This document shows positions 1 to 64,000 of a DNA stretch of 64,000 bases, one piece after another (the stretch's first letter is position 1; every line of letters starts with the position of its first letter). The stretch is from Eutypa lata (taxonomy: Eukaryota; Ascomycota; Sordariomycetes; Xylariales; Diatrypaceae). The notes below the pieces were generated by a model that saw only the letters and a program-made list of their open reading frames with translations, did not search any database and was not told the origin of the DNA. A program made the translations under genes and the position numbers. The stretch lies in contig JAKULF010000006.1 in assembly GCA_022661535.1 (NCBI GenBank), positions 3,219,001 through 3,283,000 of the forward strand. The letters are read 5' to 3'.

Positions 1-1278
1 GGTGCGTTGAGCATGGCTGTCTGGATCGTCGAGCCGATGCAGTGCGACAGGGCGAAGTTGATCTGGTTGTCCCAGGCCTCGTCGATCGCGGTCAGATGCT
101 CGGCGGCCTTCTCGACTAGCGGGACGAGGATCAGGCCCATGAACGGGTCGGAAACACCCTGCTCCGTCACGACGTGATGGATTTCGTTTACGAGTGCAAT
201 AGCAATGAACGTGACCAAAGCCACGGAAATAGCCAAGGCAATAATGCACTCGGTCAGGGTGAGCTTATCCTTGTGGATATCTTTGTGCCCATCCTCATCT
301 CTACCCTCGTCATGCTCGAAGACATTGTCGTAAATACCATGGTGGGACTGCGTTTGGAAAAAGATAAAGACAACATAGGACACGAGCAGGAGGATGGCGA
401 TGATGCGAGACAGGCTAGTAGTCCTTTCCGCGAGTAATTCCTCCGTGAGCTCGCCAGTGCCGACAAGGGTTCTGTGGAAAATTGCGGGAATCGCAAGTCC
501 CAGGCCGCTGTCGGGTTGTTAGTCTTATTTAATAAACCTTGAGGTGCATAAGATTGGGTGGGCGAGGGGGTCATACGCAATTAGTAGTAAACCTGATCCA
601 ACCTCGCTGATGGCACTATCGAAGGTAGCCTCCGTCCTTCTTGTTCCCGCGGCGAAGAAACATAGTCCGAGGCAAAGAAGCATAGTAGCTAAAATGGAAC
701 CGAGAATCGCAGCTTGGATGACATAATACTGTTGTTTAACTAGAAGGACCATGAAGAGAATAATTTCAACGATTGATCCTATTCTGCATCCAGACTGTCA
801 GTATCACTATGAATTGACGTATCCCAGGAAGAGGGGCGACTTACGTGGTCTCAATCAAAATTCCAAGCATGTGCGGGAGTTTCCTAGAAAGTTCCTGGCC
901 AGCAAAGCCAATCAGGTTGGCACAGGGGACCATAGCGATATAGGCTATGCTGAACTTGAGGACATGCTGCCCCTCGCGAGTATAGTGTAGGACGATTGCG
1001 GCGATGACGAAAGGCCAGAGGATGTTGACAATTGACGACAGAAAGCAGGATGATTTCCAGATCACCTTGAAGAATTGAATTGGATGTATGCCAGATCGAC
1101 CACTATCTCCAGCTTTTTTGATGCGTAAGCCGCCCTTGGTTCTCGTCCAACCGTGTTTTCCACCATGGGCGCCAGCTGCTGCGTTTCCTTCATGTTGAGG
1201 AAGCATAGGATCTCGAGTGTCGCGAGGCTTCTCACCGTCTCTTGCGACTCCGTGGCCGTTCGTTACAGGTCCCGCCAT
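1..1278 (-). CDS. Vacuolar-type Ca2+/H+ exchanger (CAX/VCX family), 3' end cut by window edge
   Basis: Three exons are visible on the minus strand: 845-1278, 577-783 and 507 running past position 1. The two introns have GTAAGT and GTATGA donors and CAG acceptors, and the phases join exactly. About 382 residues are encoded here. A hydrophilic N-terminal tail (about 80 residues) is followed by hydrophobic segments, including 'ILWPFVIAAIVLHY' and 'SIAYIAMVPCANLIGFA'. Then come the CAX-like stretch around 'ETTIGSIVEIILF' and the conserved 'EATFDSAISEVGSG'. A polar, His/Asp-rich loop separates the two membrane halves, as is usual in the family. The second half contains 'LALVNEIHHV'-like sequence with acidic residues. 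Family members exchange cytosolic Ca2+ (or Na+/K+) for protons at the vacuole. The first repeat has GSIVE where many CAX proteins have GNAxE, so this may be the Vnx1-like subgroup. The start at 1278 is the first in-frame ATG. Confidence 0.88.
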
Positions 1279-3000
1279 TTCGCCTGTCGGAGGGAGGGGG
1301 TACGATTCGAAGGCTGACGGGTCGAAAAAAATGCGAAAGGGAATAAGTAAAATGCGACCAGATAACGCCCAAAGTTAGAAAATGCAAGCCCAAGTTAAGC
1401 TTGTGAAGAAGAATTGAGAGAATAGCAAACAAACAGGCTAGATCGTTGCGAAGAAGGGAAGAAATGCAAATGCAAAGCAATGCATTCTAAGTATCGTGTT
1501 GTGTTTCACTGGTCGGCAGGTTTTCTCCATCTTTCCCTTTAATTATGTCAGACTCAGTGGGAATCCCTGTCCGGCTGATGATTCAGGGATTGCTGATGTA
1601 TCTTTTGCATGATCAGGCGCCTTTTTGCTATGTATTTGCCAACACATTGGTGGCTTTTGAAATTCACATTTCGATTGGCTTAGAGCTAGTCTAAGGCAAG
1701 GAATTAAGTCCGGTCTAGAACGTAGGAAATAATGTTGGACACGAATTGATTCGGACGAGTTAAAGCGCGCCAAAATCTCTATGTCCCTCTGAAAAATATA
1801 CATCAAATCCGGGGTTTGAGTGCTACGTTGCCAGCGTGGCTCACGTCACCGCGCAGATCTTCTTCCACAGATCGACCAGAACTCATTCGCACTCAATTTC
1901 CTGAAATGAACCCTACACCGATCATTGTCAAGATCGTTCTACTCAAGAATCCGGAATCATCGTGAAAGTTACAGTACCAAATCTCAAATCTCAATTACCC
2001 ACGTTCTTCTCAAACTAGCTAGCTAACTACAAGCGGTTGAGGCTGATGATTTAGGTAGGTATCACCGAAGATTGGCGGCAGCTGTCGAGCTGACGATGGA
2101 GACACGCAACATTCCGATCCAATCATATGTAACCAAGTGGACCTTATCATCCAGGCCTCCAAGAGCCTAAATACCAGTTATTGAGACCGTCAAGCGCCGT
2201 TGTCCTTGGCTACAAAGCTTGTCGATCTTGTCATAACACCGTTACGATTTCAAAAGTCTTGTTCCAACTTCTCCTGAATTATTCACCTTGGCACCTTGGG
2301 TTGCTGCTATGCAGATGGTACCATTGCCAGCGTTGTGGGAACTGATGTTATTCGCAATGGAGCTACTATTAATGCCACTTTTTCTAACTATTGTAGGAGG
2401 CCTCCTCTACCTTCCCTATCTTCAAGGTCCGCCCCGCGACCAGGAGAAGCATTGACGCGGAGGCGCCACAGGACTTACTAGAACCTCAACATCGCCGCAT
2501 TCACACATTCCACTACTGTAGGTATCGTACACCGGGGTACGATCCAAACTATTAACGGAACTAGCCACCAGCAACTAACCCGAGCGACTGAATATTTATT
2601 CTATGAAAGTCAATATGCGAATTATTAACGTAGTCCTAGGCGGACTAGTATTTGCTCTTAGTAAAAATAGAAGTACGGGCGAAACATAACTAGTTTCACA
2701 TCTAACATCTATGTATTTAAGTAGGTTCATATCTACCTAGGGGAATTCTCTTAGGTGTTAGAGCAGTTGCTGGAGGTCAAGGCGCCAGTAATGTGATGAA
2801 AGGCCATCCAAGCATGGATTGCCTAAGTTCAGCTATACATGCTACCATATGACTTCCATAGTGGTGATATCGAGGAAACATCCGTCTTGCTGATACCACC
2901 CCTATACGGATTGTTGTGTATCCTCATATCGCTGATGTGGGTTCGACACGATGGGATCTACTTGCCTTTAATTCAACCTAATGTTATTAAAAGTGATGAT
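1279..3000. other. Intergenic region without a recognisable gene
   Basis: The first few hundred bases are the likely promoter and 5' UTR of the Ca2+/H+ exchanger. Beyond that only short open frames without family resemblance, signal peptide or credible splice structure are present. Base composition becomes more AT-rich towards 3000. I see no RNA gene. Confidence 0.5.
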
Positions 3001-3006
3001 ACTTGT

Positions 3007-3504
3007 ACCTTACTTTCATACCTTACTTTTCTTGATGCAGTTGTTATACCCGCCTAGCGGACCGCTATAAGTTTACTATTATTAATTTAACTGCTCCCAT
3101 TACCACCTAGCTGTTGAAGCCATCACTACTTAACCGCCCCCATTTAGCTAGGTGTCGTCGAGCTAGGTAGTGGTGGTGGCGGCAGGTAGGTAATAGTGGT
3201 AACCCAACTTGGCGACTTGCTCGACTTGCTCGACGATATTTAACAGTAGCTGCTGCCATTTCCTTACTACAGTTATCACTTAACTAAACTTCGTTGAGCA
3301 GGTCTTCGAGCTGCTGCTACCGCCTAACCGTTGTGATAAGCTACCTAAGTAGACATAGATACGTATGCCATTATAAAAGAGATAAAAGGCATTGAAATAT
3401 GTCACGGTAAGGGTACTTAACCAGGTTCTCAATGATAGATTCACGACAGTCCGCCAGTCGGGTACCAACAGCTGCACCTCAAAAATAAGGTATGAAAGTA
3501 AGGT
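3007..3504. mobile_element. Degenerate foldback/MITE-like element with long inverted repeats
   Basis: The left arm starts near 3007 (ACCTTACTTTCATACCTTA) and its inverted copy ends near 3504 (TAAGGTATGAAAGTAAGGT). The first 19 bases are identical. Similarity continues inwards for about 60 bases with mismatches (about 3007-3062 against 3445-3504), including a shared 'ACCCGxCTxGCGGAC' segment. The interior (about 380 bp) has no intact coding frame. No target-site duplication could be fixed. The mismatches are mostly C/T or G/A, as expected of an old RIP-mutated transposon derivative. The class cannot be decided from the sequence. Confidence 0.55.
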
Positions 3505-4379
3505 GCGAATAGCGTTACTCATTATTAAACCAAATCTAAGATCGGGTAGCTACAAACCAAATTCTATACAAGACAACCACTAAAATTGGATTATTTCGCT
3601 CCTCAAGGTTAGTCACTTAAATTCTGCTATCGAAAGCAAAGGCAGCTTGACTGGTATATTAACCAATTTTAATAAACTATTAACATAGTTTATAAATATG
3701 TGATAGCTATTTGAAAGAAAGGCCTATCAACGGCTTTTCGTCGACAAATTAGCCACGTTTCAGGACTATTTGGTTTCTAGTTGAATTTCCAAAGGACAAG
3801 GTGTTGCAGTCAGAGCTGCTTACTAAGCTCCCGGAGCAGGATAATCCTATATCCGGTGCTCCTGTATTATATATAGATCTTTCTAGCTACCTATCCTAAG
3901 TTCTAGAGCATCCCAGACAATTATCACTATCCGCAATAACCCATACCTTGCTCCTAGATCAGCTTGTACGTGATACAAGGCTTGGTTGAGTAGCTACGTG
4001 CTAACCAATGCGGGGGTTTTTTAACCTCCACGTGAAGCACATAATATAACGACTCAATTAGGATGGTGTGTATCTATGAGTAACTTACATAAAAGAAGGC
4101 CTTACTCATAGTAAGTGCAAAAGGAAGTGCCTTATCACAGCTTTTAACTAATCTTCAAGATAATATCCCACTACCTTCGTAACAGATAGACACTTTAACT
4201 TTGCACCGAAGAGATTATTGGTTTTAATCTCGTACAACAATTCTACCAATACTTTTGACGTTGTGTGCCTGAAATAAGAGAAGATCATATGATGTGGGCA
4301 GGATATTGAGGAAATAAAACAGAACAACATGCACTTGTTCGTTTGCAAACGCGAAGGCCTAGACCAATTGGTATATATA
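3505..4379. other. Gene-free flank of the AT-rich island
   Basis: Only short, unconnected open frames occur here. Many stop codons in all frames and A/T-biased composition suggest decayed repeat DNA. I recognise no element ends. Confidence 0.4.
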
Positions 4380-5960
4380 TATAAATAAGCATCGTGTTAA
4401 CATATCTACACTTGTCATAGTAGCTAGTGTAAATGCTAAGTTAGTATAATTAAGGTATTAAGAAAAAGAAAAGAAAATTAAACTTTAATTTTATATATAA
4501 CCTTTATATATATAATAACATTTTATATATATAACACTTAATAATATTTATTAATATTACTTAAGTATTTTGTTTTTTTTATTACGTATTAAGTTATTTT
4601 TAAATTATTTTAAAAGTAATATAAAACGTTAATTATTTTTTTCGTTATTTATTATTTATTATTATTCGTTATTATTTAATATTACTTTATTATAAAATTT
4701 AATTATAATTATTATTTATTTTTATTATATTTTATTAAATTATAATTATTTAATTTAATTAATTAATATATAAAATTTTATTTTAAATTTTTTTATTTAT
4801 AACGTTATTATATAATTATTTTAAGTTTTTTTTAAATATATTTTTTTTAAAATAATAATATATTATATATTTTATTTTTTAATATTAATTATTAAGTTTT
4901 TTATTTAATTATTATTAAATATTATTATATAATTTATAAAAAATTAATTAATATATAAATTTATAACGTATTAATTAATTTATAACGATAATAACGTTAA
5001 TATTTAATTTAAATAATTTTATTAATAAAAGTTAAAAAAATAAAATAATTAATTAATTTATTTTTATTTATTTATTTATAAATTTATTTATAAATTTAAA
5101 TATTAATATTATTATTATTTAATTATACGAAATTAATTAAATATATAATTAATTATATAAAGTAAATTAAATATAAAGTTAATTATATAAAGTTATATAA
5201 ATAATTTTAAAATATATTAAAAAGTAAATAAAAGTTATAAAATAATTATTATTCGTTTTAATTTATTATTTAAATAAATAAATCGTTAAAAATAAATCGT
5301 ATAAAATTAAAAATATATAATATTATATAAGTAATTTTAAAATATATTAAAAAGTAAATAAAAGTTATAAAATAATTATTATTCGTTTTAATTTATTATT
5401 TAAATAAATAAATCGTTAAAAATAAATTATACGAAATTATATAAAATTATATAAAATTATATAAAGTTATATAAATAACTTTAAAATATATTAAAAAGCG
5501 AATAAAAGTTATAAAATAATTATTATTTATTTTAATTTATTATTTAAATAAATAAATTATTAAAAATAAATTATATAAAGTTATATAAATAACTTTAAAA
5601 TATATTAAAAAATAAATAAAAATTACGAAATAATTATTATTCGTTTTAATTAATTATTTAAAAAAGTTATTAAAAATAAATCGTTAAAAATAAATATAAA
5701 TTTTTAAAAAAAAAAATTTTTATTAATAAACGTTATTAAATAAATAAATTAATTTTTATTTATACGTTAACTTTTAAATTAATTATAAAATAAACGATAA
5801 CGTTAATTAATATAATTATTATAATATAAAATATAATAAAATAATATAATTATAAAAGATTACTTTATTATTTAATTATATATATATATTAATTTAATTA
5901 TATAATAACAATGTTTAATTATAAAGATATAATAAAGAAAACGAAGATAATAATAATTAC
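4380..5960. repeat. Extremely AT-rich, RIP-like island with decayed tandem repeats
   Basis: The stretch is almost entirely A/T. The few C residues are nearly all in CpG or CTT contexts, and CpA/TpG are almost absent, the expected outcome of repeat-induced point mutation. Four related copies of a unit of about 115-145 bp can be recognised by their start (ATAAYTTTAAAATATATTAA) near 5201, 5331, 5475 and 5589. Each is followed by a similar AAGTTATAAAATAATTATTA block. No coding potential is left. The original element cannot be identified. Confidence 0.75.
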
Positions 5961-7323
5961 ATCGTGATAGCAGCTACTTAAGTGATGGCAGCTAACTAAG
6001 GAGTGGGTACTAGATTCTATAGCGAAATCTTAGTTTAAGTAAGCGATGGCAGGTAGCGGCACATGGTGACACAGGGCAGAAAAGCAATCAATGTAGAAGC
6101 CAAAAAAGTAATCAATGGCTACCATTCACTCTACTCTAAATCCCCTCAAGTGCATGAACTTTGAGTACTTCGGGTATTGCAACTATCATCATGGTAAAAG
6201 TTATGTTGGCGTCAATTATTGGATCTGGATCATGCAGCTTGACCTTACGTCGTGCACTGACAAAATGCAGTTGCTCTTCGTTACCGCACAGCCGCTCAGG
6301 GCTCGGGTCAGTCATGAAAATATGTAGGTTCTAATCATGTAATATACCATATCCTACATGATCGATAGGGACACTGGGGACCTGAGTGGGAAAAGTATAT
6401 ATGTAGATTTGTCTTCTTTGGTCGGGTATTCAGACAGCAATTGAGAATACTCCTCCTTATTTTCGGACTTAAAAAAATGCCGGCTCTCTTATCTACTGGG
6501 CTTGACACTAGCTGGCAACTGACAAGGTATAACCTTGAAGAACTGAGATCAGATATATGCCGTTGGGGTAAAACCCCGACATTTCAAAAAATAGTCTGGG
6601 GTTAAAACGACGGCACTTATTGGTAAACTTGGTAAGCACGGGAGTTGATAAATTTGCGATTATCAAGATCGAAGGGTGTGATAGGTATTGACTGTGGGGT
6701 GGTTAGCTGATCCCCTGCCATAAAGGAATATTTGCTTTCCAGCTGGACTTGCCGAAGACTAAGACTAACACATCTTGTTAGCCTTATATTTACACTCTTT
6801 ACATGACCTGAGAGAGTAGATGCAGGTCGAGTCGGGACTAGAGAGAAGAGATATAAACCTTAGCTGGATTGTCCGATGAGGTCTTGTTCTAGATCGTTGT
6901 CCTGAGGACGGAAAGCTTCCCACCCGGTCACTCCGTGTCGGCCCGGAAGAGTCGGGAATTCTTTATTTATCTTTGTATGCTACCATCTGCCAACGCTAAC
7001 CCCGCATTTCAGAAAGTATGACTTAGAAAAGACGTGGGGAAGGGTCTATTCACCACCACCGAGGGAGGCGCAGTTGCGGATGACGTGACTCGAGTCACCA
7101 AGGCTAGATCTAAAGACCGTAATTTAGCTCTTCGTAAGAATGAACACCCTCTAGCTCAGCCTCTAGTCCAGCCTTATAAATTATTGGATGTCTCAGTGCT
7201 GTTTGTAAATGCATTTCCCATGTTAACACTTTCATCATCAACTCATAAGGTTTTCTTGGTTTTATTTTTATTACTATCATTATTATTATTTTGGTCTCCC
7301 ATATGTGAGTATTGGCGGACACA
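5961..7323. other. Intergenic region upstream of the TRI12-like transporter
   Basis: No convincing gene. A short imperfect hairpin with GGGGT/ACCCC arms lies around 6560-6612. The last few hundred bases, with CT/T-rich tracts close to the ATG at 7324, probably hold the transporter promoter. Confidence 0.4.
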
Positions 7324-9365
7324 ATGGCGGACACACCGGCGGACGCACCAATTTCGAATTCAGATAACGCCAACCAAATAGAGAATGACAGAGTCATTGA
7401 AAACGGCCATGGCCTAGAGAATGGACCTCCAGCTTCTGGACCCGAAGAAGAGGAAGACGGACGTGTCTCTTTATCTACACTCATGGCCGTCTTGGTGGGT
7501 TGGTATTTACCCTACTATCTAGGTATCGAATCTGACCACATTTCTCCAGTTCATGGGGCTTTCATATGTGCCAGCAATCAGCACTGGGCTTCTTCTTCCA
7601 AGCGGCATCTTACAACAGATCGGCCAGATTTTAGGAGATACAGAAAACACCATATGGATTCCAGGAGGCTGGTCAGTGGCCTCAGCTGTGTCATTCTCCA
7701 TTGCTGGGGGCCTGAGCGACATATTTGGCCGGCGATGGGTCCTAATTTCTGGTCAAGCCTTTACTCTTATAGGATCTGTGAGTCAAATAGCATCAATCCC
7801 TGCCGGGGTACACCTGTAACGGTAGCGTTAATGATATATGCACCTGCAGATCGTCGCTGCTACTGCCAACAAGACGACCACAGTAGCAGCAGGGACAACC
7901 ATCATTGGTTTTGGAGCTGGGGTGATCTTCGTTTCATACCCTGGCATCCTCGAGCTGCTTCCCAATAAATACCGGTGAGTGAGCACCATCCAAGCCGCCT
8001 TCTAATAGCTACCGCTGAACCATCCCTAGTGGTATCGGAGTCGGGTGGACTGAGTTCTGTATCAACATTCCCTGGGGATGCCTGAGTGTCTATCTGGCGA
8101 CGTTGCTCCTAATCCACGCAACCTGGAGATGGGTATTTTACATAGGCATTATCTATGCCGGGATTGTCATTGTCGGGACATTTCTATTCTACTTCCCCCC
8201 TTCTCATCCGAAACATGATTATGGAACCTCACGATGGCAAGAGCTGAAGACACTTGACTTCCCTGGCTTGGGGCTCTTCACAGCTGGCCTGACTATTTTT
8301 CTTGTTGGAATTACCTACCTGGGTAAGGTTGGTTACAGTGTTTCTCTTGTTGCATCTACTACTGTCATTGGTGGCATTATTCTCATCTGCTGCTTTGCAT
8401 ATGACTTTACCATCGCCCCGAACCCCATCTTCCCCTTTAAACTATTTGTCATGTTTCGCGAGTATACCGTGTACCTCATCATCCTCTTTATCTCGGGCAT
8501 GGTTTGGCAGGGTATTATCACACTTGCGCCGCAAGGAACACTCTTCATGTTTACCAATGACCCCATAGAGATTGGTATCATAATGATACCTTCCACCTTT
8601 TCGGGTGTACTGGGTGGTTGGATTATGCCTAGCCTTGTGCATAAAATCAAACACATCCGGCATCAGATTCTCTTCGCTCTACTATTACAGACCGCTTTCA
8701 CAGCAAGCTATGCTGCTGTCGTTCCCAATAACCGTGCTGCATGGATGGCCATGCAACTTTTCGGGCAATCATGCTTCACTTGGGTCACATCGCTGGCGTA
8801 TATATCGTCCAGCCTCTATGTGCCGCAGGAAGATCTCGGTGTCTCTGCAGGTCTGATTGGAACGTTTCGCAGCGCTGGTGGTTCTGTCGGGAACGCCGTG
8901 TTCTCCACAATCATGACCTCGGTCGTAAACCAGAAGCTGGGTAACGCCATCGTCAGTGCGGCTATCGGTGCAGGTTATCCATCAAATGAGGTTGGTCAAT
9001 TGGTTCCGGCTGTCATTCAGAATGCGGCAGGCGTGCCCAACGCTTTTGGTGCTGTGCCCAACGTGACGGTGGACGTCATATCGGCAACAGGGGATGCGTT
9101 GAAGAACACCTATGCTCACGCTTTTCGCCTGGTATTCTACTCGACAATTCCGTTTGGCGTCATTGCGTTTGCTGCCGCCTGGTTTGTCAAGGATGCTAGC
9201 CATCTGTTGAATAGTCATATCGCTATCCACCAGGAGAGAGAGGTGCTTGCCGGATTTGATATGAGGGAGAAAAGGGAGCATAGGGGAGCTGCCAAGGAGA
9301 GCAATGGGGCTATCGAGGAGCGTCTTGAAGACATCGAGGGGCATAATGGAGATAGAAGCAACTGA
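7324..9365 (+). CDS. MFS efflux transporter, TRI12-like family
   Basis: Four exons (7324-7494, 7550-7807, 7850-7974, 8030-9365) join in frame to give about 629 residues. The in-frame TTG at 7312 is not used; the first ATG is 7324. A polar N-terminus of about 50 residues precedes the membrane part. The loop with 'GGLSDIFGRRWVLISG' matches the MFS signature between TM2 and TM3. The C-terminal half has many hydrophobic segments, then 'AAWFVKDASHLLNSH' and a charged cytosolic tail, typical of the TRI12 group (trichothecene pump and siderophore or drug transporters). The likely role is proton-driven export of a small molecule at the plasma membrane; the substrate is unknown. The second intron is only 42 bp, near the minimum for fungi. 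No biosynthetic genes flank it. Confidence 0.88.
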
Positions 9366-9799
9366 TTTATTGATAGTTGGCTAGTTGGAAAAGCCCTTCG
9401 CCTGCAACACTAGCTTGGCCTCTGCCATCTATCAATATGGTGCAGCTACCTAGCTTTAACATGAGAAAATGCAGGAATTTTTACGCAACTTAATGAAGTA
9501 TTAAGAGATGTTTTTTTGGTACTGCCGAAAGATGGATCCGGCCCAGGTGGAACATTCCGAGGCCGTGATTGAATTTCCTGTGCTTTGCGACTGCTTTCGA
9601 ATAGCGCTGCAGGTCCAGCTCCCGGCATTTTGAAATATATGGTCGTCGATGGTCTGAAAGAATTGATGTTAGTGGGCCTGACAGACTGAACGGATAAGGT
9701 CCCATCTTGCATATCTGCCCATGGCGGTCCCTTAACGCAAGAATGCCATCTTTGACATCTCTGTTGTTGAACTTTTTGCATCAAGAAAATGTTAAGCTG
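9366..9799. other. 3' flank of the MFS gene
   Basis: Contains the transporter 3' UTR. Open frames on the opposite strand (about 9446-9814) have no recognisable domain and run into the transposon end, so they are treated as chance. Confidence 0.4.
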
Positions 9800-9801
9800 T
9801 A

Positions 9802-10651
9802 CCCGTTGGTCCATGCGTTAAATGAACCAACTAGCCAGGGCTTAGTTGGCGAATAATGCTGTAACTTTACTAATACTGTAACTAAAGTTTTAAAAAATTA
9901 ATAACTTTACGAATATTATATTTATAATAAAAAAAGTTTCTTTATAATTATAATTAAAAATATACGTATTATAATAAAATTTAAACGAAAAATTAAAAAA
10001 GTTTTATACGTATAAAATTAAATATTTTATATTACGATTTATATAAATATAAATATATTTTAACGAAATAAAATAATAAAATTAAGCGATTAAATTATAT
10101 AATTTAAAAGAAAATAACAAATATTATATTTTAAAAAGTAAAATTTTATAAGTTATTTTAATTTAAATAAAATTATATTTATTAAAATTATTTACGTAAT
10201 TTTAAAAACTTTTTTATCTCGAAGCTTTTTATATAAATTAAATTATAACTTTATAAATACTTATATTATAATTTTTTTTTATATTATATAAATATTATTA
10301 AAAAATAACGGAAATTATAAAATTAATCGTTTAATTTTTTAATTTTTATTCGTAAAGATATCTTAAAATATATATAAAATACATAATAATTTTAAATATA
10401 CGTATTAATATATAAAATTATTTAAAATTATTTAATATATATTTTAATTATTTTTAAATTATATATATATATATAAAATTAACGTTATATATTTAAAAGT
10501 AATTTAAAATAAATTTATATATATTTTATTTAATTAGTTATATATAAAAGAATAAAGAAAACTTAGTTTAATTATAATATTAATAAGGTTATAACATTAT
10601 TCGTTAATTAAGCCCTGGCTAGTTGGTTCATTTAACGCATGGACCAACGGG
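9802..10651. mobile_element. RIP-degraded DNA transposon or MITE with long terminal inverted repeats
   Basis: The left end (CCCGTTGGTCCATGCGTTAA, from 9802) is repeated inverted at the right end, finishing at 10651. The arms match almost perfectly for about 65 bases and with mismatches for about 90. The differences inside the arms are C/T and G/A changes. Both ends are bordered by TA (9800-9801 and 10652-10653), compatible with a TA target-site duplication of the Tc1/mariner type. The interior (about 9890-10580) is AT-rich with C mostly as CpG, and no transposase frame survives. It is either an internally deleted element or a heavily RIPed one. Confidence 0.8.
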
Positions 10652-10781
10652 TAGTTAGGTCCATATATCCAGCAGTAGGTCGATATTTGGATCGGATAAA
10701 ATTCGGGTAAAATTATGTAACATAGATATATTAATGCCATTAAAGATGCAAAGTGGATAAGAAGCAACTGCTCATACGTCG

Positions 10782-10873
10782 TCCGAATTGGTGTAGTGGC
10801 CAACATTATCCGCTCTCAATTTCTCCAAGAATTGCGATCCGGGTAGCCCGGGGTTCGATTCCCCGATTCGGAG
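10782..10873 (+). tRNA. tRNA-Glu(CUC): tRNA-Glu (anticodon CUC) with a ~20-nt intron
   Basis: A full cloverleaf can be drawn. The acceptor stem is TCCGAAT/ATTCGGA with discriminator G at 10873. The D-arm is GTGT...ACAT around a loop AGTGGCCA. The anticodon stem is ATCCG/CGGGT, the variable loop AGCC, and the T-arm is CGGGG-TTCGATT-CCCCG. The anticodon loop reads CT-CTC-A, followed by a 20-nt insertion after position 37, the canonical place for nuclear tRNA introns, and then C38. A T5 tract at 10877-10881 fits a Pol III terminator. The A box (TGGTGTAGTGG) and B box (GGTTCGATTCC) are present. Confidence 0.92.
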
Positions 10874-11957
10874 TTATTTTTGTTTCTGTTTCTGATTCTT
10901 CATGAACTTCGTTATGATAAAACAATCTGGTTTCTTTTATTTTTTTCCCTATACCAGATATATTCAACAGTCTTTAAGAAATGGGCCGCAAAGAATGGCT
11001 CTTATTGCTATATTAATCGCCCAGAAATGAAAGATGGTTATCAAAGTTCGACATGGGGAAAGAAAGTGTTTGGAAATACAAGCCAGGAGAAACGGACGAG
11101 GTGTCAATAAGATCTCTTAGAAGAACTGGCTTAAATGCTTGGCAAAGATGAATCGTTTTTTTACCGAAGAGCAGGCCACGTTAAATACTGCCTTCATTAT
11201 GCTTGCGCGGCTTCCATGCTGCAAAGGATCTGCCTTCATGTATGTAGCCTTCGTCTTAACGATACAATATCAAAGTCCTAAGCGTATTGCGACTTTCTCT
11301 CAACTCGCCTTACGTACAAGATCCGTCAGTTCGAATTCAACTGCATTATAGGCAGGCCTCAGCCCTTATCACATCTTCCGAACAACCCGCTCGTGCCAGT
11401 CGGCATCTTGGTCACGGCTGTTCAGAACTTCTTGTCTCAGCTCTTACCGTCATCATCGTAGGTATAGTTTCAGGCTACAATTTTAAATAGAATAACATGT
11501 GCCAATGCACAAACCTCTTAACACTCCTGCTTTATGATAATGCCATGCACTTTTTAGTGTACAAGGAAATCACGACTTTAACTGACAGTTCAGCTTTAAT
11601 ACCATGACTATGTCATGAACGTTTCATGAACGTTTAGTCTCCGCAAGGCACCTATACGATTTCCCAACCAAGTAGGAATTCTCTACGTGCTAACTATAAT
11701 ATAAGCTGGATAAAAAAACTGTCCAGATCTTAGTATGCGGGATGTAGATACGTACAAGGCCTTCATAACACATTTCGCTTATGGACTTCGTGACATGGGC
11801 GGAAACCCTTGCCTTCTGCAAGAACTATCATCGGCTATTGGGAAGTTTTGCATTGCGTACTTAGGCTGCGAGGTGCGCCTGTGTCTCATGATTTACACAA
11901 ACCTGTAAATCAAATAAATACAGTGAAGTAACGCCCCATCTAGACTCAATGCCCTCT
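10874..11957. other. Intergenic region between tRNA and TPR-like gene
   Basis: The T5 terminator lies at the left. The rest shows only short frames of 60-80 codons without family resemblance. I see no further RNA gene or inverted repeat. Confidence 0.4.
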
Positions 11958-13977
11958 TTAAACCCTTAAGTCGAAGCTGATTCGAGGGAGGTCAAGGGAT
12001 TCTGCTGTGTTTCCTAAAAGATCCGGCCAAAAAGAACCTAGCGCAGTGAAGTGGTGTTGTCGACCGGTGTTCCGTAATAAGGCCTTTGCTTTCTGTCCGA
12101 AGAACGGACATTCATCCATATCACCCTGCTTTCCAGTAATAATACTCATAGAGTAATATATAATGACATCGGTATATCCGGGCTTAAGAAAAGTCCGTGA
12201 TATATGCAAAGCTTCTTCCCACATTTCCTTAGCCGCAGCTTTTCCTTCTAGCTGATCCAGAATAGCCAGTCCTGCACGCATTGCAAAGGTTTGCAACATT
12301 TCAATGCGAGTTGTTGCTCGAATTTCTATGCGTAGCTCATCATAAATGGCCCTCGCACGAGTAAGCGAGGTAGCATCTTGCCGGTCAAATTTAGCTGCAT
12401 GCATGCATTTGCACAAATACGCATCAGCCAAGCAAGCTCTAAGGCGTACTCTGGCATTTGGTCTGGGTGTTAGCTCTATCTGCCTTTCCAGCTTTTCAAC
12501 GGCGCGGTCATATTCCCCTAGCTCACAAAGTATAGCGCTGAGGTGCGATGTCACTTTATTGCTGGGGGGTAGGTGACTGAGGATACTATAGGCTTCCTGA
12601 AACTGGCCAGAAAAGCGGTAGATGCAGCCGCGAACCAGAGCTCCACGGTAAGCCGCAATCCTATCAAGCTCTGAGAGGCCATCGGCAACAACCGGGGTGG
12701 GTAAAGTTTCAAGGGCACCCGTCAAGTTATTGGAGTCAATAGGTTTGTGGGATTTCCAAATCGCAATCTCAGTCAGTAGTGAATTCCATCGGCGGTCATC
12801 CAGAAGAGGGATGTTGCAGTCCAATTCGGGAATTTCACGGTTGTATAAACGGTCAATTTGCGCTTTCCTCAGTTTGAACCTTGCATCGAGAAGAGCATGC
12901 TCTTCTAAATCTCGGGCAGTAGCCTGTAGCACGTTCGTAATAGCCGACATTACCTTCTCTTTCCACGGCCAATCCCCGAAGTAAGAGGACGCTAAACAGG
13001 CCTCTACAAGCTGCGAGGGTGCCTGAGCGAAGTAATTGGTAACCTGTGGCTTGACCACAAAAGAAAGCACTCGATCCAGGCATGGGAGGAACATTTCGCA
13101 AAATGAGGTAAAACTAGCCGATTTAGCACGTAATCATGCAATAGCACTCCAGGAATACTACTTACTCCAATGTATGAACCGATTGGCTCTTCGGGAACGC
13201 ATGAGAAACTAACCGGACAGCCTCGATTTCCCATGTATGTGATTGCGATGCGTCATATATAAAGCTGCCCAATCGATGGTCCAATCTTAGGAAGCCCAGG
13301 GTAGATTTAACCAGACCAACGTATTCAAGACCTTGCAGAGCGCGATCATACCTTGGCTCATCTTCAAGAGGGCTGGTCATTTGCGGAGGGATACCGACAG
13401 TATTGCCACAGCTATCCCACGCGATAGATGGTGATCGACACCGATCAAGTAAGCTGGACGGTATCTGAATGTCACCGAAGCAATAGAGTGTGTAGGCTAC
13501 GGATTGATAGTATTTGCCGTATTTATCCATGATCTGTTTATACCATTTCCCAAACGATTCATTAAAAGGGAAGGTATGTGCCCTCTTAAAAAGTTCGTAT
13601 CGTGACTTCTCTGGTAAGGCCAAAATGGTGTCCAATGATTCTCTGGTACGCGGATTACGATGCGCATCAAAGGTCGCATAAAACAACCCAACCAACGCGA
13701 AGGGGCCCCCAATATGATACGAGGTATGTATCAACTCCGCCCTTAGGGTTTTCTGGACGCGGAGGCCAAGAGTACGGGAAAGGATATAAGCTCTTAACAT
13801 ATCGTTCCTGGCTACCTTGGAAGGAAACGAGGGCAGTTCGAAGCGAATGCTCAGCTTGGAAGAACTTCGGTGTATCTGGAAGTACAGTAGTACAATAAAA
13901 CAGAGCATCTTGTAAAATGCTGCGAGTTTCGAACGGCTGTTGATCGATTGCAGACCTAATATCAAGGGTCTCACCAT
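11958..13977 (-). CDS. TPR-like protein resembling the C-terminal half of fungal NLRs
   Basis: Two exons, 13166-13977 and 11958-13113, separated by a 52-bp GTAAGT...CTAG intron, join in phase and encode about 655 residues. The last 350 residues are helical, with TPR-like alternation of small and aromatic residues (for example 'RGCIYRFSGQFQEAYSIL', 'ELGEYDRAVEKLERQIEL'). The central part ('GLEYVGLVKS... HTWEIEAVRLVSHAFP') resembles the winged-helix-to-TPR linker of NB-ARC-TPR proteins. No Walker A (P-loop) or effector domain is present, so it is either a stand-alone TPR protein or a truncated NLR. A second open frame starts at an ATG at 14014, overlaps the 5' end in another frame and could reflect an unrecognised upstream exon. 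Function unknown. Splicing is well supported; the 5' end is uncertain. Confidence 0.6.
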
Positions 13978-14013
13978 TATCGCAAATACATATCAAGCGC
14001 ATTTTGTTTGACA

Positions 14014-14598
14014 AGTTGGCTAGGTGAACCTCGGTTTGTCGCAGAGCTAAGCTGGAGGATTAACAAGGTATATATAAAGCAGAGGAACAATGTTGTCTTA
14101 TATCTGAAGCCTTTATAATAAATGTAATAATAACATTATAAATAAAGCATTTTTAATTAAAATGTATTTATTAAATTTAAATTTAATATAACTTTTATAA
14201 ATAAAGTTTATTTTTATTTTTATGTATATATATAAAAAAGATATGTATTTATATTATTATATTCCCGTTTTAGCTATTAATAACAACTGTTAGCTTTTAT
14301 TAAGCATTTATGCATTTCTGTAATTATCGCATCACCTTTAAATGTTAGTGTTTTGGCATTCCTTTGCAGCTATCCTGCTGCCAACAACACTTGACTCCAT
14401 TCCCCGTGTGACATAAGTACCTTGCTAAATATCCACGGTTTCCACTCAGTACCGACACAATAACGATCAGAAACGAACAGCAGTTCATCTCCCGCAGATC
14501 TACAACCAGAACCCCTTCGCACTCCGTACGGAATAGAAAACCTAACGCTTGACCCTCCGTTGCCTCGTGCCAAATTACACTTTCTCGACCATCTCATC
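14014..14598. other. Intergenic region with a short AT-rich patch
   Basis: About 14110-14280 is strongly A/T-rich, a small RIP-like patch without element ends. The rest probably holds the divergent promoters of the TPR-like gene and the nucleotidyltransferase-like gene. Confidence 0.4.
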
Positions 14599-15470
14599 AT
14601 GGATCGAGAGGATCCCATGGACATGGAGGATCCGATCCTGCTTTCGGGGCCCATCATCCTTGCAAAAATTGGCGCTAAACAGGCTAGCCATAGTGGTCGC
14701 GGCCTTATAGAGGTACTCGACGTTATCAAAATCTTTGAGGACGCAGGTATATGTTGCTGTATCGTGGGAGCTCATCCTTTGCTTTATTATGCCGCTAAAG
14801 TAGTTCCCATGGTAAGTACTATAAACCTTACTAAGACCCAGACGCTAAAGTTGAATAGGATTGGCATATCTGCGTACTAGACGATTGCTTCGATAGAGCA
14901 AAGGCCATGTTCGACTCAGAACCACTAAACGACATCTATGAGCCATGGAACAAAATCCTACCCCAGGTCCGTACTTTACAGCATACTTACCCTCGGTATA
15001 CACTGAAAGGCGTGAATTTCTTCTTTTTTATCATGCCGGCATTCGAATACTGCATGCAGTAGGGATCTTCCGAGTTGGAAAGAAGCCAGTGGAATATCCC
15101 TTTTCCCAAGCTCGAACTTTTCGCGCAAAGCCTTCTGGATACGCAACGAAGCCTTGATCTTGTGAATCTCATCAACGGAATGGACTTATCTGAAGAGTGG
15201 GGAGAGGAGCACCTCGATTTGGATAAGCCTGGAGAACTCGAATACGCAAAGGAGAAAAACAAGAGACTCGTTGCTGCTCGTGGCGAGATTCCAGAGCTTC
15301 GGGTCCCGACATTACGCGAAACACCAAGGGATCTAAGGCAAGATTGGCAAAAGATGGTGAGAGGAAAACGACGCAGAATCAATATTGAAAAGCCGCTACA
15401 CCTGTATATTACACGGTTCCGGATGGTAGGCTCAGAGGATCCTCGACTACGAGAAGGGAGGAGTATATAG
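14599..15470 (+). pseudogene. Nucleotidyltransferase-like fungal protein with one in-frame stop
   Basis: Two exons (14599-14811 and 14859-15470) join in phase through a 47-bp GTAAGT...ATAG intron and would give about 274 residues. The N-terminal part 'DVIKIFEDAGICCCIVGAH' followed by 'DWHICVLDDCFDRA' fits a fungal family related to nucleotidyltransferases (AbiEii-like fold), recalled only as a hypothetical-protein family. The C-terminal half ('LSEEWGEEHLDLDKPGELEYA' and 'LYITRFRMVGSEDPRLRE') is also well conserved. A TAG at 15060-15062 (codon 139) interrupts the frame, while the sequence on both sides keeps the family pattern at the right spacing. No alternative splice removes it. An in-frame TTG at 14560 precedes the ATG but is not a credible start. 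Either a recent pseudogene, a sequencing error or stop readthrough. Confidence 0.68.
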
Positions 15471-16610
15471 GTGAGTGTAGTTGCCCTGCCATCATGCAAC
15501 AGGAAATCACGCGACGGCTCTATCTCCGACTTCCTATACTCCTTACTCAGTTCCCCGAGGCGAGATCTAGAGTGGAGAAAGGGGAAAGAGCAAGATAAGG
15601 GTCACGGTTGCGGCTTCAAAAGGGGATCAGCACACGGAACTCGGCTCCTGGAAGGTTCGAGGTCGTCTTGGATTAAGGGGAAGGATGAATTGCTAAGTGC
15701 TGGATCGGGAAGTGAGTCGACTAGAACTACTGTAGGCATTTACCGGGTTTGATAGCATAGCATAGCATACTGCATACATGCCCCCCGCCGCCACCACCTC
15801 CTATGAGGCAAAAAAATGATTTCGGAAAGTGGTAGACTAATTTGAGTAGGATAAGCTTTACATACAGATGTGATCTTTTCGGCTAACCTGATCAAGTCTG
15901 GCATGGCCGTGCCGCCCTTTCTCATTCTTTTTCTTTTTTCTTTTTTACAACAAATGGCATGGCTCGTTTCACGCCGAGATTTCAAGCCGGGATGTCCTGC
16001 AGCTATGTAATCACGTTCTCCTATAAATGGCGTACTATATATAACTGTCTTAAACTTACATTATACCTCGTCCTAATTAAAGATCAATAGATTTGGGAAC
16101 ACTATATGCAATGTGCGCTCCCAGAGAGAAAAGGGGGAATCGGGGAATGTGTCGATGAAGTTCCTGATATCGCATGTAGCACGTCTTTGAAGGCGAGCCA
16201 ACCACTGTCAGGTTGATAAAAGAGCGCTGCTTCGATTCAGAGATTAAGGACAACGGAATATTTGAAGTCAAGCAAACATTCCTGGCGTACAGTTGCCACT
16301 CTTCGCAGTCTTTTTGCGATAATAGCAACAAGTTCATATTATTCCTAAATGTCACAGTATACAAAGACTGATTAAAAGAGGGTTCAGGTTTTGAATTAAA
16401 AAAGAAAATGGGAAAGATGAGGTAAACGTTCTTACTCATCTAAATTACTACCAAGGGAAGTAATAATTACAACACAAAGTATATAACGTGTACTACAATA
16501 TTACAAAATCGATAGTAGTACATTTCTTAAAGATCCGAATGTCTGATTATTGGCAGCAGGTACGCACGAGAAAGGATTGAGATGTTGTTTATCGAAGCGA
16601 ACAATACTAT
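15471..16610. other. Intergenic region, no supported gene
   Basis: A minus-strand frame at 16077-16439 encodes 120 residues but has no recognised domain or splice partners. A short GATAGCATAGCATAGCATA simple repeat lies near 15750. Nothing else is evident. Confidence 0.35.
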
Positions 16611-17764
16611 CTAGAATCCAACTAGAAATACCACAATCGTAGGGAGTGCAGCAACCCAGACCCAGTCGAAGACATCGTGGCGCATATATATTCCATAAGA
16701 TCCACTCTCAAGCACCGTTTCGTAGGTGTAGGCAACACCATCACCGTCAACGTCAACATTCGGCAGCTTGGTCGCATTTACCCGCATGCACAACAGCTCC
16801 GGCCCGCCCGTCGTTGGCAGGATGGCCGTAGGAGGCGCGTCGGGGTTCGTCGGCAGCTCGGCGCTCATCAGGAACATGTGGACGCGGTTGGCCGCGTAGT
16901 GGTACGCTCGGCTATCGCTCCCGTTCTGCGTCGCGCTGATGTTGGTGTAAAACGCCGACCCGTGGTTCCACTCCTCTGTGAAGCCTTTCTCCTTAGTGTC
17001 GTTGCCGGCGGCGGTGATATTCCTGATGAGCGGGGTGCCGAAGAAAAACTCCTGGAACGACGGCAGGGCGGCACCCAGGCTGTCCTGGCACTCGGGGAGC
17101 TCGTCGAACGGCTTGCTTTCGAAGAAATGGCAGTCTTCGCCGGTAGGCTTCGGTATTAGCGCCAGGATGGCGTCGACGCATTGCTGTCCCAAGATAGGGG
17201 CGCAGCTGGCGCTGTTGCCGTCCTCTTCGGTGTACCCGTTCGTCAAGTTCACCGGAAGGTCTACCGCGTTCGTTGCCGCCCTGATGCAAAAAGGACCGGT
17301 AGCGCCGTCGAGAGCATCCGAGATATTGCCCTTGGCCGGCCAGGCGAAGTCGTAAGTTGTACTCACGACGTGGGGATCGACGGCTTCATACAATTCGCCC
17401 TCGGCGTCGGGTACTGCAGTATCACTGACGTTGATGCCTAATAATTATCCATAGGGTTCGAGGGATTAATTAGATGATTGTCATAACTATGATTGATAAA
17501 TCATTTTCGAGGGGCTTACGTACGCCATGTCCATTCAGCGCCTCGAAGTACCGAGTCCTCAGCTAAGGAATCCCAATATCGCTCAAAGGGCTTGAAAGAC
17601 ACCGAGCGTGTCATAGTAGGGTTCAATGCCGCTATTTCGAGGACATCATGGGCTGATGGTTCGAGATAAGGGAATGTAGGTTGTGTCCATTGGTCGTCAG
17701 GGCCATACTGCACTGCATTGGTGCCTATTATGAGCGATGCGATGAAGAGTGTAGCTCTACCCAT
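16611..17764 (-). CDS. Predicted secreted or GPI-anchored glycoprotein of unknown function
   Basis: Two exons, 17524-17764 and 16611-17437, separated by an 86-bp intron (GTACGT...TTAG), give about 355 residues in phase. The N-terminus 'MGRATLFIASLIIGTNA' is a signal peptide. The mature part has about eight N-glycosylation sequons (NVS, NIS, NLT, NIT, NDT, NGS, NAT) and several cysteines around 'CAPILGQQCVDAIL'. The protein ends in a hydrophobic stretch 'WVAALPTIVVFLVGF' right at the stop codon, as expected for a GPI-attachment signal. No catalytic motif was recognised. It is probably cell-surface exposed. It heads a run of three genes for secreted products. Confidence 0.75.
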
Positions 17765-18537
17765 CTTACAGTCTTCGTTAATAAGGGATATGAATGCAGA
17801 GACTAGGCCGACAGAAGAGGTGGATAGACGTTAATACTCTTGCCGTGGTAAGTGCAGGCGAAAAATGCTTAAGATTTGATTTTCAGTTGCAAACTAATTA
17901 GTAAGGCGATATAGAAAGGGGGAAGATGGTGAATGAGATCTCATACTTGAAAAGCTGTTCATAAATAAAAGAAAGCTGGGTGCTTGGATCCTTAGACCAA
18001 GCCCATTATGATGTATGCCGAGGCGATTTGCAAGGCTCGGCATTACAGAAGGATTTCTGATGATTATAACATTCCGTTCTGTTAGCTGTGAAGGTGTGGC
18101 GCAATGGCATATGCCGTTGGTCGTGTTTGGAGGCGAAGTGGAACTAACAACACCCCTTTCTCCATTCCCCAGAGGGTTTGACACAGCCTTACACACGTCA
18201 CTACTACACCTACTCCTTGCATATGGCAGTCCACATGCATAGGAAACACGGGGGAATTTATTTACGTCGGATCTAAGAAATCCGGTGCATAATTAATTGG
18301 CTTAGCTTACTCGGATAACACTGACTAATAACTATTGTAAACAAAACAACACAATCCAAGTCTTCCCCTCCCCTCCTCCTTTGCCAGCTATGTACCCAAT
18401 GGCTATGAAACTACTATGAGTTGAGTATAACCTTCCACCCGAAACATTTCGAAGGCAGAGTTGCAACGAATGTGATTTGAAGTATCCAAGTAGCAAGCTT
18501 AATAGCCAGAGACTGGACCCCCATGAAGCAGCTTCCA
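17765..18537. other. Intergenic region between two secreted-protein genes
   Basis: Promoter region of the upstream gene and 3' region of the next. Only short frames without features; nothing further is seen. Confidence 0.4.
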
Positions 18538-18936
18538 TCATTCGCACGTGTACGATACATAGACAATACCCATGCCCTCGAGGGAAACCTGGCAACTGTA
18601 GTTCCCGTCCGCTAGCTCCCCATCATCGTCGGCTTCCTCCTTGGTTCTTTCCCAAATCGGTTCGCCCATGCACCCCGCGCTGCTCGGGTTCCCGTCGTAG
18701 AGCGATACCTTGCACCCATCGTCCCAGTCCGAGATCAGCATGGCTTGGACGTCTTCGAGGCCGAGCAAGCTGCAATTTTCTTGGCAAGGCAAGCCTCCGC
18801 GATCGGTGTCAGCGGCGCCGCCGTTGTCGCCACAGTTTGGCTGCGTGTCCCAGAACTCGAGCAGCCATGCATCGGTTTGGCCGAGGAGTAGAGGGATGGC
18901 GAGAGATAGTGCATAGAAGGCGCCGAAGCCGTACAT
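18538..18936 (-). CDS. Small secreted cysteine-containing protein (effector-like)
   Basis: A single exon of 132 residues starting with a hydrophobic signal sequence ('FYALSLAIPLLLGQTDA'). The mature region is about 110 residues, acidic and glycine-rich, with seven cysteines in contexts such as 'PNCGDNGG', 'LPCQENCS', 'DDGCKVSLYDG' and 'YSCQVSLEG', ending in 'YTCE'. Size, secretion signal and cysteine content fit fungal small secreted proteins, including candidate effectors. No family was recognised. The ATG at 18936 is the only start that preserves the signal peptide. Confidence 0.68.
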   Translation of the reverse strand: MYGFGAFYALSLAIPLLLGQTDAWLLEFWDTQPNCGDNGGAADTDRGGLPCQENCSLLGLEDVQAMLISDWDDGCKVSLYDGNPSSAGCMGEPIWERTKEEADDDGELADGNYSCQVSLEGMGIVYVSYTCE

Positions 18937-20311
18937 TGTAAGTTCGTTGGAAGCGGAGGTGAATTAATGCTAGAGTAAAAAAGAGAGTTGCGGTAGTCTG
19001 AAATTGGTGAATATTTGGACCAGAGTAGTTATTGGTTAAGTTTCAGTGGACTAGATATCCGACTTAAGTTTAAAACGCTGTAGTTGCTCTCGTTGGAGGT
19101 GGTGATTTCTGATCTTGCTGAAGTTGATCGTATTATACCATTATATATTCACTGGCTTGAAGGAAGTCAGCATCCAGATTCATTTGTATCTCCTGTGAAT
19201 CTGCATAAAACAGACGTCATCTGTAAATTGATGTTTTTCTTTATTTAACATGAGGTGCTCCATTTCGGGCCCATCGTCACGGTCCGCCTCATCCTTTCGG
19301 TTTCCTTCACAGCAACGTGCGATCTGTCACAAGGACAGGTAAGGCAAGAAGTATTTGATTTGAATCATGTATGACGTCGATACAAACCTATCTCTTTTAT
19401 CCACGTATGCCGATTTGCTGAAGCCTACTGTGATGTCTCACGGAAGGAATAGAAAAGTGCGCCAACACCAGAGGCATGATGTTAGAACAAGACTATTCAG
19501 ACCCGTAAGCTTAGTTCAAGTTATCATGTAAATCAAGTAGCATGGTATTTGAAAATATACGGCTACTGCTTTTGCTTTTGACGTCAGAATGTTGAGAAGG
19601 CTCAATGGAGTTCAAGTGCTGGTAGAATTGGTTTAAGTAGGTAGGTTTCTTGTAAGTACACGACAACAATTACTTAGGCTACTTCCAGTGCATTATACGT
19701 TTTTTGCTCAATATCGTGACAACTAGGGCACCTGTGAAGAGTTGTAAGTTAGGTTGTATGCATGCATGTGGAAATGCAACGCCAAGCGGTTTCATACAAC
19801 AGTTGTAAGCCAACAACAACAACACCAACACCACTCGCCACCGCCATCTTTGAGCATATGGCGAGATAGCTTCGCCGCAGCTACAGTCATAATCAAGGTA
19901 CAATTTGACGTCACTAGTTGATCCGCCCGGGTTCTATAGAGAATTTAGAACAAAGTATGTGGCTAATGATTTATACTATCGATTCTCTGTGAAGCCATTA
20001 CGTAGGTCGAAATAACTTGCCACGAGTAAGTACTTTGAAAATTTCGTTACCAGGTAGGAGGAATATCTATTATTATCAATGGGCAAGAGAGAGGATAACA
20101 AAATGCAAATAGTTGCTAGGTATGTAAATACAAAGTCTGGAATAGGAGACAGCCAGAATTATAAATAGGCGACACAAATCCAATAATTATCGGTTCCATT
20201 ATCGTATCAAACTCACCACTTCTCATCACACGGCAGAGCACGACCACCACGAAACTACTAGATTCTTGAAATTTGCCTTGACTGCAACAGACACACAAAC
20301 CAACTTTCACC
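18937..20311. other. Intergenic region, no supported gene
   Basis: Probable promoters of the small secreted protein (left) and of the secreted-protein gene starting at 20312 (right). Short frames only. No repeat or RNA structure recognised. Confidence 0.4.
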
Positions 20312-21620
20312 ATGAACATCAAGACCCTTTGCAGCGTGCTAGCCCTCGGCCTTTTTGCAGCTGGCGCGAACTCGCAAGACGGTGCCATCAACTTCGATGT
20401 GTACAGCGTCAGCGACTGCGGGGATGACCCCAATAACCTTGAGGTTCTGTCTACGCAATTGACCCTTGAACCCCCTGGTGGAGACTCAGGGTGGTCTGAA
20501 TGCATGGAGACCTCTATAGACCTCTCAAATTGGCCAGTTACTGATGAAGGCAAATACAGCATCTGGGTTGACACAAACACGTTGGACAACGATTGCGAGT
20601 TAACTTTTTACCAATATCTCGACCAGAGTGAACAGAAACGGTATGTATGGCAATTCACGAGCTGTCGCTTTACAATAATCGTTCTACCACTTATAATAGA
20701 GGCTAATACATGATTGTAGTATGTTGGTTCATAATTCCCTAATTCATCTTTTATTTTCCTTACCAGGGAAGGGGGGATCTGCTGAAGTAAGGCGTCCGGT
20801 TTCTAGATACGATGTTAACTGCTAGCAGATCAAGATTCAGCTTGCCGACAAATGTTTCGAATGATGAATACGAATAGGACCCCCTGTGGTGACTTGGAGG
20901 TGTCTGGAAAGTTTGGCTACTCGTAAGTGCTATATAATATTCGTTGAGCTGAACCTACGTTAAATTTCGCTGACACTTAGGCCACAGCTACTGTTGCAAT
21001 CAAAAATGCCTCGACAATCTCTCACCATGGAAGCGAGGCATAGAAGGACCCGTTGAAAATGTCGCCGAGGTTAAGCGAGCACCACTGCTCAGCCATGTAG
21101 TCCAACGAGATGACTCTTGCAGATACGTGAAGGACGAGGATTCTTTTACCACTTACGGACCTCAAACGGTGGCAAGTGCCGAGACGGAATGTCTTATTGA
21201 TAGCACCAATTGCGGGTCAGTGGTAACTCACACAAGCGGCATCGAGCTTACCGACGGCTGGAACATCCAGGCCAGCGTCGGGATCGATATTTTCAAGATC
21301 GTTTCAGTCGAGCTCTCTGGCGGGTACGAGCATTCTGAGACCGAGATTCACGAATTTTCGGTCCAGCACTTCGCGCCCATTGAAGACGGGCACCGGGGAC
21401 GGGCTTATTTCCAGCCGTTGAACATCTGTACGTTCCTTTCCCACCGGTATTTTCACGGGCGATAACACTGCTAATACTATGCCAAGGCGGGAAGGGTCAT
21501 TTTGAAGGCAACTGCGGTGTTTTGGATCTGGGGATTCTGGGCGACGAACCTTTTTGCGTTCCAAAACTCCTACCCGGCAATGTACCGGATGGCACGTTAG
21601 GGGTTATTACTACGGATTAA
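20312..21620 (+). pseudogene. Secreted beta-rich protein gene, five exons, with an in-frame stop in micro-exon 2
   Basis: The exon chain 20312-20640, 20767-20786, 20829-20922, 20988-21427 and 21487-21620 joins in consistent phase (339 codons). The product starts with a signal peptide ('MNIKTLCSVLALGLFAAGANS') and has paired cysteines through exons 1-5. Exon 4 holds a Thr/Ser/Gly-rich stretch of alternating polar and hydrophobic residues ('ELTDGWNIQASVGIDIF', 'VELSGGYEHSETEIHEFS') typical of extended beta strands. This loosely recalls secreted beta-structured proteins, including aerolysin-fold members, but no family is claimed. A TGA at 20783-20785 lies in the 20-nt exon 2. I found no other splice route that keeps the frame into exon 3. 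The gene is therefore either a recent pseudogene or misread at this point. Confidence 0.6.
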
Positions 21621-22362
21621 AGTTCTTTCTTTCTCGATGTATAAGGTTATGTGGGATTATAATGAAAATTTCTATCGAGCTCGGGTATAAAGTTTTTGTT
21701 CACGAACGCTAGTGTATGTGCGTACTACGGAGCCGATGGCGGGACCGGGGTACATACAGGATGGAATGGAGCTGGAGGGAAGATCTACAAGGCCGGGGAA
21801 CAGTTTGACTACACAGTGGACCGATTTAATGCTTAGATGGCATCAATTATTTCGTATTATGCGTGCATACATATATGCATTGAAATGTTTTCCGGGTAAC
21901 TAGTGTCAATACCAGTAGACTCCCTGATAAGTATGAGCGCTTGGCACACATGTGGAAACATTATTGTGCGTGCATCATCACCTGAAGATTGTATTGATGT
22001 AGGCCGTGTGCTATATTAAGTAATAACATTTAGGAATCTATTCTAGCTTCATAGGATGGGTATTGGGGTATTGTAAGTATAGAGAATTGAGAAACACTAT
22101 TTGGTTCTCAACTCTGCTTAGAAAGTAGGTCGTTATGGGTATTCGGTAGTCTATGTGTTTCGTTTATCATGATAACCCCGCAGATGCGCCGCTGTGACCG
22201 TGGCCGTGTTAAAATCACAAACTCGCCGAAGACTCCACCGCTGATGCCCGCCTGAGTACCCACCTTTAGTTTAGTCGTTTTCGTGCTGAAAGATGGTGAT
22301 AATGGAACGCCCCCCTTTTCTTGTTTTCCCCCCTCTTCTCCTCCCCTCTTCTCTCTCTCTGT
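21621..22362. other. Intergenic region
   Basis: Converging 3' ends of the secreted-protein gene and the SDR gene. A C/T-rich tract lies at about 22310-22360, close to the SDR stop. No gene seen. Confidence 0.45.
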
Positions 22363-23501
22363 TCACCACGCGGTATGGCCACCGTCCATGATTAGGTTGT
22401 TACCCGTCATGAAGGAGCTCGCGTTGCTGAGGAGGAAGAGGGCGGCGCCCTTGAACTCGGTGGTGGAGGCGAGACGGCCCATCATGTTCTCGGCCTCCCA
22501 GGTCTCGCGGAGTCCCGGGACCTCCTCGAAGTTCTTGAGCACCATCGGCGTCAGGATGTGGCCCGGGCTGATGCAGTTGACGCGGATGCCGCCGCTGCCA
22601 TCCTTACGGATCGGGCTCCACTCCATGGCGAGGTTGCGCGAGAGCTGGATGACGGCCGCCTTGGACGAGTTGTACACGGGCGAGAGCAGGCCCTTGTTGG
22701 CGACCAGGCCGCTCATGCTCGCGATCAGGCAGATGCTGCCGTGGCACTTGTACTTGAACATCTGGCGCGCCGCCGCCGTCGCCGTCATCATCACCCCCGT
22801 GTAGTTCACCGCCAGCATCTTGGCCACGTCTTCCTCTGTGTACTCCATCGCCGGCGTCAGCTGCTGAATCCCCGCTGCGGCGATCACGCCGTCCAGCCGT
22901 TGGTGCTTGCTGGCTATCTCGCTGATCGTGTTGTCGAGAGCAGCCACGTCAATAACGTCCTGCTGCCGGTACTGCAGCGACCCGCCCCAATGGTTGGCTC
23001 GCCTCAGCGCCTCGTCGTAATCTTGATGGGGGTGCTCGTCCTTGTCAAAACAGTAGACTATGTTTCCCTTATCAGTATGCCCATCATTTAATTAAAATAA
23101 AAAAAAGTATGGTGTCCAGAGCTGAGAAAGGAGGTGGAGGTTCGATTTGGTGGGAGGGGCATTTGCTTACCGTTTGCGCCGGCCTCCACAAGAGCTTCGG
23201 CAAGGGCGAGACCTAAGCCCTGGGCACCACCTGTTACGATACAGACCCTTCTATTCAGGTCGAAGTCCGCGAAACTCTTTCCTCCAATGGCCTCGTCCCT
23301 GCTGGGCGCAATCCCATGTGTAGGATTTTCTCTGGAGGAAGGAGGAGTTGCCGTTGATCCCTTCTTTTCCCACTCTTGGATCGATCTAATCTGCGTCAGA
23401 CGAGTTACCGGCACTCTGCTCTGAAATGAACGAGTGCATAAGGCGACGCTTGGTCTAAACCGGGCGACCGTCTGTGCCAATCTCGTGGATTGGATAGACA
23501 T
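22363..23501 (-). CDS. Short-chain dehydrogenase/reductase with a mitochondrial-type leader
   Basis: Two exons (23171-23501 and 22363-23057) with a 113-bp GTAAGC...ATAG intron give about 341 residues. The first 40 residues are rich in Arg/Ser/Thr and lack acids, like a mitochondrial presequence. The Rossmann cofactor motif is 'VTGGAQGLG' (about residues 93-101). The catalytic set follows: Ser in 'LIASMSG', then 'YNSSK' (YxxxK), then the 'RVNCISPGHILT' loop. The C-terminal 'FMTGNNLIMDGGHTAW' is also classical. An NAD(P)-dependent polyol or sugar dehydrogenase (arabinitol dehydrogenase or sorbose reductase type) is the closest guess. The usual NNAG motif reads 'IAAAG'. No neighbouring pathway genes help assign the substrate. 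Confidence 0.9.
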
Positions 23502-24912
23502 TATTGCTAGGACTACTACTATAGGAAAGTGTAAATTCGAGTCGAAGTTTCACATTAGTTGAAGGTGTGTTGGTTGCATTAGCTTACACGATACCCAAAC
23601 GGGGGAGGTCCTCTGTCCAGCTATTTATTAAACTCTGGCGCCATGACTTACCAACGTACGTGAGACAAGGCAAGTAACCGGAGCGAAAGGTCCGCCTTCT
23701 GGAACGTCGTTGACGGTCATACGAAACCAGCGATTCGGGACGGATCTACAGTATTCTCGAATTCCTGATATTTCGGAATTGATACGCTGGTCCTGACTAT
23801 TCCCCCACGAGGACACTAAAACGATCCAAGCCACTCCCCAGTGTTGTACACCTGGGCGGTCTGGCGGGTGGTTCAATGTCGGTCAATCACGTTGCGTGTT
23901 TGCGACGTCAGAAAATCGGGGGAGGATCGGTTAGATCCTAGTGTCATAAACCCTGACGTGTGACTAGACTTATACTTGATGTCCTAAGCCCGGGAAAAAA
24001 AACTTGATATCGCGTACACGTGCTGTAAGTCATCTGCGAGTTATGGACCCTGGATTTGTTAGAGGATCAAAAATTGACGTCGATTAATTGGTCCAGGGAC
24101 AAAAGAAGCTTCTTGTGGTCAAAGATTGCACGTTCCATTCGAATATTGGCTAAACTAGTACATACCCAAGTGGCCGAATAGGGCTAGATGAGACAGCTGT
24201 ATGTGGGGAAAGCACCCCAGTACCTAGCACTAGACTAAGTGAACCACAGCTTTGGTATGTATTTAGTATCTACATCATATACAGTAGGTAGACATCGTAT
24301 ATCCACCATCATCTTGACGTGTGATAATGGGGGTTCTAGGCGCTCTGTCCGTAGGTATATGTACACGACAAAATTCAACCGCTTTTTCTACGTGGAGAAG
24401 TATCACAGCGTATTAAACGGCACCGGCCCGGCGTCAAACTAACGCATTGTTCCAAGGGATGCGTGGTGCATGGGTGGATTATATCGCAAATGATATATAT
24501 TACACTTATAACCCTAGTCAGGAGCAGTGCTGGAAACTGAGTATATATGTATATAACGTTAGGATACCTCCAATAATCAATAGCGGAATGAAGAAGCATT
24601 GTCCGGCCTGTCAATAACTCTAGATTAGCTGACGTTCATTCTTAACATCTACCTACATACCTACCTTGCAATATGCTAGGAAGTAATCTTACGTTTCTCG
24701 AATCTTGCCGAATTCCCGGCGCGGGGCGGGGTGCCGCCACCACCTCACCGGAGTAACCTACTTGAAACATAATGACTCTAGAACTAGGCATGCAATTACC
24801 TTCCTTGTTTTTGAAATTCTTCTTCTTGCTAATTGTCCATTGCTGATGTAATATAGCAACGTGTAGAAGCGCTATGAAACGCTTGTACCACGTACCTATG
24901 CCCACTACGTTT
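23502..24912. other. Intergenic region left of the MITE pair
   Basis: Includes the SDR promoter. Only short, unconnected frames are present. No RNA gene recognised. Confidence 0.4.
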
Positions 24913-25175
24913 CCGCCATTTCTAACCTACGTAGATTTGAACGCAATGATCATTTTACTAGTAGGGTTCTCCGTGATGACTAACATACGTTAACTTGACT
25001 CGGCTAGATTAACATGATAATCAACGATTTCAAGCTCGAGCTTCACATGAAATCAGAGCTTTGACTTTAAAATGCGGCAGATTTGACCCAAATTAGGCTT
25101 AACGTATGGAAATCAGTACGGAGAACCCTACTAGTAAAGTGATCATTACGTTCAAATCTAGGTCAGAAATGGCGG
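24913..25175. mobile_element. MITE-like element with ~78-bp inverted repeats
   Basis: The left arm begins CCGCCATTTCTAACCTA at 24913. Its inverted copy ends at 25175 (GGTCAGAAATGGCGG). Homology covers about 78 bases to ...CATACGTTAA, with a few substitutions and a 4-base indel in the left arm (CTACGTAGATTT against CTAGATTT). The roughly 100-bp core has no coding frame. A TA follows the right end; the left border reads TT, so the target-site duplication is uncertain. Confidence 0.78.
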
Positions 25176-25244
25176 TAGATCTTTAATCTGGCAAGTCTGG
25201 CATGCAACCCCCACAGAAACCCCCATAGAACTATGTAAGTAATG

Positions 25245-25531
25245 TGTACACTCGACCCCTTGTTTTATTGTAAGAGGGGCCCCCACTGCTTAGCAAAAGA
25301 GAACTTCGACGAAATACTTTTGGCCTATATAATTACCTATCGTTAATATGAAACATATAGCTATATACACTTGATCAATAGTTTAATGCAATATTAATGC
25401 AATAAAAAAAATCTAATTGTCAAAAAATTAAGTATAGCTTTTAAGCGAAGGCAATTATAAGCAGTGGCGAAGTCATCGACCCATTGAATAAGAATGCTCC
25501 TCCTACAATAAAACAAGGGGTTGAGTGTACA
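25245..25531. mobile_element. Second MITE-like element with TA borders
   Basis: The left arm TGTACACTCGACCCCTTG (25245) is repeated inverted at 25499-25531, sharing 'ACCCCTTGTTTTATTGTA'. A second short match (CCACTGCTTA) lies further in. If the element starts at CACTC, both ends are flanked by TA (25247-25248 and 25528-25529), as for Tc1/mariner-derived MITEs. Its arms differ from those of the element at 24913, so it is another family. The core is non-coding. Confidence 0.7.
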
Positions 25532-26490
25532 GCTCTTTATAGGAAGTGGACCTCGATGTCAAGAACTGCAACTGAATATGAGGCTCAAGGTAACATTACG
25601 TGCTTAACTTGTTCCAGTAATGAAAGCTTAAGGATTTAGACGTATTTTCAAATTCTGCTTATTAATATAAGCAAAGAAATACCGTCACGCCAATACCCTT
25701 CCTGCTAGTATCTAGCTTGTCAAGGGAATTGTTTTCGTCCCTGTTTTCGTCCCTGTGGTACATGGTATTCGAAGCGGAGAAGGCCATGTCTTAGACACCC
25801 TGAGCAAGCGCTTCTAGCACTACCTAGTGCGTATAGGTAATTGAAAACCCAGGCACCAGATAGTCTGACTGTGTCTCAGATGAAACAAATTCTCAAGACG
25901 TCCGCTTTGGGTGCGAGGGCGACGTTGGAACCACGTTAACCTCAAGTCTCGTCTTCACCGTCAATGGCCCGGCTATTGGCAGCATATAAGCCAAGTGGAA
26001 CGTACGAGAAGCGTCTAAAACTTTGGCGGCCACGTGAGACTAGTAACAGATCCGGATTTTCAACAGTAAGGTATACTATCCGTAACTGTTTGGAGGTCTA
26101 TAAAGGGAAGACGATTTTATTAATAACTGCCGGACATAAAAAAAACTCGTATTTAATAGTGACGCGTAAGCACCCTGGCGTTTAATAGTGTTGAACCGAG
26201 CAAAGGTTTAATAAAACGTCGACTTATTATATGCCGGTGTTCTCAAAAGAATGGCTTACCAAAAATAATTCCTTAAAAAGAAGCCTTTAAAGCAAAAAAG
26301 AAATCTTTGGACTAAAAGAGAGAACTTAACATATGTATTAAGCAATCCATGAGGGCAAAGAGTGATGGTCTTCCTAAACTCCCCATCACTCGTAACAAAG
26401 CAAATAATACCCCTAACTGCTAACTAACGCCCTAGGCACGACCCATACCCCCGACTCAACATGCCCTCGTAGGAGGGTTACTCTTTGAGG
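25532..26490. other. Intergenic region
   Basis: A short tandem TTTTCGTCCCTG duplication lies near 25735-25755. Otherwise only small frames without features, then the 3' flank of the minus-strand gene ending at 26491. Confidence 0.4.
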
Positions 26491-28328
26491 CTAAACCAAC
26501 CGTTGTTTCTTTGTTGGTGACTCTTCAAAGTCGGTCTTGGCCTCGACCTCGACCTTCAAGCCCTCATAGTCCCCTTTCGGCGGCATCCCCTCCTCCCATC
26601 CTTCTGAGTGGACTACTGTCCAGCCCTCTTCGATGAGGGGGTCAAAGACATCTGCGTACATGATATATGAAGCCGCAGTAAAATCGAAATGCTTCGGCTG
26701 CAAATCAGCAAAGTGCATCATGGCGCAGACTTCGCCACGCTTTAACCCCTCAGCAACAGGCGTGTTTCTACCATCTTTCGTAATATCATGGTATCTCAAT
26801 AGCACAGCTCCACAGGCTCTATCTCGGATCTGTGGCTTTGTGGCTATAATGGGAGAATTTGTGGCAAATATCCCTTGCTTATACCTAATATAGGCGACCG
26901 TGTCGGGAGGCATGGAATCGTGTCTTCCCTTTGGAGCGAAGAGATCGGGGTGTGCAGCTGAACGGCGGCTTCTTGTAAGCACTCTTCGTTTGCCGAGTCC
27001 CTCTAGCATCTGGCGTCCCGTGACAACGGAATCCATGATATATTTGTCTCCTATTTCTTGCTTCTCAGAAGGGACGAATGCCTTCGCTGAAGCCTTCACA
27101 TCCATAAACTGGTTCTCAAATTTGACGTTGTTATCCAGTTGCGCAAGGGCAATGTCTGTGTCGCCCATCCTCTCGCAGACAAAGCCAACCTTTGTACCAG
27201 GTTTACCATCTACTATACCCTGGTTGACTTGGAAAATTCTTTGGGTCTCGACATCTGTCTGACCGAATCGCCCGGAATTCTTTTTGTCGAGATCTTCCCA
27301 ATTATGCCAAGAACAGGTAAGCCGTCGATCTTCGCCCCTTTCAACAAGAACCCCTGCAGAATTTGAGGAATTGATTTCTCCACTCTCGATTGTAGAACTG
27401 ATCATACTTCCTGGATAAAATTTGCCTATAATCAAAGCAGTATATTAGTACTCAAGTTTATCAACAACGGCTCCTAAAACATACCGTCCGCAAATACGTA
27501 GTCCGTCTCATCAGCCACAAGGTTCTCAAGATGGACAGGATTTGGTTCTATGGCACGAGGTCGTCTGGGTGTGTTCGGAAGCGGGCCATTATGGAAATAC
27601 AACGAAAATCGACTTCCACGGATACCCCTTGGGAGGTTTCTGAGGCGTTCGAGATGGTCCTCGGGACTTGTCTTGGGCAATTCCACAATAAATGAGCCCC
27701 ATAAAACGGATATGGCTTCACAATCTCGGAACAAATGATTGGCTAGGTAGAGGATGACCTCGTCTGAAGGCATCTTGCACCATTCTATTTGATCCAGTAT
27801 AGCATCGCTGATGTCGATCTCCTCTTGTGCGGCCCAGTCGCCTATGAGTGGAATGAAACCTGGACCTGGGTAACCTGGACCACCGGCTGGTACCCAGAAG
27901 GTGATGATGCCAGCAATCGAGAAGGGCCTCTGGTCCTCGGCAGGAATTTCGCCCTCAAAGCCGAGAACAAGGAACGGAGGTAAGAACTCGACGTAGGAAC
28001 AATCAAAATTATCTGCTAAGTAGATATAAAACGCGTTCAAGTATTTGCCTGCATACTGCTCCTGCATGTCTCCATTAGGGCCGATGAAGGAAAATTCTTC
28101 GAACTCAAGAGCAGCGTTAGGCACATCGGGGTCTGGCGGAAGTGTGTTCACCTCGGCGGAGCCGCTGGAAGCACGGCGTGCTGGGACTGCGACAGTCTTG
28201 GGGGTCTTGACTGGTGAGAAGGAGGGCCTTGTCTGTCGCTTTCGGATAGGGGTCAACTTGATTTCTGGAGAGAGAGTAGATGAAGATCCAGCTGTAAGGC
28301 TCCTAGCTTTGGCTATAGGTGTGTCCAT
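26491..28328 (-). CDS. Conserved fungal protein of unknown function, possible protease-like C-terminal fold
   Basis: Two exons (27485-28328 and 26491-27425) with a 59-bp GTATGT...ATAG intron give about 592 residues. The first 70 residues are Ser/Thr/Pro/Lys/Arg-rich and probably disordered. The middle carries aromatic, Gly/Pro-rich segments ('GPGYPGPGFIPLIGDW'). The C-terminal half includes 'SAGVLVERGEDRRLTCSWHNW' and, further on, 'GDTDIALAQL', an arrangement reminiscent of trypsin-fold proteins (His and Asp regions), but a nucleophile motif is not clear. It ends in a basic cluster 'SPTKKQRLV', a possible nuclear signal. I recall similar uncharacterised fungal proteins but no function. The gene structure is well supported. 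Confidence 0.75.
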
Positions 28329-29976
28329 GATTGCTGGTATTGAAGAATGAGAAAGTGTGTGCTTATGGTAGATTTGGAGGGGGGGACGTCTGGTATAGAT
28401 GAATGGAGTGAAGGTGGCAATAGAAAGAGTGTTGCGAGAACGACTGAGGCTGTTATATATTGTATGGTCTCATTTAAGGTTGTGCTTATATGTGGAAGTG
28501 AAGTATCAGAGAAAAGTATATATGGTCTGAGGAGCTGGTACGGAAAATAGTAAAGTGCGACGCACTGTACATGGTATTTGAATGGAGCCTGGGGTCCACA
28601 TGTAACCTACCTAAACATACTACTTAAGGTATTGGGTATGTAGAAAAGGATGTATGTAAGTGAATAGGTAGGTAGTTATAAGTACCTACTAGAACTCACT
28701 TCAAATACCACGTACAATGCATCATACCTTATAAATTGCGTACCTGCTAAACATGTGTAATAACATCATCTGTCTACCTAATACAGCCTTCCCTTTTTTG
28801 CGAGAGGGTTCTGTTGGTAATAATTACGGAAGATAATATAACATGTGCGACGCACTGTAGAGGGTATTTCCAGTGGGCTGTGTGTGCTTCTGGTTCCGCA
28901 TCCTATGAACCCAAATGCTTATGTAATGTTTTCACTTCAGGATTCTTAAGGACTTGGGACTCGAAACTAGTTGATTAGGAAAAGAAAGGAAAGGAACTAT
29001 CTACCAGCCAACAGGTCCTATAAATACTAAGATACAGGTCGGATTCCTCAGAAATCATATAGTAGCTTTCCCATTGTAGGTCTATGTATTATAGATTCCC
29101 TATTGTATAGTCTTCCTACTGTAGGAGGCTCCATTGTATTACATAATATGGGATTCCTACAGTATTATCTAGCATTATCATCTATCCACGAAACATACCT
29201 ATTAGACCTAGGCAGCTAGGTAAACATTTTCTTTTTTGAGGAATCGGTTTGAAAGTTTGAGTAGCCTACTTTTTCGGCCAGTACTTCTTCGTACTTATAA
29301 AATAGCTAAACATATACGTATTTATTAATATCATTACAACTGTAAATATATAAAAGAAAAGTCATTATGATGTTAACTTATTATTTAAGTTGGTTGGCCT
29401 GGATGCTGCATGAATGGAGGTTTCCAAAAGCATACTTCTTAAAAAGTTAGACAGAGATAACTACCATCGAAGGCATAATTCACATCCACACAGCACTCAG
29501 AACCAAACGTATCGCGGGGTTACTTATGTGACGGCTTAGTTATCTAGAGATTAGAGTAGGTAGGTAGTTAATGGGTCAAAGATAAATATTGACCGACCAA
29601 TCAGAACCCAAGTTAGGCTGAAATTCCTCCACCCCGCTCTCAAGGGAGAGAGAGAGGCATGAAGCAGGAAAACTGAACTGAACTGAACGCGGCGTAGCCA
29701 AGCCCAGCCCAGATCTGCCCCGCCTACATACAACCCTACCTAAAAACAAACCTTAGCCGCCGCACTGCTGTCTGTCTCCGACTGCAAGATTCCATCGTCT
29801 TCCCTCTGAAACCTTCTACCTATTAGGATATTCCTTAGACCGCCCCCATATATACAACCTATCGTCAGTATTTATTATTCTAGATTCAGGACCTACTCTA
29901 GTATTCATATTTGAATAGACGAATACGCGATAGATAAGTTCTGTGGGAGAGAGAGATAGAAGAAAAACTAGCAAAA
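28329..29976. other. Intergenic region with short dispersed and inverted repeats
   Basis: The palindrome-containing sequence GTGCGACGCACTGTA occurs twice in direct orientation, at 28555-28569 and 28845-28859. An inverted, diverged partner (AAATACCACGTACAATGCATC) lies near 28703-28723. Several TAGGTAGGTA-type runs occur between 28600 and 28700. The rightmost part, with CT-rich sequence and an AGATAGAAGAAAAACTAGC leader, is the sgt2 promoter and 5' UTR. No other gene seen. Confidence 0.5.
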
Positions 29977-31290
29977 ATGGTAAGAGAGCCTTGCTTATTA
30001 GCCTTTCCCACTCTTGGAGTTAGAGTTGCAAAGGAATCCCCCTCCCCCACGACGATCCTTTTTCAAAATCCCAGCAGAGATCAATCAATCATACTGGGAG
30101 CATAATAACTAACGAAAACAATTTCCCCATGCACACAGACAACAACATCGAAGCAGCGCCTCGCGCTCGCCATCTGCGACTTCCTGACGACGAGCGCCGC
30201 GGACGGGACGCTCGCCGCGGACGACAGGGAGAGCATCGACGTGGCCGTGAACTGCATCTCGGAGTCGTTCAAGATCGACGCATCCGACAAAGCAGCCCTG
30301 AGCGAAGCCGTCGGCTCGCAGAACCTGCTGCAGATCTACGGCGTCTACGAGAAGCTCAAGTCGTCCTCCGCCAACGCAAAACCCACCACCACCACCTCTT
30401 CTACTTCCTCGACCTCCACCCCTAGCGGCGGCGACGATACTACGACGACAACGCCAACGACAACACTCAAGCCCCCGACGGACGAGGACAAGAAGCGCGC
30501 CGAGGACCTCAAGTCGCAGGGGAACCGGTCGATGGCGTCGAAGGACTACGGCGGGGCCATCGGGCTCTACACGGAGGCGCTGGCGCTCTGGCCGGGCAAC
30601 GCCATCTACCTCTCGAACCGGGCGGCGGCGCACAGCGCGGCGCGGGACCACGAGAGCGCGCGGGCGGACGCCGAGGCCGCCGTGGCCGTGGACCCCCACT
30701 ACACCAAGGCGTGGTCGCGGCTGGGGCTGGCGCGGTTCGCGCTCGGCGACGCCAAGGGCGCCATGGCCGCCTACAAGTCCGGCATCGACCACGAGGGGTC
30801 CGGCGGCTCCGAGGCCATGCGCAAGGGCTACGAGACGGCGCGGCGCCGCGTCGACGAGCTCGAGGCCGAGACCGCCGCCGGCCCTGCCGCCGCCGCCGCT
30901 GCCGACGCGGCTGCGTCGGCGACGCCCGGGGCGAGGTCCGCGGATCCGATGGCCGGGTTGGCTAGTTTGCTAGGAGGGGGTGCAGGTGGTGCCGGTGGTG
31001 CGGGAGGTGGTGGTGGTGGCATGCCGGATTTGGGGTCCATCATGAGTAACCCCATGTTTGCGAATATGGCGCAGAGTTTGATGTCGAACCCCGATATGAT
31101 GAGTAACCTCATGAGCAACCCGCGCCTGCGCGAGATGGCCAACCAGTTCAGCAGCGGCGGCGGCATGCCCGACCTCGGTGGCCTCATGAGCGATCCCAGC
31201 ATCGCCGAAATGGCCCGGAACATGATGGGTGGTAATGGTGGCGGTGGCGCGGGCGGCGATGGACGGGGTGCTGGCGGCGATGGTCAATAG
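29977..31290 (+). CDS. sgt2: Sgt2-type small glutamine-rich TPR co-chaperone
   Basis: The start codon is alone on the first exon: ATG (29977-29979) is followed at once by GTAAGA, and exon 2 runs 30139-31290. This gives 384 residues. The N-terminal 70 residues ('KQRLALAICDFLTTSAADG', 'ESIDVAVNCISESFKID') match the SGTA homodimerisation domain that binds Get4/Get5. Three TPRs follow at about 110-225 ('KSQGNRSMASKDYGGAIGLY', 'AIYLSNRAAAHSAARD', 'TKAWSRLGLARFALGD') for Hsp70/Hsp90 C-termini. The C-terminal part is Gly-rich with Met/Asn repeats ('NPMFANMAQSLMSNPDMMSN'), the client-binding region. Role: capture of tail-anchored membrane proteins in the GET pathway, in the cytosol. The coding region is much more GC-rich than its surroundings, which creates long open frames on the opposite strand. 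Confidence 0.96.
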
Positions 31291-32145
31291 ACGTATCGCC
31301 TAGATAGACAGGGTGGGTTGCTTGTGGTGGACGGTTTCCTTTCCTCTAGAGACAGACGGGCAAAATCTTACGGATGAGCCGGTTTCCTAGTACAGCTGAG
31401 GCAGCATCCCTCCTAAAATAGGGTACTACGTGAAAAGGGATGGATGGAAACAAAGACGGCTACCAAGGAAAGAGGACTTTGATATACGCAGTGTGAGCGT
31501 TAAAACACGTACTAGAGCAAGGATGTCTGTCTGTGTGGATGGATTCGCTACAAGTTCACGAGTTACGATGATCGGGTAATAAAAGAATCATATTTTATGT
31601 GTTAGCCCTTGTTTTCTTTTCCTGCTCTCAACCAGGCGAGACCTTTTTTTGTCCCCCTTCAATGCCCTAATCACCAGAAAGCATACGCACTCCTCTTCTA
31701 TCCCCCCAAAAGCTCGTCACCTCCGTAATTCCAATATCTAATAGCCCGCCTAGTCGTGTTCGTGTTGATATCAGAGCCTCCAAGAAGTTGCTAAAAAGAA
31801 AGAAATGCATACTGTGCCCTTTTGTTTTTCTCTCCTTTAAATCCACCACCTTCGTGTCCAGACGCCGTAAGAATCATCGTATGTATAGATACACGATTAG
31901 TTTTCGTTAACCATTGCCCTCTCCTATCTTCCATGCCGTCACAACGCCATAATGGGGGGTAGAAATAAACAGAACCATGCATGCAATGCATCTCGCTACC
32001 CGCTGGACACAAAAATGAATAATAAAGCCACCCTAAACATGCACAACGAAATAAAACGCGTGGAAATGAGCTCTAGAAATACCCCACTGTCCGAAGAAAC
32101 GAAAAGAAAGCCACCGGGTTTTCTTTGCCTTGAAAATGCATGATA
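31291..32145. other. Converging 3' regions of sgt2 and the ABC transporter gene
   Basis: No gene. T-rich and A-rich tracts around 31600-32050 fit 3' UTRs and polyadenylation regions from both sides. Confidence 0.5.
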
Positions 32146-35100
32146 TTACTTTGCAGACGGAGGGGCCTGAGAAGATGTAATGGAAGTAGAACTGATGCCA
32201 CCTTGCGTGCTGATGGGGCGCGATTTCGAGGAATTGCCTCGACCACGTCCACGATATCGACCACGGAAACCCCTGCCTCTGTTGCCACCCCTGTGACCTC
32301 GGGATGGGCCTTGAGATGGGCCTCGAGGTGGGGAGCGTGGCGGAGATCGTGGCTGCGGGGGAGCTTGTTGGGGAATTTTCGGTTCTTCAACTTTCGCTTG
32401 AGTGGTTTGTGTAGGGGATGGAGATCTCTGAACGGCTGGTGGCATTGGTTGACTAGCCGCGCGAGGACTGTTCTGGAAAGAGGGTGAAGGCTCTGGACAA
32501 CAGAGGGACTTGGTAGTGTTTCGGCGTGTTTTATGTTCTGGGGGGTCAGGAATAGATGACAGATCAGGCGAATCGTTACGACCAGTAGGCTGCACCGGCT
32601 GACCGGGTACTCGGTTAGTTGATGGGCTAGACTGGCTCTTTGATTTCTCCACCTCCTTACGACCGTTCACAATTGGTAGCTTTTTAGGTGGCGACGATGC
32701 TTCAATATCCATATCTTCAGCCCAATTTCGTTTGAGAGGCGATTCCGTCATGGAGTTCGGTTTCGGCTTTGGCGTGGTAATAGAACGAGGTGTGAACTCT
32801 GGTGCACTGGGATTCAGTCTTGAACCCTAGAGCGAGAGGTTAGTATCTGTCTAAAAAATCATTAATGATCTTTTGACCGATCTACCTCTCGCTTGTGCCC
32901 ATTCGGAGTAGTAGCAGCCTGCCCATTACTCTTGCCATTCGCCTGCCCGTTACCATTCCCGTTCGCTTGCCCATTACTCTCGTCGTTCGTCTTCGAATCT
33001 GTGATCGCATCATCGCCGGTAAGGTCTTCTATCTCGGTGCATTCTGATACAGCCTTAGCGACAGGTTCGCTGGTATTTTCGTCCTCTTCCTTAGGCTCTT
33101 TTGGCTTGAGGAAGACCTGCTTAGACCAGAGTTCGGCATATTTCCCTCCCTTAGTAATCAGTTCGTCGTGACTACCCTGTTCGACAACCTGACCATCGGA
33201 AACCACAAAGATAATGTCAGCATTCATAACAGTAGAGAGGCGGTGTCTAGATCAAAGTTAGCAAGCGTGTCCCTAGAAAGTAAGGAGATTGGTGTATTCA
33301 AGGTATCAGAACTCCATTCAACGTAGAAGAGCTGGGCAACTGATATCCTGAATATCCTAGACATTCAGGATATACTCACGCAATGATCATTGTGGTTCGA
33401 CCCTTACAAAGGGCATGGAGGCCCTCCTGGATCTTCTGCTCCGTGTCGGTATCTACAGCGCTGGTAGCTTCATCCAATAGTACAAGTTCGGGCTGCTTTA
33501 AGATTGCACGAGCAATCGCAATACGTTGCAGCTCGCCACCGGAGAGTTTTCTGTTGCATGTCAGCATCTACAAAGACCCCATAGACGTAAATGGTACTTA
33601 CACGCCTCGCTCGCCAACTCGAGTCTTGTAGCCATCAGTGAACCCCATGATTTGGTCATGCATAGCAGCTGCCTTGCATGCACTATACACTTCCTCGTCT
33701 GATGCTGTCAGTCGCGCATATCGAATATTGTTCATGACAGTATCATCAAAGAGAATGGGACTTTGTGGGACCATTCCAATGCACTGTCGAAGGCTGCAAG
33801 GAAACCAGTTAGCGAATTTGTCGTACGGATAAAATGATATGAACGACGCAAGCTGTTGTAGGGATGCAGTATAACGTACCTCGTCAAAGTAACATCGCGG
33901 ATATCTTGGCCATCGATCTGAATAGAGCCACCGGTGACATCGTAGAATCGGTCGAGGAGCTTCAGGATAGTGGATTTACCAGCACCAGTGGCTCCGACAA
34001 AGGCGGCAGTAGTTCCAGATGGGACAGACAACTTCACGCCCTTCAAGATGTCCTTCTTCTTGTCGTAGCTAAAGCTGACATTTCTAAAATCAATCCTACC
34101 ACCTTTGAGTCTGAGTGCCTTGGCATTAGGTTTGTCAACGATAGTTGGCTCCGTGAGCATTACTTCTAGTAATCGCTCTGCATGGACCAAATCATTGCTA
34201 AGGCTTCTCCCAAGACCTGCGAAGAATCGCAGAGGGGACGAAAGCTGGCCCCAATATGTAAGTAGCATGACAAAGTCCCCTGAGGTGGCCTGGCCATTGG
34301 TGACTTGGTAGACGGCAAGGAAAGCACCAGCCAACAGGCCAGCAAGGAGAATGAGGTATTGCGCTGCTTGTCGGAACAGATACCCTGTGTATATTTCCTT
34401 GATCGCTTCGACCTGGGCCCTGACAGCAGTAGCATATCGATTCTCCTCATACCCTATCTGATTGAAGGAGCTAACAGTGTGCCATCCCTGAATCCCTGCC
34501 TGTCGCACATAGTGTTCCTCGAAGTACCTGTGATGAGCTTTAGTGAGTATTCAATAACTTCGTGTTGAAGGTCTGCCCCAAGACAGTTGAGAAGATTAAT
34601 CCCTATGACAGAACATACGCTTTGACCATTCTCTTCCTTCTTTCTTTATAATCACCAATCATCAGCGCAACAGCCTGGATAAAAGCGATGCCAGTGGCGA
34701 CGGTGATAAAGCCTTCGTAAGGGCCGAACTTGGAGGAAAGATAAGAAAAGGCTACGATCAAGTCGATCACCGAGGGAATTGCCTGGAAGCAGATTGACTC
34801 AAGCATGTTCGAGATGGCATTCCCAGATGATATAGCAACTATCAGATCCGATGAACTTTTAGAATCATGGAAGTCCGACGATAGTCGCATCACGTGAGAA
34901 TACGCCGCAATACTCATAGCTTCTTGAGAATAATATTCAACGGGTAGCCAGAGGTATTGGCGGAGCAGATTGATGCCGGCTTCTGAAGCTAAAAGTCGAA
35001 GTCCAGCAAAGATGACGACCTGAGTCCATGGATTCTTGCCCGAAACGCCACTCAAACTATCCATAACAACACCTAACTGGAGAGGGACAAGGAAATTCAA

Positions 35101-35991
35101 TGCGTTTCCAGCAAGTAGGCAGAGGCCAACCAGTCCAGCATACACCTGGAGACGGCGATTGCCAACAGGCCAAACATAGGGGAAGAAGATCAAAAAGCCC
35201 TTCGTGTATGCGATCCAGCTGCCTTCACTCTGTAAGCGCTTCTCCATTTGCTCACGGGCGATTCGTTCATGACGTTCCCAGGGAGATTCAGGTTCGCTAG
35301 GAGAGTTGACGGTCTCGGTATTCGTCGCTTCGGTGTTGGTAGTTTCCGTGTTAGTACCATATCCACTGTCCGCGGAGTTGTCCCCTTCGCTAGATCTCTG
35401 GTCTGGCTTGCGAATAAGTGGTCTGCGCTCTTCGTCATCATGGGCATTCTGAGCGCTGTCTTTCCACACAAGATATGTCGAGATAATTGCGACGAGAATG
35501 ATGCAACGGATGAGGATTGTACAGGCATCCAGTACGAAAAACGGGAGGCGTGAAGAATGATTGCTCTCATTCAGTGACGTCAAAATAGTAAGGACAGCAA
35601 TGGCAGGTTCAAAAGCGAGAGCAATAACCCATGATCCAGAGAAGGGATACCAAACAGTACCAGTGGCATTCCCCAGTGAGTTTTGCTCAATCCCGAAAAC
35701 GAGAACGCACGACAACAGGCCAATAGTGGTATCTTGAGTTGGCCATAGTCCCCAAAAGAGGAGTTCGACAACTCTAGCAATCACCTGTACCACAAAGGAT
35801 AAGATAAAAGCGATGTGAAGGTTGACGATGGTTCGATGTCGAACATGAGTAGGCTTAGCGGTGACTGACGAGGTCTGCAAATTGCAGATTGCGATGGTTG
35901 ACGTCACTGCGAAGTACAAAAAGACGACAGTAGGATAAACATAGCGAAGAATGACCAGCGGCCACATTAAGCGGTCGTCAGTCATGGGCAT
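32146..35991 (-). CDS. hmt1: HMT1-type ABC transporter with C-terminal PAM2-like motif and RGG tail
   Basis: Six exons (34619-35991, 33880-34527, 33602-33793, 33380-33550, 32886-33246, 32146-32826) join in phase to about 1141 residues. An N-terminal block of about five membrane helices (TMD0) precedes a six-helix ABC membrane domain ('[19 protein letters not shown]'), as in vacuolar heavy-metal tolerance half-transporters that move glutathione or phytochelatin conjugates. The nucleotide-binding domain has Walker A 'GATGAGKST', Q-loop 'GMVPQSP', signature 'LSGGE', Walker B '[12 protein letters not shown]' and the H-loop 'HRLST'. The last exon encodes '[14 protein letters not shown]', which fits the PAM2 consensus, then Pro/Ser-rich sequence and RGG repeats ('[15 protein letters not shown]'). 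The last intron has a weak GTAGAT donor but a perfect TACTAAC branch site. Retaining it would end the protein after VDRSKDH, without the tail. Confidence 0.92.
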
Positions 35992-38900
35992 GGGCTCAAC
36001 CTAGGGCAATGCCCTGGCGGAATCGAAAAATGGCTAAGTGGATAGTAAGTAGCGGTTAAGAGGCCCAACGTTAGTTAGCTGGTCCCAATGGAAGATGAAG
36101 GCAAAGAAGTATGCGCTGCGGAAGAATCGTGTCGATATTTGTCTAAATAGAAACGTTAGACAAGGTATCACAGACAGTGAATGAATGTCTAGAGAGCAGA
36201 GGCTCTTCGCACTCCCATGAAAATGAAAGTCAAAACGGTAGAAAACAAGACGTCTTTCTTGCGAAGACGGGAATAAGATCCAATGAACGAGTGAGGGCTC
36301 ATATGTCTGTATGGGGTTGAACTGTTGGTGGGATGTTGGATGGGTGAAGGATTGAGTCATTGACGGCGCAGCAGGTTGGTGGGTGATAAAGTAAGGGGGG
36401 AAGGAAGACCTGGGGCAGTTCCCGTCTAGAAGTTGCAGTGCAGTGACTTTGGAAGTTGAAGGCAACTACACCATCATGACCTAAACATACCCCGTACCTA
36501 ACCTAGCCTAATGGAAGTATGGCTATCGGCTTATGGAAATGCCGATAGAGGCAATGCACCAACACTGCTATTAGGTAGCGAATAATCATGGAAGGCAGGT
36601 GGTATGTAGGCAACGAGATATCTTGTTTGAAATTCGGTGAGAACATTGGAAGGTAGGTAGGTATGATGCCATTCCCGGAAGGCACTCCCGGAAGACAAGC
36701 TCTACAATAGGTACATAACCTACATGTAGGTATGTATGTATGTATGCATGCAGGTATAGCCATGATGACATTGTAGAAACCACCAAGGCACAACCTCCCC
36801 CCTTTCCCGAAATAAAAACTCTAACACCTAACACCAACTCAATCGTTCACTAATACGACCTCGGTAACTCCGATGGCGCGGGTTATCCAAAGGGCGGTGG
36901 TGGTAATCAATAGTGATAGTCACAGGCAGGACCAAACTAGCTCGTTGAATGGGTTCCCTCCATCACCATTTAATGCTATCAGATGACATAGAGAATCTGC
37001 GGGCAGTGCAGCAGGGGGTGACGAGGCTACCCATAAGCATCGAGGACAGGCGAGGCTGAGCGTAGGCAGCACTGCTTACATGCTTGGTGCTGAGAGGCCA
37101 TTTGACAAGAAGAAAAACGTATATTGAACTCACCTAAGGGGATCATAGTCACCCGACTATCGAAAAATTAACGGCGCGACGGTAGGCAAGAGGATTGAGG
37201 CCCATATACAACTGCAGGTTCACCAACTCACTGTGCGATGGAAGATGTGAAGTTCGCGGTTCCGCTTGCCGTTGTTGGTGGTGTTCTTATGGTCACCAGA
37301 AACTCTAGGCAGGCAGGCAGGCACAGAAGATATTGATCGTATGATGATGACAATGCTGACCCAAACTAGGCATTTATGAGTCTACTGAATTGTAGATTGA
37401 ATAAATGAGCTGAGTTGTACTTTGCCACGACACGTAAAGAGACTCTTAAGAGACACCCCAGCCACGTGGTTGTCGAGGCTTTTCCCGTGTTATAAATCAG
37501 CCTTACGGGGAGCACAAAACATTATTGGTGGGTGACTGGAGTAATGCCCAAGGTAGGCAAGTCAAGTGGAAACACGATGTCCGACAGAGATATTCCAAGC
37601 GAGACAAGGGACAAGGGGGGGGTGTGCTTTAAGAAACAAAACAACAGCCAGCCGGGCCGGAAGAGAGAAAGCGCGATTCAGAGGAGGCTGCCGTCGTGCC
37701 TTGCTTTTGGGCAGACGTCCATTTAAGCACTCGGCTATTGTTTGCTGTATGTGGTATGTGCCTAGATGTGCCTAGACGTAGGTATGTCGTGTACGCAATA
37801 CGGTCCGCGCAGATATCAAGGACGAGTGGGAAATATTAACCACATGACCTGGAAATCTGTGCTACTAGCGCCACTTTTTTGCTAATAAACGATCGACGAC
37901 GACCGTTTCATTCTCTTAAAGTAGACCCGCGGCTCCGGCTGATAAGGTCCAACATAATGGGGAAATTAATCCACACAGTTCGGGGGGGGGTTCACTCAAC
38001 TTTGAGTGAAATCCCCTGTGGTTTTACACTAGGAGCACATCGTGTGGGCTCCCAAGTGCTGCCCGCGCAACCCGCCCAGCCCGCGCCATGGCGAAGTCTA
38101 AGAGAAAGAAAGAGAGAAAGAGGGAAAAAAAGAACGCTAATGAATGCCTGTTGTGGGTTTATCGCGCCGACAGCTAGGTACACTTGCAAACTTGGTACAG
38201 TTGCTAGGGACCCTAGGGAACTTCGTACGTACGAAGTACCAACCCCAGACATCTCACTTCGCCTCACATTGCACCGCTGGTGCCGATGACTGGAATGACT
38301 GGCACGCTGGGGAAGTCGACGCATAGCGCGCAGACATAACTACTTTACATATGCTCACACTCACATACTGCTACCACACTACCAAGTTAGATATGCTAGC
38401 AATGCAGTAGCAACTTGTTAGGTCTTACGTTGTCACGCTGTTCCGAGATGACCTAGGCAGCTAAGCTACTTGATGAAGGTTGCTGCTATATATGGAAAAC
38501 ACGCCCTATATGTAAGTCACTGTCTTAGAAACATCAAACATACATAAACCTCACCTTCAAGCTAAAGTGACAAGGTGCGCCTCGTTTCGTTGAAGATTTA
38601 CGAAGCGGAAAGACGATACGAACCACCCGGCCCGGCTTTGTTGAACGAGCCAAGACCCTTTAACCGTAAATAGTGGGATTTTTTAGGGGTTCGCTGGGGC
38701 TAGCGTGTATTCTAGTTCCTGACCTTATATTTCTTGACATGGCACTAGGCATTTCCGCTTTAGCGACTGTCCGTTAAAAGTTCTAGATCAGTCAGGGGCA
38801 TAGGCGGCTACCGATATCGCGATAAAGAAACTACATATTAAAATCAGGGGACACACTTCGCAAAAGAAATCGTGATTCTATACGATCTATAGATAGTCAT

Positions 38901-41900
38901 GATCTAAAAGCAAATAAACTTGTATAACTGGTAAGGTATCTCCTGGAAGTACAGCACATGCGTACTTATGCGACCTCGTACTTAAGCGGAATGTGTCACG
39001 TACTGCAAAATCGAGTGCTCGGTTTCTTTTGGCGGGACGGGAAAGATCAAACAGTTCTTGCTTTTTTTTTCCCTCTTTTTTCTTTTGAATAGTGGCCAAT
39101 CAGTCAATAGTGCTCTTTGCCATCACCGAATCAACATCTTGGACGTTATATCGACAATCCAGGTGTCCCCCTGTGATACTTTTTTTCTTTCCTTTCTTTT
39201 TCTTTTTTCTTTTCGTGGTTTCTACCACTCAGCATTCTCAATCTGCGTTTAATCCCAAGATTGGCTTTACTTGCAGGCCCAGTCCAGATATATTGCAGGT
39301 ATGCTGGATGCAGCCAAGGACCGATCACCATCCACGTGAGCACCCGACGACAAGGAAACCGAAAACGTACGCCCGTTAAGTCTCACCGCATTCTTGCGTT
39401 TCGTACGTCCGATTGTGGAGTGTTGGATGATAAATGGGAGGCTAGCCAGTCTTCGATCCAACCGAGATGGACGATGGCTGTGGATAAGATCTCAATCTCA
39501 CACCAGTCAGTCGTACGGCTGACGGGAACGCGGTATCAGGTGTCTTTGCGCCATCATAAGGGTGCACCTCCCGTCAATGCGAACATTAGAGAATAGCCAC
39601 GTGGAAATTAAATTATTTCCCCCTAGCTTGACGTTCCCACCAAGACAAGCAGGTAGCTCAAAAGTCCGAAGGTGGGGTTACATCCAAGTTGGATAACAAG
39701 GTAGGAAACAGGCCAGCTCCGTGTGTGATGTGTAGTGTTGTAGTGCGTTTGATCACATAGATCGATTATGACGACCCGAGGCAACGGATCAGGAAAGACA
39801 TTTTCAATTTATCTTATTCGAGCACGATGGCTTGCTGGGGCTACCTGGGCTGGGCGTCTTGGACAATATTAAGAGTGGGAGTAGGTGGGGGTTATCAACC
39901 ACTGCGGAGTGGGCTGAGTGGTTAAGAGTTACCTCATGCAGTTGCTGGACGGTAAGGTAAGGTAAGCATGAACTTATTAGTGGATTGAGATGCAGACAAT
40001 TGATTGCACATGCTATATTATTGTGTTTGCCCTATTTCGGTTTATTTCATCTTTTCTTTCTACGTGAACTCCGAGAGGAGAAACCAACCGAGCCTCCCCA
40101 TTTGTGGCTTTTTTCCCTTAAGTAACCCACTGCACCAGTACAGGCCTTACACACATAGAGCTCCATACGTACCTATAGGTACTTAGCAGGATAAAAATAG
40201 GGACGCCACCCTCAGAACCCCCTTCATATTACCAACCACATTTCTCGTCTATACTTGGTTTCATCCTCCACAATATCATCATACATTTATATTAAGAATA
40301 GCAATTATATCCAATTTCGTCATTCTGAATGCGTCCCTGCCTAACTTGTGTCTTCGATATTCAAATACCCGTTTACGTGCCTAATGCAACCCTAAGGTTT
40401 GAATGATGTTGGACCCCCGCAGTAGCTTACATGATGAGAGGGCAAAAAGGGATGTTTCAATATCACCTCCTAGGCTCCAATGGGTTCTCGCCCTTCCGTC
40501 TTCCGCGCCTTTCGTCAAACGACGAAGTGCATGCCTATATCGATTCCCTGCAGCGTCGCCGAGGTTCTGATTGATTCCTAGACTTTTATATGTGCGTAGG
40601 AGATTGGTCGTCCCACGTGCATCGATTGGAGATGGCGCCGAATGCTGACCTGGAGATACCAGCTCGGTAAGAAGATCGCCCCGGCGCTATATCAGATGGC
40701 GGCATAATATTCGTGGTAATCATTGATAGCTGAAGAGCTCGGTAGGTCCCAGGTGACTTGAATCCCGCAAATGAGCCCAAAACGGATCTTTGAACAGCAT
40801 CGACTGTGGACGAATCAACGTCCCCTCATTTCACCCCATAGCTCTAGGCCTCCTCTACATCCCTCAGCTCATTATACTTTGGCTTCAATGGATGGCAACA
40901 GTCCTCCAGTTTCATACTTCATTTCTGTATTTCTTAGTATCGGTTGCCCAACACAGTCTCCACGGATTCTAGAAAGTAAATCGCTCGTAGGCTCATTGGA
41001 AGTAAAGGCTACACAGCAGTAGAAAAGACAACAGGCAAGTCATGCCTATGGTCTCGAAACAGTAAATTGATCAGACAAAAACCTTAAGGTAGAAATTGCC
41101 AGCTACATGAATTATGTATAACATCTATTAGCTGGAAGGTCTCGGGTAGTAAAAGCCCAAGACCAGCAAGTTCCCATGCACTCCTGGCCCCCACGTGTGC
41201 ACACTCAAGGGGCAGGCGGCGAGAGATGCCAGACGAATGGCAGCAGAGGTCGATTCTTAATGTCAGTATTTGGCTACGTATACGGAAATGATCAAGAGTC
41301 AGATCATCAGCACACTACGCGTTTACAGGCGGTGATGGTGCAGACTCAGTGTGTAATCAATTGTGTGGCAATTTCTCGGGGCCCTAAGACGTTAGCAACT
41401 GGGACTGGTGGTTGCAAGAATCAATGAGGAGTTGTTCCTGCAGCTCCTTCAATCCATTACATGACAATCGCCTATTTGGCAGACTGACGCGTCGCCGGCT
41501 TAGTCGCCGCCCAACCATATTCATGGACGTAGCTCCGGCCGGTTCTTGTGCGACCAAGCCCCGATAGTCCACTCACAGAAGTCCGGGTAATTGCAGAAAG
41601 GGCGTAATCTGACTTCTCAATGAGCAGGAAAAAAACCCTCTTCCCCCAAACCAGCGCCGGGCACGCGCAACCCAAACCCGGCGGGTCTTCCCCGCTGCAA
41701 ATCATCATCGAAGATCTGTCCCCATCCCGTGAACTGCCGGATAAAGTCGAATCACGGCTCCGCCAATTGGCCTCATCCGAACGAGCATTTCACGCCAGGA
41801 GACCTTCCTGCATGTTAGTGCTGACCAGCAAGTGACTGGCCCCCCTAAGGAAACCAATGTTTGGTCACGGGCACCATGTCGGCGGTGAGGGGCCCGCGGA

Positions 41901-44094
41901 TCGCGCCCTTATGCATATAATATTCTTCGGCAATGTCGACATACGGTGGTCACCGCCGGTGCCCGCGTGCTAAGAATATGTTGTAGGCAAGATCAGCAGT
42001 TCAAATGGAGGTCACCCGAGAGACAAGTACCATTCTAAAGGAGATCTCAGGCAAAGGGTGAAAACTGGGAGATGCGTATCACAGATCTGGGACTGCGACT
42101 AACCTGTGGTACGGAAATATGAGCAGGTACCCGTTGATACCGAGACAATGATGGTCCAGCCAGGTTTTGCACGTCCACTGGGAACATCGATATTATTCCT
42201 TATAGCTGCTAGCAAGTCAGTCGGATAGCTACTCGAGAGACCAACGACGAATGGCAACTCCACTATACTTCAAACGCGACTTCATCAAACAAGCAGGGGC
42301 GGGTTCTCTCGTACAGAGCCTATAGAAATTAACCACGTTTGACGACCAATGTTTCATTCCCGCCTCATTTGGCTTTTTCTTAGGTTTCACATTATAGTCC
42401 AGCAGCCGAAATAGATTCATGAAACCCAAATTTCGACGTCCAATATTGTCTCTATGCACACGTGCTTCGTGGAATCCCTTGCCCAGTTGATGCTTTGAAG
42501 GCTTGTGTCTCAGGCTCTATCAACAAGCAGAATCTGATGAAGATACATTGCTATGCTTCCCATTTCGTCCACATACGCACTTGTATATAGACCTTTCTTT
42601 GGTACTGGGTGAATAAATTGCGTAAGCAAGGGTGAAAATATCGAACTCATCGACCCATCTGACACTGAGGTCAACGTGACATACCAAATACATACGAACT
42701 ACCTAGCTAATGGGTTCACGTAGTTATAATCACAGAGGTGGTAAAGCTATACATACTAAGTAGATTAACGCAAAATACAACTCTTGTATTAATATGTTTC
42801 TTCTTCCCCTTTCCTCTCGTACTCCTTCCCCCCCCTTCTTTTTAGTAAATAGACCGTCCTAGCTCACTGACGAGATATACACTATCCCCGACCTACAGCC
42901 TTAAAAACTACGTCGTTAAATAGAGTCCTGCTGGACTTATCAGGCAGCTTACTGAGGGCCCATTGGTGACTCATAGAAACGTCAAGGATGCACAAATAAA
43001 GATGAGAATGAAATAACCATGTGCCTTAGAATTCCGCATGTTTATTAGAAGCTGATTTTCAGGTATTTTGACAGCTCTCATGTGCAGTCGGATGAGATCC
43101 AGAGCTTACCGGAGAATGGCAGAATGGCCAACAAAAGGCCACATCTCAGATCACTCCAGCTTCACGACTCTGAAGTCTATCTGAATATTTGTACTCCTGT
43201 TCCATGAGCCTGAATTCTAAGTCATATAGTACATACATTCAGTAGTTAAAAATGACTTCACTTACTATTCAATAAGTCAAAAACGTACCAATGATCAGTG
43301 GTGAATGATACACCATATGTGTGAAAGTCGATAGGAGATTATGTGTTCTACAGCGTGATTAGAGATACACCTGTGTGGGTCAACAATATGAGACAAAAAA
43401 GATATAAATTACTGGGCTATAGGCCAACTACGTATTGGAGTCTAAATGCCCCGAGACGATAATACTTTAAGCTATGCTGCAGTAATGTGTACCCTTAGAG
43501 ATGGCTAATAGTCTGCATTCCGAGGAGATCGCCAGCGAATTTTTTTATTTGTTTGATTAGAAGCTAAGGAGAAGTTGACCTATTACTCCATGCGCCTTCG
43601 ACGCCAGTTCCCCTTTGCCCGCTTTGATTGTACCTTTCGCTAACAAAAAAAAAAATCTAATGACCTGTATCCAGCTCCCTGAGGCTCGCAATGTTGATGC
43701 TTCTCTATACTTATGGAGCATCCGAAAGATCGGCCTCAAGAGCAAATAGAGATCTAGCACTCATAGTATCTAAAGCTTCCATGCGCCCCTTTTCGTTCTC
43801 TATACCCTGAATCTTAGGAACAATCTTCAAGCCAATCTAATAAATCTAGCTTGATCCAAACCCCAGGTTATATATGTGTAAAAGGGGTATCTAGACAACC
43901 GTCGAAAAGCTGCCTGACGTTTTAAGGAAAGCTTCTAGTTTGTAGCCGTTCTGTAATCACCCTCCGGAACACCGAGCAGGAATACAATAAATCCAAAAGA
44001 GAAAAAAAGAAGAAAAAATAAAAAATAAAGTGGACAACGAGTGAAGGAATTAGAAGAATCGAGGAAAGTGTTGTCGTTAGACCAGACATGTTCA
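35992..44094. other. 8-kb region without a supported gene
   Basis: The left end is the ABC transporter promoter. TAGGTATG/TATGTATG simple repeats lie at about 36650-36760 and GGCAGGCAGGCA at 37310-37322. A perfect 18-bp palindrome (ACTTCGTACGTACGAAGT) is at 38220-38237. Inverted arms built on CGGGCACC/GGTGCCCG lie at 41868-41889 and 41948-41965. Minus-strand sequence at about 40385-40610 stays open for some 75 codons but is unrecognised, as is a 76-codon minus-strand frame at 42229-42459. CT/T-rich and A-rich tracts occur near 39060-39230 and 43990-44030. No RNA gene was found. Confidence 0.45.
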
Positions 44095-46473
44095 TTACAC
44101 GAACGAGGAGTCTTTTTCCGTTGGTTTCGGATCTTTCAGCTTCGCCCAGCTGCCCGCCATTCGAACGAGGAATATGCGGCTCGGCTCATGGATATGGGTG
44201 AGAAGCAGAGCCATGAAGTAGCAGGACGTGATGACCGGCAGCTGCCAGGGGAGCATCAGGGCCCGGGTGACCTCGTCAATGTTGAGCGCCACGAGGCTGA
44301 TGAGGCTCAGGCCCAAGGCGACCATGAGGTTGAACGTCGTCTTGAACGTGTGGAAATGGGACCACCGCTGCCGCTTCGAAAGCAGGTGGAGGGCGACGAG
44401 CAACGCCAAGACGAGTCCGGCACAGATAAATACGTAAATGAACTGTTAAAGTATTTAGGTCAACTTCACTGCTCCCCTTGAGGAGTCGAAAGGGGTGTTA
44501 GACTTACCACCACGCGGAACTTCACCGTTGTCGCGATGTAGGCATCGGACTCCACTGATCGAAAGCCGAAGTCATCCTCCAACTCTGCATGACCGTTCTC
44601 CTTCACAACCGAGATGAAGCTATTACCAGTATCGGCTGCTGAAGTTGTGACAAGCTCATCGTCGGTGTCGGAGATCTCGAAGGCATTATTAATCCCGTTG
44701 AACACTGCCGAGACGAGGGTCGATATATCCTCAAGCCAACGCTTCTTCAAGGGATGCTGGTCGGAAAGCTGCTCGTAGACCGCCCAGAAATCATCGGGGA
44801 TGCTTTCCATATCGCTGAATGCCTCGTGGACGTCGTGCCATGTGGCCATCTCATCAGACGGTTCATAGGATCGCAAGAGGCCCATGATTGGGCTTCTGAT
44901 CCTATCGACGATCTCCGAGGTGTCGAGGAGCCCCTGAAATCCCTTGGCTGCATTTTCGAGAGTATCTGCAGCAGAGTCGATAGCTTCGATAGCGCGCCGC
45001 CAAACGATGAATTGGTTACCACCTTCTACCAACAGCACCAATGCTATATGAAACGGTAGATGGAGTAGGACCCAGAGGCTGTGAGTGTTCATGCAGGCAC
45101 CGCCCTCCTCATCCGTCCAATCGAAGTAAAGCTGGAAGATGATGTAGACAAGAGCTGCCGCTGAAGCTATGGTGCCTATCAAGGCTGGGGCTAAAAGGGA
45201 TATCGTGTAAGTTCAAGGCCCGACCGATATATCATACGACAGTTCGGTAAAGAAACTTACACCAGTTTGTCTCATTGCCCTTGATCCAGGTATTCTCAAC
45301 CAACACAGCCACCTTCTTAGTAATGATTATGATGCCTGCAACGATTGTCAGGTAATTAGTGTAACTGACCAGGAATATTTGATACAAGAGAAGTGATTAA
45401 CATACCCTCACCCAATATGATTAGGGTTAGAAGGTTCAAGCGCTCCGATAGATGTGTTCCTAGGAAACTCAGCGTCGATGACATCCTAGCATGAAGTGTA
45501 TGGATGGCTAACTCGGTGATGGCGGCATAATACCAAAAAGTAAACACATTACTCTTCGGATTATGAGTGGTGTAGAATGACACGCCGAGATAGGTCACCG
45601 CATAAATCAAGTGGAAGCCGATCGTGAAGTACATAGACCTCCGGTTTTCTATGCGCCCGTGGCCTCGGAATACAGCAATTGAGTACTGTATTGCCAAGCT
45701 AAGCCGTGACACCATTAGGAATAAGGCTGTTGAGCCCCAGTTAGCACATGGTTCTATTGTATATCTGAAGAAATGAGAGATGCCCGATCTTACACATTGC
45801 TTGGAACACTCCCTGTACCTGTGAAGTTGGATCAAAGGTGGAACCAGCCTCCGCAAAACCAACCATCACAGCGAGGTGAGCGCCCCGGGCGATACGCTGC
45901 AAGATCCCATCGACTCCAAAGCGCACGTCGAATATTGTTGTGAGAAACCATGTCGTCCATAGGAGCCTGTTCGCATGGTCAGGCGGTGTATCATCGATTA
46001 ATTCCAAGGCGCAGTCAAACATACAATATGAATCCCATGAAAGAATATAACGTATCCTCATCCGTAATCTCGTGAACCGAAGTGAAGGTATTGAGGTTAG
46101 CTACGAACCAGAGGTCGTAGAAAAGCTATGAAGTAGCCATGTCGGTTAGATATCCTGGCCATATCGAGAGGAGGGGTCGGGGGTATCATACCTCGAACTT
46201 CGAAGCACCAAACTCATTCTATCCAGCGTCAGTTCGGTTAGCAACACAACATCAACACGAGATCTAACATAACCTCATCATGATCAGGACAACTCAATAA
46301 CTTACATGTTGTTCATTTTCGGCTGGCGAGTGGTGGGGGCCCATAGTACCCTCGCGAGTATCAACAATTGGCTTTTCCGACGAAAATGACGAAGCATAAC
46401 TACGCCTAGAACTATTGGAACTGTAGACTATCCTGTCGGTGCTCCCAAACTTGTCATCTGTTGGCAGAGACAT
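44095..46473 (-). CDS. LtrA-like multi-pass membrane protein (low temperature requirement A family)
   Basis: Eight exons join in phase to about 631 residues: 46306-46473, 46192-46218, 46025-46125, 45794-45966, 45406-45726, 45261-45335, 44508-45190 and 44095-44442. Exon 2 is only 27 bp. The family hallmark 'ELFYDLWFVANL' is split over exons 2 and 3, followed by 'LLWTTWFLTTIFDVRFG', 'HLSERLNLLTLIILGEG' and further membrane helices, all typical of fungal LtrA-domain proteins. The N-terminus (about 55 residues) is Ser-rich and cytosolic. A long acidic loop (exon 7) precedes four C-terminal helices. The biochemical role of the family is not established. It may act as a membrane transporter or sensor. 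Confidence 0.88.
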
Positions 46474-48933
46474 CTTTCACGATAATTAGTCGAGGAGTGT
46501 ACCTGCCATCACCTAACTAAAGGAGACCGAGCCAAGAACGTGCCAAGAAGCGAGGATAATACCCTATTTAAGAAATTTCCTAAGCCCAACGCCCAACGGC
46601 CGTTAGTGTGTAGTTAACACGGGCACGGTAGCTCCAAGGGCACGGGCGAAGGGGGGCTCCCCCCTTGTCAACGACTGATAGACAAGGCCTACGGTCCACC
46701 GATGCAACAGCCACGTATAGCCCAGGGCCCAATGGGCTTTGAGGCTCTGTGAAGTTTAAGAGTAAGCGCGGTGATAACCATTCCCATTCCCCTGGTTCGT
46801 ATTCGAAATGGATAAGATTAACCTTCATCTGCGGTGGGCTTGTCGACAGATTGATAGTCGTGCGCCAAGGATTCCAGAAGTACAGGAATATTTGGAACAT
46901 GGGGTGGGGGTGATCCGGCAGATCCCCTGCTCCCCTGCCGCTAACATTGCTTAATTTTAGGGCTCAACCTCCTATATTCCCCACCCAGATGCGTCATCAC
47001 CGCCTGCGCCCCCTACAATTTTTACTTGACGTACCCAAAAACCGTGACGCGGTTGGGCGATTTGACTGGTAAATAAAGTAGCAACCTGAACCCGCTAACA
47101 GATAAGATCCGTCAGGGTCCTTCTTTTACACCCATTGATTTAAGCTATGCATCCCTTGGCATCTGATGTTTACAAAAATGACAGGTGAGAGATCATTCCT
47201 ACTTGCATGCATACCTTTAGGTAGGTGACAATTGTTTCATTGGAACAGCTCGCTGGTTTCGAGAGGCTCCCGTCCCGTCACCGTTGTTAAGGGATCTGGG
47301 TATGACCATCATACGCTGACTGCATATTGCCTATCCGTCAGTCTGTGCAGCTCTGTGTAAGCTACGCTGCGAAAACGATAAATAATGATATTCGGTCTCA
47401 GTACTACTTCCCGGTTTTAGATTCTTTCGCAATCGTGGCTCGGTGTCAACAATGACCACCAACATTACTACATACAAGCCTAACTATCTGGCAGGTCTAG
47501 TAGCACGCCATAGTTAACTGACCGATGATCCAAACCGCTTTCGGTTGGGCAAACATGAAGCAACGGATTCGCGATTTACTAGATAGACGTAGTCGCCATA
47601 AGTATGTACAAACACTCTAATTCAATTCACAACATGACGCGTCAACTCATGTGTTTTTGAACCCATTATTTTTCAGTATGAAGCACACAACTGCGATAGT
47701 AAGAAAGGGATAGGTGGGCTCTGTCTGCATAACTGAGTACCTATGTTAACCTCTATAATGAGAACAATGTACTTAGCTACCTACCTACTTTGTGACGGGG
47801 TCGGATTTTTGATATCCGAGACTCCATCACAAGCAATAACAAAGTCAAATATTGATTGTGGCTGCATTGGATTGATAAGCAGCCGGATGCTGCTTCTTTT
47901 CCCACCTATTCATTTACTTGCATTCTCAAGTTCCCGCTTACTTCAGATATATAGATATATACTGATATCAACATTGTTGTCTGATAACCGTTACGCCAGC
48001 ACCTGCATGTCTAAGGGGGTAGTGATCGCCGAGAGGTTGATTTACCTTCGAAGACAACATAGGGGTAATGGCAGCCAAAGTCTCACAAAATGTAAAATTT
48101 CAAGTTCCGCCGCGAAGCTGCGTCAACGTTAACAATCCACTGAATGGATTCGGAGCACAAAGGGATTTAAAAGAAAGGCTCTGTTAGCAAACTTGGGCTA
48201 ACCCCTATGCACGTACATACATAACGATCCCGGTACTTCCCGAACGGGAATACCTCAAGTGGCACAGCTTACGACACGAGCTGATGCTACTGATAACAAT
48301 GGTAGGATCGATAACTTTGATCAGCGACTAGGATAATGGTAATGGTATTATTTATAGCTCTGAGTATGCCGTTGTATCCTAGTTGTCGATTTATCTGATA
48401 CTTAGGGTAATATATACACGGTCCCTTATCTAGGAAGTACCATTCGTGCTCTCGGTTTTAATCTGGGTCGGTTTATAGCCCAACAGCTACGAATAGTCAA
48501 TATAAATCTTGTTGCAAGTTAATTTGCTACGTAGTTTATTGTCTCGGTGTTCATTGCAGCAACTGTGGACACAAGTTCTGGAACTTATAGCATCTAATCA
48601 ATCTTGATTAATCAACTTAAGCTAAACTCATACACATAAATATTGAAATCATAATAACCAAGTAGTTATTAATAACAATACGACGCTTAGGCTGTAAGCC
48701 CAAGCCCCCTTTCTATATTGTTGTCTACATATACAGTTGTATGGCAGTTTTAATTAAAAGCAGACTTAATTACAAGATCAATTCTGACTAATAAGGCGAA
48801 AGCAGCATAAGCAGAATAGTTCTGACAGTTTTTACTCATCAAGGAACATACTAATCAACCTTCCTCGTTTGTTCACATCCAAATGTAAAAGGGTAAAATG
48901 GGGCCCAATAGCTGGCTACTCTTTTCGCTATTA
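46474..48933. other. Intergenic region, no supported gene
   Basis: The first part is the LtrA-like gene's promoter. The remainder shows only short frames, AT-rich towards 48500-48900. No inverted repeats or RNA genes were noticed. Confidence 0.4.
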
Positions 48934-50769
48934 TTAGGCCAGGCATTCCTCAGATGTCTTCGCAGCTCTACTCTCCTGGGTCGGGTCTCTCTGACCTACA
49001 GTGCCGGCATTTCTGAACCCGACAACACTGATGATTATAATCGCACCAGTACACGCGAATATAGTCCAGAAGGCTGCCCGAAACCCATCCATAAGCTGGC
49101 TTTTCTCTTCTAGCCTTGTTGAATGTTCGGTGACAGAAGCAGCAATGACTGCAGTGATGGCCAGGCCGAAGGAGTTGCCGAATTGTGCTACTTGGTTGAA
49201 CACCCCTCCGGCCAAGGACTGTTCTTCAGCCGGGAGTGCATCGGATATTAGCAAGTTGGATATACTGAATAAGACTACCGACCTTATTAGCACACTCACA
49301 TACTAACTGAGGGATATATATTGACAAAGGATGGGACTTACCCCAAGGGTTCACCGGGCTGAGAAATAGTGCCCAGCACGGCCTGGCCCAATACGTCGCT
49401 TCCACATTTACAGTCGCCATGAGCGCGGGCGATATTAGTGTGATACAAGCAGACACGACGGCCAGAACCACAGCTCGGACACGGGATATCATATAGACCA
49501 GGGCGATGTTAACAGAAGTCCCCATGATGATCTGCGAGAAGTACCGGATGGAAGAGTCCAGCGCGGAGAGGCCTTGCACCTGTTGGAAGAACAACGTCGT
49601 GAAGTATTCGATCCCGTTCAGGGAAGCCCAGCACAGTGAAACGCACAAGCACGCCGAGGTGAAAGTCGCCTTTCGCCATAGCCGGTTCGGTATCAGAGCC
49701 GGTCGGTCGTGTGCGGCCTGCCAGTGCATCCAGCAGGGGAACGCGACGAGCAGCGCTAGAGATACCGAGAGGAGCGCGATGTTCGAGGCGTGTTGGACGT
49801 TGCGGTGGTCGGAGGTCACCATGCCGAGGACGTATAGGAGCATGCCGAGGGAGACGCTGAGGATGAGGGCGCCTATCCAGTCCACGTCTTCGCGTAGCTG
49901 CCGCTTCCATTCTTTTGTCGACGGGTGCACCACTGTGGGCAAGGACCAGATGGATGCGACGGACACGCAAAAGCTGATTATTGCCATGATGTAGTACGAC
50001 CACCTCCACCCGATCGTGTCTGTGAAGATGCCGCCGAGTACAAGTCCAAGTGCGCTACATCATCGTGCTGATATGAGTCACCCTATCACTTTACATAAAA
50101 GAAAGCAAAAATAATACATAAAGAGTGTGTGTGACATTCAGGAAAAGGGGAGGGGGGAATATATTACTTATGTGAGATATCTACTTACTATCCAAGCGGC
50201 TGAGCCATGCCATTCATCGCAAATGCCGTATTTCTCCATTGGCCCCTGGGAAATGTATTGGTTATCAGACTAACGGTGGTTGGCAGACACATCGATATAG
50301 CTATCCCTAAGCAGGTACGAAACAGAATGATCTGCATGCTTGTCGCTGCAAGGCCCAGAGCAACCGTGAAAACGACGAAGAGGAAGCTCCCAACTACCCA
50401 TAGGGTCTTCGGGCCCACGATATCGCCGATGGCGCCAAAGACGTGCAAGAGGCATCCGGCAGCGAGAGCGTATACGGCCGCCGGCCATAGTATCAGACCA
50501 TCCGGGATGTTGACCTCTTTGGCGATGTGGGGGAGGGCTGCGATCAGGATTCCTGATCCCATGGTGTTGAGGAAGTTGATGCCGGCGAGAGTTGAGATGA
50601 TAGCTACTCCTCTTGCTTTAGATACGGTCATGACTGTCTGGAGGATGTTTTCCGTGTTCGAGGGAGACAGATCTTCAAGGTGAACTACGAGGGCATCGTC
50701 TTGCAGCCTTTCAAGTTTCTTCTCTCCCCCATGCCCTATCATCGTTTTGGGGATCCGTTTCTCTTCCAT
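48934..50769 (-). CDS. MFS multidrug transporter, DHA2-like (14-TM) family
   Basis: Three exons (50189-50769, 49342-50054, 48934-49274) join in phase to about 544 residues. A polar N-terminus of about 50 residues precedes the helices. Family features include 'GAIGDIVGPKTLWVVGS' in the TM2-3 loop, 'FRTCLGIAISMCLPTTVSL' in TM4, and the drug-exporter motif C region 'GMAQPLGYALGLVLGG' spanning the exon 1-2 junction, followed by 'DTIGWRWSYY'. The C-terminal part 'SLAGGVFNQVAQFGNSFGL' is typical of DHA2 pumps (Atr1/aminotriazole type). Expected at the plasma membrane, exporting toxic compounds or a metabolite. It lies head-to-head (about 1.0 kb) with the glutathione S-transferase gene, suggesting shared regulation. 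Confidence 0.9.
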
Positions 50770-51784
50770 TGTTTAAGTGATATAAATGATTCTAGGGCTG
50801 CGGGGCAGATTGTCACGGAGAGCACAGAGAGGGCTGTAGCGAGTTACGGCAGGAATCGAAGACGGATAGAAAACGGGAAAGGGGAGAACCCCCCTTCATG
50901 TATGCGGCGCAGTTCATCTAGCGAGGCTCTATCACATGAAGATAATAGACATATCAGTATCGGGTTTGTGCATCAAGATTTCCTACAGAAGATAGCTACA
51001 TCGTCAGGCCCTCTCGCCTCCCATTGGCTTCATACCGCGATCTGGGGGTCAAATGATGGCGCCAGAGGTACAGCCTGCCGCAAACCCATACCTGTATGAT
51101 GCCGATGCAATGAAATAGTAAGGTGACATTTGCAACGCTTGCTTCATTAGTTTGTTATATGCATCCTATATCCAAGGAGCTGTCTCATTGGTTCTTCTAG
51201 CCTCAATACGACATAGGGGGGAACCCCGGTCGGTGTCTAGGGTCGTTTTTGACCGGAAGCTGCTTCATCGCCAACAGCACCATTCGTCCCTCGAGCCAAT
51301 GAGCGCCGAGAAGACCGTTGGAAAGATATCGATGAGATCCTGGAGATAGATCCGTGGGGTGATTAGATGCGAAGCAAGATGGGTGTTTTATTGTGGGTAC
51401 TTTACTTACTACGCAGAAAGCAAACTTGCAGCGCTTACCTCATCGGTGGCCTAAGAGAGAAAGAAGGTTGCATATTGGGTGAGGGAAAAGCGATTGATGG
51501 TCTATAACTAAACTAAGGCATGCATACTGTACATAAGTCACGATAATAGCGGGATAGGTAGAGCTGCTGATCAAGTGGCTGACTCAGCGTCGTGTCGGAG
51601 TCGGTCGGGGAGCACTCGGCCCATTTTATCCGGTATTCCCGCCGTTGGCGCTCATGTAATACGTGACGACATTGTCAGCTCGGGGTATTTGATGCAACGA
51701 AGCCCAACCTGCGAAACTGGTTTTTCAGCAGAGACTACCCCAAAGAAACTTCGTTCGGAATTGCAGCGACGATTGATAGACAAC
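50770..51784. promoter_or_regulatory. Divergent intergenic region between MFS pump and GST
   Basis: About 1 kb separates the two start codons. No complete gene is present. The region would hold both promoters. Specific factor sites could not be assigned by eye. Confidence 0.4.
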
Positions 51785-52634
51785 ATGGCATCTGGCGAGA
51801 ACAAACTCATCCTCTACACTAACTATACCTGCACATGTGAGGATTCATTGATAACCGTTGTTGTTGTTGCTGCTGTTGTTGTAGAAGTCGATACTAACAA
51901 TCTGGACAGGGGCGAATCGTGCAAATGTTGCTCTTGCAGAGCTCGGTGTCCCCTTTGAGGAGATAACCATCAACGTGGACGGTCCTCGGCCCGCGGAGTT
52001 CCTCAAACTCAACCCGCGGGCCCTCGTCCCAGTGTTGATTTTCAACGGCGAGATCATCATCGAGTCGGCCATCATCTGCCAGTTCCTAGCGGATGTGTAC
52101 CCCTCCCACCTGTGCCCGCCCTCGACCTCGACGGAGGGCGCGCTACGCCGGGCAAGGATCAGCTACTTCACCGATGCTTACTGGTCCAAGTTTCACACCA
52201 CTCTGTTCAAGCTCTTCGAGGCACCGACCGATGCAGATGCAGAGAAGGTCATTGACGAGGCGGTCGCCGGTCTGTTGAGAGAGGTTGAACCGCTCTTGAA
52301 TGACGCCAACCCGTTCTTTGGTGGTAGTGACAAACTTACGCTGGCTGAGGTGAGTACATTGCTACCTGAAATTTTGGGACCTAAAAAGCTAAATATGTGT
52401 ATGAAGGTGATCATGGGTCCTTTTGTCATCCGAGCTATCACTCTATCCAAGCATGGGGTGTACCCAAAGAGTCTCAACGCGCAGATCCAAGAAAAGACGC
52501 CAAATTTCCACAAATGGGCTACTGCGGTGTCTGGCCATCCAAGCATCACATCGGTATTCGATGAGTCTGTCATTGTCGCAAGATCGGTAGCAAAGCGTGA
52601 GAGAATGCGAATTGCGGCAGGGTTGCCGCTTTAG
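51785..52634 (+). CDS. Glutathione S-transferase-like protein
   Basis: Three exons (51785-51836, 51910-52349, 52407-52634) give about 239 residues. The N-terminal thioredoxin-fold part starts 'KLILYTNYTCTWANRANVAL', the position where GSTs carry the catalytic Ser/Cys (TCPWAxR-like). It continues with 'KLNPRALVPVL' (cis-Pro) and 'IIESAIICQFLADVYP', the glutathione-binding ES motif. The C-terminal domain is helical ('FFGGSDKLTLAEV'). The second intron (52350-52406) is 57 bp, a multiple of three without a stop, so an unspliced form would also be open. Similarity to omega/Ure2-like GSTs is likely. It may conjugate or reduce a metabolite exported by the adjacent MFS pump. Confidence 0.85.
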
Positions 52635-52955
52635 GGTTCTGTTCAAAGTTGGTATATTGGTCTTAGGGAGTTTCTGTCATGATATTTAACGAACCGCATC
52701 TTGCAATATGGAACTTATGACTACCTAAGTCTTATTGTTGCTTACAAGGGGCTATCTCGTAAAAAAGGGGGTTGGGCCATCAGAAGAAATGAGATTGGGA
52801 AAACGGTTGATTAAGTACTAATATATCTAAATTGATACAATAAAGGCAGCATGATAGTCTGTTTCTAGTCTATATACAGATGAGTGATACAATGTTCCTC
52901 CAACTCCATTATAATATTGTCTTTCAAGGCGTCCAATAAAATCCCATCATACATA

Positions 52956-54287
52956 TCATGCTCTTGCGAGACTCCGTCTAATGTAGGCTTCAACTTGCTC
53001 GAGCTCTTCATGATCTTGACCACCCCAGACAATGTCAGCCATATGCAGATCGCCTTCTATAGCTGCGGTAGCAGTGACTATAATCTTCCCAGTCTCAATC
53101 AGCGAGTTGAGAGTATCATATATGTCATCCGTCGCTCCGCGGTATTCGAATGCAGCAAACTGCGCCAGTGATAAGCCCCTTTCTTTCCAGAAGTGCCCGG
53201 ACATAAAGCAAATTGGCATCGAGCCGGTGAACCGAGCATTGAGATCCACGACGTATTGCCCTCCGTTCTTGTCCACGACAATGTCGATGCCGGCCCATCC
53301 AACGAAGGTCTCGGGTAGCTTTTGCGTGGTGTCGCGTACGGTCTCCCAGACAAGATCGTGCAGCTCAGCCTGCACACTGTAATCGATGTATCCACCAACC
53401 CACTTGCCGTCTTTCGTGAGCGTCTGCACTGTGATACCAAGGATGAGAGGGTTGCTGCGGTTGCGCTCGCTCGTGGGCGCGCCAATGAGGAAGTGAACAC
53501 TCAGATCCTGAACTAGGTCGATGTACTCTGAAATCAAGACCTCGTCGACACCCCTGGCTTTGTACTTCTCTAAGGCGCCTACTACGTCTCTGCGACGATC
53601 TTCATTTGTTACAATGAACGTTCCGAAACCACACCCTGCACGGCATAGCTTGACCACAAAAGGCAGCGGTCTTGCTGAGAAGACGGAGGAAGAATCCGCG
53701 ATGTTGGTGTCACGCAAGCTGATGATTTCCGACGTCGGAGTTCGTATCCCTGACGTAATCAGGTATTTCTTCGAGTTTATTATGTATGCCTCCTCGGGAT
53801 CATTTAGACAGTCGTGCTTCGTCATCCAGGCCTGTGGGCGCCAGAACAGCAATTTCTTGTTTTGTGCAATTTCAAGCAGCTTCTCAAAGACGGCCCCCTG
53901 GTCCAGATCAACAATCTGGGGCCGATGCCGCTGATCCGGGTCCAGTTGCGATAACGCGCGCTCCATCCCCTCCGCCGAGATGTTGGGACCGAAGAAGATC
54001 ACGTCTAGATCGCCGAGTCCGAAAGCCCTGCGAAGCGGTTTCAGTCCAAGGATGACTTTGCGAAGGCGATCCTGCTCGTCTTCGTCGTCAGAAAAGGGCA
54101 CGGGCTCCTCATCCTCGGGATAGACCGTCTCCCGGGGAAACGCTGGGTGAAGGTCCATGTGCGCGAAGACGCAATACATCGTGACGATGAAATCCCCAGA
54201 GATTCCGTTCTTGCGGTAAAGTTCCGCCAACGTCGTGTCCAGCCTCACACGCGGCGCCTTTGCGCCTTGTCTTTTCTGTATCGCCAT
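52956..54287 (-). CDS. Stand-alone ATP-grasp enzyme
   Basis: A single exon of 443 residues. The central region has the ATP-grasp layout: 'LPFVVKLCRAGCGFGTFIV' (first ATP-binding Lys and glycine-rich loop), 'VDEVLISEYIDL' (hinge) and 'AGIDIVVDKNGGQYVVDLNARFTGSMP' split around the metal-binding Asp, Glu/Asn and Arg residues of the catalytic end. The N-terminal 170 residues form the preATP-grasp part. Such enzymes ligate a carboxylate to an amine or thiol using ATP; in fungi, single-domain members are often found in secondary-metabolite loci. It is tail-to-tail with the GST gene (about 320 bp). The substrate is unknown. Confidence 0.85.
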   Translation of the reverse strand: MAIQKRQGAKAPRVRLDTTLAELYRKNGISGDFIVTMYCVFAHMDLHPAFPRETVYPEDEEPVPFSDDEDEQDRLRKVILGLKPLRRAFGLGDLDVIFFGPNISAEGMERALSQLDPDQRHRPQIVDLDQGAVFEKLLEIAQNKKLLFWRPQAWMTKHDCLNDPEEAYIINSKKYLITSGIRTPTSEIISLRDTNIADSSSVFSARPLPFVVKLCRAGCGFGTFIVTNEDRRRDVVGALEKYKARGVDEVLISEYIDLVQDLSVHFLIGAPTSERNRSNPLILGITVQTLTKDGKWVGGYIDYSVQAELHDLVWETVRDTTQKLPETFVGWAGIDIVVDKNGGQYVVDLNARFTGSMPICFMSGHFWKERGLSLAQFAAFEYRGATDDIYDTLNSLIETGKIIVTATAAIEGDLHMADIVWGGQDHEELEQVEAYIRRSLARA

Positions 54288-55866
54288 AGTCGTCTAGGTA
54301 ATCGAGTGTTTGACCTCCTTGTCGAGTTCGCGCTTGCGTCTATTGTCGGACCTCATGTTGCCTTTTCGTCCCTTTATTTTGGGGCTGTCTATGTAAATAT
54401 TAGTGTTCATCTTCGGATAACATGCGTGTGAGACCGACTAAGGAGTCCACAGGTACCTGTGCCACTGAGGCGCAGCTGAAAAGAGCGGTCTAGGTACAGT
54501 AAGAGTGTCGGCTTTGGGCCGACCGATGGATCACTCGGTAGGATTTCTTGTCCACTCCCAATAAGAATCCCAATAATAATATCTTTTCGGTGAAACCCAT
54601 ATTACTCACTTTTGCTACGCCTGTTGAGATTTCGGTTGCGTCGTAGGGCTGAGTCACATCACGCGGCCTCGGCCCGCTTCTCTGCATATTTCCCGGTCTG
54701 CAAATGGCACCCATTGATAAGATCGCAAAGACCTGCCTAACTAGGTGGCCTCGGTAGGTAGTGGTTACAGGATGCAACGCATTTTAAGACATTTAACTCT
54801 AGATGGGCTATATTGTGCGTAATTGGTGCGTTCGCCTACCACATATTTACTAAAGAATACTAAAATTAACCCCTATATATTTAGAGTTGATAGAAGGAAG
54901 AGGGTCTAATAGTTTAAAATAACAATATCATTCATACTAAATTCAACTATTATGTTTCTACTATCACAACAGTTGAGTTTCATATAACGAATTCGTCAAC
55001 CGTATAGCCAATTAATTATTGATTACTTTCGCTGAACCCCTTTTAAACAGAATTGAAATTGGTCCAAGGGAAATATATGGTGATGATAATAATAGCAGTG
55101 ATAACATGGTAAAGAAGGTAATATTTGTGTCATACTGCATCATTATTATACCTGCCATCATCGCCGGAAGGAGTAGAGTCTCATAGCTTAGTGACCAGGT
55201 AATGACTGTAGAGCATCTAATATTGCGTATAAAAGCCTCTGCAGGATGACGGCAGCGTATCACTTGCACCTGTGTAATAATTAACAGTGTCGATGAATCT
55301 TGATTTGCAAGGCTTTTTCTAGTCTGACTGCTCCCATTACTAACCTGCATTAGCATCCGCATTTATGAGTTGTGTCAAGTAGAAGCTATTATTGGTATCC
55401 TCATCGAGACATATCTTTATCCATATTTCGTGACTTTACTAGAAGACAAAGCCCCTATTCTCTAGTCTTCCCCCTTAAATATTAAACACACGGTGGCAAC
55501 ACTACTGTAGTTTTCCTACTTTTTACTTTTTTTTATTATTCGTATTATGCAAACACCTACCTGAACGTCTACAATAGCCAACTACACCGAGCTGGCGAAT
55601 CTCAATATACGTAGTTAAGTTGCGCTATTTCTTAATTACGGCCCTTCCGATGTGTAGTTTCATATAACCACGTATAGGTAGTTGGCTGGAGTACCAATAA
55701 ATACCCCGAATGAAATAGTGCAAAATATGGCTACAAAAATAAGTGTGGTTAAAGTAGCTGCATGAGCATATGATTGTGATACATGAATACTTCTAATATC
55801 TATGAGTTGTTATCAAGCCGGAAGGTAGTGTGGATGGAAAGCAGTTTGCATGCCGCTTGATCACAA
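54288..55866. other. Intergenic region
   Basis: Includes the ATP-grasp promoter. AT-rich from about 54830 to 55100 and around 55500. Frames here are short and unsupported. Confidence 0.4.
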
Positions 55867-57600
55867 TCATCTCCGCGGAAAAGGAGCAGCAGAGTTTCCA
55901 AACACCCCATTCTCGGTATTCTCTTCAGCAGGGAAGCACTCATCGACGTTAAATTCTGCAGAATCCGTCCCTTGCGTGATGTATTGACTTGTGTTTGACG
56001 TTGTTTGATTTGACGATACGTATGTTTCTATGATCCTTACAACAGAACCATTGAAGAACATAACGCGGCTAAGCTCGGCAACTGTTTCCGGAACACATTT
56101 AGCATCAGGGAGGTGGACCGTGAGGGTCGGGTCGGCCCCCTCCTCCAGGAACTGGTCGAGGGATTTACTCTAGTGGTCGCTTTTGACCCATTGTCATCGA
56201 CTGCTTCTTCAAATTGGCGGTGAAGCCATACCGAGAATAGACCTATGGCGTATTTAGTTCCCAAGGCTAAATGAGGCACGGTAGCGTCCTGTCGTATCAT
56301 AATACCGACACCAAGAACACGAGATTGGGGTCTGCGCCATATTTGAGGAAAAGAGCCAATAGGGAGGATATGATGCGCACCGAGATCACTGGATTCGATC
56401 GCGATAGGCAACTCTCTGTCCAAAAAACCAAACCTTCTACCGTTGCGTTGGGGTTAGTCCGTGTAAGAAGAAGGGCCTCGAATAGCCTGGGTTACTAGGA
56501 TGAGACGTAAGGGAGGCCGTCGTATCTGATAAGGAAGATGAAAACATCAGCAACATCCATATCGTCTTGCCTCTGGCACAGTCTTAATCGTGCTGATGTG
56601 GAACATTCTCAAGTTGGAGGCCAGCTTGGTTCAGCTGGTCTAAATCGCCTTTCTTGTCCATATTTGACGACGTGGTAAAGAACGGCGGCTGCCATCAATA
56701 ACGCGACGTATATAAGATCCAGTAACCCATTCCCGGTCAAATATCCAGGCGATTCCTCATATATCTTGTCTTCTATATATCAATTAACCAGGTTCGGAGA
56801 AGATTATCCCAGCCCCTGGTGAACACCAGAACATCTGTAAACCCCTATCCCTAGCTTTCATTCCATCCTTTGTCAAGTGAGGGATAGTTTCGATAATGGA
56901 TGGCTTATCGCCAGGGTTCTCTAGGGTGACAATAAAAAAGCTTATTAATTCAATGTGGTGACTGGCGTAGATCATCCAGAACCTCCGTCTTGGGGTTACC
57001 CGGCTCGGTCTCGGATAGTTTGGTGTATTAGATGAGGTCTAAGATTAGATCCTCTAAGTGAGACCCAAGAGGATCAAGGTTGAGGCCCTGATATGACCGT
57101 ATACACCTGATCATATGAAGAAAGCTAGTACAGATCTCAAAAAGGGCTTGATTGGTTCTAAGGATATACTAAGAGATCTTGATAAAGGTTATCTTACCGA
57201 GCGATGCATGAAATCAACCCGGAGCGTCCTGGGATAAACAGGCGCTTCTTTAGTGCGTGGGGTAGAACGGGGATTGTTAGCGGCTTTTTAACCATAAGAC
57301 ATACGGAAGATGCCCACTGCTTGCTCTTTCTGCTTTTTGTAGCAGGACTCGATTGTTTGCAGCATGTAGTTGAATAGATTCCCAAGGTTTCCCAGTGGAT
57401 CGTGTAGGCGTCTCCGTAATTCGGGATAGTATCCGCATTCATCATACCATTCAGAAGCGGCCGCAGATCAAGTGTGACTAAAGCCGTACGTCCTTTCACC
57501 ATTGAACAATTTGACCTCAAGAGATTTATGTCCTTCGTCAATCTTGCACGCCTCAAACTTCTCAAACACTCCTCAATCTCCTTTCTTCTCAGGAGCTCTA
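55867..57600 (-). pseudogene. Relic of an NLR-type (NACHT/ankyrin-like) gene
   Basis: Minus-strand fragments in different frames, broken by stops, retain recognisable pieces. At about 57180-57580 there is a segment with 'LGNLFNYMLQTIESCYKKQ' and then 'PRTLRVDFMHRSVR', like the 'VxFLHRTVxDFL' motif behind the NACHT domain of many fungal STAND proteins. At about 56060-56170 'QFLEEGADPTLTVHL' looks like an ankyrin/C-terminal repeat remnant, followed by 'MFFNGSVVRIIETYV' to a stop at 55867. No continuous reading is possible. It lies directly downstream of, and in the same orientation as, the NLR at 57735-60778. Identification rests on short motifs. Confidence 0.45.
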
Positions 57601-57734
57601 ATACCTAGTAAGTGCGTATCACTGCCACTGCCGAAAGCGAGCTGAAAAGCAATACCCTACCAGATACACAGATCTCAACTTGGGGAATATTGACTAGTCA
57701 ATGTAGTAGTGTAATTGCCTTAGGATGGTTCCTG

Positions 57735-60700
57735 CTATATTATTCCGGACAAAGAACATATCCAAATGCGTCCAGATTTGCAGCCAACCGCAATGAACTG
57801 CGCGTTAACGGCTGAACAGGTAGCCTGATAATCACGAGGCAGATGGAGCAATCTACGGCCGTCACATATTATCCATTCTTCCTCAATCCTTACATTATGG
57901 TCGTTGTGAGGCTGCTGGTGGACCTTAGGTGGCGGTCTAGACCTAGACGAACTAGATACATATAGGGTCCCCCGACCGGTGGAAGGGTAGCTCATGTCGC
58001 GCAAGAAGCTTCCATATCGAGTGTTCCGATCAGTGAAAGAGTAGCCCCTGTTGCATGAGAAGCCTACATGTGGAGTGCCCCTATTAGTATAAAGGTAGCT
58101 CCCGTCGCTCGAGAAGGCTACATATGGAATACCCCTATCGGTGAAAGGGTAGCTCTCGTCGCGCGAGAAGTCTACGGAGCTAAACTCTGTGTTATAGCCC
58201 TCGGCTGTCTGCTGGATTGCACCCGTCGCCGCATCCCGCACCTGGACCGCGCCGTCCCCCGAACCTAACGCCAGTCCATGCTCGTCGGGTGAAAGAACCA
58301 TCGAGTTCGCTTTGATCGATCGTCCACTGGAGTGCTCCCTTAGCCGCGTACCGCACCAGGACCACGCCATATCGTGGCGATGCCAGCTGATGCCCCTCGG
58401 GTGAGAAGGCCAATGAAGTAATCCGGGTGTCGGTGCTCTCAACAATCCGTAGCGATGGCCCTCGAGCGTCCATTGGAGTGCACCGGTCGTCACATTCCAC
58501 ACCCGGACCGTGCCGTTCCGCCAACCCGACGCCAGTCGTTGCCCATCGGGTGAAAAAACTATCGAGTGTTTGCAGCCGTGGTTGTGGCCACTGTACATCC
58601 ACTGGAGTGCGCCTGTCGGCGCGTCCCGCATCTGGATCGCGCCGTCCTGCGAACCCGACGCCAGTCGTTGCCCGTCGGGTGAAAAGACCAACAATGTAAC
58701 CCCGGTACGGGGTTTAAGGATCGAGAAAATAGATCCTCCCCAAAACTTTTCGACAGCCGGCTTTAAGACAAGCCATGGTGGTTCCTCGTCCTGGAAGAGT
58801 TTTCGTATTATGGTTTCCGATGGGCTGAAAACGAGGGCCGACGTATACACCTGAAGCGGGCTGCTTGTAATTCCCGACATATTAAAGTCAATAAACCCGC
58901 CCGCACTCCGTATGAGGTCATGGAGGGGCTTGTCCTGTACCCGATAATATTAATATACTTCTTCAAAGAAAGTTAGAAACGGCGCTTACTTGGACCAATG
59001 ATCTCAGCTTTTCTATCGCGGAAGACCCGTCATATACTTCTTCAAGAATGCTGAGCGCCTCCAGCCAATGGAGGAAGTGTCGCCGTAAAAAATATAGCAA
59101 TGGGCCCGCCATCTCCAAAGTAGTCGCATTGCGTCCGCTCGTCAGGTTGACAGGCGATTAAATGATCAACCCAGTAGATACAGGAGTACCTCGCGGAAGC
59201 TAACGGGTCAGGGCTTGGTGGCTTAATATGGTGAGGATCTATCCCATAATCGTTTAGATGATATATATCTCGTCGTAAAGTTTTCGATAGGATATCGAGT
59301 GATTGTAGGAATATGCTGTCATGAGCAGTTCCGATTTTACCGGAAGATAGAACGTCATTTGCCGTTTCATCAAGAAAATCTTGGGCCGATTGATGAATAA
59401 TAAAAACGCGACCTTCCCGCACCGTAAGAAATGAACCACACAGTCTCACAATCTTTGCTACGGCCTTAGCTGTGTCGAAGGCGGGTTGGGGTAAACCAGA
59501 CAGAGCACCAAGCTCTTCCAAACAAAGTGGTCGGTATGTGGTCGTAACGACCAAAAGCATTTGTATGCAATATTTGGAATCTCTTCGCTGATGTTGAATC
59601 TGCCGCATCATGCGCCAGTATAACTCCTTTAACCCGGTTGGGACTTCGTCCATAATTTCTGCAATATGCCAGGTCTCGGCCGTTTTAAGTTCTTGAGCCA
59701 CTAGGCTTACCCAAAGGAATGTGCCATCTGACTTTTGTTGCATTTGTTGGCGAACTTGGGCTTGAAGCTGTGGATCGTCTTGTATGGCTGGTATCTCGGA
59801 GATATAATGATTAATATAAGCATTGACAGCATGAGAAACGTGAGCCGCGTTGATTTTCAGCTCCAGACTGAGCGTTGTCCGTGATTGATCGGATTGTATC
59901 TTTTGTTCGATGTCGGTTCTGTTCCGACTTGATACGAGCCACTTGACACGAGATCTAGGCGAGACCTCCATGATCAAGCTGAGAAGTAGCGGGAGATCGG
60001 ACTCGCATTCGTCGAGCGCGTCAATTATCAATATAGTATCCGGAAGGTTGGGATCTAGTAGCATTTGCATGAAGATTTCGCGTAACGCGAACCAGGTATT
60101 TGGCCCTTCGAACAGTGCTTTGCCGACGCCCTTGTGCTTCTGTTGGAGATGCGTGATAAGGGATGGTCGCTGGTCGATAAGAAGGTAAATCAGACCGCGT
60201 AATACCCCTATAGCATTGTTTAGTCGCCCGTCGGTAGCCTGGCAGAAAAAGAAGGCTATAAGGTGGGCAGTGTTGATAGCTTGCTCTTTCAACTCGTCGA
60301 TAATGCCACAGAGCAACATGGTCTTCCCTTTGCCCGGATCACCCTTGATCCAGAGCAGATGACTATCGGAATGGTTGCGCCATCGCTGGAATCCATCGTG
60401 GTCGAGGATCCAGCAGTACGAATCTCGTAGCAGGCCACCCTTTGTTTTTTCGATGCGATCCTTGTCGTGGCGGGGGTCGGTAGAGTACAAGTCGATAAGG
60501 CATTGTGCAGGTTTTTCGGAATGGTGTGATGCTTACCATTTATTTGTTACTATCTGAATCATTATGATGTAGGATAATGAATACTTACTAATGTTCAGGT
60601 CACCGTTAACTTGAAAAGAACCAGATCCTGAGTGTTGGATACCTTGCCCATCGAAGGACGATTGAACAGCAGGCGGGCTGGATCCGTGATGTGAATCGCT

Positions 60701-60778
60701 GAGACTATATGACGAAATTTCTTCAATCAAGTCGGGGACCTCTCGGTCATACTGTTGCTTCTCAGATCCGTCCGTCAT
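57735..60778 (-). pseudogene. NACHT-WD40 NLR (STAND) gene with N-terminal amyloid-like motif; frameshifted
   Basis: Three exons: 60589-60778, 58990-60531 and 57735-58934. Exon 1 encodes a 63-residue N-terminus ending in a Gly/Ser-rich motif (residues 42-63, core 'GIQHSGSGS'). Exon 2 carries the NACHT domain: 'KTKGGLLRDSYCWIL' lead-in, Walker A 'GDPGKGKT' (about 127-134) and Walker B 'ILIIDALDECE' (about 229-239), then a winged-helix region and 'VFIIHQSAQDFL'. Exon 3 holds WD40 repeats ('LLVFSPDGQRLASGSQDGAI') and four 18-residue tandem repeats. The class matches HET-E/HNWD-like receptors controlling heterokaryon incompatibility and cell death. Breaks: one frameshift in an A6 run (59087-59092) just before 'HFLHWLEALSIL', and two compensating shifts near 58446 and 58310 within the WD40 part. 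Decayed gene or assembly errors. Confidence 0.85.
57975..58190 (-). repeat. Four tandem 54-bp repeats in the NLR WD40 region
   Basis: Sequence like GTGAAAGGGTAGCTC recurs with exact 54-bp spacing near 57980, 58034, 58088 and 58142. Each copy encodes 18 residues of the type 'SYPFTDRGIPYVAFSSD'. The copies differ by several substitutions. The unit is about half a WD40 blade, unlike the usual unit of about 42 codons in this gene class. Confidence 0.85.
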
Positions 60779-61480
60779 AACATAAACATAGTATAGGAAA
60801 TCCGTCAGAAAACACAGTTAGAGCTAGGGAGCTGCTGTCGTTCAGCGTAGGAAAAGATTTTGGCGATGCTGAGACAAGTTCGCGGTGTGGACAGTGGGGA
60901 ACACGGCCCCCTCGGATTGGACAGAAATCGAAAGGAGACGTTGTAGTCGATCCCGCTACCCCTGTTATTGTCTGACAGGTGAGGCCAATTAGCAGCCGGC
61001 GCGGTGTATTCTTTATCAGTCTGCATAACGCAAACTAAAACCCCGTTGATCAGGAGCTATTAGGTTCGGCCCGCTGCGTATAGATCCAGTACCCTTCAAA
61101 ACACTGTATGGGAGTCATTATTTGCCCATCGTCATACTGAAGGGAAAATCTACACCGAAATATTCATAATATGGAATATCAAGGACTTGCCGTGGAAGCA
61201 GAAGATAGTGTGCTGAGAGAGCGGCGACGTTGTAGCCTATAATTATTTTCTTGGCCCCAAGCTATTCAACCTCACCATGCAAGAACAAGCAAATCAGCAG
61301 AATTAACCCCGCAGTTTCTCTACTGCTACTTGTTACCCCCCTTCTTGTGATGCATAAGCAGAGCCTTACATTAGTTCCATGGAGTTCCTAGTCTAAATAG
61401 ATTCCTAAGTCCTATCCTAGAATCCATAGTTTAATGAGCTATTATAATTATTCTTAGTTAAAAGGGGTAAAACGAACATA
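60779..61480. promoter_or_regulatory. Divergent promoter region between NLR and phosphorylase-like gene
   Basis: 702 bp separate the two ATGs. A 73-codon frame on the minus strand (60805-61026) has no features. The head-to-head arrangement suggests co-expression of the pair. No specific sites were identified. Confidence 0.45.
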
Positions 61481-62569
61481 ATGTCAGGTGTACAGAACAA
61501 CGCAATATCCTATAAGGATTATACCGTTGCCGTGGTTTGCGCCATGAGCTTCGAGATGAGCGCGGTCCGTTATATGCTAGACCAAGAGCATCCGCAGCTA
61601 CAGAGCCAGCAGGGAGATCCGAACATCTACGTCCTCGGCCTGCTTAGCGGACATAACGTCGTGCTCGCATGCCTCCCCGGAAACCAAGGTAAAGGCTCCG
61701 CCGCTACCGTGGCCACGAACTTGGCGCGAACGTTCCCTTCCATCCAATGGCGATTTCTCGTGGGTATTGGAGGAGGGGTTCCAACCAAACACGACGTCCG
61801 CTTAGGTGATGTGGTTGTGAGCATGCCTGACGGACAATACGGCGGGGTTGTTCAATACGACCTGGGGAAGGATACTACCGATGGCTTCATCCCCAAAGGC
61901 TTCTTGTGGCCGCCGCCGCCTCTCGTGAGGAGCGCCGTCGAGAGAATGCGGTCGGACCACCTAGTCAGCGAGAACAAGGTCGATGAGTTTCTGTCGGCCA
62001 TGCTGCAAAAGGGGAGGCGACTGGCGGCGCTTTACCGAAGACCATTGACTGAATTTGATGTTTTATTCAAATCAGACTATCCGCACGGTCATGACAACCC
62101 CACATGTAAGAGCTGTGACAAGTCGAAAATTGTCAAAAGGCCACTTCGCGAGTCCGAAGCATCCGAGATACACTACGGATTGATTGCCTCGGGAGATCGG
62201 GTCATCAAGAGCGCTGCTAAAAGGGACATCACTGTGGGAAACATTGGCGACATCCTCTGTTTTGAGATGGAGGCTGCTGGTTTGATGACGGAATTCTCTA
62301 GTATTGTGATCCGCGGCATCTCCGACTATGCGGACTCTCACAAGAACGACGGCTGGCATCATTATGCGGCTGCAGCGGCCGCCGCGTGTAACAAGGAGCT
62401 ACTGTCTTACTTGGACCCGGATATCGGTTCCACTGCACCGGCGGCATCCGCAGGAAATCAACCGGGCGGGAACAGCCATCCAAGTTTCCACTCTGTTTTC
62501 ACAGGCCGAGGCATCCAGCACTCGGGTCCTGGGAGTTTGTCGGTCGGAGGAAATATGAACATCCGTTAA
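61481..62569 (+). CDS. PNP/UDP-phosphorylase-like protein with C-terminal amyloid-like motif (NLR partner)
   Basis: A single exon of 362 residues. Residues 14-310 form a nucleoside phosphorylase (PNP_UDP_1) domain: 'YTVAVVCAMSFEMSAVRYML', the phosphate/nucleoside loop 'LVGIGGGVP' (93-101), 'LGDVVVS', 'DILCFEMEAAGL' (catalytic Glu-Met-Glu, about 258-268) and 'IRGISDYADSHK' with the conserved Asp. In fungi this domain is common as the N-terminal effector of NLRs, where it may cleave nucleosides or nucleotides. After a Gly/Ser/Pro linker (315-335) the protein ends, at its stop codon, with a 22-residue motif (core 'GIQHSGPGS', 340-361). It shares 14 of 22 positions with the N-terminal motif of the divergently transcribed NLR. 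This points to a separate effector activated by NLR-templated amyloid assembly. Confidence 0.88.
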   Translation: MSGVQNNAISYKDYTVAVVCAMSFEMSAVRYMLDQEHPQLQSQQGDPNIYVLGLLSGHNVVLACLPGNQGKGSAATVATNLARTFPSIQWRFLVGIGGGVPTKHDVRLGDVVVSMPDGQYGGVVQYDLGKDTTDGFIPKGFLWPPPPLVRSAVERMRSDHLVSENKVDEFLSAMLQKGRRLAALYRRPLTEFDVLFKSDYPHGHDNPTCKSCDKSKIVKRPLRESEASEIHYGLIASGDRVIKSAAKRDITVGNIGDILCFEMEAAGLMTEFSSIVIRGISDYADSHKNDGWHHYAAAAAAACNKELLSYLDPDIGSTAPAASAGNQPGGNSHPSFHSVFTGRGIQHSGPGSLSVGGNMNIR

Positions 62570-63865
62570 GTATTCAGAATGACGATTACGGTATTGCCGA
62601 CAATATAGCGTATTGAGCCGGCGGCTGATGAATAGCGGGATAAAAATACTGCCATGCCTAGGACCCCTTTATAATAGGGGTTTGATTACATAATGTACAT
62701 GTTGCATGGACCACCTTGTTCCGAAGCTCACTACTATATATAGAGTTTCTTTTAGCCAGACAAATATCACTTTGCACTACATACTTGCCCACGCTCGTGG
62801 AGCAGAAGGATCATATATCTAAAGCTCATTTTATATATGAATACAAAGCGTCACAGCCATCATCAAGTATATAGATCTAGATCTCTTCAAACAACTACCA
62901 TTATGTGCTATATGCGATACCTAGCTCTCATCGTTTAGTGTATGATATGCCTGACGGGGAGCTAACGCCGTATCGTTATTACATAGAACCACAAAACATA
63001 AGCACCAATGTAGCATTTACAATTCGTCGGAGAAAGCTCTCTGCATCACTATGAGACCAGACTTTTTAACGGGAAATGAGCTAGGAGGGGGCTATCTATG
63101 CCAGCCGAGGATTGAATAATAATTGTATTTCATAAACAGCATGTTGAAAATGGACAAATAACGTATAAAATTAGCAAGTGACTGATATGTATAACGTATG
63201 TAGTTTCTAGTCTATGTCGTGTATGATATACGGATTAAAGAGTGAATATGGTTAGTAGAGATAGGAAAGGGAAGCAAGTAACTTTGTTAGAAGACATAGT
63301 GTAAAGACGACTAATTTCAGATGAAATAAACTAAAATAACTAACCAGGCACTTCAATTTAAAATTCATCCGAACTTACAACTGTTCTAATGGTTATTCTG
63401 TGATAATAGATAAAGTACCTTCTAGCTCGGTACCAGCGACTACGGCTAGAACCTATGTATTTACATACCATATGTTATGAAAGCTTCAGATTTGGTATAT
63501 TAATGATGACGTAGGGGTGAGACGCGATGTCTCTTCATGTCATCGCCATTTCTCACATGATTTATTGCTTATCTCAACAGACGCGTGAAATGATCTATAA
63601 ATGCTTGAATCGATTCTTTTATGACGCTACCTCATTATTACCGCAGCACATCGTCGCCTGTGTCATCCAATGTGTTCTAAAAGGTGTTGATATTTACAAG
63701 GAGTGAAAAAAAGGAAAATTCAAAAACCCCCAAAAGTAACCCATCACAATGCATTGCGTTTCCGTTTAGTTTGACCCAAGTGCAGTAGTAGACCCAGCCA
63801 ACCAGTTCAGTGAAAATTCAGTTCTCGTCATCATCCACCCCCCTTTACTTTGCTTAGGCTTAGGC
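62570..63865. other. Intergenic region
   Basis: No gene seen. A/T-rich 3' flanks from both sides. CTTAGG occurs three times close together at 63853-63868, too short for a telomere repeat and overlapping the stop of the next gene. Confidence 0.45.
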
Positions 63866-64000
63866 TTAGAAGCCGAAGACGGCGAGGCCACCCGCGAGCA
63901 GAGCGGCGCTGAGGTAGACGGCGGCGTTCATCTCGAAACGGGCACCGGCACCGGGCTGAGGAATGATGGTAGGCTCGCCGGTGGGCTCGGTCGTGGGCGC
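63866..64000 (-). CDS. C-terminus of a GPI-anchored cell-wall or surface protein (partial)
   Basis: The last 44 codons and the stop (63866-63868) of a gene that extends beyond the window. Sequence: a Thr/Pro/Glu-rich stalk ('APTTEPTGEPTIIPQPG'), a short spacer with small residues, then a hydrophobic tail 'YLSAALLAGGLAVFGF' at the very end. This is a classical GPI-attachment signal. The catalytic or binding domain lies outside the window. Confidence 0.75.
   Translation of the reverse strand, partial: APTTEPTGEPTIIPQPGAGARFEMNAAVYLSAALLAGGLAVFGF

What the first reader, a model, noticed from the sequence alone, without database searches (positions are those of the whole stretch)
60590..62569. 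NLR and divergent phosphorylase-like neighbour share a 22-residue amyloid-like motif
The N-terminus of the NACHT-WD40 protein (residues 42-63, encoded at 60590-60655, right up to the first intron) and the C-terminus of the PNP/UDP-phosphorylase-like protein (62498-62566, right up to its stop) share the pattern FxGxGIQHSGxGSxxVxGxxNI, 14 of 22 positions identical. Known fungal amyloid-signalling pairs (for example HET-S/NWD2, and the sigma and PP motif systems) have exactly this arrangement: a motif at the NLR N-terminus and a matching motif at the C-terminus of an effector encoded next door. Here the effector would be a nucleoside/nucleotide phosphorylase or hydrolase. Whether the motif belongs to a known class or is new cannot be told by eye.
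Basis: partly seen in the sequence, partly recalled or inferred. Interest (0 to 1): 0.88.

Follow-up and report, generated by a model that had tools for sequence, protein, structure and literature searches.

The report
Known fungal amyloid immune-signalling gene pair
Two neighbouring fungal genes, an immune-type receptor and a nucleoside-cleaving type of enzyme, share a short motif that very likely lets the receptor switch on the enzyme by seeding an amyloid; this kind of pair, called PUASM, was already described in 2022.

Summary
Residues 42-63 of the NACHT-WD40 protein (60590-60655, minus) and the C-terminus of the neighbouring PNP_UDP protein (62498-62566, plus) match at 14 of 22 positions. 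In the 54.5-Mb genome each motif finds only itself and its neighbour's copy. The effector is 99% identical to a Eutypa lata UCREL1 protein.

[quoted passage not shown] 2022 (PMC9815663), reported in NACHT and NACHT-WD40 N-termini and in C-termini of neighbouring PNP_UDP proteins, with in vitro amyloid and in vivo prion tests of a Colletotrichum example.

New here: a pair in Eutypa. The receptor motif fits exactly; the effector has Leu at the last core position. The motif is a conserved island behind a variable linker, predicted catalytic residues are kept, and seven of seven other PNP_UDP paralogue loci read lie beside or fused to a NACHT-type domain. The receptor carries a frame change near 59.1 kb that a near-identical protein lacks. 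Amyloid formation, templating and the substrate are inferred for this pair. New member of a known kind.

The parts
60589..60778 (-). NLR exon 1 (63 codons + 1 base): start codon, 41-residue leader, then the motif
   Evidence: ATG at 60778; GT donor at 60588; GT-AG intron 60532-60588 (57 nt) joins in frame to the NACHT exon; aligned to Monosporascus P0122 from residue 1
60590..60655 (-). Receptor-side PUASM-type motif, residues 42-63
   Evidence: translation; strict fit to FxGxGxQxxGxGxF; pattern from PMC9815663
58990..60531 (-). NLR exon 2: NPHP3_N/NACHT NTPase. In this assembly the frame closes at 59042 after a frame change near 59.09-59.12 kb
   Evidence: NPHP3_N E 1.7e-37, NACHT E 5.9e-16; switch from frame -2 to -3 against five relatives; near-identical protein P0242 runs through in one frame; exon end from the GT-AG intron 58935-58989 (55 nt), inferred from sequence without RNA
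57735..58934 (-). NLR exon 3: WD40 repeats, with one repeat region (about 58.33-58.45 kb) reading better in another frame
   Evidence: WD40 families; open to the stop; frames compared by eye; tblastn frame -1 alignments of relatives
60779..61480 (.). 702-bp divergent intergenic region between the two start codons
   Evidence: sequence
61481..62569 (+). Effector gene: 362-aa PNP_UDP_1 protein, single open frame with no intron seen
   Evidence: translation P0001; PNP_UDP_1 E 3.9e-10; 99% identical over 100% to Eutypa lata UCREL1 'putative pfs domain protein'
62498..62566 (+). Effector-side PUASM-type motif, residues 340-362, ending at the stop codon
   Evidence: translation; pattern fit with Leu at the last core position

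Best explanation
The two divergent genes are a receptor/effector pair using the known PUASM amyloid motif. Shown here by sequence: a NACHT-WD40 NLR with the motif at its N-terminus, and a PNP_UDP enzyme, with the conserved residues of nucleosidases, carrying the same motif at its C-terminus behind a variable linker. Inferred from the published class: the WD40 part senses a ligand, the NACHT domain oligomerises, the clustered N-terminal motifs fold into a beta-arch amyloid nucleus, and this templates the C-terminal motifs of the enzyme into the same fibre. Inferred more weakly: crowding switches on an N-glycosidic hydrolase that cuts a purine nucleotide, most likely ATP, and the cell compartment dies or arrests, as in defence or heterokaryon incompatibility.
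For: Motif fit and uniqueness in the genome. Same motif, effector domain and receptor architecture published as PUASM with 33 NLRs, 11 of them with motif-bearing neighbours, and ThT/AFM/FTIR amyloid and prion behaviour of a Colletotrichum example (PMC9815663). The window motifs match the published tested effector peptide at 13 (effector) and 14 (NLR) of 24 positions; P0016, 67% identical to the window effector, ends in a tail that matches that peptide at 22 of 24 positions and the same residue numbers. In 37 hand-picked effectors mean column conservation is 0.77 in the domain, 0.26 in the linker and 0.65 in the motif. In all 121 listed effectors (query included) 38 fit the strict pattern and 60 the pattern with a hydrophobic last residue. 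E25, E262, E264 and D282 are kept in 36, 37, 37 and 36 of those 37 and lie in stretches that align to MTA/SAH nucleosidases. Seven of seven other PNP_UDP paralogue loci read carry a NACHT-type domain fused or in the next long frame on the same strand. Two of 15 motif-bearing NLRs share species and contig length with a motif-bearing effector (P0238/P0013, P0155/P0030). The effector hits PADLOC's 'PN-superfamily' effector model, E 2.6e-12.
Against: No amyloid, binding or enzyme data for these two proteins. The effector motif has Leu where the published pattern has Phe, and the triplets after the core (effector GGN, NLR NGD) differ from the prevailing GND and ARD. 17 of the 64 effector motifs compared match the window NLR motif better than its own partner does, so no private pairing shows here; in two Colletotrichum pairs on a shared contig only 1 and 2 of 64 did better than the partner. 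The NLR frame is broken in this assembly. 105 of 120 listed NLR hits lack the motif by the patterns used; 6 of these 105 show a shortened or altered form. The substrate is unknown; the curated families matched are MTA/SAH and futalosine nucleosidases, all below their cut-offs.
Confidence: 0.85

Rival explanations
1. The pair is of the PUASM class but not working in this strain: the NLR is a decaying pseudogene and the effector is an orphan.
For: Frame change near 59.1 kb against five relatives; a WD40 repeat region reading better in another frame (by eye).
Against: P0242, reported as 100% identical (rounded) over 74% of the query with 24 member sequences, reads through that point. Its source is unnamed, so 'same species' is inferred from the identity; an assembly indel or a strain allele are both possible. 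The effector is intact and 99% identical to strain UCREL1.
Confidence: 0.3
2. The motif templates the effector, but the enzyme is a methylthioadenosine/adenosylhomocysteine-type nucleosidase acting on metabolites, not an ATP nucleosidase.
For: All ten solved sequences matched are annotated as adenosylhomocysteine or MTA/SAH nucleosidases and the best NCBIfam model is MTA/SAH nucleosidase; Dyrka et al. 2014 predicted this for Podospora PNP_UDP NLRs (PMC4986451, passages).
Against: PNP_UDP effectors are described as ATP-cutting in immunity in two reviews (PMC10197012, PMC12881547; passages), and the PADLOC PN-superfamily effector model matches.
Confidence: 0.35
3. The shared stretch is a glycine-rich adhesive tail that brings the proteins together without an amyloid fold.
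For: Rich in Gly and Ser; the structure model shows the tail as two strands at low confidence only (block pLDDT 38-44).
Against: Peptides of the same class from Colletotrichum formed ThT-positive fibrils, and a GFP fusion behaved as a prion in Podospora (PMC9815663).
Confidence: 0.08

Closest known systems
[quoted passage not shown] 2022 (PMC9815663)
   Same: Core pattern, N-terminal in NACHT/NACHT-WD40 receptors, C-terminal in PNP_UDP effectors, gene adjacency, Pezizomycotina
   Different: Leu for Phe at the last core position of the effector copy; GGN/NGD instead of the prevailing GND/ARD; Eutypa and Xylariales are not named in the main text; supplementary lists could not be read
HET-S/NWD2 and HRAM motifs
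   Same: Receptor/effector gene arrangement and the inferred templating mechanism (PMC5485727, first of four parts read)
   Different: Effector is an enzyme, not a HeLo pore former; no Pfam HET-s model matched either protein
PP (RHIM-like) and sigma motifs
   Same: Short motifs at the NLR N-terminus and the effector C-terminus
   Different: PP core NxGxQxGxN is absent; no Pfam PP or sigma model matched
PNP_UDP-NACHT fused NLRs, including paralogues in the same genome
   Same: Same effector fold with a NACHT-type NTPase
   Different: Effector and receptor in one frame or in adjoining frames of one strand; no further PUASM copy found in the genome
PNP ATP nucleosidase effectors (Rousset et al. 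2023; not read, seen only as cited in PMC12881547; the bacterial activity as stated in PMC10197012)
   Same: PNP-superfamily immune effector
   Different: Distant sequence; triggered by other systems (recalled); substrate of the fungal enzyme untested

Membership tests
PUASM | Core pattern FxGxGxQxxGxGxF | tested here: met
   NLR copy: exact. Effector copy: all fixed positions except the last F, which is L, a hydrophobic exchange; 38 strict and 60 relaxed of 121 listed effectors
PUASM | Motif at the C-terminus of a PNP_UDP protein | tested here: met
   PF01048 E 3.9e-10; motif residues 340-362 of 362
PUASM | Motif in the N-terminus of a NACHT or NACHT-WD40 NLR (relative majority at positions 20-49) | tested here: met
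   Residues 42-63; NPHP3_N/NACHT and WD40 matches; positions
PUASM | Receptor and effector encoded within 20 kb | tested here: met
   702 bp between the start codons, divergent
PUASM | Host in Pezizomycotina | tested here: met
   Effector 99% identical to Eutypa lata UCREL1; lineage. The genome itself is unnamed
PUASM | Match to the authors' profile HMM | not testable with these tools
PUASM | Prevailing, not defining: GND (effector) and ARD (NLR) after the core | tested here: not met
   GGN and NGD by reading the sequence; described as prevailing only
PUASM | Amyloid and prion behaviour | not testable with these tools
   Shown for a Colletotrichum example only
HET-s/HRAM, PP, sigma | Match to the Pfam motif models (HET-s PF11558, PP PF17046, sigma PF17106; names) | tested here: not met
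   Exon-1 frame (81 aa): 0 families at E up to 1; effector: PNP_UDP_1 only. HMMER's filters drop weak matches, so this is a weak negative for motifs this short
PP | Core NxGxQxGxN | tested here: not met
   Not in either motif; pattern
ATP nucleosidase effectors | Cleavage of ATP | not testable with these tools
   Only fold family, conserved residues and the PADLOC PN-superfamily hit

The most novel reading that the evidence does not exclude
The effector is an ATP-cutting nucleosidase held inactive as a free protein and turned on only when its C-terminal motif is pulled into an amyloid fibre seeded by the receptor. That would make it an amyloid-gated energy-depletion death switch, distinct from the pore-forming effectors of the HET-S type.
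Probability: 0.4. Interest if true: 0.6.

Novelty: new member of a known kind. Interest (0 to 1): 0.25.

Why it matters
It is a blind re-finding of a published motif class and extends it to Eutypa lata (Xylariales); neither Eutypa nor Xylariales is named in the paper's main text (supplements unread). A genome with one receptor copy and one effector copy, as found in this search, is a clean place to test whether amyloid templating switches on an enzyme, which the parts of the published work that I read do not show.

Tried and rejected
A new motif class: rejected, the pattern is PUASM. HET-s, PP or sigma membership: not supported, no Pfam match. Recent DNA duplication or gene conversion between the two genes: rejected, 4 of 14 identical residues share a codon. 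Private pair specificity: not supported for the window pair (17 of 64 effector motifs match its NLR motif better than the partner; the 64 include the partner itself and the UCREL1 copy); in P0238/P0013 and P0155/P0030 1 and 2 of 64 did better. Possible decayed gene pieces at 55.8-57.6 kb: five frames scanned, no Pfam family. Structure: the model without an alignment was useless (mean pLDDT 35.5); the one with 37 close homologues was moderate (54.5, pTM 0.51). A Foldseek search with it listed MTA/SAH nucleosidases, futalosine hydrolases and nucleoside phosphorylases at low TM-scores (0.18-0.37 by query length in the 50 rows shown), so it adds little beyond Pfam. Whole-neighbourhood conservation in other fungi could not be tested; only contig lengths in the protein lists were compared, which is weak (one shared contig is 1.59 Mb). 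A paper search on Eutypa lata with NLR terms listed ten papers, none with 'Eutypa lata' in its text (the ten listed only).
Full report
Observation. The two genes are divergent. The NLR starts at 60778 (minus), and its first exon ends at 60589, one base past the motif. A 57-nt GT-AG intron (60532-60588) joins it in frame to the NACHT exon, and a 55-nt GT-AG intron (58935-58989) leads to the WD40 exon (both from sequence, no RNA seen). The effector runs 61481-62569 (plus) as one open frame of 362 residues. The motif stretches are at the stated coordinates and agree at 14 of 22 positions. Against 20,000 shuffled pairs the local score of 102 was never reached (best 64). In the 54.5-Mb genome each motif, used as a protein query, returned two places only: itself and its neighbour (E 0.0016 and 2e-4). 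Even the full effector finds the NLR exon (E 3e-4). The search scores its best candidates only, so the copy number of one each is a lower bound. Of 14 identical residues 4 share a codon, so the likeness is not a recent DNA copy.

Organism. The effector is 99% identical over its full length to a 'putative pfs domain protein' of Eutypa lata UCREL1. Eutypa is in Diatrypaceae, Xylariales, Pezizomycotina. The genome record itself is unnamed.

Identity of the motif. Wojciechowski et al. 2022 (PMC9815663; outline, found passages, and the sections on short N-termini, on effector C-termini and on experimental validation read) describe PUASM: pattern FxGxGxQxxGxGxF, associated only with PNP_UDP, receptors annotated NACHT or NACHT-WD40, relative majority of NLR positions 20-49, all matched instances in Pezizomycotina, 33 NLRs and 11 with motif-bearing neighbours within 20 kb. 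Peptides of a Colletotrichum gloeosporioides pair gave amyloid spectra, fibrils and ThT signal, and a GFP fusion of the effector-side motif behaved as a prion in Podospora (fusions with the fluorescent protein on the other side did not). The window NLR copy fits the pattern exactly; the effector copy has Leu at the last core position. Window motifs match the published tested effector peptide at 13 (effector) and 14 (NLR) of 24 positions. The prevailing GND and ARD triplets are not present (GGN, NGD). The authors' profiles and pair lists are in supplements that could not be read, so whether the UCREL1 pair is already listed there is unknown; the main text does not name Eutypa or Xylariales. A 2025 method paper speaks of PUASM 1-2 (PMC12261475, passages). 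A library search for PUASM gave 11 papers; by title two of them concern amyloid motifs.

Conservation. Among 121 effector proteins (120 listed hits plus the query, nothing dropped; the search had 6561 hits) 38 have the strict pattern and 60 the pattern with a hydrophobic last residue; 64 fit a looser one. 57 fit none; by reading, these include truncated or fused proteins and shortened motifs. In a hand-picked set of 37 of those 121 the domain (0.77) and motif (0.65) are conserved and the linker between them (0.26) is not; this set favours full-length proteins, so the motif value leans high. Among 120 listed NLR hits 15 carry the motif in the first 200 residues by three patterns (8 strict, 2 hydrophobic, 5 loose) and 105 do not. 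Six of the 105 show a shortened or altered form at the N-terminus; many of the rest list a HET domain (PF06985). In Monosporascus P0122, also Xylariales, the motif is identical at 16 of 22 and the leader at 26 of 41 aligned positions. Two of the 15 motif-bearing NLRs share species and contig length with a motif-bearing effector (168,796 and 1,588,585 bases); the others do not or cannot be judged from the lists, so adjacency is at most partly shown to be conserved.

Partner specificity. The window NLR motif is matched better by 17 of 64 effector motifs than by its neighbour's. For the two Colletotrichum pairs on shared contigs the numbers are 1 and 2 of 64; this could be mere kinship of the species.

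Effector. PNP_UDP_1 (E 3.9e-10). The ten solved sequences matched are adenosylhomocysteine or MTA/SAH nucleosidases (best E 4.6e-6). E25, E262, E264 and D282, which I take for the catalytic residues of that family (roles recalled), are kept in 36, 37, 37 and 36 of 37. PADLOC's PN-superfamily effector model matches (E 2.6e-12). Two reviews describe PNP_UDP effectors as ATP-cutting in immunity (PMC10197012, PMC12881547; passages); the primary paper was not read. In Aspergillus fumigatus two incompatibility genes, hetA and hetD, encode PNP_UDP proteins; its authors see hetD acting without a neighbouring partner (PMC11138114, passages).

Fused relatives. The effector query gives 12 rows in this genome. 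Seven other loci (L014-L020) were read; in all seven a NACHT-type NTPase (NPHP3_N) is in the same frame or in the next long frame downstream on the same strand. In L019 the PNP part was found by the protein query only, not by Pfam at E 1e-5. PNP_UDP places on C10 and at C11:1.134 Mb were not examined. Database proteins with both domains also exist (P0072, P0166, P0173, P0241). So a fused receptor is common, and the window shows a split form in which the motif would take over the link.

Integrity of the receptor. Five relatives align in one frame up to about 59.09-59.13 kb and go on in another; the exon-2 frame closes at 59042. P0242, reported as 100% identical (rounded) over 74% of the query with 24 member sequences from an unnamed source, reads through that point, so the break is an assembly indel or an allele of this strain. 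One WD40 region near 58.33-58.45 kb also reads better in another frame (by eye).

Mechanism. Shown by sequence: the pairing, the motif, the domains and the conserved residues. Inferred from the published class: amyloid templating from receptor to effector. Inferred and uncertain: that crowding activates the enzyme and that ATP is the substrate. The AlphaFold model gives two strands in the motif (340-347, 353-361), as a beta-arch would, but at block pLDDT 38-44 this is no evidence.

Verdict. A new member of a known kind.

Noticed in passing
window 59087-59118 and about 58330-58450, minus strand: Frame changes in the NLR gene of this assembly; a near-identical database protein lacks the first one.
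   Followed up: partly
L014-L020 (G000 contigs C1, C5, C1, C4, C13, C11, C2): Seven PNP_UDP paralogues beside or fused to NACHT-type domains; the match in L017 holds one TGA, and a nearby piece upstream of L020's match (C2:4125587-4125841) one TAA, which may be introns or decay.
   Followed up: partly
window 54500-57600: AT-richer stretch (G+C about 40-47%) with only short frames (up to 138 aa in the list); five minus-strand frames match no Pfam family.
   Followed up: partly
window 52956-54293, minus strand: A 445-codon open frame with an ATP-grasp domain (ATP-grasp_3, E 4.7e-9).
   Followed up: no
window 60532-60588: The intron begins one base after the motif, so leader and motif form one exon; whether relatives share this intron is unknown. 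It could allow the motif cassette to move by exon shuffling.
   Followed up: no
P0127, P0128, P0134, P0135, P0137, P0138 (NLRs); P0025, P0046, P0051, P0075 (effectors): Shortened or altered motif variants recur on both sides in Colletotrichum, Annulohypoxylon, Apiospora, Fusarium and Pyricularia; they could be a sub-class, perhaps the second PUASM type named in PMC12261475.
   Followed up: no
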